From: Thermanaeromonas toyohensis ToBE
GTDB taxonomy: Bacteria > Bacillota > DSM-521 > Neomoorellales > Neomoorellaceae
Direction of reading: 5' to 3'
Length of the DNA: 64,000 nucleotides
NCBI RefSeq assembly: GCF_900176005.1
Contig: NZ_LT838272.1
Location: forward strand, 3,249,501-3,313,500
The notes under the pieces were generated by a model that worked only from the letters and a program-made list of their open reading frames with translations, was not told the origin of the DNA and searched no databases. Made by a program: the position numbers and the translations under genes. This document shows positions 1 to 64,000 of this stretch, piece after piece (position 1 is the stretch's first letter; each line of letters begins with the position of its first letter).

Positions 1-1189
1 CTAAAGCTTCCAGCAAAGAGTTGCTGGCTAGGCGGTTGGCTCCATGTACACCGGTACAGGCCACCTCACCACCAGCGTAAAGCCTTTCCAGGTTAGTCCG
101 GCCATAAAGATCTGTACGTACCCCACCCATCCAATAATGAGCGGCCGGCGCTACGGGGATCCAATAATGGTGTACTTCCAAGCCTAGCTTACGGCAGGTA
201 GAGACTACAGTGGGAAAACGCTTTTCGAGCATTTCCGGATCTAGATGGGTAACATCGAGGAAAACACAATTTGTACCCGTACGGGCCATTTCCTGGGCTA
301 TAGCCCTGGCCACTACATCCCGCGGAGCAAGTTCGGCCAGGGGATGGTAACGGGGCATAAATCTTTCCCCGGCCTTATTCCTTAAAATGCCTCCTTCCCC
401 CCGTATCGCCTCGGTAATCAGGAACCCGGAAGCCCCTGGGTGAACCAGGACGGTGGGATGGAATTGATAAAATTCCAGATCCATTACTTCCGCCCCAGCC
501 CGGAAAGCCATGGCCACCCCATCACCCGTCGCCACAGCTGGATTGGTAGTCACCGGGTAAAGGCGACCAGCCCCTCCGCTAGCTAACACTGTAGCCTTGG
601 CCAAAATAGCCTTAATTCTTCCGCTCCGGTCCAGGACTAGCGCCCCATAACAACGGCCATCAGCCACTAGGAGATCCAGCGCCATGGTTCGGGGAAGTAA
701 ATAGATATTTTTCTCCATGGCCGCCCGGGCAGCCAGGCCTTGCCATATTACTGCCCCTGTGGCATCACCACCAGCATGAAGTATGCGCCGGTGGCTGTGG
801 GCCCCCTCCTTGCCCAGGGCAAGGCGCCCGCCTTCACGGTCAAAGGGGATACCCCACTCTATAAGCTCTTGTACCCGCCTGGGTCCCTCAGTAGCCAAGA
901 CCCGGACGGCCTGAGGATCACTTAAACCGGCACCAGCGGTTAGCGTATCCTGAGCATGAAGTTCGGCCGAATCTCCCTCATCTAGAGCTGCCGCAATACC
1001 GCCTTGGGCGAGGTCGGTGGAGCACTCTGAGGGATCCTCTTTAGTTATCACCACCACCCGGTACCGGCAAGCCACCTTCAAAGCCGTAAACAGCCCGGCG
1101 ATACCGCTCCCCACAATCAAGATATCAGTTTGCTCCTGGGGGAGCCGCTTCAAGTCAAAGTTAACCAGGTAGGAAGGCACTTCCCTCAT
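1..1189 (-). CDS. nadB: L-aspartate oxidase NadB (3' end beyond window)
   Basis: FAD enzyme that oxidises L-aspartate to iminoaspartate, the first step of de novo NAD synthesis; NadA uses the product. The reading frame is open from an ATG at 1189 to the window edge, about 396 codons of a family usually near 520, so the C-terminus is missing. Visible marks are the N-terminal dinucleotide-binding stretch ILIVGSGIAG, then STDLAQGGIAA, HAGGDATG, the substrate-loop stretch YQFHPTVL and GANRLASNSLLEAL at the edge, all typical of NadB in the succinate dehydrogenase flavoprotein family. A GGAAGTGG ribosome binding site lies inside the end of nadA, three bases separate the two genes, and they are surely one operon. 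Confidence 0.96.
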   Translation of the reverse strand, partial: MREVPSYLVNFDLKRLPQEQTDILIVGSGIAGLFTALKVACRYRVVVITKEDPSECSTDLAQGGIAAALDEGDSAELHAQDTLTAGAGLSDPQAVRVLATEGPRRVQELIEWGIPFDREGGRLALGKEGAHSHRRILHAGGDATGAVIWQGLAARAAMEKNIYLLPRTMALDLLVADGRCYGALVLDRSGRIKAILAKATVLASGGAGRLYPVTTNPAVATGDGVAMAFRAGAEVMDLEFYQFHPTVLVHPGASGFLITEAIRGEGGILRNKAGERFMPRYHPLAELAPRDVVARAIAQEMARTGTNCVFLDVTHLDPEMLEKRFPTVVSTCRKLGLEVHHYWIPVAPAAHYWMGGVRTDLYGRTNLERLYAGGEVACTGVHGANRLASNSLLEAL

Positions 1190-1192
1190 AAC

Positions 1193-2095
1193 TTAAGCCA
1201 CTTCCAACATACGTTCTAAAGCCTGGTAAGCCCGAACTCGGATATCTTCTGGAACTTTGATTACCGGTCGCATTTCTTTAAGGCACTGGGCTATTTTACT
1301 TAGCGTAGTGAGCTTCATATTAGGGCAGATGAGGCCAGGAGAGAGGAGGTAAAATTTTTTCCCGGGGTTCTCCTGCTCCAGGCGATGGAGGATGCCCATC
1401 TCTGTACCGATGATAAATTCCTGGGCGTCACTTTCCCGGGCATACTTTAAAATGGCGCTGGTACTCCCCACAAAATCAGCGGCTTCCGTAACCTCCGGAC
1501 GACATTCGGGATGTACTAATATTTTGGCCTGGGGATGGGCAGCCCGTGCCTCTTCTAGCTCCTCTAAGGTAACCCTATAATGGGTAACACAAAGCCCCGG
1601 CCAGGGGATGATTTCTTTATCCGTGAAACGGGCTACATAACTAGCTAGGTTGCGATCGGGTACAAAAAGGATACGGCGATGGGGAAGGGATTGCACAACT
1701 TTAACTGCATTGCTGGAAGTACAACAAATATCGCTCTCCGCCTTAACCTCGGCCGAAGAATTTACATAGCATACTACCGCAGCATCGGGGTACTTCTCCT
1801 TCTCCCGCTTAAGTTCCTGAACATCGATACTTTCCGCCAGAGGACAACCAGCAAAAATATCCGGCAAAAGGACCGTTTTATCCGGAGCTAAGATACTGGC
1901 GCTTTCAGCCATAAAGCGCACACCGGCCAGGACTATCACTTTAGCTTCAGTCTTAGCCGCATAGCGGCTTAGCTCCAAAGAATCCCCTACCAGGTCGGCG
2001 ATATCCTGCACCACATCTTGCTGGTAATTATGAGCCAGGATCACGGCCTGCCGTTCTTTTTTAAGCTCCTCTATCTCCTTAACCAGTTCCTGCAT
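1193..2095 (-). CDS. nadA: Quinolinate synthase NadA
   Basis: Iron-sulfur enzyme that condenses iminoaspartate with dihydroxyacetone phosphate to quinolinate. At 300 aa it matches the short bacterial/archaeal form. Motifs seen are LAHNYQ near residue 20, FMAESA, AGCPLAES, CYVNSSA, HPECRPEV, GSTSAIL, GTEMGIL and CPNMKLTTL. Cys84, Cys169 and Cys257 fall where the [4Fe-4S] ligands of the Thermotoga maritima enzyme lie (C81, C168, C254). The ATG at 2095 follows a GGGGGGGAAGG purine run. It is the first gene of a nadA-nadB transcript, and nadC probably follows beyond the window edge. The niaR regulator just upstream and the candidate operator between them suggest niacin-responsive repression. Confidence 0.97.
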   Translation of the reverse strand: MQELVKEIEELKKERQAVILAHNYQQDVVQDIADLVGDSLELSRYAAKTEAKVIVLAGVRFMAESASILAPDKTVLLPDIFAGCPLAESIDVQELKREKEKYPDAAVVCYVNSSAEVKAESDICCTSSNAVKVVQSLPHRRILFVPDRNLASYVARFTDKEIIPWPGLCVTHYRVTLEELEEARAAHPQAKILVHPECRPEVTEAADFVGSTSAILKYARESDAQEFIIGTEMGILHRLEQENPGKKFYLLSPGLICPNMKLTTLSKIAQCLKEMRPVIKVPEDIRVRAYQALERMLEVA

Positions 2096-2123
2096 AGCCT
2101 TCCCCCCCTAATAGATAAGCATT

Positions 2124-2147
2124 AGACATAACAGCTGTCTTGTCACC
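2124..2147 (-). promoter_or_regulatory. Candidate NiaR operator upstream of nadA
   Basis: The short spacer between niaR and nadA carries one GACA half-site (2125-2128) and two TGTC half-sites (2136-2139 and 2141-2144) around the palindrome ACAGCTGT. This resembles the TGTC/GACA-type operators I recall for NiaR (YrxA) regulons. The assignment rests on this pattern plus position, not on a motif search. Confidence 0.4.
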
Positions 2148-2171
2148 TTTAAGCCAATTATAAAGCGGCTC

Positions 2172-2690
2172 CTACCTGGCGTCAATCAAAAGAATACCAG
2201 CCCTGGCCAAAGCCCCTTCAATAGCCTCCAGGGCCTCTTCCTTCGCTGCTGTCACCGTATGGAGATGGACACCGTGTTCTGTCAAGGTATAAAGGGGCTT
2301 AGCTCCGCTCCTTTGAAGATTCTCTAAAAACTCGTATACCTCCCTCCGCGAGGATAGCATCAAAAAGCCACGTAGCTCCCCGTACACCGGGTGTTCTACC
2401 ACCACATCCAGAACCCGCCCGCCGTTATCCACTATTATTAAAAGCTCCTGTTCCATACCCTCCATATCATGCCGGCAGGCAAAGGTCCGTCGGTATCCTT
2501 CTTCCCTAGGGGCCAAAACATATCCCTGGGGTGTGGCCAAGATGTCGGTTCCGCCAGCCCTTAAAATAGCTACATCCTGCACTATGACCTGCCTACTTAC
2601 TCCCAAACGCCGAGCCAGTTCCGCCCCTGTGATAGGTTCACCAACCTTTAGGATTTCCAGTATCCTTTCTCGCCTTTCAAGCGCCTTCAC
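2172..2690 (-). CDS. niaR: NiaR-type transcriptional repressor of NAD biosynthesis (3H domain)
   Basis: Helix-turn-helix regulator (residues ~5-55, with ITGAELARRLGVSRQ) followed by a 3H domain with spaced histidines (CRHDM, VEHPVYGELRG, LTEHGVHLHTV). NiaR proteins bind nicotinic acid through this domain and repress NAD synthesis and niacin uptake genes. I place the start at GTG 2690 because GGGGAGG lies eight bases upstream and the resulting 172 aa is the normal family size. An upstream in-frame TTG at 2759 would add a basic 23-residue tail and has no better ribosome binding site. The gene lies directly upstream of nadA-nadB on the same strand, so it may be cotranscribed or autoregulated. 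Confidence 0.9.
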   Translation of the reverse strand: MKALERRERILEILKVGEPITGAELARRLGVSRQVIVQDVAILRAGGTDILATPQGYVLAPREEGYRRTFACRHDMEGMEQELLIIVDNGGRVLDVVVEHPVYGELRGFLMLSSRREVYEFLENLQRSGAKPLYTLTEHGVHLHTVTAAKEEALEAIEGALARAGILLIDAR

Positions 2691-2866
2691 TTTATAGTCC
2701 TCCCCAAAGGTCCTTTTCGTCCTGGTTTTCCGACCACGGGATCGGCGTAAAATTCCCAAAGGAAAATCCTAAGGGAAAATCTCAAAGAAATAATATAAAA
2801 TATAATCCCATCCAACCTAGCAAGCTACTATGTTTTCTTTCTCTCTTCTTTACACCTCCTTCAGTT

Positions 2867-2895
2867 TTGGCATTAACAATAATTCATACTATAAT
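2867..2895 (+). promoter_or_regulatory. Sigma-A promoter for the PhoU-like gene
   Basis: TTGGCA (2867-2872), a 17-base spacer and a perfect TATAAT (2890-2895). It lies 32 bases before the ATG of the gene at 2928. Confidence 0.8.
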
Positions 2896-2927
2896 TATAA
2901 TTACCAACCGAGAAGGGAGGCAACCCT

Positions 2928-3461
2928 ATGCAGTACCAGGCCTGGATGCCCGAAAATTATGTGGAAGCTCTACGAGAAGGATTAAAGTTAGTATATACAG
3001 CTTTCCTAAAGCATAACCCCAAATATCTCCCTGAATTAGAAATCCTAACTAAAAAGCTACAAAAATGGGCCCAAGGAAACATCCCTTCCGCCTTGGCTCC
3101 TCCCTCTTTAGCCTTAAGTATAAGCCAACTATCCATAGCTGTACAGAATAAGATCCGGGAAGGCCTTCTCTTTAGCGACAAAGCAGTGGCTGAGGTACGT
3201 GAGCTTTTCGAAGGAACTGAGGAGTTGTTGGGCCATTTCCAGGATCTTCTGCTTACCCGCAACTCTGTCCTCCGCCAATACATCTTAGGAAAAGCCTCAG
3301 AGTTCGAGGAGAAAATGCGCCATTTTGCTACTGAGCATGAAGAAAGGCTCATTAAAGGTATCTGCCTTCCCCGCTCTTCTACTGTATACCTGGCTTTGCT
3401 AGATGCCTTCAAGGAGGTATTATGGGGTTTGAAAGAGGCGGCTAGTAAAATGGCCCCGTGA
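2928..3461 (+). CDS. PhoU-like helical domain protein
   Basis: 177-residue, all-helical, probably cytoplasmic protein. The C-terminal half has the pattern of the PhoU-like domain found at the end of Na+/phosphate cotransporters of the NptA/YjbB type: a long charged helix ending in EERLIKGICLPRSSTVYLALLDAFKEV, where the short motif before SSTVYL followed by LLD resembles the second PhoU repeat. No membrane segments are present, so it is a free-standing version. AAGGGAGG precedes the ATG by seven bases and a strong promoter lies upstream. It is transcribed alone and converges on mtnA with only three bases between stop codons. A role in phosphate signalling is possible but not shown. Confidence 0.7.
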   Translation: MQYQAWMPENYVEALREGLKLVYTAFLKHNPKYLPELEILTKKLQKWAQGNIPSALAPPSLALSISQLSIAVQNKIREGLLFSDKAVAEVRELFEGTEELLGHFQDLLLTRNSVLRQYILGKASEFEEKMRHFATEHEERLIKGICLPRSSTVYLALLDAFKEVLWGLKEAASKMAP

Positions 3462-3464
3462 TAT

Positions 3465-4529
3465 TTATTTCTGCCTGGCCGCCTCTTTAAAGAGCACCTG
3501 GGAGATGCTTTCTTGGTAAGGTGGCCGCAAGATCCCTTTCTCAGTAATTATGGCTGTTATATAATGGTGGGGTGTTACATCAAAGGCCGGGTTAAAGACG
3601 GCGATGCCTTGGGGAGCTATCGGCCTTAAGCCCAGATGGGTGATTTCTGCCGGTTCCCTCTCCTCAATGGGGATTTCTTCCCCTGTAGCTAAAGTCAAAT
3701 CAAAGGTAGAACTGGGGGCTGCTACATAAAAGGGCAGCCCATGTTCCCGGGCTAAAATGGCCAGGCCATAGGTACCTATCTTATTGGCTACATCACCGTT
3801 GGCGGCGATCCGGTCGGCGCCCACCACCACCGCCTGTACCCAACCTTTCTGCATAACTACCGCCGCCATGCTGTCGGTGATAAGGGTTACGGGTATACCC
3901 GCCTGCTTAAGCTCCCAAGCTGTTAACCTGGCACCCTGCAAGAGTGGTCTTGTTTCATCCACAAAAACGCGCAATACCTTCCCCTGGGTAGCCAGATAAT
4001 ATACGGGTGCTAAAGCCGTACCATAACGGGCTGTGGCTAAAGTACCAGCATTGCAGTGGGTGAGGATGGCCTGGGCTTCCTTCAACAGCTCCGCACCGTA
4101 ACGGCCTATAGCCAGACACATGCTTTCATCTTCTTGCTGTATAGCCAGGGCCTCCCTTAAGACTAGCTCCTTAATCTTCTCCACACCCAACCCCTGGGCT
4201 CTAGCTACTTTTTCCTGTACCCTCTTTAAGGCCCAGAAGAGATTTACCGCTGTGGGCCGGGAAGAAGCCAGGTAATCCGCAGCTTTTTTTAACTGGGCGC
4301 AAAGTTCTTCCTCACCCTTGGCCTGGAAGTCTTTAATGGCTAAATACAACCCGAAGGCAGCAGCTATACCTAATGCAGGAGCTCCCCGTACCTTAAGCTC
4401 TCTTATGGCTTTCCAAACTTCTTCCACAGTCCGAGGCCGGATAAAGACTAGCTCTTCGGGCAGGCGCGTCTGATCAATAATTTCTAACTCTCCATCCCGC
4501 CAAACAATAGGGGATACCGGCTCAGGCAT
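3465..4529 (-). CDS. mtnA: Methylthioribose-1-phosphate isomerase MtnA
   Basis: Aldose-ketose isomerase of the methionine salvage pathway, converting 5-methylthioribose 1-phosphate to the ribulose phosphate. It belongs to the eIF2B-alpha-like family, 354 aa as usual. The catalytic cysteine is in THCNAG (Cys159) and the catalytic aspartate in VGADRI (Asp239), equal to C160/D240 of B. subtilis. Other marks are RGAPALGI, DETRP, TDSMAA and NKIGTYGLA. The ATG at 4529 is preceded by purine-rich sequence (AAGGTAGGG and AAGGGG). No other methionine salvage gene is present in the window and no S-box was seen upstream. Ribose-1-phosphate isomerase paralogues exist, so the exact substrate is by family. 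Confidence 0.92.
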   Translation of the reverse strand: MPEPVSPIVWRDGELEIIDQTRLPEELVFIRPRTVEEVWKAIRELKVRGAPALGIAAAFGLYLAIKDFQAKGEEELCAQLKKAADYLASSRPTAVNLFWALKRVQEKVARAQGLGVEKIKELVLREALAIQQEDESMCLAIGRYGAELLKEAQAILTHCNAGTLATARYGTALAPVYYLATQGKVLRVFVDETRPLLQGARLTAWELKQAGIPVTLITDSMAAVVMQKGWVQAVVVGADRIAANGDVANKIGTYGLAILAREHGLPFYVAAPSSTFDLTLATGEEIPIEEREPAEITHLGLRPIAPQGIAVFNPAFDVTPHHYITAIITEKGILRPPYQESISQVLFKEAARQK

Positions 4530-4578
4530 TTCCCCTTATCCCTACCTTTCGTAAGTTAACCTTGACCGAAGTTTGACA

Positions 4579-4605
4579 CCTAAAAAATTAGAAACTCTTT
4601 TTAGG
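4579..4605. repeat. Inverted repeat upstream of mtnA
   Basis: CCTAAAAA (4579-4586) and TTTTTAGG (4598-4605) form an 8-bp, A/T-rich inverted repeat with an 11-base loop, 50-76 bases upstream of the mtnA start. It could be an operator or a weak hairpin in the mtnA leader. The rest of the 277-base divergent spacer shows nothing else apart from the rightward promoter. Confidence 0.35.
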
Positions 4606-4748
4606 CTGTAAAGTTGAAGTTGCTTCCATAAAAATTTCAAGGCTTTCCCAGATCGCCCTCAAACTTGAGCTTCATCAACTTTCTACCTCTTAAGGGTTCT
4701 TCTCCTCTTTTATACTTTCCTCCTCCTTTATATTAAAAATTTTACCTT

Positions 4749-4777
4749 TTGGCAGCAGGGAAAAATAGCTTTATAAT
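4749..4777 (+). promoter_or_regulatory. Sigma-A promoter for the carbonic-anhydrase-like gene
   Basis: TTGGCA (4749-4754), 17 bases, then TATAAT (4772-4777), the same hexamers and spacing as the promoter at 2867. AGGAGGTGG follows as the ribosome binding site for the ATG at 4807. Confidence 0.8.
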
Positions 4778-4806
4778 TACTTCTAGGAGTAGGAGGTGGT
4801 ATACCA

Positions 4807-5184
4807 ATGTCCCGCTGCCATGCCTGTGTGTTAACTTGTATGGATTATAGAATCCAGTACCCAGTGAGCCGTTGGCTAGAAAATAAAGGGTTAAAAGAGA
4901 ACTATGATTACATAGCTCTACCTGGTGCTAGCCGCAATTTTTTATCAGAAGGTAAGGTGGCTATGATAGAAACTTCCATTAGGCTACACCAAATAAAGGA
5001 AGTGTATTTAATTCACCATGAAGACTGTGGAGCCTATGGCCTAGGAAACCTCCCAGTTGAGGAGCAGCTTAAAAGGCAAGAAGAGGACATGCGTCAGGCC
5101 GCTCAAGTTATAAAGGCACGTTATCCCCATTTGGTTATACACTTGGTTTTTGTCCACTTGGATGGCAGTATACTAGAAGTATGA
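4807..5184 (+). CDS. Short beta-carbonic-anhydrase-like zinc protein
   Basis: 125 residues with the zinc-site pattern of beta-carbonic anhydrases: CMDYR (Cys11, Asp13, Arg15, the C-x-D-x-R element) and HHEDCGAYG (the H-x-x-C element). LPGASRNF corresponds to the strand after the Asp/Arg dyad. It is much shorter than classical enzymes (about 200 aa) because the C-terminal helices are missing, and similar mini forms are known. If active it would hydrate CO2 in the cytoplasm, and whether it does so is inference. It has its own promoter and the ribosome binding site AGGAGGTGG. The last seven codons and stop are copied again 67 bases downstream (see the repeat). Confidence 0.8.
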   Translation: MSRCHACVLTCMDYRIQYPVSRWLENKGLKENYDYIALPGASRNFLSEGKVAMIETSIRLHQIKEVYLIHHEDCGAYGLGNLPVEEQLKRQEEDMRQAAQVIKARYPHLVIHLVFVHLDGSILEV

Positions 5185-5258
5185 TCTCAATCGGGCTATC
5201 TCGTAAGCGTTTTCGGCGGCGCTTTCTGATGGCAGTATACTAGAAGTATGATCTCAAT
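5161..5258. repeat. 31-bp direct repeat duplicating a gene 3' end
   Basis: A perfect 31-bp repeat occurs at 5161-5191 and 5228-5258, with 36 bases of GC-rich sequence between. The first copy encodes the last residues DGSILEV and the stop of the carbonic-anhydrase-like gene. The second repeats these codons and stop without a gene body. It looks like a local duplication with later loss or insertion. Confidence 0.9.
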
Positions 5259-5329
5259 GCGTGATAAAACGGAGTGCTATTAGATTGGAGCAAGTTGGCA
5301 TAATACGGAGGTGGGGAGTGGGCTGACCG

Positions 5330-6664
5330 TTGTACGGCTGCCAAAGCCATATGCTAGGACATAAAGTCAAGGTATTTATCACCGGATGTTCCCACCGGGG
5401 AGAAGGTTTAGGCCGCCTCCCTTCAGGCCAGATCATTTTTATCCCCTATGCCCTCCCTGGAGAAGAGGTGGAATGCCAAGTAACAGAAGTTAAACGTGAC
5501 TACGCTCGGGGCCGGTTGGAAAAGATCGTGGCTCCCTCTCCTCACCGCATCGAACCAGCCTGCCCGGTATTTTACACTTGCGGTGGGTGCCATCTGCAAC
5601 ATGCCGCTTACCCCCTTCAGCTAGAAATCAAAAGGCGGCAAGTAGAGGAAGCTTTGTTGCGGTTAGGAAAACTCCAAGGTTATACCCTTAAGCCTGTACT
5701 AGGGATGGATTGGCCCTGGAGATACCGTAATAAAGTACACCTACATGTAGGGAAAATAAACGAAACCCTTCGGTTGGGCCTTTATCAAGAAAGATCCCAT
5801 GAACTAGTAGATACCAGAGACTGCCTGTTACTCCCAGAAGATATGGTAAAAATATGGCAAATCCTGGAAGAAGAAGGAATCCCCCACATCCAGGAAAAAG
5901 GTCTCTACGGTGCCCTCCTCCGAAAATCCTTCTCTACAGGAGAAATAATGGTCGGCCTTGTTGGCTATCAAGATCTTTGTCCTGAAGGACGACTGTTCCA
6001 GAACCTCCTGAATTACGGGGCCTCCTCGATAGTACAAATTTTACCAGGGAACGGTCTCAAAGTACTAGCCGGGCAAAAATATCTTTGGGAAGAGATAGGA
6101 CCCTGCCGTTTCCGCCTTTCTCCCACTTCTTTCTTCCAGGTCAACCCCCGTCAAGCTGCTAAGATTTATGAAATCGTTTTAGACTATGCGAGCCTTACTG
6201 GGAAGGAAACGGTAATAGATATTTATTCTGGTACCGGAACTATAGCCCTCTTTCTGGCCCCTCGAGCATCTAAAGTATATGGCCTAGAAGTATCTGAGGA
6301 AGCTCTAGCTGATGCCCGAGCCAATGCCCAGGAAAATAAAGCAAAAAACGTCTCCTTCCTCTGGGGCCCTGCCGAAAGGTCGCTTCCTCGCCTCCTTGAG
6401 AAAGGGACAAAGGCAGAGGTCATAGTCCTCGACCCACCCCGCCAAGGATGCCATCCCCGCGTCCTGGAAACTGTAGCCCGTTCCCGGCCTCGCCGCCTTA
6501 TCTATGTTTCTTGTTATCCAGCCACCCTGGCCCGGGACTTGCAATACCTCTCCTGCCAGGGGTACTGGATAAAGGAAGTACAACCGGTAGACATGTTTCC
6601 CCAAACCCATCATATCGAATGCGTAGCCCTTCTCCTTCCTAAAGACAATAGAAAATCAAAATAA
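5330..6664 (+). CDS. 23S rRNA (uracil-C5)-methyltransferase, RlmD/RumA family
   Basis: SAM-dependent enzyme making 5-methyluridine in 23S rRNA (or a TrmA-like relative). It has an N-terminal TRAM domain (residues ~9-66), a [4Fe-4S] motif CPVFYTCGGCHLQH near 83, a SAM-binding YSGTGTIALFL, the DPPRQGC motif, the nucleophile in YVSCYPATLARD and the C-terminal HIECVALL base motif. 444 aa is normal. The first in-frame start is TTG 5330, which has GGAGGTGGGGAG upstream at a rather long distance. ATG 5351 is the alternative. The site specificity (U747 or U1939 type) cannot be read from sequence alone. Confidence 0.92.
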   Translation: MYGCQSHMLGHKVKVFITGCSHRGEGLGRLPSGQIIFIPYALPGEEVECQVTEVKRDYARGRLEKIVAPSPHRIEPACPVFYTCGGCHLQHAAYPLQLEIKRRQVEEALLRLGKLQGYTLKPVLGMDWPWRYRNKVHLHVGKINETLRLGLYQERSHELVDTRDCLLLPEDMVKIWQILEEEGIPHIQEKGLYGALLRKSFSTGEIMVGLVGYQDLCPEGRLFQNLLNYGASSIVQILPGNGLKVLAGQKYLWEEIGPCRFRLSPTSFFQVNPRQAAKIYEIVLDYASLTGKETVIDIYSGTGTIALFLAPRASKVYGLEVSEEALADARANAQENKAKNVSFLWGPAERSLPRLLEKGTKAEVIVLDPPRQGCHPRVLETVARSRPRRLIYVSCYPATLARDLQYLSCQGYWIKEVQPVDMFPQTHHIECVALLLPKDNRKSK

Positions 6665-6744
6665 GTGGCAGGAAAAAATCGATTTATGTTGAATTTTCCA
6701 GGTGAGCCGTCTGGGGAAAAGCTTTTAGAAAAATTGATGGGTTT

Positions 6745-7524
6745 ATGGGGGAAATGATGATGCCGGGTAAAATTAAAGGGCTGGCTATTTTTTTGTTCGC
6801 TTTACAGGGGTTATTAGCCCTTTTCTGGCTATCCAGAGGTTCTCCAACGGTGTTGTCCAGGTTCCCGAGCCTCCCCCCTCCTTCCCCTCCGGCCTGGGAG
6901 GGCGCCCTACATCCCCTAAGTTCCCCCGATACCCAGCCTACTGCTATGGCTATAGGAAAGGAATTGCCTTCAGCAGAAACTACTGCGGAATCAGCGAAAT
7001 CCTCAGTACATAATCCAACGAATAAAACCGGAACCTCTAGAGGTGGCGAGGGAGTTGTTGCTAGGAAGGAAATAAGAACGGGCGGGCGCGGGGAAGAAGC
7101 CGGGCCAGGGGAGAGCCCTGTCCAAGCTTTCGTCCCTCCTAAAAAGGGTTACTGGATCGAAGTCTTGGTGGGAAGCCAAAAAATGCGTATCTACCAAGAA
7201 GGGCAGCTAAAGAAAGAATGGGTGGTCTCTACCGGTACCCCAGACAAGCCCACCCCTCTCGGAGTATTTGCGATACAAAATCGCGGGGAGTGGTTCTATA
7301 ATCCCAAATATAACCAGGGGGCTAAATGGTGGGTCTCCTTTAAAGACTGGGGTGTATATCTTTTCCATAGCTTGCCTATGGATCGCGACCAACGGATCAT
7401 ACCGGAAGAGGCCTTAAAGCTTGGTACCCCCGCTTCCCATGGCTGCGTCCGGTTAGAGGTTGATAATGCTAAATGGATCTATGACCATATACCCCAGGGT
7501 ACTCCCGTATATATACATGAATGA
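6745..7524 (+). CDS. Membrane-anchored L,D-transpeptidase (YkuD domain)
   Basis: Cell-wall enzyme that forms 3-3 peptide cross-links or attaches proteins to peptidoglycan. A short N-terminus is followed by one hydrophobic helix (residues ~10-28), a proline/serine/glycine-rich linker to ~130, then the YkuD catalytic domain to the end. The active-site motif is SHGCVRL with the nucleophilic cysteine; FHSLP carries the upstream histidine. Several ATGs lie close together (6745, 6754, 6757, 6760), and GGGGGA would suit the later ones better. It stands alone on the plus strand after rlmD. A second L,D-transpeptidase lies at 22739. Confidence 0.88.
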   Translation: MGEMMMPGKIKGLAIFLFALQGLLALFWLSRGSPTVLSRFPSLPPPSPPAWEGALHPLSSPDTQPTAMAIGKELPSAETTAESAKSSVHNPTNKTGTSRGGEGVVARKEIRTGGRGEEAGPGESPVQAFVPPKKGYWIEVLVGSQKMRIYQEGQLKKEWVVSTGTPDKPTPLGVFAIQNRGEWFYNPKYNQGAKWWVSFKDWGVYLFHSLPMDRDQRIIPEEALKLGTPASHGCVRLEVDNAKWIYDHIPQGTPVYIHE

Positions 7525-7533
7525 ACCATATTT

Positions 7534-7563
7534 AAAAAGGCCCTGGGGTATAGTCCCCGGGCC
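7534..7563 (-). terminator. Rho-independent terminator
   Basis: On the minus strand GGCCCGGGG pairs with CCCCAGGGCC (one bulge) across a six-base loop and is followed by TTTTT. It ends the small leftward gene at 7567. The hairpin may also slow transcription from the L,D-transpeptidase side. Confidence 0.8.
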
Positions 7564-7566
7564 TGC

Positions 7567-7758
7567 CTAAGTATTGGGCTTAGGTGTTTTAGGGCTTCCA
7601 GTCTTAAGATCGTGGATAAATTTCTCCCTTTCCGCCGAGATCCCTTCTGAGCGCCTGAGGATAGAACGTACAAATTCCTGGCGCTTCTGCTCCAACTCTT
7701 CCCCTAGCCTTTCCGCCTCCCAGCGCTGTTCATCTATTTTTCGGGGGTTATCCTGCAA
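7567..7758 (-). CDS. Small charged coiled-coil protein of unknown function
   Basis: 63 codons with a TTG start at 7758. I accept it as real because AAGGAGG lies eight bases before the TTG and a clear terminator begins a few bases after the stop, giving a complete single-gene unit. The protein is very rich in Glu, Arg, Lys and Gln and is predicted helical (RLGEELEQKRQEFVRSILRR), ending in a Pro/Thr/Lys tail. There is no Cys and no membrane segment. I do not recognise a family. Confidence 0.68.
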   Translation of the reverse strand: MQDNPRKIDEQRWEAERLGEELEQKRQEFVRSILRRSEGISAEREKFIHDLKTGSPKTPKPNT

Positions 7759-7928
7759 GCCTTTAGCCTCCTTCCCAAGTTCTAAACCTTACGGTTTCTA
7801 CCCCAACTTTAACCTACATTAAGAGTACCCCTGGCCTGGTAGGCAAACCTAAAACATTAAGCCTAACCACTAGGGAAAACCCTCACCATAAGGTTTCCTT
7901 TAAAGGGCACCCATCTTTATTATTCGCC

Positions 7929-9140
7929 CTAAAGGAAGACTTTATGGGAAGAAGCAGCAGGTAGATATTCCCCCACTGTAGCCACCAAGAGTTTGGTCCC
8001 GTATTCCAGTACCTCTTCGTTAAACTGGAAGCACTCATGGTGCAATGGATAAGTTTTCCCTACCAGATTTCCACAGCCCAAGAAAACCATGGCGCCTGGA
8101 ACTCGTTCTAAAAAATGAGAGAAATCCTCGGAAACCATGGCCGGCTTCTCTAGCCAAACTATACTTTCCGGCCCCAAAATTTGAGCCGCCGCTCTGGCCA
8201 CTACCCGATTGAAATCTGGAGCATTTACTGTAACAGGGAAGCCACATAGATAGTCTACCTCCGCCCGGGCACCGTAAGCCCCGGCTATTCCTTCTGCCAT
8301 CTCTTTAATCCGCTTTTTTAGTTTGGCCCGCAATGTAGGATCTAGAGTCCGCAGGCTGCCTTCTAGTTCGGCCTCACCCGATACGATGTTGTAAGTCGTC
8401 CCGGCCCGGAAAACCCCTAGGGAAATTACAGCCGTGTCCAGGGCCGGGGTTTCCCTGCTTATTAGATGCTGGAGGCTTATGGCTATTTGGGCACCTACTA
8501 AAAGGGCATCTACCCCTTTTTCAGGCGTGGCCCCATGGGTAGCCTGGCCTTGTACCCATATGCGGAAACGGTCATTGGAAGCCATAAGGGCCCCATCCCG
8601 TAAACCCACCTGGCCTAAAGGGAGATCTGGCCATAAGTGCAAGGCCATAATAGCCTCCACCGGTGGGGAATTAAGTATACCAGCCTCTATCATCGGCTGG
8701 GCACCGCCAATTTCCTCTTCGGCGGGCTGGAAGATAAGCCGCACCCTCCCGCTCCAACTTTCCCGCATATCTGCCAGAATCAGGGCGGCTCCGGCAAGCA
8801 TGGCCACATGGGCATCATGTCCACAGGCATGCATAAGGCCCGGCCGCTCTGAAGCATAGGGTAGACCCGTTTTTTCACTCAAGGGCAGGGCATCCATATC
8901 CGCCCGTAGGGCAAGGGTGCGCCCCGACCCTTGAGCACCTCCATTTAGGAGAGCTGTAACTCCTGTACCAGCCACGCGCTTTATCTCTATCGGCTGGCAG
9001 GCCTTGAGTACCTCTTCCACAGCCGCGGCCGTTCGTTCTTCCTGGAAGGCTCTCTCAGGATAACGGTGAAGGCGGCGCCTAAGCTCCACTATTTTCTCCT
9101 TATATTTTTCCCACAGGCTATCAATAAGCTCCTTCTCCAT
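7929..9140 (-). CDS. M20-family amidohydrolase (N-acyl-amino-acid / hippurate hydrolase type)
   Basis: Dinuclear metal hydrolase of peptidase family M20D, which cleaves N-acyl or N-acetyl amino acids. Marks are RRRLHRYPE near the N-terminus, ALRADMDALP, HACGHDAHVAMLAGAA, PAEEEIGGAQ, ALHLWPDLPLG, the dimerisation lid (~190-300) and SEDFSHF near the C-terminus. The start is chosen at ATG 9140 because GTGAGG lies nine bases upstream; an in-frame GTG at 9155 has no good site. Length is 403 aa, normal. It follows the fumarylacetoacetate-hydrolase-family gene by 23 bases, and the two are probably cotranscribed. The true acyl group and amino acid are not evident. Confidence 0.9.
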   Translation of the reverse strand: MEKELIDSLWEKYKEKIVELRRRLHRYPERAFQEERTAAAVEEVLKACQPIEIKRVAGTGVTALLNGGAQGSGRTLALRADMDALPLSEKTGLPYASERPGLMHACGHDAHVAMLAGAALILADMRESWSGRVRLIFQPAEEEIGGAQPMIEAGILNSPPVEAIMALHLWPDLPLGQVGLRDGALMASNDRFRIWVQGQATHGATPEKGVDALLVGAQIAISLQHLISRETPALDTAVISLGVFRAGTTYNIVSGEAELEGSLRTLDPTLRAKLKKRIKEMAEGIAGAYGARAEVDYLCGFPVTVNAPDFNRVVARAAAQILGPESIVWLEKPAMVSEDFSHFLERVPGAMVFLGCGNLVGKTYPLHHECFQFNEEVLEYGTKLLVATVGEYLPAASSHKVFL

Positions 9141-9163
9141 AACGCAAAGCCTCACTTGCCTGT

Positions 9164-9940
9164 TTAGTCCTTAGGCGCAGCCACTTTATTGGTCAGGGAA
9201 CCCAGCTCCTCGATATATATCTCAATGGTATCCCCCACCTGCATAGGTCCTACTCCCTCTGGGGTGCCTGTTAAGATCACGTCCCCAGGTAACAAAGTCA
9301 TTACTTGGGAAATAAAGCTCACTAGATAGGGTACAGAAAAGATAAGCTGGGAAGTCCTACTGTTCTGCTTGAGTTCGCCGTTGAGCCGCGCCTGGATCAA
9401 AAGATCATCGGGTTCTACCCCAGTAACTATGTAAGGGCCCAGGGGCAAAAAAGTGTCGAAGGATTTGGCTCTGGTCCATTGCCCGTCCTTTTTCTGTAGG
9501 TCCCGAGCGGTAACGTCATTGGCTATAGTGTAACCTAAAATGTATTGCTGCGCCTCTTCTTCCTTGACTTGATGGCAAGCTTTTCCAATAACTACCGCCA
9601 ATTCTGCTTCAAAGTCCAGCCTTCCTATACCCGGCCAATAAATTATCTCCTCTTCGGGGCCTATAAGGCTAGTGGAAGGCTTAAGGAAAAGCACAGGCTC
9701 TTCAGGAAGGGGCTGTTTCATTTCCGCCGCATGACTCCGATAATTGAGCCCTACACATACTGCCTTGCTGGGCTGGCAAGGCGCAAGAAGTTTCACCTCC
9801 TTAAGATAATAAGTCTCCCGTTTCTCCCGGTAACCATTAAAAAGATCACCTTCCAAAGCTATGACTACCTCACCTTCCAGGCGACCATATAAGGGTTGGC
9901 CGTTGGCTAAAAACCGGACAAATTTCGCCTTTTCTGTCAC
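9164..9940 (-). CDS. Fumarylacetoacetate hydrolase family protein
   Basis: Enzyme of the FAH fold, members of which hydrolyse acylpyruvates or decarboxylate oxaloacetate and related 2-oxo acids. Domain from ~55 to the end, with VGLNYRSHAAE, PVLFLKP, the metal ligands in DFEAELAVVIGK, ANDVTARDLQ and the C-terminal GDVILTGTPEGVGP. 258 aa is typical. The GTG start at 9940 has AGGAGG directly adjacent and an AGGGGG farther upstream, so initiation here is slightly odd, but no later in-frame start is better. It heads a two-gene unit with the M20 amidohydrolase, hinting at a shared catabolic role that the sequence does not define. Confidence 0.88.
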   Translation of the reverse strand: MTEKAKFVRFLANGQPLYGRLEGEVVIALEGDLFNGYREKRETYYLKEVKLLAPCQPSKAVCVGLNYRSHAAEMKQPLPEEPVLFLKPSTSLIGPEEEIIYWPGIGRLDFEAELAVVIGKACHQVKEEEAQQYILGYTIANDVTARDLQKKDGQWTRAKSFDTFLPLGPYIVTGVEPDDLLIQARLNGELKQNSRTSQLIFSVPYLVSFISQVMTLLPGDVILTGTPEGVGPMQVGDTIEIYIEELGSLTNKVAAPKD

Positions 9941-10124
9941 CCTCCTAAAACACCCCCTGGTAAATTATCCTTCTCCTTTACCCCTTTCCCCTTTTCCTTA
10001 AAAGTATAGCACAATAAGGCTGTATCCCGCGAGACTTTATACCCCAATACTTAAAACAGGTTCCTATAGCGAAAACCGGGTGAACTAGTGTATCCCAGTT
10101 TCCCTGGGGAAGACCTGCTTAGAC

Positions 10125-10152
10125 TTGGAAGTGGCTATATTTTGGGTATACA
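10125..10152 (+). promoter_or_regulatory. Promoter for the DNA methyltransferase gene
   Basis: TTGGAA (10125-10130), 16 bases, TATACA (10147-10152), 33 bases before the ATG of the methyltransferase. Confidence 0.55.
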
Positions 10153-10184
10153 ATGGAGTATAGAACTTAAGAAAGGGAGAAACC

Positions 10185-11219
10185 ATGGTATACGAAAAAG
10201 GGCCAAAAGACGGACGGTGCGAGCTTATCTATCAAGGAAAGGCCTGGCCGCAGGATATTCTGGAAAATACCCCGGCAGCTGTGTTAGAGCCTTTACGCAC
10301 CTTAGGAGGTAACCCCAGCTGCGCTACCGCAGGTTGGAGCAACATGCTTATTCTAGGGGACAACCTCCCCGTTCTTAAAACCTTGCTCGAAATGAAGGAA
10401 AAGGGGACCCTTAGGGACAGCCGCGGCCAGCCAGGTATAACCCTCATTTACATCGACCCGCCTTTTTCTTCCCGGCAGGAATATAGGGCCAGTAGCGGAA
10501 TTAAAGCCTATGAAGATACCCTTACGGGTCCCGCCTTTGTGGAATTCTTACGCCGGCGGCTTCTCTTCTTGCGGGAACTTTTAACCGAGGACGGAAGCAT
10601 ATACGTACACCTAGATGAAAGGAAAAGCCATTACATAAAGGTGATTATGGATGAAATTTTTGGAGAGGAAAATTTCCAGCGGGAGATCATATGGCGTATA
10701 GGGTGGGTATCTGGGTTTAAAACCCGAGCTAAAAACTGGATTCGTAACCATGACGTAATCCTTTTCTACACTAAGTCGCGGAATTTTTACTTCCACAAGC
10801 TGTATTTGCCATACCCGCCGGGATACCGGCGACGGGATGGCCAGCCTCCTCGGGGTAAAGGTTACCCCCTCGAAGATACTTGGAACTGCTATCCCCAGGA
10901 CCGATTGGATTCCATTCAGATCATGAGCTTTTCCGGTGAAAAGACCGGTTTCCCCACCCAGAAAAATGAAAAGCTCCTAGAAAGAATCATACTGGCCTCT
11001 TCCCGGAAAGGAGATCTCGTCCTGGACGCCTTTTGCGGCTCAGGAACAGCTTTAAGCGTGGCCGAAAAGCTGGGCCGCCGGTGGATCGGTATCGATAATA
11101 GCGAAGTGGCTGTTCAAATCGCCGAAAACAGGCTCTTAACCCTTCGACGGAACATCGGAAACACTGGGGAAAGGCTTAAGCCCCGACCCTTCACCCTTTA
11201 CTCCACCTACGTGCGCTAA
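10185..11219 (+). CDS. Solitary DNA methyltransferase (N6-adenine or N4-cytosine, beta class)
   Basis: SAM-dependent amino-methyltransferase of the N-4/N-6 family. The catalytic motif IDPPF (residues 90-94) precedes the target-recognition region (~150-260) and the SAM motif DAFCGSGTAL (from 281), the order of the beta class. AAGGGAG lies five to six bases before ATG 10185, and a promoter is visible upstream. No restriction enzyme, specificity subunit or second methylase lies nearby, so this is an orphan enzyme. It is the only rightward gene between 9.2 and 17.7 kb and its stop abuts the ndk stop exactly, as expected for an inserted accessory gene. The recognition sequence cannot be predicted. 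Confidence 0.9.
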   Translation: MVYEKGPKDGRCELIYQGKAWPQDILENTPAAVLEPLRTLGGNPSCATAGWSNMLILGDNLPVLKTLLEMKEKGTLRDSRGQPGITLIYIDPPFSSRQEYRASSGIKAYEDTLTGPAFVEFLRRRLLFLRELLTEDGSIYVHLDERKSHYIKVIMDEIFGEENFQREIIWRIGWVSGFKTRAKNWIRNHDVILFYTKSRNFYFHKLYLPYPPGYRRRDGQPPRGKGYPLEDTWNCYPQDRLDSIQIMSFSGEKTGFPTQKNEKLLERIILASSRKGDLVLDAFCGSGTALSVAEKLGRRWIGIDNSEVAVQIAENRLLTLRRNIGNTGERLKPRPFTLYSTYVR

Positions 11220-11648
11220 TCAGCCCATGATTTCCTCTGGCCGGAAATATAGGTTTATCTCCCTTTCTGCACTTGCCAAGGAATCAGCCCCATGAATGAT
11301 GTTCTGGCCCGTCTCTAGAGCATAATCTCCTCGTATGGTGCCCGGAGCTGCTTCCTGGGGGTTGGTAGCCCCCATGAGTTTGCGCAGGCCTGAAATCACC
11401 CCTGGCCCCTCTAGGACCATAGCTATTACCGGGCCGGAAGTTATATGCTCAACGAGTTCACGGAAAAAAGGCTTCTCCCGGTGCTCAGCATAATGTTTTT
11501 CAGCCATCTCCCGCGTCAAGCGTAGCATTTTTAAAGCTACAATACGATAGCCTTTATGCTCGATACGAGTTAATATCTCGCCTACCAATCCGCGGGCCAC
11601 GCCTTCAGGTTTTATCATACAAAAAGTCCGTTCCTTATCCACTACCAT
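11220..11648 (-). CDS. ndk: Nucleoside diphosphate kinase
   Basis: Transfers the gamma-phosphate between nucleoside triphosphates and diphosphates through a phosphohistidine. All hallmarks are present: [11 protein letters not shown] at the N-terminus, [32 protein letters not shown] and the catalytic histidine in NIIHGADS. The most likely start is ATG 11648 or GTG 11642, both after AAAGGGG. The first ATG at 11663 would add residues the family lacks. The gene overlaps the stop of ftsH, so the two are translationally linked. Confidence 0.96.
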
Positions 11649-13606
11649 ACCCCTTTCAAGCATAGAAGTTGAAAGGTTAGCTTTAACAGAAGGTTTAAAC
11701 CCTCGCTACGGCCTTGGGGCTGTTTAAAACTAAAGGCTGGGGTTACACCCGGTGTTATACTTACTGCCGCCTGACCCCCGCCCCCAGTAGCTGTGCGGCT
11801 GCGGTTGTATTCTTCAATGAGGGCTGTAAATTCCTCGGCCTCTAGGGTTTCCTTTTCCATTAAAGCCTTGGCCACAATATGGAGCTCTTCCATGTGCTCT
11901 TTGAGGATCTTTTCTGCCCGGCTATAGCATTCATCAATGATACGCCGGGCTTCCTTATCAATGGAAAAGGCCACGGCCTCACTATAATTGCGGTCTCGGG
12001 CCAGATCCCGACCGAGGAAAGGTGTCTCTTGCTTACGTCCAAAGGTTAAGGGGCCCAGTTCATCAGACATACCAAATTCTGTAATCATTTTACGTACCAA
12101 CTCAGTAGCCCTTTCCAGATCGTTCTGGGCACCAGTGCTAACTTCTTTAAGGACCAAGGCCTCAGCCACCCGGCCACCTAAGAGCATAGTTATCTGGTCT
12201 ATTATCTGAGACTTCGTCATATACCGCCGATCTTCCTTAGGAAGGAGCAAAGTATAGCCTCCGGCCCTACCCCGAGGGATGATGGAAACTTTATGCAAGG
12301 GATCCGTATGGGGAAGGTAATGCCCTAACAAGGCGTGACCAGCTTCATGATAGGCTACTAGCCGCTTCTCATACTCGCTAATGACCCGCGACTTTTTCTC
12401 CGGGCCAGCTATTACCCGTTCTATAGCTTCTTCCATCTCCTGCATACCGATCTTTTTCTTGCCCCGGCGGGCGGCGAGCAAGGCTGCCTCATTTACCAGA
12501 TTAGCCAGGTCCGCTCCAGTGAAACCAGGCGTACGCCGGGCCAAGACATCTAGATCCACACTGGCATCCAGAGGCTTTCCCCGGACATGTACCTTAAGAA
12601 TCTCCTTGCGGCCATTGATATCCGGAACATCTACCACAATCTGCCGATCGAAGCGTCCTGGCCGGAGCAAGGCAGGATCTAATATATCAGGCCGGTTGGT
12701 GGCCGCTATGATGATAATACCCTCGTTAGGGTTGAAACCGTCCATCTCCACCAAAAGCTGGTTTAAGGTCTGCTCGCGCTCATCGTGACCTCCACCTAGA
12801 CCTGCTCCGCGCTGCCGACCCACAGCATCGATCTCATCAATAAAAACGATGCAAGGAGCATTCTTTTTGGCCTGCTCAAAAAGATCCCTCACCCGGGAAG
12901 CCCCTACACCTACAAACATCTCCACAAAGTCTGAACCGCTGATGCTAAAGAAGGGCACCCCTGCTTCCCCGGCCACAGCCCGGGCAAGTAAAGTCTTACC
13001 TGTACCGGGTGGACCATAAAGAAGCACACCTTTAGGTATTCTAGCCCCCAATTCATTGAACTTGCGGGGGTTCTTCAAAAACTCTACTATCTCCTGCAGC
13101 TCTTCCTTTACCTCATCTACGCCTGCCACATCATCGAAAGTAATCCGCCTCTTATCGTCGGGCGTATGAAGTCTAGCCCGGCTCCGGCCAAACTGCATGA
13201 CCCGGGAGCCTCCGCCCTGTGTCTGCTGCATCATAAAAAATACCAAGCCCACCAACAAAAGGATGGGCAAAAGGCTGCCCAAGAAGTTAGTCCACCAGGG
13301 GGGTTCGGGGGCAGGTAAAGTCTTGGTAGGTACTCCTTTGCTGGCCAGCCGCTCTATCAAAGCCGGCGAAGCTGGAGCGTTAACGGAAAATTTAGTCCCG
13401 TTTTTTAGAGTACCAGTTATCTTAAAAATTTCCTTTTCAGGAGTTATAGTTACTTCCTGAACCTGTCCTTGATCAATTAACTGGTAAAATTTAGTAAAAT
13501 CTAGCTCCTCCGTAGCCCTTTCCACCGGTGTCGAAATCCGCAAGATGGAAACGGCCAGCAAAACTATTAGTAAATAGACGGCCAGATTTTTAAAAACACG
13601 GTTCAA
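11642..13606 (-). CDS. ftsH: ATP-dependent zinc metalloprotease FtsH
   Basis: Membrane-bound AAA+ protease that degrades misfolded and regulatory proteins. Two membrane helices (residues ~8-25 and ~100-120) flank an extracytoplasmic domain. Next come the AAA module with Walker A GPPGTGKT, Walker [12 protein letters not shown], the second region of homology ending in RPGRFDRQI, and the zinc site HEAGH. The TTG at 13606 is chosen because AGGAGG lies nine bases upstream and the promoter would put the transcript start close to the earlier ATG 13639. The C-terminus runs on after the usual end with a hydrophobic tail ([16 protein letters not shown]) whose last codons contain the ribosome binding site of ndk. 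Confidence 0.97.
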
Positions 13607-13646
13607 GGATAAAGCCCTCCTCTCGCCCTGCCCCATCATCCAGGAG

Positions 13647-13675
13647 ATTATATTTTAACATAAGAAAAATATGAA
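13647..13675 (-). promoter_or_regulatory. Promoter of ftsH
   Basis: On the minus strand TTCATA (13675-13670), 17 bases, then TATAAT (13652-13647). It lies in the 75-base gap between tilS and ftsH. Transcription would begin near 13640, leaving a short leader with AGGAGG before the TTG start at 13606. Confidence 0.6.
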
Positions 13676-13681
13676 TGCAAT

Positions 13682-15067
13682 TTAATCTAAAGCTTCCTCT
13701 TCCAAAATAAGGTGAAGGGCCCAGCGGGTCTCGGGTGTTATTTTAAAATCCTCAGCCAGTCGTACCCCCGCTACCCACACGATATTCTCTCCGGAAACCA
13801 CAACAGGTAAACGCCTGCGTTCCCGTGTATTAATACCAGCATCTACAAAGAGATCCTGAAGTTTCTTTGTCCCTTTCATGCCCAAAGGACGGAAACGATC
13901 ACCAGGCCGCCAGTTGCGGGCCCATAAAGGCCCTGGAAGTTTATCCCGATCCACCCAAGCTTCCCAAGGGGGGGTAATAACTTTAGCCGGCGGGGGTAAT
14001 ATTTCTATTCGAAGGCGTCTACCTATTTCAGGCAGGGGAGTCACCCCTGGTACCTTAAGGGGATGGCAAAAAAGGATCTCCTCTTCTCCCTTTACATTAG
14101 GTTCTTTAAGGAGTAAAAACCCGTGGCTGACCTTAGCCTGTAAACCTTGGGGCAAGGTTAAAGCACCAGAACCGGCCCGTAGAAGCTCTCGTAAGTGCTC
14201 CACATGATAAAATTCCACCCCCCCACCTAAACTTAATACCGCGGCCCGTAAAACCCGGCGTTCCAAAGCCGGGGGTAGACTGAGCAACCCTTCCCGCTCT
14301 ATTTGTAAATATCCTCGGCCCTGTTCTTTAATAACTTTGGCCAAGCTTTCCCGGGTTACTTCTTCTAAAAAGGCTTCTTCCTCGGCTAACAGAACAGCGG
14401 TCCGCGCCAGCACCCGGACAATAGCAGGATTAAACTCCCTAGCTAGCCACGGAATGAGTTCCTGCCGGATCTTGTTCCTCCGGTAAGCCGGATCCAGATT
14501 GCTGGGATCGCGGCAGGGTACTAGCCCCTTATCTCGGCAGTAGGCTTCGATCTCTTCCCGAGTAATAAAAAGCAGCGGCCTGATGATCCCCTCCCGGTGA
14601 GGGAGCATAGCTTTAAGGCCGGTAAGGCCGCTGCCCCGGAGCAAGTTTAAAAGTAAGGTTTCCGCCTGATCATCAGCTTGATGCCCTACCGCGATTTTAG
14701 TAGCCCCTACCTTTCCCGCCACCTCCCGTAAAAAGCGGTAGCGCACTTCCCGCGCAGCTTCTTCCAAAGAAAGCTTGTGCTCCCGCTGGTAAGTACGCAC
14801 ATCCCGGGCTTCCACTGTGACCGGCAGGCCCCATTGTTGGGCTAGCCTTCGCACATAAGCCGCTTCTTGGGCAGAATTTTCTCGCAAACGATGATCTAGG
14901 TGGGCTACGTGAAGGCTAATCCCTAACTCCTTTTGCAGTTCTAACAAAGAGCAAAGCAAGGCCAAGGAATCTGGCCCACCCGATACCCCCACCACTACTT
15001 TTTCTCCAAAATCTAGCAGCTTATACCTTTGTATAGTCAGGCGCACCTGTTCCAGAAGAGCTGCCAT
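13682..15067 (-). CDS. tilS: tRNA(Ile)-lysidine synthase TilS
   Basis: Converts the wobble C of tRNA-Ile(CAU) to lysidine so that it reads AUA. The N-type ATP pyrophosphatase signature SGGPDS is near residue 30, followed by HLDHRLR, GHQADDQAET and the C-terminal TilS substrate-binding domains (RNWRPGDRF, DLFVDAGI). 461 aa is full length. The ribosome binding site is weak (AAGGGG directly before the ATG). A 13-codon frame preceded by GAGGAGG lies just upstream but is unproven. It sits between spoIIE and ftsH as in B. subtilis; hprT, which lies between tilS and ftsH there, is absent here. Confidence 0.95.
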   Translation of the reverse strand: MAALLEQVRLTIQRYKLLDFGEKVVVGVSGGPDSLALLCSLLELQKELGISLHVAHLDHRLRENSAQEAAYVRRLAQQWGLPVTVEARDVRTYQREHKLSLEEAAREVRYRFLREVAGKVGATKIAVGHQADDQAETLLLNLLRGSGLTGLKAMLPHREGIIRPLLFITREEIEAYCRDKGLVPCRDPSNLDPAYRRNKIRQELIPWLAREFNPAIVRVLARTAVLLAEEEAFLEEVTRESLAKVIKEQGRGYLQIEREGLLSLPPALERRVLRAAVLSLGGGVEFYHVEHLRELLRAGSGALTLPQGLQAKVSHGFLLLKEPNVKGEEEILFCHPLKVPGVTPLPEIGRRLRIEILPPPAKVITPPWEAWVDRDKLPGPLWARNWRPGDRFRPLGMKGTKKLQDLFVDAGINTRERRRLPVVVSGENIVWVAGVRLAEDFKITPETRWALHLILEEEALD

Positions 15068-15156
15068 CCCCTTATTTTTCCAACCACCTTCCCTGTAGGT
15101 AATATTTCGGCATGGCCTTTTGCTTTTCCTCCTCGCCTTATGAGTTTTTGCGACAT

Positions 15157-17190
15157 CTAGGACACCTGTATCCGAGCTACAGCCACGCTCATATCATCAA
15201 CCGGGTGACCCCCAGCCAGGGCTACAGCTTGCTTTAACAGACGCTCAGCTAATTCCTGGGGATGGCACTCTGATACCCGTCTTAAGGCCGCTACCAACCA
15301 TTTATCCTTTTCCGACAAATCGCGGTGGGCCTCCAGCACACCATCGCTCACCATCACTAATATATCCCCTGGCTGTAATTCTTCCTCCACTACCTCTACC
15401 GGAATATCTTCTAAAATACCTACCGGTAGGGATTGCGGCTTTATAGTTAAAACCTGGGTATCCCGCAACAGAAAAGTAGGGCAAGCCCCTAGCTTGGTAA
15501 ACATGCCCCGCCCCTGGATTAAATCCAGCACAGCTACATCTAAAGTGGCAAAGCTCTCCAATGGGGAGCGTAACAAAAGGACCAGATTCACCAGACGTAA
15601 GGCTAACTCCCGTGGAAAGCCGGCTACCAACAAATCTTTCAGAAGCTCCACAGCCGTACGGCTCTCCTTCCGAGCCTCGCAGCCAGCACCCATACCATCG
15701 CTTAACACCAATAAGTATTTACCTCGACCTAAAGGTGTCGAAAGAAAAGAATCTCCACAGGTGAAGTCTTGGTCCCGGGCACAAGAGGCATATCCTATCT
15801 CCAAGGTAAAATAAGGATCTAACTCTTCCTCATCTGTAGCCGAGGCTTCGCTTACCATTTCCTCCAAAAGGCGGGCTAGAGCTTGAAATTGGGCACCTAA
15901 TAGGAGACCTAAGGGAGAAGCGACCTTATCCGATGCACAGCCCCAGGGCTGGGCAGCTAAAGCTTGTGCCAGTTCCCGAGCTTTACCGCATCTACTTTTA
16001 AGCCACTCTGGTAGCTCAGAGACTAAAAGGGGTCCTCCTTTTTTTAGCAACCCCTTCAAAACTTCCCTCAGCTTGTCCCCTTCCAGCTCCCAGCATACTT
16101 TGTGGGCAGGACATCCGTGGCAAACAAGGCGATCTATTTGCCTTAAAGCTATGTTCAGGCTGGTAGTACCATTGTTCCCCCCGGCTTCCAAACTCTCCCC
16201 CAAGCGTTTAAGGGCAGCGGCTACCTGCCCCCAACGTTTAGGGATAACAAAATTCTCCCTTCTGATATTCCCGTTATTCACATTGGTTATGCAAGCAGTT
16301 AAGCCTTTTAGAAAACTTCCTGGCAGGAGAAGAACAACCAAAGCTACCAGCCCACTTTCTTTTAAGGCTAGATTAGCCCCTTCCGCTCCCAAGAAATAAC
16401 TGGAAAGCAAAAGATGGGCTAAAATAAAGCCCCCCACTACTCCTAACTTACCTAGATTATAAAAAGCTCCTGCCGTCAAACCAACCAGGGCCAGCAACCC
16501 GGCCAAGGCTGGTGCAGTTAAGGAAGTCAGGCTGGGAAGAAATCCTAAAACCGCTCCTGTGGCTGCCCCAGCGCCAGCCCCTCCGATTAAAGCGGCCAGA
16601 AGTATAAATAGACGCCCTACCAAGCTTTGGACGGACATACCGCCCACCCGCCATTCTTGTAACCCTAAAAGCAGGCCCAAAGCCAGAAGGCCCAATCCCA
16701 GGAGTTGTTCTTCCCGGTAACGACTTACAGCTGCTGCACTCCAGGCCAGCGCCAGTCCAGCCGCCAAAAGAGCCTCAAAAATAAGGAGCATCCAGCCATA
16801 AAAGGAAGGCCCTAAAATAACCTGACTTAAACCCCGGACAAGTATGACAGTCGCCGCACCCAAGGCAACAAGAGCTCCCGGAGGCCTGGATACCCTATTT
16901 CCTCGGTATAATGTATAAGTAACCCCCAAACTGAGGAGGGTGGCGAGGCGGATCCAACTGTCCAGGCCAGGCAAGCCCCAAGCGCTCCCTATTCCCGCAC
17001 TTACCACTACAGGCCATAATAATCGTGGCCTAAGCCCAGCTACAGCCATGACTATCCCTGGCCCAAAAGGCTTTAATTCCGCAAGGATAGTAGCCCGAGA
17101 CAGTATAAAGGCTACTCCTAACCAAGCCACGGCCCCCAACCACTCAGCTCCCCCAACCCTCGACATCCGCTGTACACGCTCCGCCAACAT
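15157..17190 (-). CDS. spoIIE: Stage II sporulation protein E
   Basis: Membrane-bound PP2C-type serine phosphatase that dephosphorylates SpoIIAA and so activates sigma-F in the forespore; it also acts at the polar septum. The N-terminal half has many hydrophobic segments (to ~residue 310), a central region follows, and the C-terminal phosphatase domain has LVLSDGMGAG, FATLDVAVLDL, GDILVMVSDGV and HPVDDMSV. 677 aa is shorter than the ~820 aa of B. subtilis, through a more compact N-terminal and central part, but all catalytic motifs remain. Start at ATG 17190 after GGGCGGTGG. Spo0A boxes lie in the upstream region. Confidence 0.93.
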   Translation of the reverse strand: MLAERVQRMSRVGGAEWLGAVAWLGVAFILSRATILAELKPFGPGIVMAVAGLRPRLLWPVVVSAGIGSAWGLPGLDSWIRLATLLSLGVTYTLYRGNRVSRPPGALVALGAATVILVRGLSQVILGPSFYGWMLLIFEALLAAGLALAWSAAAVSRYREEQLLGLGLLALGLLLGLQEWRVGGMSVQSLVGRLFILLAALIGGAGAGAATGAVLGFLPSLTSLTAPALAGLLALVGLTAGAFYNLGKLGVVGGFILAHLLLSSYFLGAEGANLALKESGLVALVVLLLPGSFLKGLTACITNVNNGNIRRENFVIPKRWGQVAAALKRLGESLEAGGNNGTTSLNIALRQIDRLVCHGCPAHKVCWELEGDKLREVLKGLLKKGGPLLVSELPEWLKSRCGKARELAQALAAQPWGCASDKVASPLGLLLGAQFQALARLLEEMVSEASATDEEELDPYFTLEIGYASCARDQDFTCGDSFLSTPLGRGKYLLVLSDGMGAGCEARKESRTAVELLKDLLVAGFPRELALRLVNLVLLLRSPLESFATLDVAVLDLIQGRGMFTKLGACPTFLLRDTQVLTIKPQSLPVGILEDIPVEVVEEELQPGDILVMVSDGVLEAHRDLSEKDKWLVAALRRVSECHPQELAERLLKQAVALAGGHPVDDMSVAVARIQVS

Positions 17191-17218
17191 ATACCACCGC
17201 CCTTTTTTTACTGAGAAA

Positions 17219-17285
17219 ATTATATCTTAAGGGTTTATGCAATTCTTGTCGCCAAAGGGAAGGGGGCCGGGACAAAGTTTCGACA
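17219..17285 (-). promoter_or_regulatory. Putative Spo0A-controlled promoter of spoIIE
   Basis: On the minus strand a TATAAT (17224-17219) lies 28 bases before the spoIIE ATG. About 55 bases upstream is a perfect 0A box TGTCGAA (17285-17279) with a degenerate second box TTGTCCC (17275-17269) in tandem, roughly one helical turn away. There is no good -35 hexamer at 17 bases, which fits an activator-dependent promoter such as B. subtilis spoIIE. The rest of the spacer up to 17399 shows nothing else. Confidence 0.6.
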
Positions 17286-17399
17286 TAGTCTACTTTACCC
17301 CTACTGTAAGGGCAACTCTTCATCTAAGGAAACATGCCTCACATTGCTTAAGTCTTCCTTGGCCCGCTTTATCCCTGCTGTAGGTGTAGGCCTACTATA

Positions 17400-17443
17400 A
17401 ATAATAAACCCCCCTTCCGGGACACCGGATTTTTTCAGGGGGG
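17400..17443 (-). terminator. Terminator of the tRNA transcript
   Basis: On the minus strand CCCCCCT pairs with AAGGGGGG (17443-17409), with an inner TCCGG/CCGGA stem, followed by TTTATTATTT. It lies just after tRNA-Glu. Confidence 0.8.
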
Positions 17444-17474
17444 TTAGTCCGAAAAACTTAGGTTTTTCAATGAT

Positions 17475-17549
17475 TGGTGACCCGTGCGGGATTCGAACCC
17501 GCGTTCCCGGCTTGAAAGACCGGTGTCTTAACCCCTTGACTAACGGGCC
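17475..17549 (-). tRNA. tRNA-Glu (UUC)
   Basis: 75-nt cloverleaf read on the minus strand. The acceptor stem GGCCCGT pairs with ACGGGTC, the anticodon loop holds TTC, the T-loop is GGTTCGAATCC, and the CCA end is encoded. It is followed by a terminator. Confidence 0.97.
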
Positions 17550-17562
17550 GCACTCATAAAAA

Positions 17563-17639
17563 TGGTAGCGGTGGTAGGACTCGAACCTACGACACAGCGG
17601 GTATGAACCGCTTGCTCTAACCAGCTGAGCTACACCGCC
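17563..17639 (-). tRNA. tRNA-Met (CAU), elongator type
   Basis: 77-nt cloverleaf on the minus strand. The acceptor stem GGCGGTG pairs with CACCGCT, the anticodon is CAT, the T-loop is GGTTCGAGTCC and CCA is encoded. The paired 1-72 position rules out the initiator form. It closely resembles the B. subtilis elongator tRNA-Met near spoIIE. Thirteen bases separate it from tRNA-Glu. Confidence 0.95.
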
Positions 17640-17654
17640 ACGTGTTGCGATTAT

Positions 17655-17684
17655 ATTATGCCTGAAAGTCCATCCCCTTGTCAA
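17655..17684 (-). promoter_or_regulatory. Promoter of the tRNA-Met/tRNA-Glu operon
   Basis: On the minus strand a perfect TTGACA (17684-17679), 18 bases, CATAAT (17660-17655). The -35 hexamer is centred in a 7-bp palindrome (CCCCTTG and CAAGGGG). Confidence 0.8.
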
Positions 17685-17709
17685 GGGGCCTAAAAAAGCC
17701 AAAAAATTA

Positions 17710-17760
17710 TTGACCCAGGTAGCACCTCTATTTTATAATATAACCGAATGAATGTTCATT
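17710..17760 (+). promoter_or_regulatory. Promoter and operator of the TetR-family gene
   Basis: TTGACC (17710-17715), 18 bases, TATAAT (17734-17739), then a near-palindrome around ATGAA-TG-TTCAT at the expected transcription start. The arrangement GAATGA-N4-TCATT resembles operators of FadR-type TetR regulators and suggests autorepression. Confidence 0.65.
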
Positions 17761-17774
17761 TTGGAGACTCCCCT

Positions 17775-18371
17775 ATGCGACGTTATGCTGCTTACCAGGC
17801 GGGAGGAGAAAGCCAAATCAAACAGAAAATTTTTGCTGCCGCCCGCCGTCTCTTTGTAGAGAAGGGCTATCATAACACTAGCATTCCTGATATCGTAACT
17901 GAAGCCGGGGTAAGCATAGGCGCCCTTTATCACTATTTCGAAAGCAAGGAAGCGCTGGCCAAAGCTATCCATATCCATGCTGTCCAAGAATTCCTCCAGC
18001 GCTTTCATCGCCAGGTAAAAAGCAAGCACACCACCCGCGAAAGGATCCAGGCTTTCGTAGAAATGATGTTTTCCTGGACAGAAGAGGACCCAGTCATGGT
18101 GGAGTATCTTCTTTATGCCCGGCCCAAAGAGGTTTTAGATCGGGCGATGTCTATATGTTCTGAAGAAGGCTTACAAGCCGTAAAAGAAATAATGATAGAA
18201 GGGATGCGCCGGGGCGAAGTAAAACAGGTAGATATTATGCTATTAGTAGCCCCTGTTTCTGGTACTATAATCCGCCTTATCGAACTTAAGTTAGATGGTC
18301 TTTTGTCTTATCCCCTTACAGAAGTAGCAGAGACAGCCGCCCAGATCATATGGGAGGCTGTTCGAGCTTAA
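17775..18371 (+). CDS. TetR/AcrR family transcriptional regulator
   Basis: About 198 residues. The N-terminal TetR helix-turn-helix (KIFAAARRLFVEKGY, TSIPDIVTEAGVSIGALYHYF) is followed by a helical ligand-binding domain with no recognisable subfamily. GGAG lies eight bases before ATG 17775. An in-frame ATG at 17748 lies within the operator and has no ribosome binding site. The neighbour downstream is a fused 2-hydroxyacid dehydrogenase with a similar palindrome before it, so that gene is the probable target. The inducer may be a hydroxy acid or an acyl compound, which is only an inference. Confidence 0.88.
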   Translation: MRRYAAYQAGGESQIKQKIFAAARRLFVEKGYHNTSIPDIVTEAGVSIGALYHYFESKEALAKAIHIHAVQEFLQRFHRQVKSKHTTRERIQAFVEMMFSWTEEDPVMVEYLLYARPKEVLDRAMSICSEEGLQAVKEIMIEGMRRGEVKQVDIMLLVAPVSGTIIRLIELKLDGLLSYPLTEVAETAAQIIWEAVRA

Positions 18372-18426
18372 ATTTTTTTACCCTTACTTGTGAGTGTTCA
18401 AACAGGGTTTAAGTTTGGCCCTTTGC

Positions 18427-18438
18427 GAACGATCATTC
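18427..18438 (+). promoter_or_regulatory. Candidate TetR operator before the FAD/Fe-S dehydrogenase gene
   Basis: GAACGATCATTC is an imperfect palindrome centred on GATC. It shares the GAAYGA/TCATT half-site pattern with the operator at the tetR promoter. It lies 22 bases before the ATG at 18461. Confidence 0.45.
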
Positions 18439-18460
18439 TTTCGGAAAAGGAGGAGAAATT

Positions 18461-21145
18461 ATGCCAAAAGAGCGAGAGGAGAGCCTTCAAAAGGATCTGC
18501 TTCAACATTTCGGCGACCGTGTATCTTTTAACAAAGTAGAAAGGTTAGTGTATTCCCACGACATGGGTGTTATCCCCGAACAAATACGACGCTTAATTCA
18601 ATTCTTACCAGATGCAGTTGTCCAACCCATCTCCCGCGATGAACTTGTTAAACTCACCCAACTGTCTAGAGAATATTCCATCCCCCTCGTACCCCGGGGT
18701 GCGGGGACCAGCGGCTTCGGAGGAGCTGTTCCTACAAGAAAGGGTATTGTCGTAGATTTTTGCCGGATGAAACACAGGATAGAAGTAAACGAAAAAGAGC
18801 TCACCGTCACCGTAGATCCTGGAGTCGTTTTTGAAGATCTTCAAAAACATCTTCAGGCCCGTGGGTATGATCTTCGTATCTTCCCTTCCAGCGCACGGTC
18901 AGCTACAGTAGCTGGATGGGTGGCCCAGGGAGGTTCAGGTTATGGTAGTTTCGAATATGGGGACCTTAAAAACAACCTTAAGGAAGTAGAACTGGTGCTC
19001 CCCAACGGACGAATTGTTACTCTGCAAGGCCGCGAGCTGGATCTGGTATATGGCCTCTGTGGCATCACTGGGCTTATCTCTTCCGTAACGTTATATATAC
19101 GCGAAAAGGATAATTATGTGGTCAACCTGGCTTCTTTCAGCAATCTAGCTGATGTCACCAGGGCTCTTCTTAAGATAAGGGATCAAGGTGTACCTTTATG
19201 GTCAGCTACCCTTTCCACCCCTTCCTTCATCCAGCTTAAACAAAATGCAGCCCAGCATTTCGTGCTTCCCCAGGACCGGTACCTCCTACTCGTTGTTTAT
19301 CCCCACCAGCGTAAAGCAACAGTGGAAGCTGCCCTGGCTAAAATCATCACCGAAAGCGGTGGCGAATTCCTAAGCCAGCGCTTGGCCCAGGAAGAATGGG
19401 AAGATCGCTTCTATCCCATGCGTTTCAAGAAATTAGGGCCTTCCCTGGTAGCCAGCGAGGTTCTAATTCCCATAGAAAAACTAGGCGAACTGGTGTCCGA
19501 AATCGAGCGCCGTTATAAAGGGGAATTTGCCTTAGAAGGTACCATGGCTAGCCGGGACACCATTGCCCTGCTAGGCTTCATGCTTACCGATGAGCGAAAA
19601 GCGGGTTTCCCCCTGGCCTACGCCAATTCCCTGACCGTAATAAGCCTGGGCGAAAAATTAGGTGGACGGGTTTATAGCATAGGTATGTACTTTGTAGACC
19701 GGGCGGAGACCATGTTCGGCCGGGAGATCCTGGAACGGGTCTGGTCTTGGAAGAAAGAAATCGATCCCCAAGGCCTGATGAACCCAGGCAAGATCCTACC
19801 ACCTTCCCTAGACAAGACCTCGCCTGTCAAAGCCCTGGTAGCTGCCCTTAAGGCTGCTGACGCCACTAAGAGTATTGTAGGCTTAGCCGGCAAACTAATG
19901 CTTAAAATGCAGGGAGAAAACTTTACATCTCCTTTCAGTGAAGAGCTTACCCGAGATACCCTGGCTTGCGCCCTTTGCGGGTACTGCCGCAATACTTGCA
20001 CTGTATTCGATGCCTATCCTTGGGAGAGCCGTTCCCCCCGAGGCAAGTATTACCTGCTCAATCAAATAATTAAGGGGAATCTTTCCTTGGATGAGGAAGT
20101 GGCCGCGGCCCTCTTCCAGTGCACCACTTGCAAGCGCTGTGATCTGGTCTGCCAAGTAAAAAGCCATAATGCTGAAAACTGGATCTCCTTACGTCCCTGT
20201 TTCCACGCAGCCGGTCTGGAAAACTTGGGCTTAAAAGCAGTGCGGGAGAACGTTCTCCGTACAGGTAATTTCTTCGGTATCCCAGCCGCAGAGAGAATTA
20301 AGTGGCTTAAAGTACCGGTACAAGAACGAGGGAAAATAGCCTTCTGGTCAGGCTGCTGGGCTAGCACCATTATGAGCAATATGGCTTACTACTTCACCAG
20401 CATACTGGATAAAATCGGCGTGGACTTCGTCCACTTCAAGGAACAGGAAGGATGTTGCGGCCTGTACCTCGCCCTAGGCGGATACACCGAGGACTTCGCT
20501 GCCAATGTAAAACGGAACCTATCCCTTTTTAAAGAGGCAGGTATAGAAACCCTAGTCTTGGCTTGCCCAGGATGCTATGCTACCTTCTCTGAAAACTATC
20601 CCCACGTAGCCGCACAATTAGGGCTAGAATTCAATATTAAAATTAAACATACCACCGTATTCCTCTACGAACTAATCCAAACAGGCAAGCTCAAGTTCGA
20701 GAAGCCCCTTTCCTGCACTGTCACTTACCATGACTCTTGCCATGTGGGGCGCTGGTTCGGGATTTACGAGGAACCGCGTGCTATTATCCGCTCTATACCC
20801 GGTGTAGAGCTTAAGGAAATGGAACACAATCGGGAAAACTCCCTCTGCTGCGGATTGATGCTGGCCTTCGACTATCTTCCAGGAGTAGTCCATTGCGGGC
20901 AGAGGAAACTGGCCGAAGCGGAGGCTACCGGTGCCCAGTACCTAATCACTAACTGCGCCGGGTGCGGAAGCCAGTTCCACACCACCCTAACCCTGGCCAA
21001 TTCTAAGGTAAAGCAACTTGATCTCTCGGAGCTGGTAGCCATGGCCCTAGGTATCCCTACCGTGAACCAAACGCCCACTATACTTGCCTTTATGGAAAAG
21101 GTCACCGAACAGATGCGGGAAAGCAGGATGGTTAAGACCGGCTAG
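18461..21145 (+). CDS. Fused GlcD-GlcF-type FAD/Fe-S 2-hydroxyacid dehydrogenase
   Basis: 894-residue oxidoreductase, probably for D-lactate or glycolate. The N-terminal half is an FAD-binding type 4 domain (PRGAGTSG near 78, SARSATVAGWVAQGGSGYGS, GLCGITGLI) with the FAD oxidase C-terminal domain to ~450 (ending PQGLMNPGKILP). Two ferredoxin-like cysteine motifs follow (CALCGYCRNTC near 503, CTTCKRCDLVC near 554). Two CCG repeats come last (GCWAST...GCCG, CPGCYATF; DSCHVGRW...LCCG, NCAGCGSQF). In many bacteria the two halves are separate GlcD and GlcF chains. AAGGAGGAG precedes the ATG. Electron acceptor and substrate are not shown by sequence. Confidence 0.9.
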   Translation: MPKEREESLQKDLLQHFGDRVSFNKVERLVYSHDMGVIPEQIRRLIQFLPDAVVQPISRDELVKLTQLSREYSIPLVPRGAGTSGFGGAVPTRKGIVVDFCRMKHRIEVNEKELTVTVDPGVVFEDLQKHLQARGYDLRIFPSSARSATVAGWVAQGGSGYGSFEYGDLKNNLKEVELVLPNGRIVTLQGRELDLVYGLCGITGLISSVTLYIREKDNYVVNLASFSNLADVTRALLKIRDQGVPLWSATLSTPSFIQLKQNAAQHFVLPQDRYLLLVVYPHQRKATVEAALAKIITESGGEFLSQRLAQEEWEDRFYPMRFKKLGPSLVASEVLIPIEKLGELVSEIERRYKGEFALEGTMASRDTIALLGFMLTDERKAGFPLAYANSLTVISLGEKLGGRVYSIGMYFVDRAETMFGREILERVWSWKKEIDPQGLMNPGKILPPSLDKTSPVKALVAALKAADATKSIVGLAGKLMLKMQGENFTSPFSEELTRDTLACALCGYCRNTCTVFDAYPWESRSPRGKYYLLNQIIKGNLSLDEEVAAALFQCTTCKRCDLVCQVKSHNAENWISLRPCFHAAGLENLGLKAVRENVLRTGNFFGIPAAERIKWLKVPVQERGKIAFWSGCWASTIMSNMAYYFTSILDKIGVDFVHFKEQEGCCGLYLALGGYTEDFAANVKRNLSLFKEAGIETLVLACPGCYATFSENYPHVAAQLGLEFNIKIKHTTVFLYELIQTGKLKFEKPLSCTVTYHDSCHVGRWFGIYEEPRAIIRSIPGVELKEMEHNRENSLCCGLMLAFDYLPGVVHCGQRKLAEAEATGAQYLITNCAGCGSQFHTTLTLANSKVKQLDLSELVAMALGIPTVNQTPTILAFMEKVTEQMRESRMVKTG

Positions 21146-21192
21146 ACTGGCTCTTAGGACAAAAGACTAACTTCAGCGCTTGATGTGATGTC

Positions 21193-21234
21193 AAAAAAGT
21201 TTAGGGAGGGCTCCCTTGACCCTGGAGCCCTCCC
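21193..21234 (-). terminator. Strong hairpin terminator between convergent genes
   Basis: A perfect 11-bp stem (GGGAGGGCTCC at 21204-21214 with GGAGCCCTCCC at 21224-21234) and nine-base loop. On the minus strand it is followed after a few bases by TTTTTT (21198-21193), so it ends the ureohydrolase-like gene. It may also act on the plus-strand dehydrogenase transcript. Confidence 0.75.
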
Positions 21235-21237
21235 CCT

Positions 21238-22023
21238 CTAAACAACCTTCGCCGACGTCTTAAGTCTCTTGGAGCCCGTAAAAAGCTTAAGCAGGGCTAT
21301 GTTAAAAATCTCGTTAGCCTGTACTTTGGCTAGCTCATAGGGCCCCAGCACAACTGAGGTGGGGCTGTACTCCCCGCAAACATCCACCCCTATTACCCGG
21401 GCCTTATTTTTTAAACTCCTAAGTAAGTAAAAGATAGGTCCTGGATGGAGCTCCCCCTGGTCCCAAGTAGTCCAGGCAAAGGGAGGGGCCAAAACATCTT
21501 TATCTAGGGAGATATATACCATTCGCCCTTCTACTTCCTGGGGCACCACTCGGATCGCTAGCGGGAAAGTCCTAGCCGGATAGATCTTAAACTTAACCAT
21601 TTCGCCAGCGGAGCGGAGATGGCCTGAAACCCCAGGTAGCATTTCTTCCTGGACTCCCAATACATAAACTTCCTCCACCTGAGAAAGATTTAGAGCTTCC
21701 CTTAACCAGGAGCCACAGGAAACAAAGCCTGGTGGAGCAGTATTTAAATCTAGGTGCCAATCCAGGACTATCAAGGTAAACGGTAAAGGGATCTTCTTTA
21801 AAAAAAGCAAAGTAAGATGGTGATAATCTCCACTGCCCAAGAAACTTAAGCCCACCGGGACTTGGCTTAAGTTTAGGTTTACTTCCTCTAGGACCTTCCT
21901 AGGGCTCATAAATCGGAGGCTCCGCACCTGGCTTAAATCTACCAGGGCATCTCCTGCCTTAAGGAGCTTATTCTGCCATAACAGGGTAGCGTCGGTATTC
22001 AGCAAAGAAACGTACATGTTCAC
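21238..22023 (-). CDS. Divergent arginase/agmatinase-family (ureohydrolase) protein
   Basis: Numbered from an in-frame GTG at 22032, the protein shows the manganese-site pattern of ureohydrolases: GSGDYHH (~66-72), DWHLD (91-95), SLDKD (175-179) and a C-terminal GVDVCGEYSP. Members hydrolyse the guanidino group of arginine, agmatine, guanidinobutyrate and relatives, and formiminoglutamate. Sequence between the motifs is far from arginase or agmatinase and the first motif has an extra residue before the histidine. The start is placed at GTG 22023 because AGGGGG lies eight bases upstream. ATG 22017 is possible. A YdcZ-type transporter gene lies 12 bases upstream in the same unit. Confidence 0.72.
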   Translation of the reverse strand: MNMYVSLLNTDATLLWQNKLLKAGDALVDLSQVRSLRFMSPRKVLEEVNLNLSQVPVGLSFLGSGDYHHLTLLFLKKIPLPFTLIVLDWHLDLNTAPPGFVSCGSWLREALNLSQVEEVYVLGVQEEMLPGVSGHLRSAGEMVKFKIYPARTFPLAIRVVPQEVEGRMVYISLDKDVLAPPFAWTTWDQGELHPGPIFYLLRSLKNKARVIGVDVCGEYSPTSVVLGPYELAKVQANEIFNIALLKLFTGSKRLKTSAKVV

Positions 22024-22035
22024 TACCAACACCCC

Positions 22036-22473
22036 CTACATATTCTTCAACATAAGGCAGGCTCCCGAGGCCAGAAGGGCTAATCCCAAAGCCTTCCACC
22101 AAGTAAACGGTATTTTTTCTAATCCAAAAAGGCCCCAGTGGTCGATAATAAGGGCGGTGGTAACCTGCCCTACTATTATAGCTGTAGTGGCCAGGGCCAC
22201 TCCTGCTCGGGGTATACTGGCCACCACTCCATACGTAATAAGAACTCCTATAATACCCCCTAACAGCAAATACCAAGGGGCCTGGATAATTTTCCCTAAA
22301 CTTCCTGGGCTTAAAGGAAAAAGGAGCAGAAGAACTACCGTAATAGTAGCGGTAAGGTGTACTACTAAAGTAGCTTGGAGGAGCCCTGTAATCTTCGCTA
22401 AGGCAGCATTTAGAGATCCCTGGACAGCCATAGCTACTCCAGAAAGGAGGGCTAAGACAAGGGCGAAGAGCAT
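22036..22473 (-). CDS. YdcZ-type DMT-superfamily transporter (DUF606)
   Basis: 145-residue membrane protein with about five hydrophobic helices, matching the half-size DMT family formerly DUF606: an N-terminal AVQGSLNAALAKITG, a middle GGIIGVLITYGVVASIPRAGVALATTAIIVGQ and a final LLASGACLML. Such proteins probably work as dimers and substrates are mostly unknown. GAGGTG lies about ten bases before ATG 22473. It is cotranscribed with the ureohydrolase-like gene. The 265-base leader upstream shows no riboswitch that I recognise. Confidence 0.85.
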   Translation of the reverse strand: MLFALVLALLSGVAMAVQGSLNAALAKITGLLQATLVVHLTATITVVLLLLFPLSPGSLGKIIQAPWYLLLGGIIGVLITYGVVASIPRAGVALATTAIIVGQVTTALIIDHWGLFGLEKIPFTWWKALGLALLASGACLMLKNM

Positions 22474-22738
22474 TGCACTTTAACACCTCTTTGTATCTTC
22501 TACAAGCGCCCCCTGGCCGGTTACCAGCTTCGAGTACGGCACTAGCGCATAGCAAGCCTTTAAAGCCCTTCCCCTTTAGTATGCCGCCCCAAGCCCACAC
22601 CTAGACCTCTTGCCACCTAAAGTTTCTCCCTTGAGAGTCCCCCTACTTTTCCTAACTTTAAAGGGCTGAAATATTCCTTCCCTTTGTTGCGCACAATAAC
22701 AAGTTGAGGCAGAAATTAAAAAGCGGGAGGAAAAACAA

Positions 22739-23698
22739 GTGGGGATATACCGGGAAACTATGGTTTTTACACTTGTCCTAATGCTTACCCTATGGTTATG
22801 GCCTTATCCCTCGGCCTTAAGTAAGGAGCGCTGTAACTGTAGCGGAGAAAACCGCACCCTTATCTATACTTCCCCACCCCTCCAAGGGCAGGATGTAATA
22901 GAACTGCAATTCCGGCTGGCTCAGCTCGGCTATTATTTTGGCCCGCTCACCGGCTTATATGATTGGAGCACCTTCCGCGCCGTAACAAATTTTCAACGAC
23001 ATCGGGGCCTTCCCGTTTCTGGGGAAGTAAACTCAAGCCTTTGGGAAGCTCTGCGCGGAGATATCCACCCTACAGCCCAGGCCACTACCCCTGGTCCTCC
23101 AGCCGGTAGCACCCTCAAAATACTGGTGGATACGGAAAAGCTACGCTTATATCTTTTAGTGGACGGCCAGATATTCCGAGAATACCCTATAGCTATAGGA
23201 AAGTATAGCACACCTTCACCTGTGGGAGAATGGAAAATAAGGGAAAAAACCTACGAAACCGGAGGCCCCCTAGGTACCAGGTGGCTAGGGCTTAATGTCC
23301 CCTGGGGAAATTACGGTATCCATGGTACCAATCGACCCTGGTCCATAGGCTGGGCAGCCTCCGCTGGTTGTTTTCGCATGTTCAATGAAGATATAGAGGA
23401 AATATTTCCTTGGATACCCCTTGGTACACCGGTGATCGTAAAGGGACCTTATGTTTTACCCACCCGACCCCTGAAACCCGGCTCCCAGGGACCCGAAGTG
23501 GTAAGTTTACAAGCCCGCCTTAGGGAGAAAGGCTTTTACCTCTTCGGGCCCACAGACGGGGACTATGGAGTCATGACTTCCCTGGCCATAAAGCAGTTCC
23601 AGCTGGCCCAAGGTTTAAAACCTACCGGCATAGCTGATAAAGAAACCTTAGAGGCCCTAGGTTTTGAGCTTCCCCTAGAACAAGAAAAAGCAAGATAA
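22739..23698 (+). CDS. Secreted L,D-transpeptidase with two peptidoglycan-binding domains
   Basis: Signal peptide (residues ~8-27), a first peptidoglycan-binding domain (~48-104), a short Pro/Thr linker, the YkuD domain (~120-240) and a second peptidoglycan-binding domain (~248-310). The YkuD active site reads HGTNRPWSIGWAASAGCFRM: the cysteine and first histidine are present, but the usual SHGC is SAGC. Related SAGC forms occur, as I recall, in other clostridia, so activity is likely. Start is GTG 22739, with GGGAGG eight bases upstream. It may act on the spore or vegetative wall. Confidence 0.88.
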   Translation: MGIYRETMVFTLVLMLTLWLWPYPSALSKERCNCSGENRTLIYTSPPLQGQDVIELQFRLAQLGYYFGPLTGLYDWSTFRAVTNFQRHRGLPVSGEVNSSLWEALRGDIHPTAQATTPGPPAGSTLKILVDTEKLRLYLLVDGQIFREYPIAIGKYSTPSPVGEWKIREKTYETGGPLGTRWLGLNVPWGNYGIHGTNRPWSIGWAASAGCFRMFNEDIEEIFPWIPLGTPVIVKGPYVLPTRPLKPGSQGPEVVSLQARLREKGFYLFGPTDGDYGVMTSLAIKQFQLAQGLKPTGIADKETLEALGFELPLEQEKAR

Positions 23699-23763
23699 GG
23701 TTCGACAATCAAAAAGCAAACCCCCGCAAAATCCCGTACAAGTATAGAACTAGCAAACACAAG

Positions 23764-23784
23764 AAAAAAAGGGGCAACTGCCCC
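23764..23784 (-). terminator. Terminator of ade
   Basis: On the minus strand GGGGC-AGTT-GCCCC is followed by TTTTTTT. It lies 30 bases after the ade stop codon. Confidence 0.85.
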
Positions 23785-23815
23785 CTAACCTGACTTAAAC
23801 CACACCCTTCTTAAG

Positions 23816-25600
23816 TTATTCAGCCACTACAGGCACAAATTTAAACTCCAAAGTATCTACTAGCCCCCGATTGGTGAGCCGAAGCTCGGGTATGACTGGT
23901 AAAGACAGGAGAGCCATAGTCATAAAGGGTGAAACGAGCTCGCACCCTAGCTTCCGCCAAGCCTTTAAAACTTCCTCCACTTGCCCTGCTACCACCTCCA
24001 CAGGTTGATCAGACATAAGTCCCGCTACAGGTAAAGGGAGCAAGGCCAGCACTTGGCCGTCCTGCACCGCTACTAAGCCCCCGCCGCAGGTAGCCAAGGT
24101 ATTACCAGCCAAGGCCATATCTTCTTCATTCACGCCTACAATCAAGAGGTTGTGGCTATCGTGGGCTACAGTGGAAGCCACCGCTCCCGCCTTTAAACCG
24201 AATCCTTGTACAAAACCCAACGCAATAGTACCTGTCGCCCGGTGGCGTTCCACTACAGCTACTTTGGCTATATCGCGAGAGGGTGAGGCTTTCAAATACC
24301 CGTCTTCTGCCTCCATTTCTACTAAGGTATGGCGGGTAAGGACACTGGCTTCGATTATTCTTATAACCCGCACCAATACCTTGTCCCGGCCTGGTGGGGC
24401 AGGTATTTGAAAATGGGAGGCTTTTAGGGGCTCCTTTAAGCGTACTGAATTTTTAACCTGAGGAGGATAATTAACGGAGGGCAATTCTATGGTAAGCTTG
24501 CCTTTCTCAGCCACTATACGTCCGGCTACCATAACCTTTTCGATCTTCACAGAAGCTAAATCAGAAAGGAACACAATGTCCGCCCAGCGTCCCGGGGCGA
24601 TACTCCCTAGATCCTGGGCTACCCCAAAGCATTCAGCAGTGTTGAGGGTTACGGCCTGAATAGCGGTCACAGGATTTAAGCCTTCATTAATGGCCCTTCT
24701 CACCACATGATCCAGGTGGCCTAAGGAAAGAAGGGTTTCGGGATGGGTATCATCGGTAACCAAGATGGCCCGCCGGGCATCGATGCGATGTTCCGTCAAG
24801 CTTTTTACAGTTTCATGGATATCATGCCAGGCGGATCCTTCCCGCATCATAGCATACATTCCCAGGCGCATCCGGGCTAAGGCGTCTACCGCACGGGTAG
24901 ATTCATGGCAGCAGCAAATCCCGGCCGCCGCATAAGCGGGCAAACCCTTTTCTATATCCGGCAGGGAATAATGCCCGGTAACCGGTTTACCCGCTTCCAG
25001 GGTAACCCTTATTTCACCATGGACACCCTCATCCCCGTTAAGAACGCCAGGGAAGTTCATCATCTCCCCTAGGCCAATTATATTTTCCCATTGCATGGCT
25101 GTAGCTACTTCTTCTGGACCAAAGGTCGCCCCAGCATCTTCCAGGCCGGGAGCAGCAGGGACACAGGAAGGCATGGTGGCATATACCCTTAAAGGGAGGT
25201 TACGTCCTTCTTCCACCATCAGTTTAACCCCTTCCAGGCCCAAAACATTGGCTATTTCATGGGGATCCATAAAAATAGTGGTGGTACCGTGGGGTAACAC
25301 AGCCCGGGCGAACTGGGTTACCGTCACCATACTGCTTTCCACATGTAAATGCCCATCCAAGAAACCCGGAGCCAAGTAAAAACCGCTAGCTTCTATCACT
25401 TTAGTTTCCGGTCCGATGCAGTGATTCACATCACCCACCATAGCGATACGGCCATTCTTAACGGCAATATCCCAGTTTAAAATCTCTCCGGTAAAAACAT
25501 TTATAACTTTACCCCCGCGTATTACCACATCGGCAGGTAGACGCCCGGTGGCCACGGCTACTAGCTCCTGGGTCATAGCTGCCAAATGGGTGGATGACAT
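23816..25600 (-). CDS. ade: Adenine deaminase
   Basis: Metal-dependent amidohydrolase converting adenine to hypoxanthine and ammonia (purine salvage). 594 aa, normal for the bacterial AdeC type. Marks include PGFLDGHLHVESSM, FMDPHEIANVLG, GLGEMMNFPGVL, GHYSLPDIEKGL, the substrate-site stretch CCCHEST, and TDDTHPETLL. The C-terminal domain carries TVAHDSHNLLIVG. ATG 25600 follows AAGGGGGAAAAGGG. It diverges from the riboswitch-controlled purine permease, giving a salvage pair. A perfect inverted repeat lies 23 bases before its start. Confidence 0.96.
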   Translation of the reverse strand: MSSTHLAAMTQELVAVATGRLPADVVIRGGKVINVFTGEILNWDIAVKNGRIAMVGDVNHCIGPETKVIEASGFYLAPGFLDGHLHVESSMVTVTQFARAVLPHGTTTIFMDPHEIANVLGLEGVKLMVEEGRNLPLRVYATMPSCVPAAPGLEDAGATFGPEEVATAMQWENIIGLGEMMNFPGVLNGDEGVHGEIRVTLEAGKPVTGHYSLPDIEKGLPAYAAAGICCCHESTRAVDALARMRLGMYAMMREGSAWHDIHETVKSLTEHRIDARRAILVTDDTHPETLLSLGHLDHVVRRAINEGLNPVTAIQAVTLNTAECFGVAQDLGSIAPGRWADIVFLSDLASVKIEKVMVAGRIVAEKGKLTIELPSVNYPPQVKNSVRLKEPLKASHFQIPAPPGRDKVLVRVIRIIEASVLTRHTLVEMEAEDGYLKASPSRDIAKVAVVERHRATGTIALGFVQGFGLKAGAVASTVAHDSHNLLIVGVNEEDMALAGNTLATCGGGLVAVQDGQVLALLPLPVAGLMSDQPVEVVAGQVEEVLKAWRKLGCELVSPFMTMALLSLPVIPELRLTNRGLVDTLEFKFVPVVAE

Positions 25601-25622
25601 ATCCCTTTTCCCCCTTTAAATC

Positions 25623-25650
25623 TTAAATAGCACTATTAAGTGCTATTTAA
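25623..25650. repeat. Perfect 11-bp inverted repeat in the ade leader
   Basis: TTAAATAGCAC (25623-25633) and GTGCTATTTAA (25640-25650) flank six bases. No T-tract follows on either strand, so it is not a terminator. An operator or a 5'-leader hairpin controlling ade is likely. Between here and the permease promoter (25651-25805) I see nothing further. Confidence 0.6.
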
Positions 25651-25805
25651 AGAATAATTTACTGTGTAAAGGTATGTCAACATGGACTCTAACTTAAGGC
25701 AGACCCTGGCTATCCCTATAACTCTCCGTTTTAGGTCCGGTCTTAAGTCTAGCCTAATTAGCTTTAGGGCTTTTACAATTTTCTAGCAAGTAGCAGGCAG
25801 GAATT

Positions 25806-25834
25806 TTTACATTAACAGCAAATAAATATATTAT
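25806..25834 (+). promoter_or_regulatory. Promoter of the purine permease leader
   Basis: TTTACA (25806-25811), 17 bases, TATTAT (25829-25834). Transcription from near 25841 would give a leader of about 285 bases that includes the riboswitch. Confidence 0.6.
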
Positions 25835-25874
25835 AGATTAAGTAAAACTTAAGTGCAGTCCTATTCATACCTGT

Positions 25875-25980
25875 CTTCGTATATCCCCAGTAATATGGTC
25901 TGGGGGTCTCTACCAGGCAACCGTAAATTGCCCGGCTACGAAGGCGGGCCTTAGCTTTAAGGTCCAGCCAGTTAGCCGGG
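25875..25980 (+). promoter_or_regulatory. Purine riboswitch (guanine-type aptamer) with expression platform
   Basis: The aptamer spans 25875-25943. P1 is CTTCGTA with TACGAAG, P2 is CCCCAG with CTGGGG, the L2 loop TAATATGG and the L3 loop with CCGTAAAT are canonical, and J2/3 reads GTCTCTACC. The base matching ligand-pairing position 74 is C, as in guanine/hypoxanthine switches. Positions matching A24 and A73 of the xpt RNA are U and G, and P3 has an A-C mismatch. CCCGGCTA of the aptamer 3' side (25931-25938) is perfectly complementary to TAGCCGGG (25973-25980), which precedes a U-rich stretch. From 25981 to 26108 I see no further element. Confidence 0.9.
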
Positions 25981-26125
25981 TTAATTATTTTATAAAGTTT
26001 TAAGGAACGATTATTTTAAGGGGTAGGTGATAACCAATATGAGGGCCTGCTAAAGGGAAAATCTAAATAGGTATTTCCATGCACAATTAACCAATTTACT
26101 CGTTAGAAGGAGGGACTCTTTATTT

Positions 26126-27442
26126 ATGTCCGGGTACGAAGGATTTCTGGAGAGGACTTTTAAACTAAAGGAAAATAATACCACGATCCGCACCGAGGTG
26201 TTAGCCGGTTTTACTACTTTCATGACCATGGCTTATATCATATTTGTAAATCCAGCCATCTTAAGCACCACCGGTATGAATTTTGGGGCCGTACTGGTAG
26301 CCACCATACTGGCTAGCGCAGTGGGTACTTTAATCATGGCCTTTTTGGCCAATTATCCCATTGCTATAGCCCCAGGTATGGGCTTAAATGCCTTCTTCGC
26401 TTTTACCATCGTCAAGCAAATGGGCTATCCCTGGGAAGCAGCTCTGGCTGCTGTGTTCATGAGCGGCGTCATCTTTATCATCTTGACCTTAACCAAGGCG
26501 CGGGAAGCTATTGTCAACTCCATTCCCCTCTCCCTTAAACTGGCCATCAGCGCTGGTATAGGCCTCTTTATAGCCCTCATCGGCCTGCAAAGCGCAGGTA
26601 TAGTAGTATCCAATCCTGATACTCTAGTAAAGCTGGGGAACCTCCATCAGCCTTCAGTATTGCTAGCCATCGTAGGGCTCATCATCACCTCTGCTCTGGT
26701 GGCCCTGCGCATTAAAGGAGCCCTCTTATTGGGGATCCTCATCACCACTTTGTTGGGAATACCTCTAGGAATCACTAAAGTCGAAGGTTTGAAGATACTT
26801 AGCCTCCCGCCCAGTCTCTCTCCTACTTTGGGAGCTTTCACCCGGGGCTTGGGTAATCTCTTGGCAGCAGGAATTATACCTGTAATCTTTACCCTCACTT
26901 TCGTGGATCTCTTCGATACCCTGGGCACTCTAATTGGAGTAAGCAGCAAAGCAGGGCTTTTGGACGAAAAGGGGCACTTGCCCCGGGCAGGACAAGCCCT
27001 GATGTCCGATGCCATCGCCACCACGGTAGGTGCCATACTTGGAACCAGTACCTGCGTAGCCTACATTGAAAGCGCCTCCGGGGTAGCCGAGGGCGGCCGG
27101 ACTGGTTTAACTTCTTTAGTAGTAGCTTTGCTCTTCTTAGCTTCCCTTTTCTTCTCTCCGCTGGTGGGTATGGTCCCGGCCGTGGCCACAGCACCCGTCT
27201 TAATCATCGTAGGTATTTTTATGATGGAACCTATAATGAAGATCGATTTTACTAACTTCTTAGAGGCGGCTCCAGCCTTTTTGACTATGGCCATCATGCC
27301 CTTCACCTACGATATAGCTCAAGGTATTGTCTGGGGTGTACTGGCTTACGTATTCTTACACCTTATCACTGGCCAGGCTAAAAAAGTAAGCTTAACTATG
27401 TGGATTCTAGCGGTCTTATTCCTTATACGTTTCTTCGTTTAA
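26126..27442 (+). CDS. NCS2-type purine permease (AzgA/PbuG-like)
   Basis: 438-residue membrane protein with about 12-14 helices, of the hypoxanthine/guanine/adenine permease subfamily: an N-terminal GFLERTFKLKENNTTIRTEVLAGFTTFMTMAYI, then NYPIAIAPGMGLNAFFAF, FVDLFDTLGTLIG, DAIATTVGAILGTSTCVAYIESASGVAEGGRTGL. These motifs are those of AzgA and PbuG. It should import purine bases by proton symport. GGAGGG lies before ATG 26126 at a rather long spacing. The leader carries a purine riboswitch, and ade diverges from it, so imported adenine can be deaminated to hypoxanthine. Confidence 0.95.
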   Translation: MSGYEGFLERTFKLKENNTTIRTEVLAGFTTFMTMAYIIFVNPAILSTTGMNFGAVLVATILASAVGTLIMAFLANYPIAIAPGMGLNAFFAFTIVKQMGYPWEAALAAVFMSGVIFIILTLTKAREAIVNSIPLSLKLAISAGIGLFIALIGLQSAGIVVSNPDTLVKLGNLHQPSVLLAIVGLIITSALVALRIKGALLLGILITTLLGIPLGITKVEGLKILSLPPSLSPTLGAFTRGLGNLLAAGIIPVIFTLTFVDLFDTLGTLIGVSSKAGLLDEKGHLPRAGQALMSDAIATTVGAILGTSTCVAYIESASGVAEGGRTGLTSLVVALLFLASLFFSPLVGMVPAVATAPVLIIVGIFMMEPIMKIDFTNFLEAAPAFLTMAIMPFTYDIAQGIVWGVLAYVFLHLITGQAKKVSLTMWILAVLFLIRFFV

Positions 27443-27473
27443 CTTTTTGTAGCAAGTCTTTATAGTCCAAATT

Positions 27474-27863
27474 CTAGGGCCCTGGGAATAAAACCCTACG
27501 CCAAACCCCCAGGGCCCCCCTCACTGCCCGCCAGGAATTGCGAACCAGCTCAGCTATATCCCTACGGCTCGCCCCATCTACATGGACTCCGGCCACCACT
27601 ACTGCTGGTACCCCTAAGCGTGCGGCCAAGAGGAGGGCAACTGGCCGCGCCAATTCGTCATCCTTATGGCCCACTACAGTCAAAACAGAGGCCGTGGAAC
27701 TAGTCCTCCCGGTACCTTCCAAGCTCGGCCGTGGAACTGCTAAGGCTACCGCCCCCACGTGGGGCCTTTCACCCCCAAAGATATGGGCTACGATCCCGCC
27801 TTGGGTAAGAAAAAGGCGGCAGAATACCCGGAAGCGCCCCTTTCCAACCCAGCAAGTGATCAA
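27474..27863 (-). CDS. LpdD-like prenyl-FMN-associated protein
   Basis: About 129 residues. The centre and C-terminus match, as I recall it, the LpdD family found beside UbiX/UbiD-type decarboxylase genes (gallate decarboxylase locus of Lactobacillus), with GGERPHVGAVALA, VVGHKDDELARPVA and VVAGVHVDGAS. Its role there is described as an accessory or chaperone for prenylated-flavin decarboxylases. Start is TTG 27863, with GGAGG seven bases upstream inside ubiX. It overlaps the ubiX stop, so the two are cotranscribed and probably act together. No UbiD decarboxylase is in the window. Confidence 0.75.
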   Translation of the reverse strand: MITCWVGKGRFRVFCRLFLTQGGIVAHIFGGERPHVGAVALAVPRPSLEGTGRTSSTASVLTVVGHKDDELARPVALLLAARLGVPAVVVAGVHVDGASRRDIAELVRNSWRAVRGALGVWRRVLFPGP

Positions 27864-28441
27864 GATTTCTCCTCCCTAGCAAGAGCCGCTCCCGGCCAGC
27901 GCTGGTAGAGCCCATGCTCTATATCCAGCTGATCCAGGATACGGCCTATCAAGTGATCTACTAGATCTTGTAAGCTCCGGGGATGATGATAGAAGGCAGG
28001 CATAGGTGGCAAAATAACAGCCCCCAGGCGGGCAAGCCTTAACATATTTTCCAAATGGATAGCATTTAAAGGGGTCTCCCGGGGAACTAAAATAAGTTTC
28101 CGACCTTCTTTTAACGTTACATCCGCTGCACGGCTTATAAGGTTTATAGCTAAGCCGTGGGCTATCGAGGCCAAGGTCTTCATACTACAAGGTACAATAA
28201 TCATGCCCTGGTGCCTAAAGGAACCGCTGGCCAGGGCTGCTCCTAAGTCATCCTCACAGTAAAAGGCAGCCGCCAGTTTCCGCACAGCTTCCACTGTCCA
28301 AGAAGTTTCCATTTTTATAGTTTCTTCCGCCCAGCGACTTAAAATAAGATGCGTCTCTAAGCCTTTCTCCTTTAGTACCTCCAGAAGCCTTATGCCATAA
28401 ATGGCTCCTGTAGCCCCGGTCATGGCCACTATCAACCGCAT
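27860..28441 (-). CDS. ubiX: Flavin prenyltransferase UbiX
   Basis: Makes prenylated FMN, the cofactor of UbiD-type decarboxylases, from FMN and dimethylallyl (pyro)phosphate. 193 aa. Typical marks are the N-terminal VAMTGATGAIYGIRLLEVL, the FMN site IIVPCSMKTLASIAHG, SRAADVTLKEGRKLILVPRETPL and the C-terminal LPPMPAFYHHP. ATG 28441 follows GAGGAG. It lies 4 bases after the Ppx/GppA gene and overlaps the LpdD-like gene. Confidence 0.95.
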   Translation of the reverse strand: MRLIVAMTGATGAIYGIRLLEVLKEKGLETHLILSRWAEETIKMETSWTVEAVRKLAAAFYCEDDLGAALASGSFRHQGMIIVPCSMKTLASIAHGLAINLISRAADVTLKEGRKLILVPRETPLNAIHLENMLRLARLGAVILPPMPAFYHHPRSLQDLVDHLIGRILDQLDIEHGLYQRWPGAALAREEKS

Positions 28442-28445
28442 ATCT

Positions 28446-29363
28446 TTACTCCTCTCCCGCTGCTTTAAGAAGGAGGCCCCACAGGAGATCAGCCTCGCTT
28501 ATAATAATCTTTTCCGCCTTAAGCCCTCGCAAGATGGCCTCTAAAATAGTCACACCCGCCACTATAATATCTGCCCTCTCCGGTTGGAGGCCAGCTAACT
28601 TCCGCCGGGCTTCTAAGGGTAGGCTAAAAAGCTTTTTAAGCCAATAATTAACCCTCTCCTGGGTCAGAGATAGCCCATGTACCAACTCTGGTCTGTATAC
28701 TCTAAGCCCTAGTTCCAGGGCGGCCAGGGTAGTAGCTGTTCCCCCGGTCCCTATCACCGCATTTTCCCTCTCCTGGGGAAGCTTAAACTGGGAAGGCCCG
28801 CATCGGCCACGGAGCTCTTCCAGCACCGGAGCCAAGATCTCCTCTATTTCCTCTAAAGTAGTAGCTTTTTCTGTACACCTTACAGCCCCTAAAGGGACGC
28901 TACGGAGGTTTAATTGGCCATTCTCCTCCCAAGCGAACTCCGTGCTGCCTCCGCCCACATCTACAGCCACCAAAGGCCCCTTTATTAGACCTTGCACCCC
29001 AGCCTGGACCCCTTTAAAGGTAAGGCGGGCTTCCTCTTCTCCTGCAATTATCTCTACCTTTACCCCTAGTTGGTCTTGTATATCATCCAACAGCTCCCTG
29101 GCATTTAAGGCTTCCCGCGCCGCGCTGGTGGCCACAGCAAGGAAATTCTGCAAAGGAAATTTACGCGCTCGCTCGACCAGCCGGCCCGCTGCCGCTACAG
29201 TGCGGCTTATGGATTCTGGGCTAAGCCTCCCTTCCTTAAAGCCCGCCATAAGACGGCTACTTTCTAGCTCAGCTAGGAGTGGCCGCACCCGACCACCCTC
29301 TACTTCCCCTACCAATAAACGTACAGAATTGGAGCCTATATCCAGGGCACCATAAATGGGCAT
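28446..29363 (-). CDS. Ppx/GppA-family phosphatase (exopolyphosphatase-like)
   Basis: Sugar-kinase/actin-fold phosphohydrolase of the Ppx/GppA group, acting on polyphosphate or pppGpp. 305 aa, the short form without the C-terminal helical domain. Motifs are ALDIGSNSVRLLVGE, VATSAARE, EIIAGEEEARLTF, AVDVGGGSTEF (phosphate-binding) and GTGGTATTLAAL. ATG 29363 has GGAAGG upstream. It is followed closely by ubiX; a functional tie is not evident. Confidence 0.92.
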   Translation of the reverse strand: MPIYGALDIGSNSVRLLVGEVEGGRVRPLLAELESSRLMAGFKEGRLSPESISRTVAAAGRLVERARKFPLQNFLAVATSAAREALNARELLDDIQDQLGVKVEIIAGEEEARLTFKGVQAGVQGLIKGPLVAVDVGGGSTEFAWEENGQLNLRSVPLGAVRCTEKATTLEEIEEILAPVLEELRGRCGPSQFKLPQERENAVIGTGGTATTLAALELGLRVYRPELVHGLSLTQERVNYWLKKLFSLPLEARRKLAGLQPERADIIVAGVTILEAILRGLKAEKIIISEADLLWGLLLKAAGEE

Positions 29364-29439
29364 CCCTTCGCCTTCCTTTTTCCTTGTGATTTACCTAGCC
29401 TAAACCTTACGAAGCTTTCTCCTATTTTCTAATCCACGT

Positions 29440-30687
29440 TTACCGGTAGCATATATCGGCGCCCAATCCCTGGAATTTCTCCACCAGGTTCTCGTAACCC
29501 CGGTGTATATGGTGGATACAGCTTATTTCCGTTTCGCCCTCGGCTATGAGCCCAGCTATAACCAGGGCAGCTCCGGCGCGCAGATCGGTGGCTTTTACTG
29601 CTGCACCAGTTATTTTTTCTGTTCCTTTGACTACAGCGCAGTGGCCTTCGATAACAATTTTAGCCCCCATGCGCTTTAACTCATGGACATGCATAAAGCG
29701 GTTTTCAAAGACAGTCTCTGTGATTACACTGGTACCTCGGGCTACTGTTAAAAGGGCCATAAACTGGGCCTGCATGTCCGTCGGGAAACCAGGGTAAGGC
29801 ATGGTTTTTATATCCACAGCCTTAAGGGGAAGCTCACTCCGAACCCGCAGACCCCCGTTTTCCTCAATAAGAATAGCTCCTGCCTCAGTTAGTTTAGCCA
29901 TCACTGCCTTAAGATGGGTGGGGATAACGTTTTCAATGAGAACGTCACCGCCTGTGGCAGCTGCAGCCACCATAAAGGTCCCGGCTTCAATACGGTCAGG
30001 GATAACAGCATGGGTAGTACCGTGGAGCTCCTTTACTCCTTCTATTTTAATAACCCGCGTACCAGCCCCCGTTACCCGGCCTCCCATGGCGTTAATGAAA
30101 TTGGCCAGGTCTACAATCTCCGGCTCTCCTGCTGCATTCTCAATAGTGGTAACGCCTTGAGCCAGGGCGGCCGCCATCATTATATTTTCTGTAGCTCCTA
30201 CACTAGGAAAATCGAGGTAAATTTGGGCCCCCTGTAAACGCCTAGCCCGGGCCTCCACCCAGCCATTTTTAACCTCGATTTCAGCACCTAAAGCCGCTAA
30301 CCCCTTAAGATGCAGATCGATAGGGCGGGCACCGATGGCACATCCTCCAGGGAGGGCTATTTTTACCCTGCCTGTGCGGGCAAGTAAAGGCCCTAAGACC
30401 AAAAAAGAAGCCCTCATGCGGCGTACAAATTCATAAGGGGGCTCTATACCCTTTATCCCCTCGTTAATTATGGTCAAAGAGCCCTCCCCTGGAAACACCC
30501 GCATCCCCAATTCACTAACCACTCCACACATGGTATCCACATCGGCCAGGCGCGGGGTATCCTCCAGCCGGCATTCGCCTTCAGCCAGCAAACAAGCAGC
30601 TATAATGGGGAGCACAGCGTTCTTGGCTCCGCTTATAGTAACCCGGCCTTGTAACCGGGCTCCTCCTCTTACTATAATGCTCTCCAA
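29440..30687 (-). CDS. murA: UDP-N-acetylglucosamine 1-carboxyvinyltransferase MurA
   Basis: First committed step of peptidoglycan synthesis: transfer of enolpyruvate from PEP to UDP-GlcNAc. 415 aa EPSP-synthase-like fold. [14 protein letters not shown] holds the PEP-attacking cysteine that fosfomycin blocks; other marks are [33 protein letters not shown] and the C-terminal [12 protein letters not shown]. Start is TTG 30687 with AAGGGG upstream. It lies downstream of ywmB and the ATP synthase operon, as the B. subtilis murAA does. Confidence 0.96.
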
Positions 30688-30746
30688 GGTAGGCTATACC
30701 CCTTCTGTTAAGAAAAATTCACACCCATGATTATAGCATAGGCTCC

Positions 30747-31601
30747 TCAATATTCGCCAGCTAAAAGGGGCGAACCCAGGTAAAGGTAAGTTGTACCATC
30801 GGAGGCGTGAAAACGCAAAGCTACATTTAGGTTGGCCTTTTGACCAGCTACCTCCACCTTCTGGGGCAAGAGGGGCGAATAAGCGGTAATGCTTAATAAT
30901 TCTTCCTCTTCCAGGCCTTCGATTTTACTGGCCTTTAGAATAGATAGGACCGACTGGACCTTTTCTTTCCGTTCTTCTAAAGAAAGGTAACCCGGTATCC
31001 GGCCAGTTAGCATATAAGTATACCGGGGTTCTGTTCGGCTATGTCCAAAAACCCTTGTCGCTCGTTCCTGCCATTCCTGTATCTGCGCCGCTACTCCTTT
31101 TCCTCCTATATTTCCTTCCCAGCTAAGGAGGAGATAGGTTTCCCCCTTACCACTTAAATCTTTTAAGCTTTGTACTGCTAAATATAAAAGTGTTCCTGGT
31201 TCTATCTTCCCCTCCCAGGATACAGACCGAAACCCAGGCTGGTTCTCCTTTTTCCAAGGCAAATCACCCTTTAGCCCTAGATCTTGTGCTGTTTCCCTGG
31301 CTTTTTTAAGTAGTTCTTCTAAGTCTAGAAAGGTTGGACTTAAAATACCCCAGGCCTCCAGTCTAACACTATCCCCTTGGGCACCCGCCACTTCCAGGGC
31401 ACGGGCTAAAAGCTCAGGTACCTCTTTAGCTGTGACCGGGGTAAAATTCATTCCCGTAGCTCCATGTAGCTTGTTAAACCTTGCCGTTTCTCCTTTAGAA
31501 AGGAGTTTAGAAGTTAAGAAACCGCTTAAGATAAGGCTAAATATAAGGGCAAAACCTACCAGGCACCAAGTTTTCCTCTGACCCTCATTATGTATTCCCA
31601 T
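30747..31601 (-). CDS. YwmB-family exported protein
   Basis: 284 aa with an N-terminal membrane anchor or signal (residues ~11-33), then an extracytoplasmic domain resembling the YwmB family (TATA-box-binding-like fold, formerly DUF1779). Position is the strongest support: ywmB stands between atpC and murA in B. subtilis. Function is unknown; the place beside murA suggests an envelope role. ATG 31601 has AGGGGG upstream. A second, perfect Shine-Dalgarno with no start codon lies about 25 bases further up. Confidence 0.75.
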   Translation of the reverse strand: MGIHNEGQRKTWCLVGFALIFSLILSGFLTSKLLSKGETARFNKLHGATGMNFTPVTAKEVPELLARALEVAGAQGDSVRLEAWGILSPTFLDLEELLKKARETAQDLGLKGDLPWKKENQPGFRSVSWEGKIEPGTLLYLAVQSLKDLSGKGETYLLLSWEGNIGGKGVAAQIQEWQERATRVFGHSRTEPRYTYMLTGRIPGYLSLEERKEKVQSVLSILKASKIEGLEEEELLSITAYSPLLPQKVEVAGQKANLNVALRFHASDGTTYLYLGSPLLAGEY

Positions 31602-31786
31602 ATCCTTACCCCCTATAGAAGTTTATATCACCTCCTATTTTTGCCAGTCAAATGAGCTGTTAACCTGCAGGCTGGAGATAAAATGGAAAGGTAAAACCTA
31701 AAAATGGAAAAGAGCAAATTGAAGATAAAAAGAAAAACTTACGAAAGAAGATGGGAAAATATAATAAAGTAAACAAAAAGTGGTGG

Positions 31787-31820
31787 CGGGACTAATAATT
31801 AAACGGGACTAATAATTAAA
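31787..31820. repeat. 17-bp tandem repeat between ywmB and atpC
   Basis: CGGGACTAATAATTAAA occurs twice in direct succession (31787-31803, 31804-31820) in the 285-base A/T-rich spacer. No clear terminator or promoter was found around it. Confidence 0.85.
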
Positions 31821-31886
31821 GAAGAACTAGGGGGTAAGGAAGAAGCTTAAAATGCTAATTTAAGGTGCTAGGTCTTAATATGAGGC

Positions 31887-32318
31887 TTAATTAAGTTGGC
31901 CCGCAGCCTTAAGGCGGGCTATAGCCCGTTTTAAAGCGCTCTCCGCCCGCGCTATATCTAAGCCTGGGGGACGTTCCTTAAGCCTCTGTTCAGCCCTCTC
32001 CTTAGCTCGCCACGCCCTCTCCACATCGATCTCCTCTGCCTTTTCCGCAGTGTCCGCAAGAAGAAGTACCTGATCACCGGTTATTTCCACAAGCCCACCG
32101 CTTACGGCCAAGCGTTTCTCCTCCCCCCGGTAGCGATAAAAGACTACACCGGGTGTAAGGTGGGTAACCAAAGGAGCATGACCAGGTAACACCCCCAGAT
32201 AACCGAGGGCCCCGGGTAGAATTAAACTATCTACCTGGGTAGACAAAACAATCCTTTCTGGGGTGACTACTTCCAACCGTAGGGTCCGGCCACTGGTCCC
32301 TTTTCCTTCCTCCACCAT
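31887..32318 (-). CDS. atpC: ATP synthase epsilon subunit
   Basis: Rotor-stalk subunit of the F1 sector that couples rotation to catalysis and inhibits ATP hydrolysis. 143 aa; N-terminal beta-sandwich (LRLEVVTPERIVLSTQVDSL, GYLGVLPGHAPLV) and C-terminal helical hairpin (AWRAKERAEQRLK, ARAESALKRAIARLK). GGGAGG lies nine bases before ATG 32318. It is the last gene of the atp operon. Confidence 0.95.
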   Translation of the reverse strand: MVEEGKGTSGRTLRLEVVTPERIVLSTQVDSLILPGALGYLGVLPGHAPLVTHLTPGVVFYRYRGEEKRLAVSGGLVEITGDQVLLLADTAEKAEEIDVERAWRAKERAEQRLKERPPGLDIARAESALKRAIARLKAAGQLN

Positions 32319-32349
32319 GGCCGTTAACCTCCCTCTTGCCTAATGTTAT

Positions 32350-33771
<1,422 letters not shown>

Positions 33772-33793
33772 TCAGTACAGCTAGCCCTATAAA

Positions 33794-34645
33794 TTATCTT
33801 AAGGCTTCAGCCCCGGCCACTACTTCCAAAATCTCCCTGGTGATGGCCGCCTGACGGGCACGGTTAAAGGACAGGGTGAGTTTTTCTATCATTTCGGCTG
33901 CATTCTCCGTAGCATTGTCCATAGCCGTCATCCGGGCTCCGTGCTCGCTGGCTTTAGCTTCTAAAAGAGCCCGGTATACCTCAATCTCTACATAGCGGGG
34001 AAGGAGCTCGGCCAGTAAGAGCTCGCGAGCTGGCTCATACAGGTATTCCAGGGCCCGAGGGGTTTCATCAGCTGGAGGAGAGATAGGTAAAAGCTTCACT
34101 ACCTGGGGAACCTGTCTTAAAGCAGAGTAAAACCGGCTATAGATAAGGTGGATCTCATCGAGGGCACCTTCCAGGAATAGACGCTCTAGCTCCCGGGCTA
34201 ACTTGCGAGCGAAGAGAAAATCAGGCACATCTTCTACCCCTGTATACTCGGCTAGGATCTCCACCCCTCGGCGCCGGAAGAAATCCCGCCCTTTACGCCC
34301 TACCGTAATAAGGGCGCAAGCTCTATTTTCCTTTTCCAGGCGTTCCTGGGCCAGGCGTATAAGGTTGGCATTATAGCCGCCGGCTAGCCCCCGGTCAGCG
34401 GTTATAAGACAATAGCCCACTTTACGAACCTCACGTTTCCTGGCCAAGGGCTGAACGCCACCTTCGCCGCTGGCCAGGAGACGCCCCACCACTTGCCGGA
34501 TCTTATCCCCATAGGGCCGCCCAGCGGTTACTTTATCCTGTATCTTGCGCAACTTAGCGGCAGCCACCATTTTCATGGCCTTGGTGATCTGCTGGGTATT
34601 TTTTATGCTGCGGATGCGGCGTTTGAGATCCCGCATGGTGGGCAT
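33794..34645 (-). CDS. atpG: ATP synthase gamma subunit
   Basis: Central rotor shaft of F1; a coiled coil of N- and C-terminal helices around a Rossmann-like domain. Marks are [29 protein letters not shown] at the N-terminus, [17 protein letters not shown] and the C-terminal [11 protein letters not shown] 34645 fits the family start (MPTMRDLK against MASLRDIK); an upstream GTG at 34660 sits directly on the ribosome binding site. About 283 aa. Confidence 0.96.
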
Positions 34646-34684
34646 GGTCTTTATACTCACCCCTCTTGATTAGCCTTTATAAAT

Positions 34685-36190
34685 CTAAAAAGTGGCCTTC
34701 ACTTCCCCAATAGCCTGCTTAAGCTGGGCCTCAATTTCAGGGGTAAGCTCCTTTTTCTCCCTAATTCCAGCTAGAACCTCCGGCCTTTGCGAACGGAGAT
34801 ACCGGAGAAATTCTGCTTCAAAGGGTCGTACCCTCTCCACCGGGAGATCATCTAGGTAACCATTTATAGCGGCATAAAGAACAGCTACTTGTTCTTCCAC
34901 CGGCATAGGCTGGTACTGATCTTGTTTTAGGATCTCTACCATACGCTCGCCCCGGGCTAGCCTGGCCTGGGTGGCCTTATCCAAATCAGAACCGAACTGG
35001 GCGAAGGCAGCCAGTTCCCGGTATTGGGCCAGATCCAGACGCAGCCGCCCTGCCACTTGCTTCATGGCTTTAATCTGGGCAGCACCGCCTACGCGGGACA
35101 CGGAAAGACCCACGTTTATGGCCGGCCGCACCCCGGCGTAGAAAAGATCGGATTCTAAGTAAATCTGGCCGTCGGTAATGGAGATAACGTTGGTGGGAAT
35201 GTAGGCCGAAACGTCACCGGCCTGGGTTTCGATGATGGGTAGGGCCGTAAGGGATCCTCCGCCCATCTCATCCGAAAGGCGGGCAGCCCTCTCTAAAAGC
35301 CGGGAATGTAAGTAGAAAACGTCACCCGGGTAAGCCTCTCTTCCTGGCGGGCGCCTAAGGAGCAGGGAAAGCTCCCGGTAAGCTGCCGCATGTTTAGAAA
35401 GGTCATCGTAGATGCATAGCACATCCCGGTGTTGTTCGTACATAAAGTATTCGCCCATGGCGCACCCGGCATAAGGTGCTATATAGAGCATAGGAGCCGG
35501 TTCACTGGCGGTGGCGGAAACCACTATGGTATAATCCATGGCCCCGTGCTCTTCTAACTTACGCACCACACCGGCTACTGTAGAGGCCTTCTGGCCGATG
35601 GCTACATAGATGCAGATTACATTCTGCCCCTTCTGGTTGATGATAGTATCGACGGCGATGGCTGTCTTACCCGTCTGCCGGTCACCTATAATGAGCTCTC
35701 TCTGGCCGCGGCCTATGGGTATCATGGCATCTATGGCCTTGATCCCTGTCTGGAGGGGAGTGTTAACAGGCTGACGGTAGATTACGCCGGGTGCTGGAGA
35801 TTCTACCGGCCGGAACCGGTCGGTGTGGATAGGTCCCTTTCCATCTATGGGCTGACCCAGGGCATTGACCACCCGGCCGATCAAAGCCTCTCCTACCGGC
35901 ACCTCAGTGATGCGCCCGGTCCGTTTGACCCGGTCGCCCTCCTTGATGTGGGTATAGGGACCTAGGATCACGCATCCTACGTTGTCCTCCTCTAAGTTAA
36001 GCACCATGCCAAAGGTTCCACCAGGAAACTCCAGCAATTCCCCCGCCATGGCCTTCTCCAGGCCGTAGATACGCGCGATCCCATCACCCACCTGGGTGAC
36101 AATGCCCACCTCAGCTACTTCTACTTCCGCCTCAAATTCTTCTATTTGCTTCTTTAAAATACTAGTGATCTCATCTGGTCGGATACCCAA
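34685..36190 (-). CDS. atpA: ATP synthase alpha subunit
   Basis: Non-catalytic nucleotide-binding subunit of F1, 501 aa. Walker [48 protein letters not shown], the DELSD-type loop seen as [43 protein letters not shown] start at 36190 with GAGGTG eight bases upstream. 29 bases follow atpH. Confidence 0.97.
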
Positions 36191-36219
36191 AGGGGCCTCA
36201 CCTCTTTGAACTTAAAGCT

Positions 36220-36765
36220 TTAAGGCTTAAGCTCTACCCGGCGCAAGCTTTCCTTAAAAAGTTCCAGGCGTTTCTTTATACTAGCATCCAAGATGCGATC
36301 CCCCACCCGCACTACCAGGCCTCCTAGGATTTCCTGGTCCAGACGGATTTTTAAGCGGACCTTCCGACCTAGCAAGCGGCTTAGCTTCCCTTTAAGTTCC
36401 TCTTTAAGGCTTTCCGGTAAAGGGAAAGCCACCGTCACCTCAGCCTCCACAATCCCTTCTGCCCAATCGACCAGGCGCCTAAATTGATAGACGATTTCGG
36501 GTAAAAGGCGCTCCCGACGCTTTTCCAAAACCAGACCTAAGAATCTCCTGGTGTCTTGCTCCAGGTGGGGGAAAACTTCCTTGAGGAGCTCCTCCTTTTG
36601 TTTTGGCGCTATAAGCTGGTGATAAAGAAGCCGCCGGAAGTCCTCGTTCTTCTCTAGGCTTTCGACAACTTGGCCCAACTCTTCTTTTACCCGGGACAAG
36701 TTACCCCTCTCCTGGGCCAAGGAATATAAGGCCTGGGCATATCGCTTAGCTACCCTGGAACTCAT
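36220..36765 (-). CDS. atpH: ATP synthase delta subunit
   Basis: Peripheral-stalk subunit that joins F1 to the b dimer. 181 aa, with the N-terminal helical domain VAKRYAQALYSLAQE and the C-terminal GGLVVRVGDRILDASIKKRLE typical of OSCP/delta. The ATG overlaps the atpF stop (ATGA). Confidence 0.94.
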   Translation of the reverse strand: MSSRVAKRYAQALYSLAQERGNLSRVKEELGQVVESLEKNEDFRRLLYHQLIAPKQKEELLKEVFPHLEQDTRRFLGLVLEKRRERLLPEIVYQFRRLVDWAEGIVEAEVTVAFPLPESLKEELKGKLSRLLGRKVRLKIRLDQEILGGLVVRVGDRILDASIKKRLELFKESLRRVELKP

Positions 36766-37268
36766 TGTAGCCTCTCCACCTTAAGTAGAGACTCTTTTAG
36801 GAGCCTCTCCTGATCCTCCGGTGTCAAGGATCTCTCCAGGATCTTTTGAGCCACCAGCACGGCTAATCCAGCCGCTTCATCACGTATAGCTGCTAAGGCC
36901 CTAGCCTTTTCTCCCGCAATTTCTGCCCGGGCAGCTTCCAGGGTACGGTTAGCCTCCTCCCGTGCCTGGGCGAGGATCTCTTCCCGCATCTCCTCACCCA
37001 GCCGGGTGGCCCGCTCAATTATAGCTTGGGCCTCGCGCCGGGCCCCAGCCAGCTTATCTTCGTATTCTTTAAGAAGCTTCTCCGCTTTTTCCTTTGCTGC
37101 TTGTGCATCCTGCAGGGAACCCTCTATTTTGGCCTCTCGTTCGGCCAAGATCTTCCCCAGCGGCTTATATAGCAGAAGGTAAAGGACCCCCATGACTATA
37201 AGAAGATCTAGCACTTGCCATAGGAAAGTCCAAAAGTTGAAATTTAGGGCCCGAAAGATGGCCTCCAA
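36762..37268 (-). CDS. atpF: ATP synthase b subunit
   Basis: Peripheral-stalk subunit of F0: one membrane helix (WQVLDLLIVMGVLYLLLY) followed by a long charged coiled coil. I place the start at TTG 37268 because AAGGGGGG lies six bases upstream, giving 168 aa, the usual length; an upstream frame to 37364 would add 32 basic residues that the family lacks. The 144-base gap before it separates it from atpE and shows no clear element. Confidence 0.93.
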   Translation of the reverse strand: MEAIFRALNFNFWTFLWQVLDLLIVMGVLYLLLYKPLGKILAEREAKIEGSLQDAQAAKEKAEKLLKEYEDKLAGARREAQAIIERATRLGEEMREEILAQAREEANRTLEAARAEIAGEKARALAAIRDEAAGLAVLVAQKILERSLTPEDQERLLKESLLKVERLQ

Positions 37269-37412
37269 AGGGAACCCCCCTTCGACCCGCCTAACTTTAG
37301 CCAAAGGCCTAACCCTAGCTAAACCACCTTTTACCTGCAAGCGATGGTCCAGGGGGACAGGCAAGGAACGACTAGCCCTTATAAAGTCCGCCTGTCCACC
37401 CCTCCTCGCCTA

Positions 37413-37634
<222 letters not shown>

Positions 37635-37669
37635 TTACCCTCCTTTTAGCTTGGTTACGGCCTTAAAAT

Positions 37670-38362
37670 TTAGTGGCCGTGGATGAAGTTAGCTATATAA
37701 GTCACGGTTAACAGGGTAAAAACAAAGGCCTGGATGAAACCCATAATAACCCCTAGAAGCATAACCGGCGTAGGCACCAGGAAAGGTACTAGAATAGCTA
37801 GTATAGTGACCACCATTTCTTCGCCAAACATGTTCCCAAAAAGACGTAAGGAGAGGGAAACGGGCTTGACCATCTCTTCTATCACGTTTAGAGGGAACAA
37901 AAAGGGCGCAGGGGAGAAGAAATGCTTTATATACCCTTTAAGCCCTTTTTTCTTTATAGCGATAAGTTGAACTAGGATTATGGTGGTAACCCCGAAGGCC
38001 GCTGTGGTACTTAAATCCATGGTGGGCGGCTTCATACCAGGTATAAACCAAGAGAGGTTTAAGCTTAAGATGAAGATAAAAAGGGTGGCCACTAGAGGAA
38101 GATATTTACGGCCCTCCTTGCCCATGGTCTCTTCCAAAAGCCCCAATATAAACTGGAGGACCATCTCCAGAAGATGCTGGGGCCCACGGGGGATAAATTG
38201 CAGCTTTCTGGTAAGGAAAAAGACCCCTACAAAGAGAATGACCATCACAATCCAGGTATTTACTACCGTGGAATATACCGGGATAGGCCCTAAGTAGAAA
38301 ACCACATGGGGTCGGACATGTTCCATAACAGCAGCTAGTTCATGGAGCTTCTCAGCCATCAT
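37670..38362 (-). CDS. atpB: ATP synthase a subunit
   Basis: Stator channel subunit of F0, 230 aa with five to six membrane helices. The essential arginine is in VSLSLRLFGNMFGEE; the last helices GFIQAFVFTLLTVTYIANF are canonical. ATG 38362 (or the adjacent ATG) follows GGGAGGGGGG. Confidence 0.96.
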   Translation of the reverse strand: MMAEKLHELAAVMEHVRPHVVFYLGPIPVYSTVVNTWIVMVILFVGVFFLTRKLQFIPRGPQHLLEMVLQFILGLLEETMGKEGRKYLPLVATLFIFILSLNLSWFIPGMKPPTMDLSTTAAFGVTTIILVQLIAIKKKGLKGYIKHFFSPAPFLFPLNVIEEMVKPVSLSLRLFGNMFGEEMVVTILAILVPFLVPTPVMLLGVIMGFIQAFVFTLLTVTYIANFIHGH

Positions 38363-38387
38363 TTTTTATCCCCCCTCCCTTTCACAA

Positions 38388-38786
38388 CTAAAGCCGGCTT
38401 TTCTTAAGGGCCGGGACAAAAAGGGTTACTGCCTCCGCAAGGTAAGCCAGCATGGGCAGAATAAGCCCTCCCAGAACACCCAAAAGAAAAGCCGGACCCT
38501 TTACTGCCGCTAAAACTAAAAGAAAGAAGCTTACACTCATCCGCGCTAGAGCACGAGCTAAAAAAGTGTAATAAGCCCTCCCGGGGGAAAGGTGACCTGT
38601 TCTCTCCACCGCCCGCTCTAGCCAATATTGAAATAGAAAAGATACTGGAAGGGCCAAAAGGACACCCAGGCTAAAGGATAATTCCTTCAAGAACAATCCT
38701 CCGCCTATAAGAACACCTGCCCCCATAAGCATCCCTAGCTTAACTTTTTGGTCCCTGCCTCCCGCCTGGCCTTTCCTCCTTCCCAT
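38388..38786 (-). CDS. ATP synthase subunit I family protein
   Basis: 132 aa, four predicted membrane helices after a basic N-terminus; matches the AtpI/ATP synthase I family encoded at the head of atp operons, which aids c-ring assembly or Mg2+ supply. It overlaps the atpZ-like gene by 47 bases if ATG 38786 is used, where AGGAG is directly adjacent; ATG 38732 would remove the overlap but has only a weak site. Confidence 0.8.
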   Translation of the reverse strand: MGRRKGQAGGRDQKVKLGMLMGAGVLIGGGLFLKELSFSLGVLLALPVSFLFQYWLERAVERTGHLSPGRAYYTFLARALARMSVSFFLLVLAAVKGPAFLLGVLGGLILPMLAYLAEAVTLFVPALKKSRL

Positions 38787-39012
38787 CTCCTAGAATACCG
38801 ATCTCCTTTACTATACTATAAAACCCCACCGCAACACCTAGCAGCACTCCTAAAACCATTAGCCAAGGCTGGGTGCCCAGCCGCCTGTCTAGCCATTGGC
38901 CAGCCCAGAACCCCAAAAAGATACTTACCCCCAAGGTGATCCCTAGGGAAAAAGCCAAATTAGCATACTTAGCATAGCTCCAGTAATCTTTAGCCCAGCG
39001 GGGCTCCTTCAA
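38740..39012 (-). CDS. AtpZ-like F0F1 assembly protein
   Basis: 90 aa with two membrane helices (GITLGVSIFLGFWAGQWLD, LMVLGVLLGVAVGFYSIVKEI) and a polar tail. This is the AtpZ/AtpI-type pattern of small proteins preceding atpI-atpB in Gram-positive operons. TTG start at 39012 with GGGGGTAGAGG upstream. First gene of the operon; the 170-base spacer before it holds no convincing promoter. Confidence 0.8.
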   Translation of the reverse strand: MKEPRWAKDYWSYAKYANLAFSLGITLGVSIFLGFWAGQWLDRRLGTQPWLMVLGVLLGVAVGFYSIVKEIGILGDGKEERPGGRQGPKS

Positions 39013-39166
39013 AAAACCTCTACCCCCTATACATGGTGGTTGGCTGGGCTTAATTAAAACTTACCAGGTCAGTGTTAGGGTTTGCTAAAAGTTTTTGTCA
39101 CACGAATAGTAGGTATTCGCTTTTTTCATCTAAAATCCTTTTAAAGGGCCCTTAAAATTTGTGGTT

Positions 39167-39192
39167 TTTTATTATAGCCTTTTATTATAGCC
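39167..39192. repeat. 13-bp tandem repeat at the wecB stop codon
   Basis: TTTTATTATAGCC occurs twice in direct succession (39167-39179 and 39180-39192). The second copy contains the wecB stop. On the minus strand each unit holds a TATAAT, which might serve the atp operon, but no matching -35 was found. Confidence 0.8.
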
Positions 39193-40381
39193 TTCCCTTA
39201 TCCCTTATTTCTTGCCCTTGCGCTTCACCTAGATAGGTAAACTCTGGCGGTGGAGCCAGGGCAAAGCCAAAATAATAACGCAGGAACCCCCGTATGCGCT
39301 TGGAAGCCTGGCCGTCCCCGTAAGGATTGACAGCCTGGGCCATTTTGAGATAACTTCCTTGGTCCTCCAATAACTCCTTAGTGGCCGCCACTATAACTTC
39401 CTTAGATGTCCCCACCAGGCGGACAGTCCCCGCCTGTACTGCCTCCGGGCGCTCCGTAACCTCCCGGAGGACCAGCACGGGTTTGCCCAGAGCCGGAGCT
39501 TCTTCTTGCAACCCCCCTGAGTCAGTTAGTACCAAATAGGAACGAGCCATGAGGTTTACAAAAGGCTCATAATCCAACGGCTCAATTAAATGCACCCCGG
39601 GGATTCCCTTTAGGATTTCCTCAGCCATATCACGAACGCGGGGGTTCTTATGAACCGGAAAGACAATTTCCACCTCCGGGTGCTGTTCCTTTATCTCCCG
39701 CAGGGCAGAAAAGATCTCCTGCATAGGGCCTCCCCAATTTTCCCTCCGGTGAGCGGTAACCAAGATTATGCGCTTGGTGAAATCTAAGCTAGCTAGGACC
39801 GGATCCGTGAAACTATAATCCTTACGAACAGTAGCCTTTAAAGCATCAATGACCGTATTACCTGTAACATAGATACGCTCAGCCGGTACCCCTTCCTGGA
39901 GAAGATTCTGGCGGGCCTTACAAGTAGGCGCAAAATGAACATCGCTTAAGGCCCCTGTCAAGCGCCGATTCATTTCCTCCGGATAAGGGGCATATTTGTC
40001 ACCCGTGCGTAAGCCTGCCTCTACATGCCCCACAGCCACCTGCCGGTAAAAAGCGGCCAGGGCAGCTACAAAGGTAGTAGTGGTATCCCCATGGACTAAA
40101 ACCAGGTCCGGCTTCTCCCGGTCCAGCACCCGCACCAGGCCCTCTAAGGCCCGTATAGTTATCTCCTCCAAGCTTTGGCCAGGCCGCATGATATTTAAGT
40201 CGTATTCCGGTTCTATAGAAAAAAGCCTCAAAACTTGATCCAGCATCTCTCGATGCTGGGCCGTCACCGCTACCAGGCAATGGAACTCTTCTTTATGTTT
40301 TTTAAGTTCTTGTACCACCGGAGCCATCTTTATAGCCTCCGGGCGGGTACCGAAAACGGTAAGGACCTTGACAGGTGGCAA
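39185..40381 (-). CDS. wecB: UDP-N-acetylglucosamine 2-epimerase (non-hydrolysing)
   Basis: Interconverts UDP-GlcNAc and UDP-ManNAc for teichoic-acid linkage units or surface polysaccharide (MnaA in Bacillus). 398 aa, GT-B fold. [76 protein letters not shown] are all present. TTG start at 40381 with GGAGG eight bases upstream. It precedes the atp operon as mnaA does in B. subtilis. Confidence 0.95.
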
Positions 40382-40398
40382 AGTTCCCGCCTCCAGCC

Positions 40399-40713
40399 CT
40401 AATCTAAATATCCTTTGCGTCGGAGTTTTTCCACATGCTCTTGTAAGGCCTGCTGGAGGTCCACCCCATATTGTTCTTCCAGCACAAACATCAAGGATAC
40501 AGCTGTCTGGGCCACATCCAACAACTCCCGGGTAATGGTTCGCATCACTTCTTTTTCATTTACCTCCACCTTTTCGCCACTTAAGCCCCGGAGCTTACCT
40601 ATGGCCTGGGCTAATTCGCCAGCTTCCTCCATAAGCTTAAGGGCTGTAGATTCCATGGTGGGGGTGAGCTTGTTAAGCCGCGGTAAGGCGATAATTTTCT
40701 GCTGCACAGCCAT
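40399..40713 (-). CDS. MazG-like nucleotide pyrophosphohydrolase
   Basis: 104 aa all-helical NTP pyrophosphohydrolase-type protein with the metal-binding pattern [13 protein letters not shown] and [10 protein letters not shown] (EExxE and ExxD). Probably removes unwanted nucleotides; its place beside a dCMP-deaminase gene suits nucleotide housekeeping. ATG 40713 follows GGAAGGGAAG. Confidence 0.85.
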
Positions 40714-40765
40714 TCTTCCCTTCCAGCAGGCATCCTGAAGAATTAGGTAAGCGCTATTTGCTTTT

Positions 40766-41230
40766 TCACTCCTCTTCCTCTAACCCAACCAACCAGTCCT
40801 TTAGGGAAACAGAAATTTGCGTAAGCCCAATGCCTTTAAGCTTTAAAAGCTCTAAAGCATACGGGTGCACACGATATTCAGTAGCATAATATATATGGCC
40901 TATCCCAGCCTGGATGATAAGTTTCACGCAGTTTAAACAAGGGAAATGCGTAACGTAGAGGCTTGCCCCTTCTGTGGCCACACCAAAACGGGCACATTGG
41001 GTCAGGGCATTAGCTTCAGCATGTACAGTACGGATACAGTGGCCTTCCTCCATCTTGCAGCCCACATCAGAGCAATGGACCTCGCCAGAGACCGAGCCGT
41101 TATACCCTGTAGCTATAATACGCTTGTCCCTGGTGATAACGCACCCTACCTTAAGCCGCAAGCAAGTAGAACGGGAGGCCAGCAATTTAGCCTGGGCCAT
41201 GAAATACTCGTCCCAAGAAAGACGCCCCAA
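40766..41230 (-). CDS. Deoxycytidylate deaminase (ComEB-type)
   Basis: Zinc deaminase converting dCMP to dUMP. Zinc-site motifs are HAEANAL and PCLNCVKLI, preceded by RSTCLRLKVGCVITRDKRIIATGYNG. I place the start at TTG 41230 (SWDEYFMAQ follows soon), with AAGG and GGGGG upstream at eight bases; an earlier frame to 41329 would run into the glyA terminator. 154 aa fits the family. Confidence 0.93.
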   Translation of the reverse strand: MGRLSWDEYFMAQAKLLASRSTCLRLKVGCVITRDKRIIATGYNGSVSGEVHCSDVGCKMEEGHCIRTVHAEANALTQCARFGVATEGASLYVTHFPCLNCVKLIIQAGIGHIYYATEYRVHPYALELLKLKGIGLTQISVSLKDWLVGLEEEE

Positions 41231-41285
41231 AGTTTTATCCTTCCCCCTCCCGTCACTATACCATAAAACGAGTTTACCATAAAAT

Positions 41286-41346
41286 AAAAAAGGCCCGCAA
41301 GGACGGCTCTTAAAGTCCCTGGGCTTCAAACTAAAGCGATGCGGGC
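41286..41346 (-). terminator. Terminator of glyA
   Basis: On the minus strand GCCCGCA (41346-41340) pairs with TGCGGGC (41299-41293) around an inner stem, followed by TTTTTTATTTT. It begins six bases after the glyA stop. Confidence 0.7.
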
Positions 41347-41351
41347 GGGGC

Positions 41352-42602
41352 CTAAGCTAACCCTTCATACAACGGAAACTTCCGGCATAGCTCGTCCACA
41401 ATTTGGCGGGCCCGTTCTAACTTCCTTTCCTCCTTCCCATAGGATAAGGCGAGGTCTATAGCCTCGGCTATCTTCTCCATAGTTTCCTCGTCCATACCCC
41501 TGGTTGTTACTGCGGCAGTTCCCAAGCGGATACCGCTAGTAACATGGGGTTTTTGCGGATCAAAGGGGATAGCGTTCTTATTCACAGTAATCCGTACAGA
41601 ACCTAAAATTTCTTCGGCCTCCCGGCCCGTCACCCCTTTGTTCCTCAGGTCCACTAGAAGGAGGTGGTTATCTGTACCCCCGGAAACCAGGTTAAACCCG
41701 TATCTTTTAAGGGCCTCGGCCAAAGCCCTGGCATTAGCCACTATCTTCTGTTGATAGTCTTTAAACTCTGGCTCCATGGCCTCTTTGAAGGCCACGGCCT
41801 TGGCCGCTATAACGTGCATAAGGGGCCCACCCTGTATACCCGGAAATACTGCCTTGTCTATAAGTCCAGCATACTCCTTAAAGCAAAGGATAAGTCCCCC
41901 ACGCGGTCCTCGTAAGGTTTTATGGGTGGTGCTGGTTACAAAATGAGCATAGGGGACCGGGCTAGGATGTACCCCCGCAGCCACCAACCCTGCAATATGG
42001 GCCATATCCACCATAAGAAAAGCCCCTACCTCATCGGCTATCTCCCGGAACCTAGCGAAGTCGATGATCCGGGGATAAGCACTGGCTCCAGCTATGATAA
42101 GTTTAGGACGATGCTGTCGCGCTAAATTAGCCACCTGATCATAGTCGATATACCCGGTAGAAGGGTCTACCCCGTAAAAAACAAAGTTATAGTATTTCCC
42201 CGACAGGCTCACCGGGCTACCATGGGTTAAGTGGCCGCCGTGGGCCAAATTCATCCCCATTACCGTATCTCCAGGCTTAAGGACAGCTAAATATACCGCA
42301 GTATTAGCTTGGCTCCCTGAATGCGGTTGCACATTGGCATGTTCCGCTCCGAAAAGGGTACAGGCCCGCTCCCGGGCCAGGTTCTCCACTACATCCACCC
42401 ACTGGCAACCACCATAGTAGCGACGGCCAGGATAACCCTCGGCATATTTATTGGTCAAAATACTCCCCATAGCAGATAAGACCGCAGGGCTTACAAAATT
42501 CTCCGAAGCTATAAGTTCTAAATGGGATTGTTGGCGCTTTAACTCTTGGGCAATGGCCTCTGCCACTTCAGGATCATACTCTTCTAACGGTAAAAGGTTC
42601 AT
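41352..42602 (-). CDS. glyA: Serine hydroxymethyltransferase
   Basis: PLP enzyme interconverting serine and glycine with transfer of a one-carbon unit to tetrahydrofolate. 416 aa. The PLP lysine is in [56 protein letters not shown] and VTSGIRLGT are canonical. ATG 42602 with GGGAGG ten bases upstream. Confidence 0.97.
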
Positions 42603-42677
42603 GATGGTAAAGCCTCCCTTTTCACCCTATGCTCCCCCACCCCTCGGCATTAGGCACCCAAGCTGGGAAACTATCCT

Positions 42678-43733
42678 CTAACGGTAAACTGCCCGTTCCC
42701 CACCGATCAAAGCTGGCCGGGTACGCGCGAAGGTCAAATGAGCAGCTCCAATAGTTTTAACCTCCAAGCGTACAGGCACGGCCACCGGCTTAAGGTGCAT
42801 ACCGATTAAAGTCCCGCCTATATCCATCCCCGCATGGGCTTGGATGTGGGATACGACTACGGGGCGATGTAACGCCCGGTAAGTAGCCGTAGCCAGCGCT
42901 CCGCCAGCTTTAAGGACGGGAACTACAGTAACTTCTTCGAGGCCATAAATTTCTGCTGCCTGGGCCTCGACCACCAGAGCCCGGTTTAAATGCTCGCAAC
43001 ACTGGGCAGCTAAGTATACCTGGTATTCGCGCGTGGCTTTAAGCAAGCCCCGGACTACCTGTTCTCCTATCTCCAAGGAAGAAGCCGTACCTATTCTCTT
43101 CCCCGCTATCTCGCTAGTGCTACAACCGACCACCAAAATTTGCCCGGGTTTAAGCCCGGCCACCTTTAAAAATTCCCGCGTCACCTGGGCTACCTGTTCG
43201 GTTAAATCTTGTTCATCCAAATCTTGGAAAGAAAGGCTACCTGGCTCGCACCCGCAAGAAACCTTTTCCGAAGCTAAACGGCCAGCATAGTCCCTTTCTA
43301 TTTCAGCTATCTTAGCCACCCGGCGGGCATGGCGACCTCCCAGGAATCCTGCTTTAAGCCAAACAGCCACAATCTCCCGGGCCAGGGCCGGGCCTATAAC
43401 CCGGCCTCCTAAGGTTAAAATATTAGCATCGTTATGCTCCCGGGAAGCGCGGGCCGAATAAGTATCGTGACAAAGGGCCGCCCGGATGCCAGGAACTTTG
43501 TTGGCGGCAATGGCTACCCCTATCCCGGTACCGCAACAGAGGATCCCCCTATCAAACTCCCCCCGGGCCACTGCCTCGGCTACTATTCTGGCCTGGTCCG
43601 GATAATCTACGGCCTCTGGCGAGTAGGTACCAAAATCGTAGTAGCTAAAACCCTCTTCTTCCAAGAATTTTTTAATCTCCTCTTTGAGGGAAAAGCCCCC
43701 GTGATCGCTAGCCAAAGCAATACGCAATCTCAC
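42678..43733 (-). CDS. Fused ribose-5-phosphate isomerase B and YwlG-family (TIGR01440/UPF0340) protein
   Basis: Residues 1-~150 are Rpi[54 protein letters not shown], interconverting ribose 5-phosphate and ribulose 5-phosphate. Residues ~178-351 match the YwlG/UPF0340 family of unknown function: [59 protein letters not shown]. In B. subtilis rpiB (ywlF) and ywlG are adjacent separate genes before glyA; here one frame joins them through a short Cys/acidic linker. GTG start 43733; GGTGAT upstream is a weak site. Confidence 0.93.
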
Positions 43734-43925
43734 TTTAAATCACCCGGCAATTATTAAGTATTATTTAATGTTCGACTTAAAGTTAAAAAATCCTCCTGTA
43801 ACTAAACTTGCGTATAAAATTATTTCTTATTGCCCCTCTTGCCTTTTGTTCTTTTTCACCCTTCGATTCTAGGGCTCCCTACGGGTTTATCTTGTCTTGG
43901 GGGCTTCTTGTGTACTTATAATACC

Positions 43926-44414
43926 TTAAAACTCCTTGCTTTCCCTTCCTTCTCCTTGCCCCCAACCTTGCTTAAACTTCTCCAGGGCCTGTCCGATAAG
44001 TTCCTTAAGTTCCAGGGCACAAGAGCGGTAAATCTCTAAAGGCTCTCCTATGGGGTCCCGGATATCCCCTGGCTGGCCTGTAGCATATTCCTTGAGGGTA
44101 AATATTTTACCCCTTATCTGGGGAAAACGGGTCAAAAGAATATCTTTGTGCCTTTCTTCCATGGTAAGGATTAGGTCAGCCTTCTCTACCAATTCGGGGG
44201 CTACGCTGCGCGCTTGGTGGTCCTTCAGATCCACCCCCAATTCTGCTGCTGCCTGGATCGCTTCCCAAGTAGCCGGTGCTCCTGGCCAGGCTGCTACACC
44301 GGCTGAAAGGATCTCCACCTGAAGCCCTCTCTCCTGGGCCAGTTTTTTGCCTAAGCCTTCCGCCATACTACTACGGCATGTGTTTCCGGTGCAGACAAAG
44401 AGGATACCAGGCAT
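43926..44414 (-). CDS. ywlE: Low-molecular-weight protein (arginine) phosphatase, YwlE-like
   Basis: Signature loop FVCTGNTCRSSMAE (Cx5R). The Thr after the catalytic Cys is the residue that, in B. subtilis YwlE, sets specificity for phospho-arginine. The acidic general acid is in RDPIGEP near the C-terminus. 162 aa with a polar tail. It sits in the ywlC-D-E-F-G-glyA order of B. subtilis. The 192-base spacer to the rpiB-ywlG gene shows an AGGAGG without start codon and nothing else clear. Confidence 0.9.
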   Translation of the reverse strand: MPGILFVCTGNTCRSSMAEGLGKKLAQERGLQVEILSAGVAAWPGAPATWEAIQAAAELGVDLKDHQARSVAPELVEKADLILTMEERHKDILLTRFPQIRGKIFTLKEYATGQPGDIRDPIGEPLEIYRSCALELKELIGQALEKFKQGWGQGEGRESKEF

Positions 44415-44434
44415 AGTTCGTCCTCCCTGCCCTT

Positions 44435-44989
44435 TTAGCCTACTAGCATCTTCAACCCTATAACCACCAATATTACGCCCCCCAGGACTTCCGCCTTTTC
44501 GCCGAGCCTGCGCCCTGCCCGGCGGCCTAGGATAAAACCTAAACCTGTCATGGTACCTGCAATTAATCCCATGAGAAATACGGTAAGGGAAAGGTTTACC
44601 TGCAGGGCGCCCAGACCGAACCCCACCGTCAAGGAATCAAGACTTACGCTGCCGGCCAGTAAAAAAATCGCCCCTACCCCCTGGGTAACCCCTCCGAAGG
44701 GACCCCCAGGTAAGCGTTTTTCCCCCAGAACTTCACTTAGCATAAGGATACCGAGGGCTGTCAACACGCTAGCCCCTACCACCGCCGCCAATCTCCCCAG
44801 GATCCGCCCGACCATGAGGCCCAAGGAAAAACCGAATAAGGGCATAATTACATGTAATAATCCCACCAAGCCGGATAAAAATAAGGCTGACCGACCTTTA
44901 AGGCCCGCCATCCCTAAGCCAGCGGCCAGGGAAAAAGCATCTGTGCCCAAGGCCATGGCCACTAGCAACACTGCTGCCACACTATCCAT
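44435..44989 (-). CDS. mntP: Manganese efflux pump MntP
   Basis: 184 aa membrane protein with six helices and the paired DAFSLAAGLGM and SLDSLTVGFGLG motifs of MntP (YwlD/YebN). Exports Mn2+. GGGAGG lies seven bases before ATG 44989; no Mn riboswitch was seen upstream since sua5 is close. Confidence 0.92.
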   Translation of the reverse strand: MDSVAAVLLVAMALGTDAFSLAAGLGMAGLKGRSALFLSGLVGLLHVIMPLFGFSLGLMVGRILGRLAAVVGASVLTALGILMLSEVLGEKRLPGGPFGGVTQGVGAIFLLAGSVSLDSLTVGFGLGALQVNLSLTVFLMGLIAGTMTGLGFILGRRAGRRLGEKAEVLGGVILVVIGLKMLVG

Positions 44990-45001
44990 GTCTTATCCTC
45001 C

Positions 45002-46072
45002 CTAGGCCTGGATTACCCGGTAACCGGCAGCTTTGCGCAGTCTGTTCATAATGGCCAGGCCTAGCCCCTCTTCGGGAAAGGTTTCTACTAAGATAACCTC
45101 CGCCCGCTGCCGGTCGCAGTTGCGCAGGGCGGCAAAAAGCCGGGCCGCGATTTGAGAAAGATCCTCCCTGCTCCCCAAAACCTCCAGATAATCTGGGCGC
45201 GGTTCTTTAAGATAACTGCTTGCTGTCTCCACTGTAGCCAGTACCGCTACCCGCAAACCCTTCCTTTTAAAGGTTTCTACCATTTCCCGGATACGCCTCA
45301 CCATACGGGGTAAGTCGCCCGCTACAAGGTATACCTCACCCTCTGGGGCGTAATGGGTATACTTCATACCTGGGGCCTTAGGCCGGCTCATCCCCTCTCC
45401 GAGCACAGCCGGATCCACAGCCACCTCTCCTAAAACTTCCTCTAGCTGCTCCTTAGTGATACCGCCGGGCCGTAGGATAGTAGGGACAGGTGAAGTGAGA
45501 TCTAAAACAGTAGACTCCACCCCCACGTACGTCGGGCCCCCATCCACCACAGCATCTATCTTCCCCCGCAGGTCCCGCAAAACGTGGTGTCCAGTAGTAG
45601 GGCTGGGACGTCCAGAAAGGTTAGCGCTAGGCGCCGCAACAGGTAACCTTGCCGCTTTAATAAGGGCCAAGGCCACGGGGTGAGCTGGCATACGTATAGC
45701 TATAGTATTAAGCCCTGCCGTAACCTCGGGCGGTACCACCTCACTTTTAGGAAGCACTAAGGTGAGGGGGCCAGGCCAAAACCGTTGGATGAGAAGCAAA
45801 GCCTGGGGGGGTAGATGGGTGGTCAAGGCCTGCAACATGGGAAGGTTAGCCACATGGACTATCAAAGGGTTATCCTGGGGCCTACCCTTAGCCCAAAATA
45901 TACGTTTAACAGCCCGGCTATCCAGGGCATTGGCTCCTAACCCGTAGACTGTCTCCGTAGGAAAGGCCACCACTCCCCCACGTTGTAAAATACGAGCCGC
46001 TAGCCGGATCTTATGTAACTCTGGCACCCGGGGATCGATTTTTATATATTTAGTCCTTTTAAGCTTAAGCAC
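45002..46072 (-). CDS. Threonylcarbamoyl-AMP synthase (Sua5/YwlC)
   Basis: Makes threonylcarbamoyl-adenylate from threonine, bicarbonate and ATP for the t6A37 modification of ANN-reading tRNAs. N-terminal YrdC-like domain (GGVVAFPTETVYGLGANA, KGRPQDNPLIVH, WPGPLTLVL, RMPAHP, APSANLSGRPSPTT), then the C-terminal Sua5 domain after SPGMKYTHYAP-type KAPGMKYTHYAP. 356 aa. GTG start 46072, AGAGG eight bases upstream. Confidence 0.95.
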   Translation of the reverse strand: MLKLKRTKYIKIDPRVPELHKIRLAARILQRGGVVAFPTETVYGLGANALDSRAVKRIFWAKGRPQDNPLIVHVANLPMLQALTTHLPPQALLLIQRFWPGPLTLVLPKSEVVPPEVTAGLNTIAIRMPAHPVALALIKAARLPVAAPSANLSGRPSPTTGHHVLRDLRGKIDAVVDGGPTYVGVESTVLDLTSPVPTILRPGGITKEQLEEVLGEVAVDPAVLGEGMSRPKAPGMKYTHYAPEGEVYLVAGDLPRMVRRIREMVETFKRKGLRVAVLATVETASSYLKEPRPDYLEVLGSREDLSQIAARLFAALRNCDRQRAEVILVETFPEEGLGLAIMNRLRKAAGYRVIQA

Positions 46073-46083
46073 CTATTTCACCT

Positions 46084-47022
46084 CTATGTGGATCTTAAGG
46101 AGTTTATTCCCCTGGCCAGGCTTTCTACCCGGCGGGCCAGGAAACATCGGGGCCTTCCCCCGTAATCCTGTATTATCTCGCCCTCAGTAAAGGCTCCGGT
46201 AGCCCGGACCAATCCTTTAACCCTTTCCCCTTGATCCCAGCCTATCTCTAAAGCCAGCCACCCGCCCGGTTTAAGGAGAGCCGCTGCCTGGGGTAGAAGC
46301 CGGGCGATTACTTTAAGCCCATTTTTCCCACCATCAAGAGCCAGGCGCGGCTCATAACCCACTTCCCTGGGTAGTTGTTTCAATTCCTCCGTAGGTATGT
46401 AAGGAAGATTAGCCACCACCGCGTCCAGACGTTCCTTTCTGGCGTGCCGGCCGGCTAAAAGGGGTTCCAGGAGATCTCCCACAAGGAAAAAGATGCGGTC
46501 CGCCACCCCTGCCCGCTTAGCATTTTCCCGGGCTACTTCTAGAGCCTCGGGGCTTATGTCCAGGGCATAAAGAAAGGCCTGGGGTAAATAATAGGCCAGA
46601 CTTACCGCTATAGCACCACTCCCTGTACCTACATCGGCTGCTACCCAGGGTTTATCCCGCTCCACCCGGTCTAGCATAGTTTCTACCAAAACCTCAGTAT
46701 CCCTCCGGGGTATGAGCACCTGGGGGGTAACTTTAAAGGTGAGGCCCATGAACTCCTGCTGGCCAGTCAAATACTGCAGCGGATAACCTTTAGCCCGTTC
46801 CTCCACCATCTTCCAAAAAGTGTCTTCCGCTTCTCCCAGCAGGGGTTGCTCGGGCCGGGCGAGGACCTGAGCCCGCGTTAACCCGGTAGCGAAGGATAGC
46901 AATACTTCTGCCTCCAGGCGCGGCCGTTCGATCCCCGCCTTCTTAAAGATCTGCGTTGCCCGGGCCAGGGCCTGGGCAAAATTCCTACCCGCCCTGGCTG
47001 AGGCACCCAATATAACTTCCAC
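46084..47022 (-). CDS. prmC: Release factor glutamine methyltransferase PrmC
   Basis: N5-methylates the GGQ glutamine of release factors. 312 aa: N-terminal helical domain, QYLTGQQEFMGL, IPRRDTEVLVE, DVGTGSGAIAVSL (SAM) and the glutamine-binding loop, which reads NLPY where most family members have NPPY. It lies directly after prfA, the gene for its substrate. Start at GTG 47022 is only weakly supported. Confidence 0.93.
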   Translation of the reverse strand: MEVILGASARAGRNFAQALARATQIFKKAGIERPRLEAEVLLSFATGLTRAQVLARPEQPLLGEAEDTFWKMVEERAKGYPLQYLTGQQEFMGLTFKVTPQVLIPRRDTEVLVETMLDRVERDKPWVAADVGTGSGAIAVSLAYYLPQAFLYALDISPEALEVARENAKRAGVADRIFFLVGDLLEPLLAGRHARKERLDAVVANLPYIPTEELKQLPREVGYEPRLALDGGKNGLKVIARLLPQAAALLKPGGWLALEIGWDQGERVKGLVRATGAFTEGEIIQDYGGRPRCFLARRVESLARGINSLRST

Positions 47023-47115
47023 CCCACTTTTTGTTGGTATCCTAACTTGTATTGTTTTGGGGATGCTTTATTACTTTAACTTCTGCTTTTAACCCTATTT
47101 CTTTAATCTTTAACC

Positions 47116-48183
47116 TTACTCTAACTGTTTTAGCCTCTCAGCTTGATCCGAGGCTACCAAAGCATCTATGATTTCATCCAGGTCGCCATCTAAAACCGCA
47201 TCTAAACGGTGGAGGGTTAAGCCTATACGGTGGTCTGTAACTCGGTTCTGGGGGAAATTATAGGTGCGGATGCGCTCGCTACGATCACCTGTACCCACTT
47301 GCGAACGGCGAGCAGCTGCTAGCTCGTTATGCTGCTGTGCCCTAGCCATATCCAAGAGCCGGGCCCGCAGCACCTTTAAGGCCTTCTCCCTGTTCTTAAG
47401 CTGAGACCTCTCATCCTGGCAGGTCACCACCAAGCCCGTGGGCAGATGGGTGATGCGTACCGCGGAATAAGTAGTATTTACCGATTGCCCCCCATGACCG
47501 CTAGAGCAGAAAGTATCAATACGGAGATCTTCAGGCTTTATCTCCACCTCCACTTCTTCTGCTTCGGGTAACACAGCCACTGTAGCCGTGGAGGTGTGGA
47601 TGCGCCCGCCAGACTCTGTAACTGGTATCCGCTGCACCCGGTGCACACCGCTCTCGAACTTCAAACGGCTATAAGCTCCCCGCCCTTCTATAGAAAAGAC
47701 GATTTCTTTGAAGCCCCCCAGCTCTGTAGGATGGGCATCAACCACTTCTGTACGCCAGCCCTTATTTTCAGCATAACGCTGGTACATGCGGAAAAGATCC
47801 GCCGCGAAAAGGGCTGCTTCTTCCCCACCGGCTCCAGCCCGGATCTCCATGATAATGTTCTTTTCATCATTAGGATCCTTGGGGAGCAACAAAATCTTAA
47901 GCCTTTTTTCTAGTTTTTCCTTCTCTTCCTCTAACCTTTCCATCTCTTCTTTAAGGAGGGCGATGAATTCGCGATCTTGGCTTTCGCCTAGCATTTCGCG
48001 CGCTGTAGCTAACTCTTCTTCCACCTGGCGGTAGCGCCGGAAGGTAGTTACAATTTCTTCCAACTCAGTATAAGCTTTAGCCGTCTTCTGTAACTGCTGG
48101 GGATCCGCCAAAACGACCGGATCCGTCATAAGCCTTGCCAATTCTTCGTACTTCTCTTCCAGTTCCTTAAGTTTTTCTAGCAT
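47116..48183 (-). CDS. prfA: Peptide chain release factor 1
   Basis: Terminates translation at UAA and UAG. 355 aa with the GGQ loop [18 protein letters not shown] and [24 protein letters not shown] 48183 after GGGGAGGTGG; an earlier in-frame start at 48213 would overlap yqhQ. Confidence 0.97.
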
Positions 48184-48184
48184 T

Positions 48185-49063
48185 TTATACCACCTCCCCT
48201 GCGCCAGCCTCATCCTTAGCGGCTATAAGGGCCCGCAGGGCCACCTCCAGCATTCCATCATCAGGCTCCCGGGTAGTAAGCCTCTGTAACCATAGCCCTG
48301 GGGCTATGACCAGCCGTACTATAGGGGATTTTAGATTCCGGCTGGCCAGTTTGATTACTTCATAAGCTGACCCGGCCACTAAAGGTAACAGTAAAATACG
48401 GGAAACAAGCCGCCACCAGAACCCGCCTTTACCTAAGAAAGAGAAGAAGAAAATGCTAAACACCAGTACCAGGAGAAGGAAGCTGGTACCGCAACGCGGA
48501 TGTAAAGTAGAATAAGGCCGTACCTTCTCCAGGGTAAGCTGTTCTCCTGCCTCTAAAGCATTTATGACTTTATGTTCTGCCCCATGATACTGGAAAACCC
48601 GCTGGATATCCCTGACCCGCGATATGGCTACTATATAAGCTAAAAATAAGCTTAAGCGCAAGGTCCCCTCTAGCAAATTTTGCCCATAAAGGGGCAGCCA
48701 GGGGTGGGCTAACATGGCCACTACAGCGGGCATGACTACAAAGAGGCCTATAGCCAGAGCTAAGGCTAAAACCACAGTCAAAACCAAATCCCGGGGTTTA
48801 AGCTCTTCCCCCTCCTCTTCCAGCGCAAGACCAGCCGAAAAGCTTAAATATTTTATACCCAGAACTAGGGATTCCACCAGGGCCACTACACCCCGGAAGA
48901 AGGGGAGCTTTAATAACCAATAACGCGAGGCCCAAGAGGCAAAGGGCTGGGTTTCTACCAGAATATCCCCTGCCGGCCGCCGTATAGCTACAGCCAGCCG
49001 ATGGGGCCCTCGCATCATAACCCCTTCAATAACCGCTTGGCCACCGTATTGTACTTCTGGCAT
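48185..49063 (-). CDS. YqhQ-family membrane protein (DUF1385)
   Basis: Conserved membrane protein of unknown function: [15 protein letters not shown] at the N-terminus, four to five membrane helices, and the central [18 protein letters not shown]...[12 protein letters not shown] with conserved His, Glu and Cys that may bind metal. GGAGG lies nine bases before ATG 49063. It almost abuts prfA. Confidence 0.9.
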
Positions 49064-49081
49064 AAACAAAAGCCTCCATAT

Positions 49082-49108
49082 AAGAAAAAGCAGAGCCCCG
49101 GGCTCCGC
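49082..49108 (-). terminator. Terminator of rpmE
   Basis: On the minus strand GCGGAGCC pairs with GGCTCTGC (one G-U) around three bases and is followed by TTTTTCTT. It begins eight bases after the rpmE stop. Confidence 0.8.
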
Positions 49109-49116
49109 TTCTCCCC

Positions 49117-49317
49117 TTACTTACCATATTTTTGTCTAAACTTTTCTATACGACCCCCACGTTCCACTACCACTTGCCGGGCGCCCGTATAAAAAGGGTG
49201 GCAGTTAGAACACACTTCCACCCGGATCTCCTTCTTAGTGGAGCGGGTTTCAATAACGTTTCCGCAAGCGCATATAATGCGCGCTTTATCGTAAGGGGGA
49301 TGAATACCGGGCTTCAT
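49117..49317 (-). CDS. rpmE: 50S ribosomal protein L31
   Basis: 66 aa from ATG 49317 (GGAGG eight bases upstream). It has the zinc-binding cysteines CACG and [10 protein letters not shown], so it is the zinc (C+) form, active when zinc is plentiful. It has its own promoter and terminator. Confidence 0.97.
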
Positions 49318-49351
49318 GAACATCACCTCCGGGCAATATAGGGCTCATTTA

Positions 49352-49380
49352 AGTATAGCATAGAAGACCGGGCCATGCAA
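49352..49380 (-). promoter_or_regulatory. Promoter of rpmE
   Basis: On the minus strand TTGCAT (49380-49375), 17 bases, TATACT (49357-49352), 35 bases before the ATG. Confidence 0.75.
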
Positions 49381-49401
49381 ATAGCCGCCAAGGCCGCGCA
49401 C

Positions 49402-49425
49402 AAAAAAACCGGCCTAAAGGCCGGC
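49402..49425 (-). terminator. Terminator of the M23 peptidase gene
   Basis: On the minus strand GCCGGCC-TTTA-GGCCGG followed by TTTTTTT, 16 bases after the stop codon. Confidence 0.92.
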
Positions 49426-49441
49426 GCTTTTTGGAATGGGG

Positions 49442-50338
49442 CTATTTTAGAAAACGTAACGGGTTTACAGGTCGACCTTTCTCCCACACCTCAAAATGCA
49501 AGTGGGGACCAGTAGCCCTGCCGCTACTTCCTACTTTAGCTATTATTTGACCCGCCTCTACATATTCACCCGGCGCCACCAAGTTAACCTCATTATGGGC
49601 ATAAAGGGTCTTTAAACCTTGCCCATGGTCCAAGATAACTGTCCGACCGTATATACCATTCCGCCATCCAGAAAACTCCACTGTCCCCGACCAGGCGGAA
49701 CGGATAAGGCTACCTGCTTCAGCAGCGATGTCTATCCCATGGTGGAATTCTTCGTCCCGCCACCCGAAGAAGGAAGTTATGGGGCCTATCACCGGCCAAA
49801 GGAAGGAAAACCTGCTCCGGGAAGCTAGATGGGCCAAATTTCCCCGCGCAGGCTTACGGCCTTCAGGCAAGGTAAGTAAAGTACCTATCTGGAGGGTACG
49901 GGGATTGGTTATGCCATTAGCTTCCATGATCTCTTCCACGGTCAAGCCGAAGGCCTGGGCGATTCCCCATATTGTATCTCCCTTTTCTACTTCGTAGGTC
50001 CGTCCCCGCTCGTAGGGTAACACCAGAAATTGACCAGTAGTGAGGGTAGCTGCCGGATCCAAGTCATTCATAGCCGCCAGGAGTTCAGCATCCAGATGGT
50101 ACCGCCGGGCTATATTTTGTATAGTATCCCCCTTCTCTACCTGGTACAGGCGCGTCAACACGTTAACCCGGGAGGCCAGTTCCTCGTACTGGGCAGGCGC
50201 CAGGACAGCCGCCACCTGCTGCAAGTCCTCCACGACGGCCGCCTCGGCCTGGTAACCCTCCCTGCTGGTTCCGGGCAGAAAACCTGCTAAAGCCAAAAAG
50301 CCAGCCAGGGCCAGGCCTGCTGCCCTGCGTATTAACAT
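49442..50338 (-). CDS. Secreted M23 endopeptidase with two LysM domains
   Basis: Signal peptide (residues ~5-25), two LysM peptidoglycan-binding modules (YQVEKGDTIQNIARRY ~65-108 and YEVEKGDTIWGIAQAF ~114-158) and a C-terminal LytM/M23 zinc domain with HHGIDIAA and GPHLHFEVW, which carry the ligands. It probably cleaves cross-bridges in the wall or spore cortex. ATG 50338 follows AAGGGGTGATGG. The 122-base leader has a TATAAT at 50427-50422 without a clear -35. Confidence 0.93.
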   Translation of the reverse strand: MLIRRAAGLALAGFLALAGFLPGTSREGYQAEAAVVEDLQQVAAVLAPAQYEELASRVNVLTRLYQVEKGDTIQNIARRYHLDAELLAAMNDLDPAATLTTGQFLVLPYERGRTYEVEKGDTIWGIAQAFGLTVEEIMEANGITNPRTLQIGTLLTLPEGRKPARGNLAHLASRSRFSFLWPVIGPITSFFGWRDEEFHHGIDIAAEAGSLIRSAWSGTVEFSGWRNGIYGRTVILDHGQGLKTLYAHNEVNLVAPGEYVEAGQIIAKVGSSGRATGPHLHFEVWEKGRPVNPLRFLK

Positions 50339-50460
50339 AACGTTACCATCACCCCTTAACGGAGGAGTTGCTGGTATGTGTTTCCACCAGCTTGCTAATA
50401 GTCTAACCTGTACCAGGCAGGATTATACTAGGAGCTGGACATATCTTATTATGATTGATT

Positions 50461-51963
50461 TTACACCTTGCTTTCCCGGGGAAATAAGGCAGGTAGGGCG
50501 CGCAAGAGATCGCGATTGCTTTTAGTTTTTCGCATGGCGTCGATAAGCATTTCGGCCACTTCCACAGTACCCAGGTGGGCTGTGGCCCGCCGGAAATGCC
50601 AGACCAGTTCCAGTTCTTCGGGTGAGAGGAGGAGCTCTTCGCGCCGGGTACCAGAGCGCTTAACATCGATGGCCGGAAAGATCCTTCTTTCCGCCAACTT
50701 GCGATCCAGGATGAGCTCCATGTTACCCGTACCCTTAAATTCTTCAAAGATCACTTCATCCATACGGCTACCGGTATCGATAAGGGCCGTAGCTACAATG
50801 GTAAGGCTTCCCCCCTCCTCCACTTTACGGGCCGCACCGAAAAACCTCTTAGGTTTGTAGAGGGCCGCCGGATCCACACCCCCTGATAGGGTACGGCCGC
50901 TGGGAGGAACGACCAGGTTGTTAGCCCGGGCTAAGCGGGTGATGCTGTCCAGCAGCACCACTACATCCTTCTTATGCTCCACCAGCCGCTTGGCCCTCTC
51001 CAGTACCATATCCGCTACCTTGACGTGGTTTTCCGGGAGCTCGTCAAAGGTAGAGCTCACTACCTCTCCCTTAACCGAGCGCTCGATATCAGTAACTTCT
51101 TCCGGGCGTTCATCGATGAGCAATATGATTAATACAATATCTGGGTAATTGGTGGTAATACTATTGGCGATTTTTTTTAACAACACGGTCTTACCAGCCT
51201 TAGGGGGAGAAACGATAAGAGCCCGTTGCCCCTTACCTAAAGGAGCGATAAGATCGATTATCCGTGTGGAGGGATCGTTATCCGGGGTTTCCAAGGTAAG
51301 TCGCTCATAAGGAAATACGGGTGTGAGGGCATCAAAGTGCAGCCTCTGCAGGGCAGTTTCTGGATTTTCGCCGTTAACTTCTTCCACCCTAAGAAGAGCG
51401 TAATATCGTTCATTATCTTTAGGCGGGCGTATCAAACCCTTCACCTTATCCCCCGTCCGCAAGTCAAAGCGGCGGATCTGGGAAGGGGAAACATAAATAT
51501 CATCTTCACTGGGAAGATAAGCGAAGGGGCGCAAAAACCCGTAACCGTCAGGAAGGATTTCCAAGATGCCCTGGGCCTGTAAAGGCTCGCCCGGTTGTTC
51601 CTCTGCCCGCTCAAGTACTTCGCTACGCTCCGGTTGCTCAGCCGCCTGTTCTGGTGGTCCTATCTTTAAGGGCTCCCCCTCCCGCTCCCGGATCGCAGCC
51701 CGTCCCTCGGGCTGGGCCACCCTTTCGGGTTTCTCTAAAGGTTCCTGTCGGGGACCTGGCCTCTCCAAAGGGACCTCCCGCTTAACTTCTTCTTCAGATT
51801 CGCGTTCCAAAGTTCCCTTAGACGGCTGCTTTTCTGCTAAGAGTTTGGCCAGCTCAGCCACCAGTTCTTTTTTGCGTAACCTATAGTACCCCTTAACCCC
51901 CATCTCCCGGGCCAGACGCCTAAGCTCGATTATATTTTTAGTTTCCAATTCCCTTAAATGCAA
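50461..51963 (-). CDS. rho: Transcription termination factor Rho
   Basis: Hexameric RNA-dependent ATPase ending transcription. N-terminal Rho_N helices (to ~45), then about 85 residues very rich in Glu, Pro, Arg and Gln that are absent from E. coli Rho, the cold-shock RNA-binding domain ([14 protein letters not shown]), and the ATPase core with [21 protein letters not shown] and [11 protein letters not shown] place the start at TTG 51963 ([17 protein letters not shown] follows) because GGAGG lies upstream; ATG 51981 lacks a site of its own. Confidence 0.96.
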
Positions 51964-51982
51964 GGAAGAAACAACCTCCATT

Positions 51983-52630
51983 TTATTTTACTTTAAGCTT
52001 TTCCCAGTCAGCTAAAAATCTAGCCAAGCCGACATCAGTCAAGGGATGTTTGATCATTTGAAGAAGGACTGAATAAGGAACAGTGGCGATGTCAGCACCT
52101 AAACGAGCGGCTTCAAGTACATGTAACGGATGGCGGATACTGGCGGCAATAATCTCTGTGCTTAATCCATACTGAGCGAAGATGGAAACCACATCGTGTA
52201 AAACTTCCATTCCTTCCTGGCCTACATCATCCAGGCGGCCAATAAAAGGGCTGACGAAGGTAGCTCCAGCTAAGGCTGCCAGTAAAGCTTGGTTAGCAGA
52301 GAAAACTAAGGTAACGTTAGTTTTAATACCCTCCTGGGAGAGGATCTTGACTGCCTTCAATCCCTCAGTTGTTATAGGTATTTTAATAACCACATTAGGG
52401 TGTATCGAGGCTAGCTCCCTGGCCTCCTTAAGCATACCCGGGGTTTCCTGGCTTATAACCTCTGCGCTTATGGGCCCATCCACCAGCTGGCAAATTTCTT
52501 CTATTACCTGGCGTAAGGGGCGGCCTTCCCGAGCTACCAGCGATGGGTTAGTAGTTACACCAGAAATTATACCCAGTTCAGCGGCTGCTTTAATCTCTTC
52601 TATATTGGCTGTATCGAGAAAAATGCGCAA
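51983..52630 (-). CDS. fsa: Transaldolase-like fructose-6-phosphate aldolase (Fsa/TalC type)
   Basis: Small transaldolase subfamily, 215 aa. [20 protein letters not shown], the Schiff-base lysine in [28 protein letters not shown] and AASIRHP. May act as a true transaldolase in the pentose phosphate cycle. TTG start 52630 with GGGGG eight bases upstream. It precedes rho by 19 bases. Confidence 0.93.
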
Positions 52631-52716
52631 AAATAGCACCCCCTTTAGGTTTATTTTTTATTTTCACCACGGCGAGGGAAAATCCTGCTAAAGCCAGCAC
52701 TTGTCCTGGGCTAAAG

Positions 52717-52742
52717 TAAAACCCGACGGCTTGGACGTCGGG
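52717..52742 (-). terminator. Terminator after the DUF1540 gene
   Basis: On the minus strand CCCGACG and CGTCGGG pair around seven bases and are followed by TTTTA. Confidence 0.8.
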
Positions 52743-52786
52743 CTTAAAAGGAGATTTCCATAAGTGTAAGGAGCTTTATTTTAGAA

Positions 52787-52939
52787 TTAGCTTTTCCGAG
52801 GCTTAAAAGAGTGGCAAGCCGTATCATCTGAAGTCCGTACCCGGCGATCACCGCTTGAGCGTACTTCGATGCTGTCTGCTGTACAGGCCATGTTATTCCA
52901 GTATTGACATTCCTCCACCCCACATTTAATGTTCGGCAT
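52787..52939 (-). CDS. Small cysteine-rich DUF1540 protein
   Basis: 50 residues from ATG 52939 with a perfect AAAGGAGG eight bases upstream. The cysteine pattern CGVEECQYWNNMACTADSI followed by a final TACHSF is that of DUF1540, small metal-binding-like proteins common in spore-forming Firmicutes. It lies alone between fba and fsa with its own terminator. A longer frame covering the same bases in another phase is a shadow. Confidence 0.88.
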   Translation of the reverse strand: MPNIKCGVEECQYWNNMACTADSIEVRSSGDRRVRTSDDTACHSFKPRKS

Positions 52940-53021
52940 GGATACCGCCTCCTTTTAGGGATTGCTCTTAGACCTTTATGGTTAGCGTCCCCCAGGAGGC
53001 AGATTTTATGTAAAACCAATT

Positions 53022-53876
53022 TTAAGCTTTACCTGCGCAGCCGAAAACCCTCATTTTATGCCGGATTACCTCCCGTGCTGCTTCCCGCGCCGGCCCTAAG
53101 ATCTTGCGAGGATCGATCTCTTCTGGTCGAGAGCTTAACTCCTCGCGCACCTTCTTCAAGAAAGCTATCCGGATATCAGTATCTATGTTAACTTTCCGCA
53201 CCCCCAGGCTAATGGCTTGCCGCAGGGCCTCATCAGGTACCCCCGAAGAACCATGTAAAACTAAGGGGATCTGGGTACGTTCACGGATTTTTTTAAGGCG
53301 TTCAAAGTCTAGGCGCGGCTCCCCTTTATATACTCCATGGGCAGTCCCTACAGCTACCGCCAGGGCGTCCACCCCTGTCTCCCGTACAAAGCGCTGGGCC
53401 TCTTCTGGATCTGTAAAGGTGGCCTCATAGCTAGAAACCTGTATATGATCCTCTGTACCCATAATACGGCCCAATTCCCCTTCCACCGATACTCCCATAG
53501 GTCGCGCAATCTCTACCACCTGCCGGGTTATAGCTATATTCTCCTCCAAAGGGAATTTGGAACCGTCTAACATTACAGAAGTGAAGCCTGCCCGTAAAGC
53601 TTTAAGCACTTGCTCCCGGTCGGTCCCATGGTCCAAGTGAAGGACCACCGGAACCCGAGTGCTCTCCGCCGCGGCCCGGACGAGGGAAACTATATAATTT
53701 AGCCCGGCATATTTCAGGGCTCCCTGGCTGGCCTGGATGATCACCGGGGCTTTCTCTGCTTCGGCAGCTTCCACAATGGCCTGAACTATTTCCATGTTAT
53801 TACAATTAAAAGCTCCTACCGCATAGGAGCCCTCTTCGGCCTTTTTTAATACCTCCCTTAAACTCACCAAAGGCAT
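53022..53876 (-). CDS. fba: Class II fructose-bisphosphate aldolase
   Basis: Zinc aldolase of glycolysis and gluconeogenesis, 284 aa. NCNNMEIVQAIVEAA, the zinc ligands in LHLDHG, DGSKFPLEENI, GELGRIMGTED, GTAHGVYKG, LHGSSGVPDE and KVNIDTDIR are present. Alternative tagatose-type specificity cannot be fully excluded. ATG 53876 has AGGGG eight bases upstream. Gene order spo0F-fba-fsa-rho follows B. subtilis. Confidence 0.95.
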   Translation of the reverse strand: MPLVSLREVLKKAEEGSYAVGAFNCNNMEIVQAIVEAAEAEKAPVIIQASQGALKYAGLNYIVSLVRAAAESTRVPVVLHLDHGTDREQVLKALRAGFTSVMLDGSKFPLEENIAITRQVVEIARPMGVSVEGELGRIMGTEDHIQVSSYEATFTDPEEAQRFVRETGVDALAVAVGTAHGVYKGEPRLDFERLKKIRERTQIPLVLHGSSGVPDEALRQAISLGVRKVNIDTDIRIAFLKKVREELSSRPEEIDPRKILGPAREAAREVIRHKMRVFGCAGKA

Positions 53877-53909
53877 CCTTCTATCCCCTCGCTTAAAGTC
53901 CATTTTAAA

Positions 53910-54299
53910 TTATATCCAACGGCCATCTAGGATACCCAGATCGGCTGCTAGCTCGGCTAAGGTGTGGTCCAACTGCTTCGTTGCCTGCTGGACCAAGGAT
54001 GGAGGACCTAAGAAGCCCGCTTCAAGCCCTGTATCCTCACAAAAAAAGGTAAAAAGTTCCTGGCCCAAGACCTCCCACCGGGGAAAATGCCAAAAATGTA
54101 AGCCCCCGCAGATTACGCAGTTTAGCTGTATCCACAGCCCCTTGCCCTTCTGCCTACCTATATCTAAAAGAGGAGTTCCACAAGGACATTTAATGGGGAA
54201 GCTACTCCGTCCCAAAGAGAAAAGGGAAAAATTATAAACCTCTAAACTCCCACAACCTGGGCAGTAGAGGGCGCAAGCCACTTCCGTACAGATTACCAT
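53910..54299 (-). CDS. Zinc-ribbon protein of unknown function
   Basis: 129 aa with three cysteine pairs: CPGCG near the N-terminus, CPCG, and CVICGG, suggesting one or two zinc ribbons. The C-terminal half is helical. It lies between spo0F and fba and overlaps neither. I do not recognise a named family; similar genes next to fba occur, I believe, in other clostridia. Confidence 0.72.
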   Translation of the reverse strand: MVICTEVACALYCPGCGSLEVYNFSLFSLGRSSFPIKCPCGTPLLDIGRQKGKGLWIQLNCVICGGLHFWHFPRWEVLGQELFTFFCEDTGLEAGFLGPPSLVQQATKQLDHTLAELAADLGILDGRWI

Positions 54300-54398
54300 A
54301 GGTACTTTTCCTTCCTAGTTTCCACGAGTTTATAATTCGCTATCCCTCTGTAAAATCCTCCAAAGTTACCTTTAAAAACACAATCAAGTAATTTAAGG

Positions 54399-54420
54399 GC
54401 CCGGCCCCTAGGGACCGGGC
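54399..54420 (-). terminator. Hairpin after spo0F
   Basis: On the minus strand GCCCGGTCCC pairs imperfectly with GGGGCCGGGC around a very short loop, followed by a poor T-tract (CCTTAAATTACTT). A likely but weak terminator, nine bases after the stop. Confidence 0.45.
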
Positions 54421-54428
54421 TCATCTAT

Positions 54429-54827
54429 TTAGCCAGTTAAAACTTCTAGATCTGGGTAGCATTGCTGGGCTAAAGCTATATCTACTAGATGGTAAAGGTG
54501 GGAAAGATCAAAAGGCTTATGGAGAAAATACTGCACACCCAGCTTTCGCGCTTGCTCCGCTAAGTCCTTATCTTCATAGGCCGTCACCACAATTATTGGT
54601 AACGACCAGGCTCTCCTATGTAGTTCTCGTAGAAACTCCACTCCGCTCATACCCGGCATTTTCATATCCAATATAGCTAGGCTAGGCTTCTCGGATATTA
54701 TCTTTTGTAGCCCTTCTTCCCCGCTTGCCGCCTGGAAGACTCTAAAACCTGCCTGGCGCAGGGCTTCCAATAGCAGACGGCGTACACCTGGCTGGTCATC
54801 TACAATTAATATAGAATCTTTTTTCAG
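54429..54827 (-). CDS. spo0F: Sporulation response regulator Spo0F with CTG start
   Basis: Single-domain phosphorelay receiver that passes phosphate from sporulation kinases to Spo0B or its equivalent and Spo0A. Translating from CTG 54827 gives 132 aa with Asp10, Asp11 (ILIVDDQPG), phospho-acceptor Asp54 (LAILDMKMPG), Thr82 (VVTAYED) and Lys104 (FLHKPFD), exactly the B. subtilis Spo0F positions. GGGAGGTGA lies seven bases before the CTG, and an in-frame TGA sits just before that. The first ordinary start is a TTG at 54770, which would cut off strand 1 and both acidic residues, so the CTG start is favoured. Confidence 0.9.
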   Translation of the reverse strand: MKKDSILIVDDQPGVRRLLLEALRQAGFRVFQAASGEEGLQKIISEKPSLAILDMKMPGMSGVEFLRELHRRAWSLPIIVVTAYEDKDLAEQARKLGVQYFLHKPFDLSHLYHLVDIALAQQCYPDLEVLTG

Positions 54828-54978
54828 ACCAGCTCACCTCCCATCCCCTGCGGGAGTACTTAGTCAGGCTCCGCTAAATCATCCGCTAAAATTAAAGGGA
54901 AGGGGATCCGCTCCTCTAAATCTACAATATATTCGCTTAAAAGCCCAAGAATTCCTCCTCCCCTAAGTTTCCGGTAGC

Positions 54979-56211
54979 TTATCTGGCCCTGAAGCCTGCT
55001 TTATCTTTTAAGCCTCGCCATTCCCCGGTGGGTAAGCGCAAAAGATAAGGTTCTCCTTCTCGCAGATATAACCGAGGAAGGCGAGCCGAAGTAAAGGGGC
55101 GACCTAGGCTTATCTCTACCTCTTCCCCTTCTTGCGCAGGAATATCTCCCAAATCTACCAAAGAAAGCTGCATGCCCACCCTACCTATTATGGGAACTGG
55201 TCTTCCTCGTACAAGGACCGCCTCCTCCCGGTGTTGCCACCCCCAATAGGCGAGAAAAGTTTTGGCCAGGAAACGGAGCAAATCTGGCCAAGATTTCGGC
55301 CGCGTGATAGCCGTCAACCCTAAGCCATCAGCATACCCCAAAGGTAAAACCCCCAAGCGGGTGGCACGTTTTGTTACATAATCGCCCCCATATCCTACCG
55401 CCGTACCCGCCGGAACCTCCCGGATATGGAGCAGACGGGCTTTAACCTTCCACGGATCCTGTAACTTAATCTCCTGGTGTATTGTCCCTGCTGGATAATG
55501 ACCATAAAGAAGGGTTCCCACCCGGACCATATCCAAATGCATCTCTGGATAGGCAAGGCAGGCATAGCTATTGGCAATATGTTTTAAAGGGATCTTTAAG
55601 CCCTCTTCCTCCAGCTCCTGGCATACCCGGAAAAACAAACGGAACTGCTCCCAAGCCTTGCGGCTATGGGCAGCTTGAGCCAGGTGAGTATAGGCGCCTT
55701 CCACCACCACACCTGGCCAGGAAAGAATATCCCTTATTAAGGCTTTGACCTCTTCTGGCTCTAAACCTGCGCGGTACATACCACTCTCGATTTTAAGATG
55801 GATGCGGGCAAGCCGACCGGTCTCCCTAACAGCTTGAGCCACGGCTTCGGCCCCCCAGCGACTGGCTACTGCTAAAGTAAGCCCCCAAGCTAAGGCCTGG
55901 GGGATCTCTTCGGGCAATAAAGGGCTCATAACCAAAATAGGTATGGTAATGCCCTGCCGCCGGAGTTCTACCCCTTCGGCCAGGGTGGTGACCCCCAGGT
56001 AGTCCGCACCAGCCTGGCAGAACACCCGGGCAGCTTCTACAGCACCAGCACCATAGGCGTCAGCCTTGACTACAGCCAGTAAACGGGTAAAGGGCCTAAG
56101 TATCTTTTTTACCTCGCGTAAATTGTTCTCTAGGGCCGTCACTTCTATTTCTACCCAGCGGGGTCCCAAAAGCCCATATAACCCGGCCCTGGCCAGATGT
56201 TCTTGCTCCAT
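54979..56211 (-). CDS. alr: Alanine racemase
   Basis: PLP enzyme supplying D-alanine for peptidoglycan. About 410 aa from ATG 56211 (AGGGG eight bases upstream; the frame is open farther but would overlap the FemA/B gene). The PLP lysine is in AVVKADAYGAGA; RVGTLLYGHYP, TAVGYGGDY, LPLGYADGLGL and IIGRVGMQLSLVDL follow. The C-terminal tyrosine, in TAVGYGGDY, and the other motifs are in place. Confidence 0.94.
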   Translation of the reverse strand: MEQEHLARAGLYGLLGPRWVEIEVTALENNLREVKKILRPFTRLLAVVKADAYGAGAVEAARVFCQAGADYLGVTTLAEGVELRRQGITIPILVMSPLLPEEIPQALAWGLTLAVASRWGAEAVAQAVRETGRLARIHLKIESGMYRAGLEPEEVKALIRDILSWPGVVVEGAYTHLAQAAHSRKAWEQFRLFFRVCQELEEEGLKIPLKHIANSYACLAYPEMHLDMVRVGTLLYGHYPAGTIHQEIKLQDPWKVKARLLHIREVPAGTAVGYGGDYVTKRATRLGVLPLGYADGLGLTAITRPKSWPDLLRFLAKTFLAYWGWQHREEAVLVRGRPVPIIGRVGMQLSLVDLGDIPAQEGEEVEISLGRPFTSARLPRLYLREGEPYLLRLPTGEWRGLKDKAGFRAR

Positions 56212-56243
56212 CTCCTGCACCCCTGCCTTTTTATGGAGCCCTA

Positions 56244-57359
56244 CTAATCTTCTCCCACAACAAGGGAACCCCCTCCCTGGCCTGCCCTGCTCTTTAACCT
56301 CCAAAAGAGCAGGTGGCGGAAGAAAGAATAGGCCGGTTGGGCCACCCGCCAGAGCCAGTAGTAAAAAGGGGAATATACCAAGTCATATTCCCCGATAAAT
56401 TCAGTAAACACACCGCCGAAGCCCTTTTTAAACCGGTAAAGCCCATACAAGGGATGCTCTGGAGAAGTATCTCCAGGAACTCCGCGGAAATCGTACAGGG
56501 TACAACCCTGCTCCCGGGCCCAGCAGATCATGGTCCATTGCAAAAGATAATTAGGCATCACATTGCGATGGCGGTTACTGGAAGCACCGTACAGGTACCA
56601 AGCCTTATCTCCCAGTATAAAGGCTAAAGTGCCAGCGATGGGTTCTCCTTGGTAGTAAGCTAAGAAAAGCTTGGCATAGCCCCGTTCTACTAATTCCCTC
56701 CATAAAGTAAGAAAATAATCATAAGAACGTATGAGAAAACCATCCCTTAAGGCCGTCTCTTGCAGCAACTCATAAAATATCGGGAGATCCTCCAGGGTGC
56801 AATCTGTCTTTACTCTAACACCCCGGCGCTGGGCCAAGCCCAAGTTGTACCGCGTTTTAGGGTGAAAGTTCTTCTTTATCTCTTCTAGGGAAGGAGTAAG
56901 GCTTAAACGGAAGACATACCGGGGCTGAACCCCTTCAAAGCCGGTACCCTGGGTAGCCAGACGAAAACCTAAGCTTTTAAGGAGTTCTTTAACTTCTGTC
57001 CGCTCCGCCGGAATGGCAGGATCAATCTTAAGGAGAATAGCCCCTTCCTGCCGGGCCAGTTCCTGGACGGCTTGGAACAGAAAACGTACCAAGGAAGGAT
57101 TCCCGAAATCCACCACCGGCCCCCGGGGGGCATAAAAGATGCTTTTACCGATATAGGGTAGCCGCCGTTTAAGAAGGGAAACTGCGGCTACCAGGCGGCC
57201 ATCCTCCTCCACTACCAAGCGCAAGGGTTTCCACCCGGTTTTAGCCTTCACCTCGCCCCAGGCGAAGGTTTGCAAAATATGACCCTGGGGATGGTTAGCC
57301 ACAAAACCATCAAAAAGCTTCTCTTCTTCAGGGGATATAAGGCGGTACTTTAAACCCAT
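56244..57359 (-). CDS. FemA/FemB/FemX-like aminoacyltransferase
   Basis: 371 aa with tandem GNAT-like domains of the Fem family that add amino acids to lipid II or cell-wall peptides from aminoacyl-tRNA: [82 protein letters not shown]. It lies between pyrG (10-base overlap) and alr, a wall-related pair with the latter. The bridge amino acid is unknown. Confidence 0.9.
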
Positions 57360-58984
57360 TTAAGTTCACCCTTTTTAAGGGCATAAGCCACTGCTGCCCC
57401 GATAAAGTCGCGGAAGAGGGGATGGGGTCGGTTGGGACGGGACTTAAACTCCGGGTGGAACTGGCAGGCTACAAACCAAGGATGGTCTTCCAATTCAATG
57501 ATCTCCACCAGGCGGCCGTCTAAGGAGGTACCGCTTATAACGAGGCCTTTAGAGGTTAGCTCAGATCGGAAAGCATTGTTAAACTCGTACCGGTGCCGGT
57601 GCCTCTCATAGACCACCGCCTCACTATAGGCCGCCCGCGCCCGGGTTCCCTCCTTAAGACGGCAAGGATAAGCGCCCAGGCGCATGGTACCCCCCAAATT
57701 TTCTACTTCCTTCTGTTCAGGCAAAAGGTCGATAACTGGATAGGGAGTGCCAGGATCGAATTCAGCGCTGTGGGCCCCCTGTAAGCCGCATACATGCCGG
57801 GCAAACTCCACTACCGCTAGCTGCATCCCCAGGCAAATACCCAGATAAGGTATTTTGTTCTCCCTCGCCCACTGAGCAGCCAGGATTTTCCCTTCTATAC
57901 CCCGCTCACCAAATCCTCCAGGTACTAGAATACCCGCACATCCCTCCAAGGCCTTATCCACACCATTAGGAGTAAGCTCACCAGAGTAGATCCAGCGGAT
58001 GTTCACCGCCACCTCGTGGGCTAAACCGCCGTGGCGCAGGGCCTCCACAACGCTAAGATAGGCGTCGGGCAAAGTTATATATTTTCCCACTAGGGCGATG
58101 GTCACCTGGTGCTTAGGGTTTTTTAGCCGGGCTACCATGGCCCGCCAATCATCAAGCTGGGGAGGTCCGCATTGTAAGCCCAATTTCTCCACCACAATAC
58201 GATCCAGGCCTTCTTTCTCCATCATAAGGGGTACCTCGTAAATAGATTCCACATCCACGGCCTGGATTACAGCTTCCCTTTCAATATCGCAGAATAGAGC
58301 GATCTTTTCTGCCATCTCCTGGGATAAGGGTCTCTCCGACCGACAAACAATAATATCCGGCTGGATACCTATGGAGCGCAATTCCTTTACACTATGCTGG
58401 GTGGGCTTGGTCTTGGCTTCCCCTGCCGCTTTTAAATAGGGTACCAGGGTTACGTGGATATATAAAACCCGGTCGCGGCCTATATCGCTTTTAAGCTGCC
58501 TAATGGCTTCCAGGAAGGGAAGGGACTCTATATCGCCAACAGTCCCCCCTATCTCAGTAATCACCACATCCGGGCTGGTTTCCTGGGCTATCTGGTATAT
58601 CCGCTCTTTAATTTCATTAGTTACGTGGGGGATCACCTGGACTGTGCCCCCTAGGTAATCTCCCCGCCTTTCCTTGGTGATTACCGACCAGTAAACTTTA
58701 CCGGCCGTGACATTGCTAGCCTTAGTTAGGTTTATATCTACAAAACGCTCATAATGGCCCAGGTCCAGATCTGTTTCTGCCCCGTCTTCGGTTACAAAAA
58801 CCTCCCCGTGCTGGTAGGGGTTCATGGTCCCCGCATCTACGTTAATGTAGGGATCGAATTTTTGAATGGCTACCTTAAGCCCCCGGCTTTTTAAAAGCCT
58901 ACCTAAAGAAGCGGCGGTTATCCCCTTCCCCAAGGAAGAGACGACACCGCCGGTGATAAAGATAAACTTAGTATTATTCCCCAT
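57350..58984 (-). CDS. pyrG: CTP synthase
   Basis: Amidates UTP to CTP using glutamine. 544 aa: synthetase domain ([44 protein letters not shown]) and class I glutamine amidotransferase domain ([11 protein letters not shown], the catalytic Cys in [10 protein letters not shown], and the HPE of QFHPEF). ATG 58984 follows GAGAGGATG. The Gram-positive neighbour rpoE is absent. Confidence 0.97.
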
Positions 58985-58990
58985 CCTAGA

Positions 58991-60673
58991 CTACATCCTC
59001 TCAGGTGCACTGATACCTAATAGGTGCAACACATTACGCAAAGTAATACGCGTAGCCTGTACTAATATAAGCCGCGGTCCCCGCAAAGCCTCTTCATCAG
59101 CTAGGACCCGGCAGTGGGTATAAAACGTATGGAAGAGGGCGGCCAGCTCTTGGGCATAGCGAGTTAACCGGTGGGGTTCTAGCGCCCGGGCAGCGCCCGC
59201 CACAACCTCCGGTAACTCAGCGATCTTTTTAACCAGCGCAAGCTCCGCCGGATGCTTTAGCAGGTTTAAATCCACTTCTTGGGGGGAAGGCACTTCTAAG
59301 CCCCGCTCCTTAGCCAGGCGCAGGATGCTGCAGATACGGGCATGGGCATACTGTACATAGTATACAGGATTTTCAGCTGTCTGGGAACGGGCTAGATCCA
59401 GGTCAAAATCCAGGTGGCTATCTGGTTTAAGCATAACAAAAAAGAAACGCGCTGCATCCCGCCCGACCTCTTCCAGGAGCTCCTCCAAGGTGACGTATTG
59501 GCCGGTGCGCTTGGACATGCGTAAGATTTCTCCCCCCTGGAAAAGCCGGACAAGCTGCATGAGGACTATCTCCAGTTTACTCGGATCATACCCCAGGGCA
59601 GCCAGAGCGCTCTTTAAGCGCCCTACATGCCCGTGGTGATCAGCACCCCAGATGTTGATAATGCGCTTAAAACCCCGCTCGAACTTATTACGATGATAGG
59701 CTATATCGGCCGCGAAATAGGTAGGTACCCCGTTCTGGCGTACCAGCACCTCATCCTTCTCCTCGCCAAAGGCTGTACTTTTAAACCACAAGGCACCGTC
59801 CCTTTCGTAAATATAACCCCGTTCCTTAAGATCCTCTATCACCTGGGCTACAGCTCCAGATTCATGAAGGCTGCGCTCGCTAAACCATACGTCGTAGTAA
59901 ACCCCGAAATCCTCCAGCACCTTCTTTATAGCGGCCAATTTCTCCTGTAAAGCAAAACGGGTCAGAGCTTCCCGGCGCTCAACCGGGTCCCCATGGAGGT
60001 ACTTATCCCCTTCTTGCTCAATAAAACGCTGAACCGTATCGATAAGGTCGCGGCCGTGGTATCCTTCCTCCGGTATTTCAGCCTTTATACCGAAGGCTTG
60101 AAGATAACGGGCTTCCAGGGAAAGTCCGAAGTTTTCAATTTGGTTTCCAGCATCGTTAATATAGAACTCGCGAGTCACCTCGTGACCAGTAGCAGTAAGC
60201 AAATTAGCAATGACATCCCCTAAAGCTGCGCCCCGAGCATTGCCCATGTGCAAAAGTCCTGTGGGATTGGCGCTTACAAACTCCACCTGGACCTTCTCCC
60301 CTTGGCCGATATTGGACCAGCCATAGTAGTGATCCTCGGCCAGCACAGCCGGCAATACTGGAAGGGCCCAGGTTTCCTCTAAAGTAAAATTGATGAAGCC
60401 TGGACCAGCCACCTCCACCTTGGCCACCCCAGGCAAAGGGCGGGGCAGGTGCCGCACTAAGATTTCCGCCAGCTCCCGGGGAGAACGGCGGGCCTGGCGA
60501 GCCAGCACAAAGGCTATGTTGGCAGCAAAATCGCCATGCTCCTTTTCCCTAGGTACTTCAAGCACAAAAGTGGGCAGCTCGTCGTAAGCCACCTCGCCGG
60601 CTGCCCTAGCACTGGCCGCGGCCTCCAGCAAGGCCCGGGCCAGCCGCGTTTTCATCTCTTGGACTATGTTCAC
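58991..60673 (-). CDS. argS: Arginyl-tRNA synthetase
   Basis: Class I synthetase, 560 aa. The HIGH-type motif reads HMGNARGAALGD, the KMSKS-type RMSKRTGQYV; the N-terminal Add-1 domain and the C-terminal DALR helical domain are present. GTG start 60673 directly follows AGGAGGTTACC. Six bases separate it from pyrG. Confidence 0.97.
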   Translation of the reverse strand: MNIVQEMKTRLARALLEAAASARAAGEVAYDELPTFVLEVPREKEHGDFAANIAFVLARQARRSPRELAEILVRHLPRPLPGVAKVEVAGPGFINFTLEETWALPVLPAVLAEDHYYGWSNIGQGEKVQVEFVSANPTGLLHMGNARGAALGDVIANLLTATGHEVTREFYINDAGNQIENFGLSLEARYLQAFGIKAEIPEEGYHGRDLIDTVQRFIEQEGDKYLHGDPVERREALTRFALQEKLAAIKKVLEDFGVYYDVWFSERSLHESGAVAQVIEDLKERGYIYERDGALWFKSTAFGEEKDEVLVRQNGVPTYFAADIAYHRNKFERGFKRIINIWGADHHGHVGRLKSALAALGYDPSKLEIVLMQLVRLFQGGEILRMSKRTGQYVTLEELLEEVGRDAARFFFVMLKPDSHLDFDLDLARSQTAENPVYYVQYAHARICSILRLAKERGLEVPSPQEVDLNLLKHPAELALVKKIAELPEVVAGAARALEPHRLTRYAQELAALFHTFYTHCRVLADEEALRGPRLILVQATRITLRNVLHLLGISAPERM

Positions 60674-60682
60674 GGTAACCTC

Positions 60683-61105
60683 CTATAAAGAACTTACAGT
60701 AATCTCCAGCTGGTTATTGCTCACCTTTTCGTCTTCCAGCTGCAATTCATATTCTAGATTAATACTTCCCCCTGCCTCTGTCAAGTCAACTTCTACCTTA
60801 GAAGGAAGGATAGTGAGGCGTAAGATACCATAAGGGGTGACGTAGAATCCATCGCTTAGAACCCCTTCTTCAAAGGTAGCCTTGTACTCAGTCCGGCCCA
60901 TACGGTTTAAGGTAACTCGCGTGCGCTCTACTTTAAGGGAAGTAGTGATGCCTTCCATACCAGCCAGGCTGGATTCATTATACAGGATGTAAAAATGATC
61001 CTCGCGGCTGAAGAGCTGACCCGCCGTGATGAATTCAATGGAACTCTGTTCCCCCCAATCCGTAGTCTGGGTGCCCTTGACTTTAAGCAGCACCTCTTTT
61101 TTCAC
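60683..61105 (-). CDS. YwiB-like calycin-fold protein (DUF1934)
   Basis: 140 aa beta-barrel protein: VLLKVKGTQTT at the start, YILYNESSLAGMEG, TLNRMGRTEYKATFEEG, YGILRLTILPSKVEVDL and LEYELQLEDE. The DUF1934/YwiB family of unknown function, next to argS as in B. subtilis. GTG start 61105. A TATAAT lies at 61150-61145 on the minus strand. Confidence 0.88.
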   Translation of the reverse strand: MKKEVLLKVKGTQTTDWGEQSSIEFITAGQLFSREDHFYILYNESSLAGMEGITTSLKVERTRVTLNRMGRTEYKATFEEGVLSDGFYVTPYGILRLTILPSKVEVDLTEAGGSINLEYELQLEDEKVSNNQLEITVSSL

Positions 61106-61201
61106 CCGCCCCCACCCTTTCTTTAAAATTAAAACCGGCTACTGATTATATTCGTTTTTTTGAGGTAATTTCCTCTTATTAACTTGCTATTAAGATAACT
61201 T

Positions 61202-62302
61202 TTAGGCCTTCCTTTTTATGGTTTGAGCCTTCCTTTTTATGGCCTCGGTTCCTACCGGCTTCCAGCCCCAGCAACTCTCTGATCCTCCGGCAGCCACCCT
61301 TCCCACCGCTAAGGCCACGGCCGCCACTTCGCCCATAAGGCGTTCGAAGGTTTCCGGGTGGAGGGATTGGGGGCCATCGCAGAGGGCGCGGGCCGGGTCG
61401 GGATGTACTTCCACTAAAAGGCCATCAGCACCAGCAGCAATGGCTGCCCGGGCTAGGGGGACTACATATTTCCAATTCCCCGTCCCGTGGCTGGGATCTA
61501 CAATGATGGGAAGGTGGGAATTCTCTTTCACCACAGCTATGGCTGCCAAATCCAAAGTAAAGCGGGTGGCTGTCTCGAAGGTGCGGATACCCCTCTCGCA
61601 GAGAATAACCTGGGGATTGCCCGTATCTAGAATATATTCAGCAGCTAGCAACCACTCCTCAATGGTGGCCGCAAGCCCCCGTTTAAGTAGTATAGGTTTT
61701 CCAGTAGCTCCAGCCTCTTTAAGGAGCCGAAAGTTCTGCATATTTCGAGCCCCTATCTGCAAAGCATCAGCGTATTCAGCTACCAGGGGAACATCCCGCG
61801 TATCCAGCACTTCTGTAACAAAGGGTAACCCTGTCTCTTCCCGTACCCGGGCCAGGATTTTCAATCCTTCCTCCTCTAACCCCTGGAAAGAGTACGGGGA
61901 AGTACGGGGTTTAAAGGCTCCACCCCGTAAAATCTGGGCTCCGGCTTCCTTAACTGCCCAAGCAGTTACCATAAGCTGTTCTTCGCTTTCCACAGCGCAT
62001 GGCCCGGCCATTACTACTATACTCCGCCCTCCTATAGGTACACCCCCTATACGCACGATGGTAGGGGTGTTCTTTAACTCCTTGCTTACTAGCTTATAGG
62101 GCTTGAGGATAGGCACGATCTTCTCCACCCCGGGAAGGTTGACCAAAGCATCCGAACTTAAAGCCCTTTTATCTCCAATGGCACCTATAACCGTCTTCTC
62201 CTGGCCGTAAATGGGATGGGCCTTAAAGCCTAATTCTTCTAAACGCCGGCACACCATGGCTATCTCTTCCCGAGTGGCGCCAGGCTGCATAACTACTATC
62301 AT
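61202..62302 (-). CDS. aroF: 3-deoxy-7-phosphoheptulonate (DAHP) synthase, AroA-I-beta type
   Basis: First step of aromatic amino-acid synthesis, from PEP and erythrose 4-phosphate. An N-terminal ferredoxin-like regulatory domain (to ~70), then the KDPG-type barrel: [58 protein letters not shown] and DPSHGTG. The C-terminus ends in a repeated IKRKA from a short DNA duplication. Control is by the T-box leader upstream. GGAGG lies about 13 bases before ATG 62302. Confidence 0.94.
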
Positions 62303-62322
62303 AGCTTAAAGACTACCTCCCT

Positions 62323-62620
62323 AAAAAATTTAAGCTCCCCGTCCCAGGGACGGGGAGCTTCTACCCGCGGTACCACCCTAGTTGACCCTTAAAGTTCAAG
62401 GGCCCACCTCTTTATAGGGTACGGGAAAAGTGGGCTTCCCCTTTTCCGATACCCCCTCCCTTTTAACGGCGGGAGCTCCGGCTAAACCTACTAGTGGGTA
62501 TGCTCACCCACATTCAGCCTGCTTCTCCGAGGAGAACTTCAAAGTGCAGGGCTTAACCGGCCTCCCACCCTCGCCGGCTCGCTGGGTAAGCCGCCACACT
62601 TCTACTTTTCCTCTTCCTCG
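62323..62620 (-). promoter_or_regulatory. T-box riboswitch controlling aroF (candidate Phe specifier)
   Basis: On the minus strand: stem I closing with CGAGGA/TCCTCG, the AGTA motif and an AGCGAG-type upper loop; the conserved T-box GGGTGGTACCGCGG (62378-62365); and a strong terminator, a 14-bp stem with AAGCTCCCCGTCCC (62345-62332) followed by TTTTTT. In the specifier-loop region the 3' strand reads TGAAGTTC, where TTC (62536-62534) would specify phenylalanine. Uncharged tRNA-Phe should then stabilise the antiterminator. The specifier assignment is by reading, not folding. Confidence 0.85.
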
Positions 62621-62659
62621 AATTTAAGGCCTTAATTTTAATTTTATGTTTTTGGTGTT

Positions 62660-62689
62660 ACTATAGCATAGTAAAGCTTGGCCCGTCAA
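62660..62689 (-). promoter_or_regulatory. Promoter of the aroF T-box leader
   Basis: On the minus strand TTGACG (62689-62684), 18 bases, TATAGT (62665-62660). The -35 overlaps the stop of the upstream gene. Confidence 0.7.
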
Positions 62690-63021
62690 GGGGAGGGGGG
62701 CAAAAAGGGCTCCCCCGGAGCCTGACCATCATGGGTAGAAAGGTATTTGATATACTGGGCCACATAGTAATTAAAGCCTGTTAACGGCTTCCCCCGAACA
62801 GCCAGGTTCCACTTCTCTTTTGTTTCGGCACTCTCTAGGTGCCAGCTCTGTACCGCGCGGCTAAAATAACTCCGGATTTTCTGCTGGTTAAGCGTGTTGG
62901 GATTCATGGGGACGAAATAACTCCGGGCATAATTTACCCCCTTCCATTTTCCAAATACTACGGTTTTCCCTAAAGCGCCGCTGGCATCCATAGACATGAG
63001 AGGTGCGCTCACCTTAGCCAT
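62686..63021 (-). CDS. Phage-like small protein of unknown function
   Basis: 111 aa. The pattern APLMSMDASGALGKTVVFGKWKG near the N-terminus, then NPNTLNQQKIRSYFSRAVQSWH, TKEKWN and GFNYYVAQYI resembles, from memory, small proteins encoded in phage structural regions and as orphan genes in Firmicutes. The start is ATG 63021 with a perfect AAGGAGGTG upstream that is buried in a 16-bp hairpin. No other phage gene is nearby. Confidence 0.65.
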   Translation of the reverse strand: MAKVSAPLMSMDASGALGKTVVFGKWKGVNYARSYFVPMNPNTLNQQKIRSYFSRAVQSWHLESAETKEKWNLAVRGKPLTGFNYYVAQYIKYLSTHDGQAPGEPFLPPSP

Positions 63022-63028
63022 ATCCCCT

Positions 63029-63072
63029 CACCTCCTTCCGGCCTCTATTCTACTTAAGGCCGGAAGAAGGTG
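63029..63072 (-). promoter_or_regulatory. Hairpin that covers the ribosome binding site of the phage-like gene
   Basis: Sixteen paired bases: 63072-63057 with 63044-63029, one of them G-U, loop 12 bases. The 3' arm contains AAGGAGGTG, the Shine-Dalgarno for ATG 63021. No T-tract follows, so it is not a terminator. Confidence 0.75.
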
Positions 63073-63176
63073 CCAATTCCGTAACTGCCGACCTAATACC
63101 TGGAGATAGGCTCTAAAATAAACCAAAATAAAAAATTCCCCCCTATTATCCTTTAAAACTCCCTGGGAGGATCCGT

Positions 63177-64000
63177 TTAGGAGTTCCCACCCAGGGATAA
63201 AACAGGAAGGCCCCCCTGACTACCAGCCCCCCTTGAAAATACTATGGGTTCTGCATAGCAATACAGGCAGCCAGAGGGGCACCTCATGCTATACCATCCG
63301 AGATCGATGGAATGGGTGCATCCACAAGATAGCCGCTGCCCCTTGGACTTATCCGTCCGGCACGCTTGACCTTGGGGATGGAGGGCTGTTAAAAGATACC
63401 CATCTATACATCTAGATACTGGCCAGCCGGGAATACAGCAAGCATAAAGGGTGGCCCCTTCTTCGGCCGCTGTGGTAGCTAGATTTTCCCATATCTCCCG
63501 CCGTTCCTTTAAGCTAAGTTCTAGGGCCTTAAATCCCTGGGAAGCTAGTCTCCGCTGCACCTTGGGATAAACTTCCATAAAGGAAGTAGAAAAGTCGCGA
63601 ACTCCAGCTCGAGCTGCTTCCCGGATGATCTCTGGCACCTTCTCTATATTGGACAAAATTTTCTTCCCCCGCTCTAAAACCACTAAGGGATCGGGACGGA
63701 GCCGGAGACGCCGGGGATCCCCTAAGAAATCGATAAGTTCTGGTAACCTGGCCAGCACCTCCTCTGGCCGGGGAACCCGGGGTTCTAGCGGTGTTCCTCC
63801 TAGACCAGTAACGGTGAGATGGACATAGAGTTGGTCGTATTTTTTTAAAACCCCGCGCATCGTACTTAAGACCACCTGGGGGAACTTGGTCCATATCACC
63901 ACTGTATGCACCCGAGGAGGAGGGTAACGGCTTATAAGAACTTGCGCTAGCTTTTCGGCATAGAAATAGGGCTCCGTCCGGCGGGAAAGGCTTACTACCA
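63177..64000 (-). CDS. DUF1848 protein (N-terminus beyond window)
   Basis: Reading frame open from the window edge to the stop at 63177, at least 273 codons. SLSRRTE at the edge, VIWTKFPQ, HLTVTGLG, PRVPRPEEVL, LRPDP, and near the C-terminus the cysteine cluster CGCTHSIDLGWYSMRCPSGCLYCYA match DUF1848, whose CxxC-type clusters hint at an iron-sulfur centre. Function unknown. A GTG at 63911 is internal, not the start. Confidence 0.87.
   Translation of the reverse strand, partial: VVSLSRRTEPYFYAEKLAQVLISRYPPPRVHTVVIWTKFPQVVLSTMRGVLKKYDQLYVHLTVTGLGGTPLEPRVPRPEEVLARLPELIDFLGDPRRLRLRPDPLVVLERGKKILSNIEKVPEIIREAARAGVRDFSTSFMEVYPKVQRRLASQGFKALELSLKERREIWENLATTAAEEGATLYACCIPGWPVSRCIDGYLLTALHPQGQACRTDKSKGQRLSCGCTHSIDLGWYSMRCPSGCLYCYAEPIVFSRGAGSQGGLPVLSLGGNS

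Follow-up and report, generated by a model that had tools for sequence, protein, structure and literature searches.

A conserved CTG as the probable start codon of spo0F in Thermanaeromonas toyohensis and other Moorellaceae

The spo0F locus and its surroundings

The window analysed here is a 64,000-nt stretch of the Thermanaeromonas toyohensis ToBE genome (NZ_LT838272.1), and all positions are counted within it (Table 1). Read along its strand, the neighbourhood of spo0F runs pyrG, a FemX-like gene, alr, spo0F, an uncharacterised gene for a 129-aa protein, fba, a talC-type aldolase/transaldolase gene and rho. The spo0F product contains a Response_reg domain alone (residues 6-115 of 132) and is a stand-alone receiver without an output domain. 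Spo0F accounts for each of its top eight PDB matches; the best is B. subtilis Spo0F (5.9e-25), to which it aligns in register (residues 3-113 against 3-113). Davidson et al. (PMC6136694) use fbaA, transaldolase and CTP synthase as marker genes for Spo0F, and all three are present here as fba, the talC-type gene and pyrG. The same genome encodes Spo0A, with its Spo0A_C domain, and a SPOB_a protein located between rpmA and obg, a position that it also occupies in a Moorella genome and that is the Spo0B neighbourhood in PMC6136694. Because both partners are encoded in the host, the Spo0F-Spo0B-Spo0A relay looks complete, as judged from gene content.

Several further features of the region were noted. 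The Spo0B-type proteins of Thermanaeromonas and Moorella speak for a complete relay in these Clostridia, against a 2012 survey (PMC3533761). The 129-aa protein between spo0F and fba is conserved, with CPGCG-type cysteines and 45% identity to its Moorella counterpart, and gave no match in Pfam or NCBIfam. Elsewhere the window holds a T-box leader (RF00230, 109.8 bits), a purine riboswitch (RF00167, 81.8 bits) and a tRNA-Met(CAT)/tRNA-Glu(TTC) pair.

Upstream of spo0F lies a SigH-type promoter that matches the consensus at 15/15 positions in the window and at 13-15 in all 17 orthologues compared, where it is found 60-117 nt before codon 1. The leader between this promoter and the Shine-Dalgarno (SD) sequence contains, in the Moorellaceae, AGCGAAG/AGCGGAG words that recur and also a G-rich stretch; no Rfam element was found in it, and a terminator scan found no intrinsic terminator past spo0F. 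We also considered a short upstream ORF that would terminate at the TGA of the SD, and rejected it, as it is seen in some Moorella and is broken or startless in others.

Around the start of spo0F the minus strand reads GGGATGGGAGGTGAGCTGGTCTGAAAAAAGATTCT...GATGACCAG. The original prediction held that no ATG, GTG or TTG in this frame would preserve Asp10 and Asp11, and that the gene instead begins at a CTG with an in-frame TGA just upstream. Reading and translating the strand bears out both observations: between the TGA and codon 20 there is no ATG, GTG or TTG, the earliest in-frame canonical start past the CTG is the TTG at 54770 (codon 20), and initiation there would remove both aspartates. 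With the CTG as codon 1 the protein begins LKKDSILIVDDQPG..., and D10, D11, D54, T82 and K104 fall, as had been claimed, on the B. subtilis Spo0F numbers. The SD that had been reported is also present, although it lies 6 nt from the CTG (9 nt if measured from the end of GGAGG) and not the stated 7.

Table 1. Positions of the features discussed (window coordinates unless a locus is named)
Feature	Position	Strand	Basis or context
spo0F CDS from CTG	54429..54827	minus	132 aa + stop; translation, domain search, structure match
CTG start codon of spo0F (probable)	54825..54827	minus	sequence reading and orthologue conservation
Shine-Dalgarno GGGAGGTGA of spo0F	54834..54842	minus	includes in-frame TGA 54836-54834; sequence reading, spacing survey
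Conserved spacer and first bases of CTG	54826..54833	minus	spacing survey, pairing count
Predicted hairpin, 5' arm GCTGGTC	54833-54827	minus	positions -6 to +1, takes in C of CTG
Predicted hairpin, 3' arm GACCAGC	54791..54797	minus	spo0F codons 11-13
SigH-type promoter GGAGGAATT-N12-AGCGAATAT	54929..54958	minus	conserved in 17/17 orthologues
spo0F leader	54843-54928	minus	between SigH-type promoter and SD
129-aa protein gene	53910-54299	minus	between spo0F and fba
fba	53022-53903		near spo0F
talC-type aldolase/transaldolase gene	51983-52639		near spo0F
pyrG (CTP synthase)	57350-58984		near spo0F
T-box leader	62343-62627	minus	RF00230
Purine riboswitch	25857-25958	plus	RF00167
tRNA-Met(CAT) + tRNA-Glu(TTC)	17475-17639	minus	
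Spo0B-type protein, Thermanaeromonas	L185:4579-5145		between rpmA and obg
Spo0B-type protein, Moorella	L186:4643-5197		between rpmA and obg

Conservation of the CTG in the Moorellaceae

The original prediction could be weighed by aligning spo0F starts from relatives, and the alignment favours it. We compared 17 spo0F orthologues of the Moorellaceae, the window included, and searched 18 family genomes for the start motif, some of these genomes being MAGs. CTG occupies the same codon in 13 of the 17 genes, spanning three genera, and two others carry an ATG at a distance of one or two codons. The identical GGAGGTGAGCTGGTCTG surrounds the CTG in 12 of the 13, including the window, and the eleven other carriers encode Spo0F proteins only 54-71% identical to that of the window. 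A 16-mer, GGAGGTGAGCTGGTCT, occurs in exactly one copy per genome in 13/18 family genomes, each time at spo0F (0 occurrences of the reversed-pattern control). In the sibling locus L003 the region reads GGAGGTGAATTGGCCTG, with the spacer altered at 3/8 positions and the CTG retained. In a tree built from Spo0F, Fba and Alr, CTG occurs on either side of the divergence that separates Thermanaeromonas/G017 from Moorella, the deep nodes being weak (41-57% support). Orthologues from the sister family in the same order and from other Firmicutes have ATG, GTG or TTG at, or nearby upstream of, the conserved region, and in the other Clostridia compared spo0F likewise starts with one of these codons. Changes between orthologues are mostly synonymous in codons 6-20; those in codons 2-5 are mostly non-synonymous, so that these few codons add little coding evidence.

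The exceptions within the family are informative. Genome G012, which falls inside Moorella (97% with its neighbour), reads GGAGGTGAGCTGGTTATCGTCATG at the start region, and G003 reads GGAGGTGAGCTGGTCTTAAAATG, keeping the motif with CTT in place of CTG and an ATG two codons on. In both, codon 2 or 3 of the spo0F frame is an ATG, which confirms the position at which Spo0F starts. The gap from GGAGG to this ATG is 15-16 nt, a poor SD spacing, and gaps of at least 15 nt were found in only 9/204 sampled pairs of SD and start. In G002 there is an in-frame GTG. In G015, a 1.4-Mb assembly, spo0F (L014) has lost its start frame and carries a TAG at Gln103; from the sequence, either the gene has decayed and sporulation has been lost, or the assembly is poor. 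The spo0A gene of this genome (L187) contains two frameshifts.

Starts of this kind appear to be rare in these genomes. In a background sample that took 0.8 Mb from each of two genomes, that of the host and that of a Moorella, spo0F was the sole case among 294 non-overlapping ortholog pairs in which a conserved protein starts upstream of all canonical starts in both genomes, once antisense artefacts, brief read-through across SD regions and a riboswitch-like leader (our reading of CTCTCAGG) had been set aside. The rarity of natural CTG starts, on which the original prediction had remarked, shows in published figures: CUG makes up 0.024% of bacterial start codons and yields 0.86% of the AUG level in E. 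coli (PMC11497404). Ancestral AUG starts have switched to CUG in 2 of 61,358 cases, and poor start codons tend to go with strong SDs (PMC5622118); the SD run of spo0F is 8 nt long and lies at modal spacing.

Alternatives to initiation at the CTG

Conservation of the codon, the SD and the frame across the family, together with the ATG that two relatives place within one or two codons of this position, strongly supports the CTG start, and we consider it very probable that spo0F of the window and of most Moorellaceae is translated from this codon. The spacer is conserved as well as the CTG, and thus conservation of the CTG is by itself no proof of its use as a start. The most serious alternative is that GGAGGTGAGCTGGTCTG is mainly a regulatory RNA or DNA site, either a hairpin or a binding site for a protein, and that the CTG is kept chiefly as part of it. 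The two genomes agree at 14/14 positions upstream of the start and at 6/6 in the spacer proper, each equalled by only 1/143 other genes, and the retention of the motif in G003 despite its CTT also speaks for such a site. Moreover, the spacer could pair with codons 11-13: all seven pairs of GCTGGTC/GACCAGC, one G-U counted, are present in 14/17 species, whereas a perfect 7-bp arm of this type was found in 2/167 background genes in the host genome and in 0/167 in both genomes. On the other hand, L003 has lost the spacer and two of the seven pairs (5/7 remain) and retains the CTG. The arms are otherwise invariant, which leaves no covariation to score, and the 3' arm is largely dictated by the DQP codons. 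The start region has an ordinary folding energy, which was rejected as a signal (ranks 30/125 and 25/125), and random-spacer folding controls gave p < 0.05 in only 4/17 orthologues. We regard the predicted hairpin as a good lead only. A site of this kind would be compatible with the CTG being the start too, and we think it unlikely, if far from negligible, that regulation is the main reason for which the CTG is kept.

It is much less probable that the CTG belongs to a mere leader and that translation begins at a canonical codon downstream, namely the TTG at codon 20 in the window or codon 7 in Moorella. The codon-7 start, absent from the window, is ATG in members of that genus except L017, which has TTG, and gene callers restricted to ATG, GTG and TTG would pick codon 7 or 20. 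In the window, L003 and L004, however, no canonical start codon precedes Asp10. A start at codon 7 would leave two residues between Met and Asp10 and, given the established structure of receiver domains, remove most of beta-strand 1. The perfect SD 9 nt before the CTG would be useless to either codon, and L015 and L018 acquired an ATG at codons 2-3, not at codon 7 only.

We give still less credence to initiation at the GTG within GGAGGTGAG (54837) followed by a +1 shift into the spo0F frame, whether through a programmed frameshift or because the ribosome slips on the A6 run. This GTG is common to all members and is in frame with spo0F in L014 and L016, and AAAAAA immediately follows the CTG in the window. 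Against such a shift, the GTG is part of the SD and has no SD of its own in Moorella, its frame ends differently in each species with no conserved classical shift site or stop, and the A6 run is missing in L004 and others. Finally, a sequencing or assembly error at the CTG, which the original prediction had named as a possible refutation and which only the prior rarity of such starts would favour, is refuted by the sharing of the codon among thirteen independent genomes, of which several are closed or consist of few contigs.

A possible throttle on entry into sporulation

The closest parallels are infC, which encodes IF3, and pcnB of enterobacteria, where conserved, very weak AUU starts with a good SD precede dose-sensitive proteins, the AUU of infC serving autoregulation through IF3. 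Like these genes, spo0F would pair a conserved near-cognate weak start with a good SD; in the window, L003 and L004 no canonical start yields the conserved N-terminus, and codon and SD are kept in 13/17 orthologues. Unlike in infC, the codon is CUG and Spo0F is not known to act in initiation; feedback is a feature of infC. The B. subtilis Spo0F begins with Met (MMNEK...). The window gene shares with it the protein, the neighbours (pyrG, fba, tal, rho), the residue numbering and the SigH-type promoter, and differs from it in the CTG, in having alr directly upstream and in the 129-aa uncharacterised gene downstream.

Two other systems offer useful comparisons. In a case that counsels caution, an upstream CUG with an SD in the leader of another regulatory gene, Caulobacter dnaA, gives a toeprint, yet goes unused in vivo, as genetics showed, and a canonical AUG follows (PMC8443254); window spo0F, by contrast, has no canonical alternative. 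PMC6136694 describes a clostridial Spo0F/Spo0B phosphorelay in Desulfotomaculum acetoxidans that was tested in vitro. It has the same marker-gene neighbourhoods as the relay considered here, and the text consulted mentions no CTG start. A search of open-licence papers likewise returned nothing relevant linking spo0F to a CTG start. What appears to be new here is a conserved and apparently deliberate weak start in a gene and at a codon unlike the known AUU cases.

The following sequence of events seems the most likely. The SigH-type promoter would fire spo0F, whose product would feed the Spo0F-Spo0B-Spo0A phosphorelay. The 30S subunit would dock through the near-complete SD match GGAGGTGA, for which the spacing is good, and fMet-tRNA would accept CUG with a C-U mismatch at the first position to give fMet-K-K-D-S-I-L-I-V-D-D. 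Initiation at CUG would probably be low in vivo and a low output would be expected. The predicted hairpin, in which the C of the CUG and the spacer pair with codons 11-13, may lower initiation further or make it regulable.

In B. subtilis, either too little or too much Spo0F blocks Spo0A~P, so that the level of Spo0F acts as a bandpass on Spo0A, and when Spo0F is in excess phosphate returns to it from Spo0A and is then lost (PMC3182994). Selection may thus hold Spo0F low relative to its partners because an excess would drain phosphate off Spo0A~P, and with a weak start behind its SigH promoter spo0F could be switched on for sporulation without overshoot. That weak CUG initiation caps Spo0F in this way is plausible and fits both the efficiency of CUG in E. 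coli (PMC11497404) and the effect of excess Spo0F in B. subtilis (PMC3182994), and we judge the case for it to be evenly balanced. More tentatively, the arrangement may be a family-wide throttle on sporulation: a conserved hairpin would close the first base of the CUG start, this start would set or sense how much Spo0F is produced upon SigH induction, and the lineages that regained an ATG would have kept initiation weak through their 15-16-nt SD spacing; this broader view we hold to be possible but somewhat doubtful.

If the CTG is indeed the start, the N-terminus of Spo0F in Moorella and its relatives is corrected, where gene callers limited to canonical codons would cut the protein. A CUG kept across the family at the relay that governs entry into sporulation would be a rare natural case, one in which selection seems to favour a poor start, and, should the throttle be real, a single base change ought to shift both the dose of Spo0F and the timing of sporulation.
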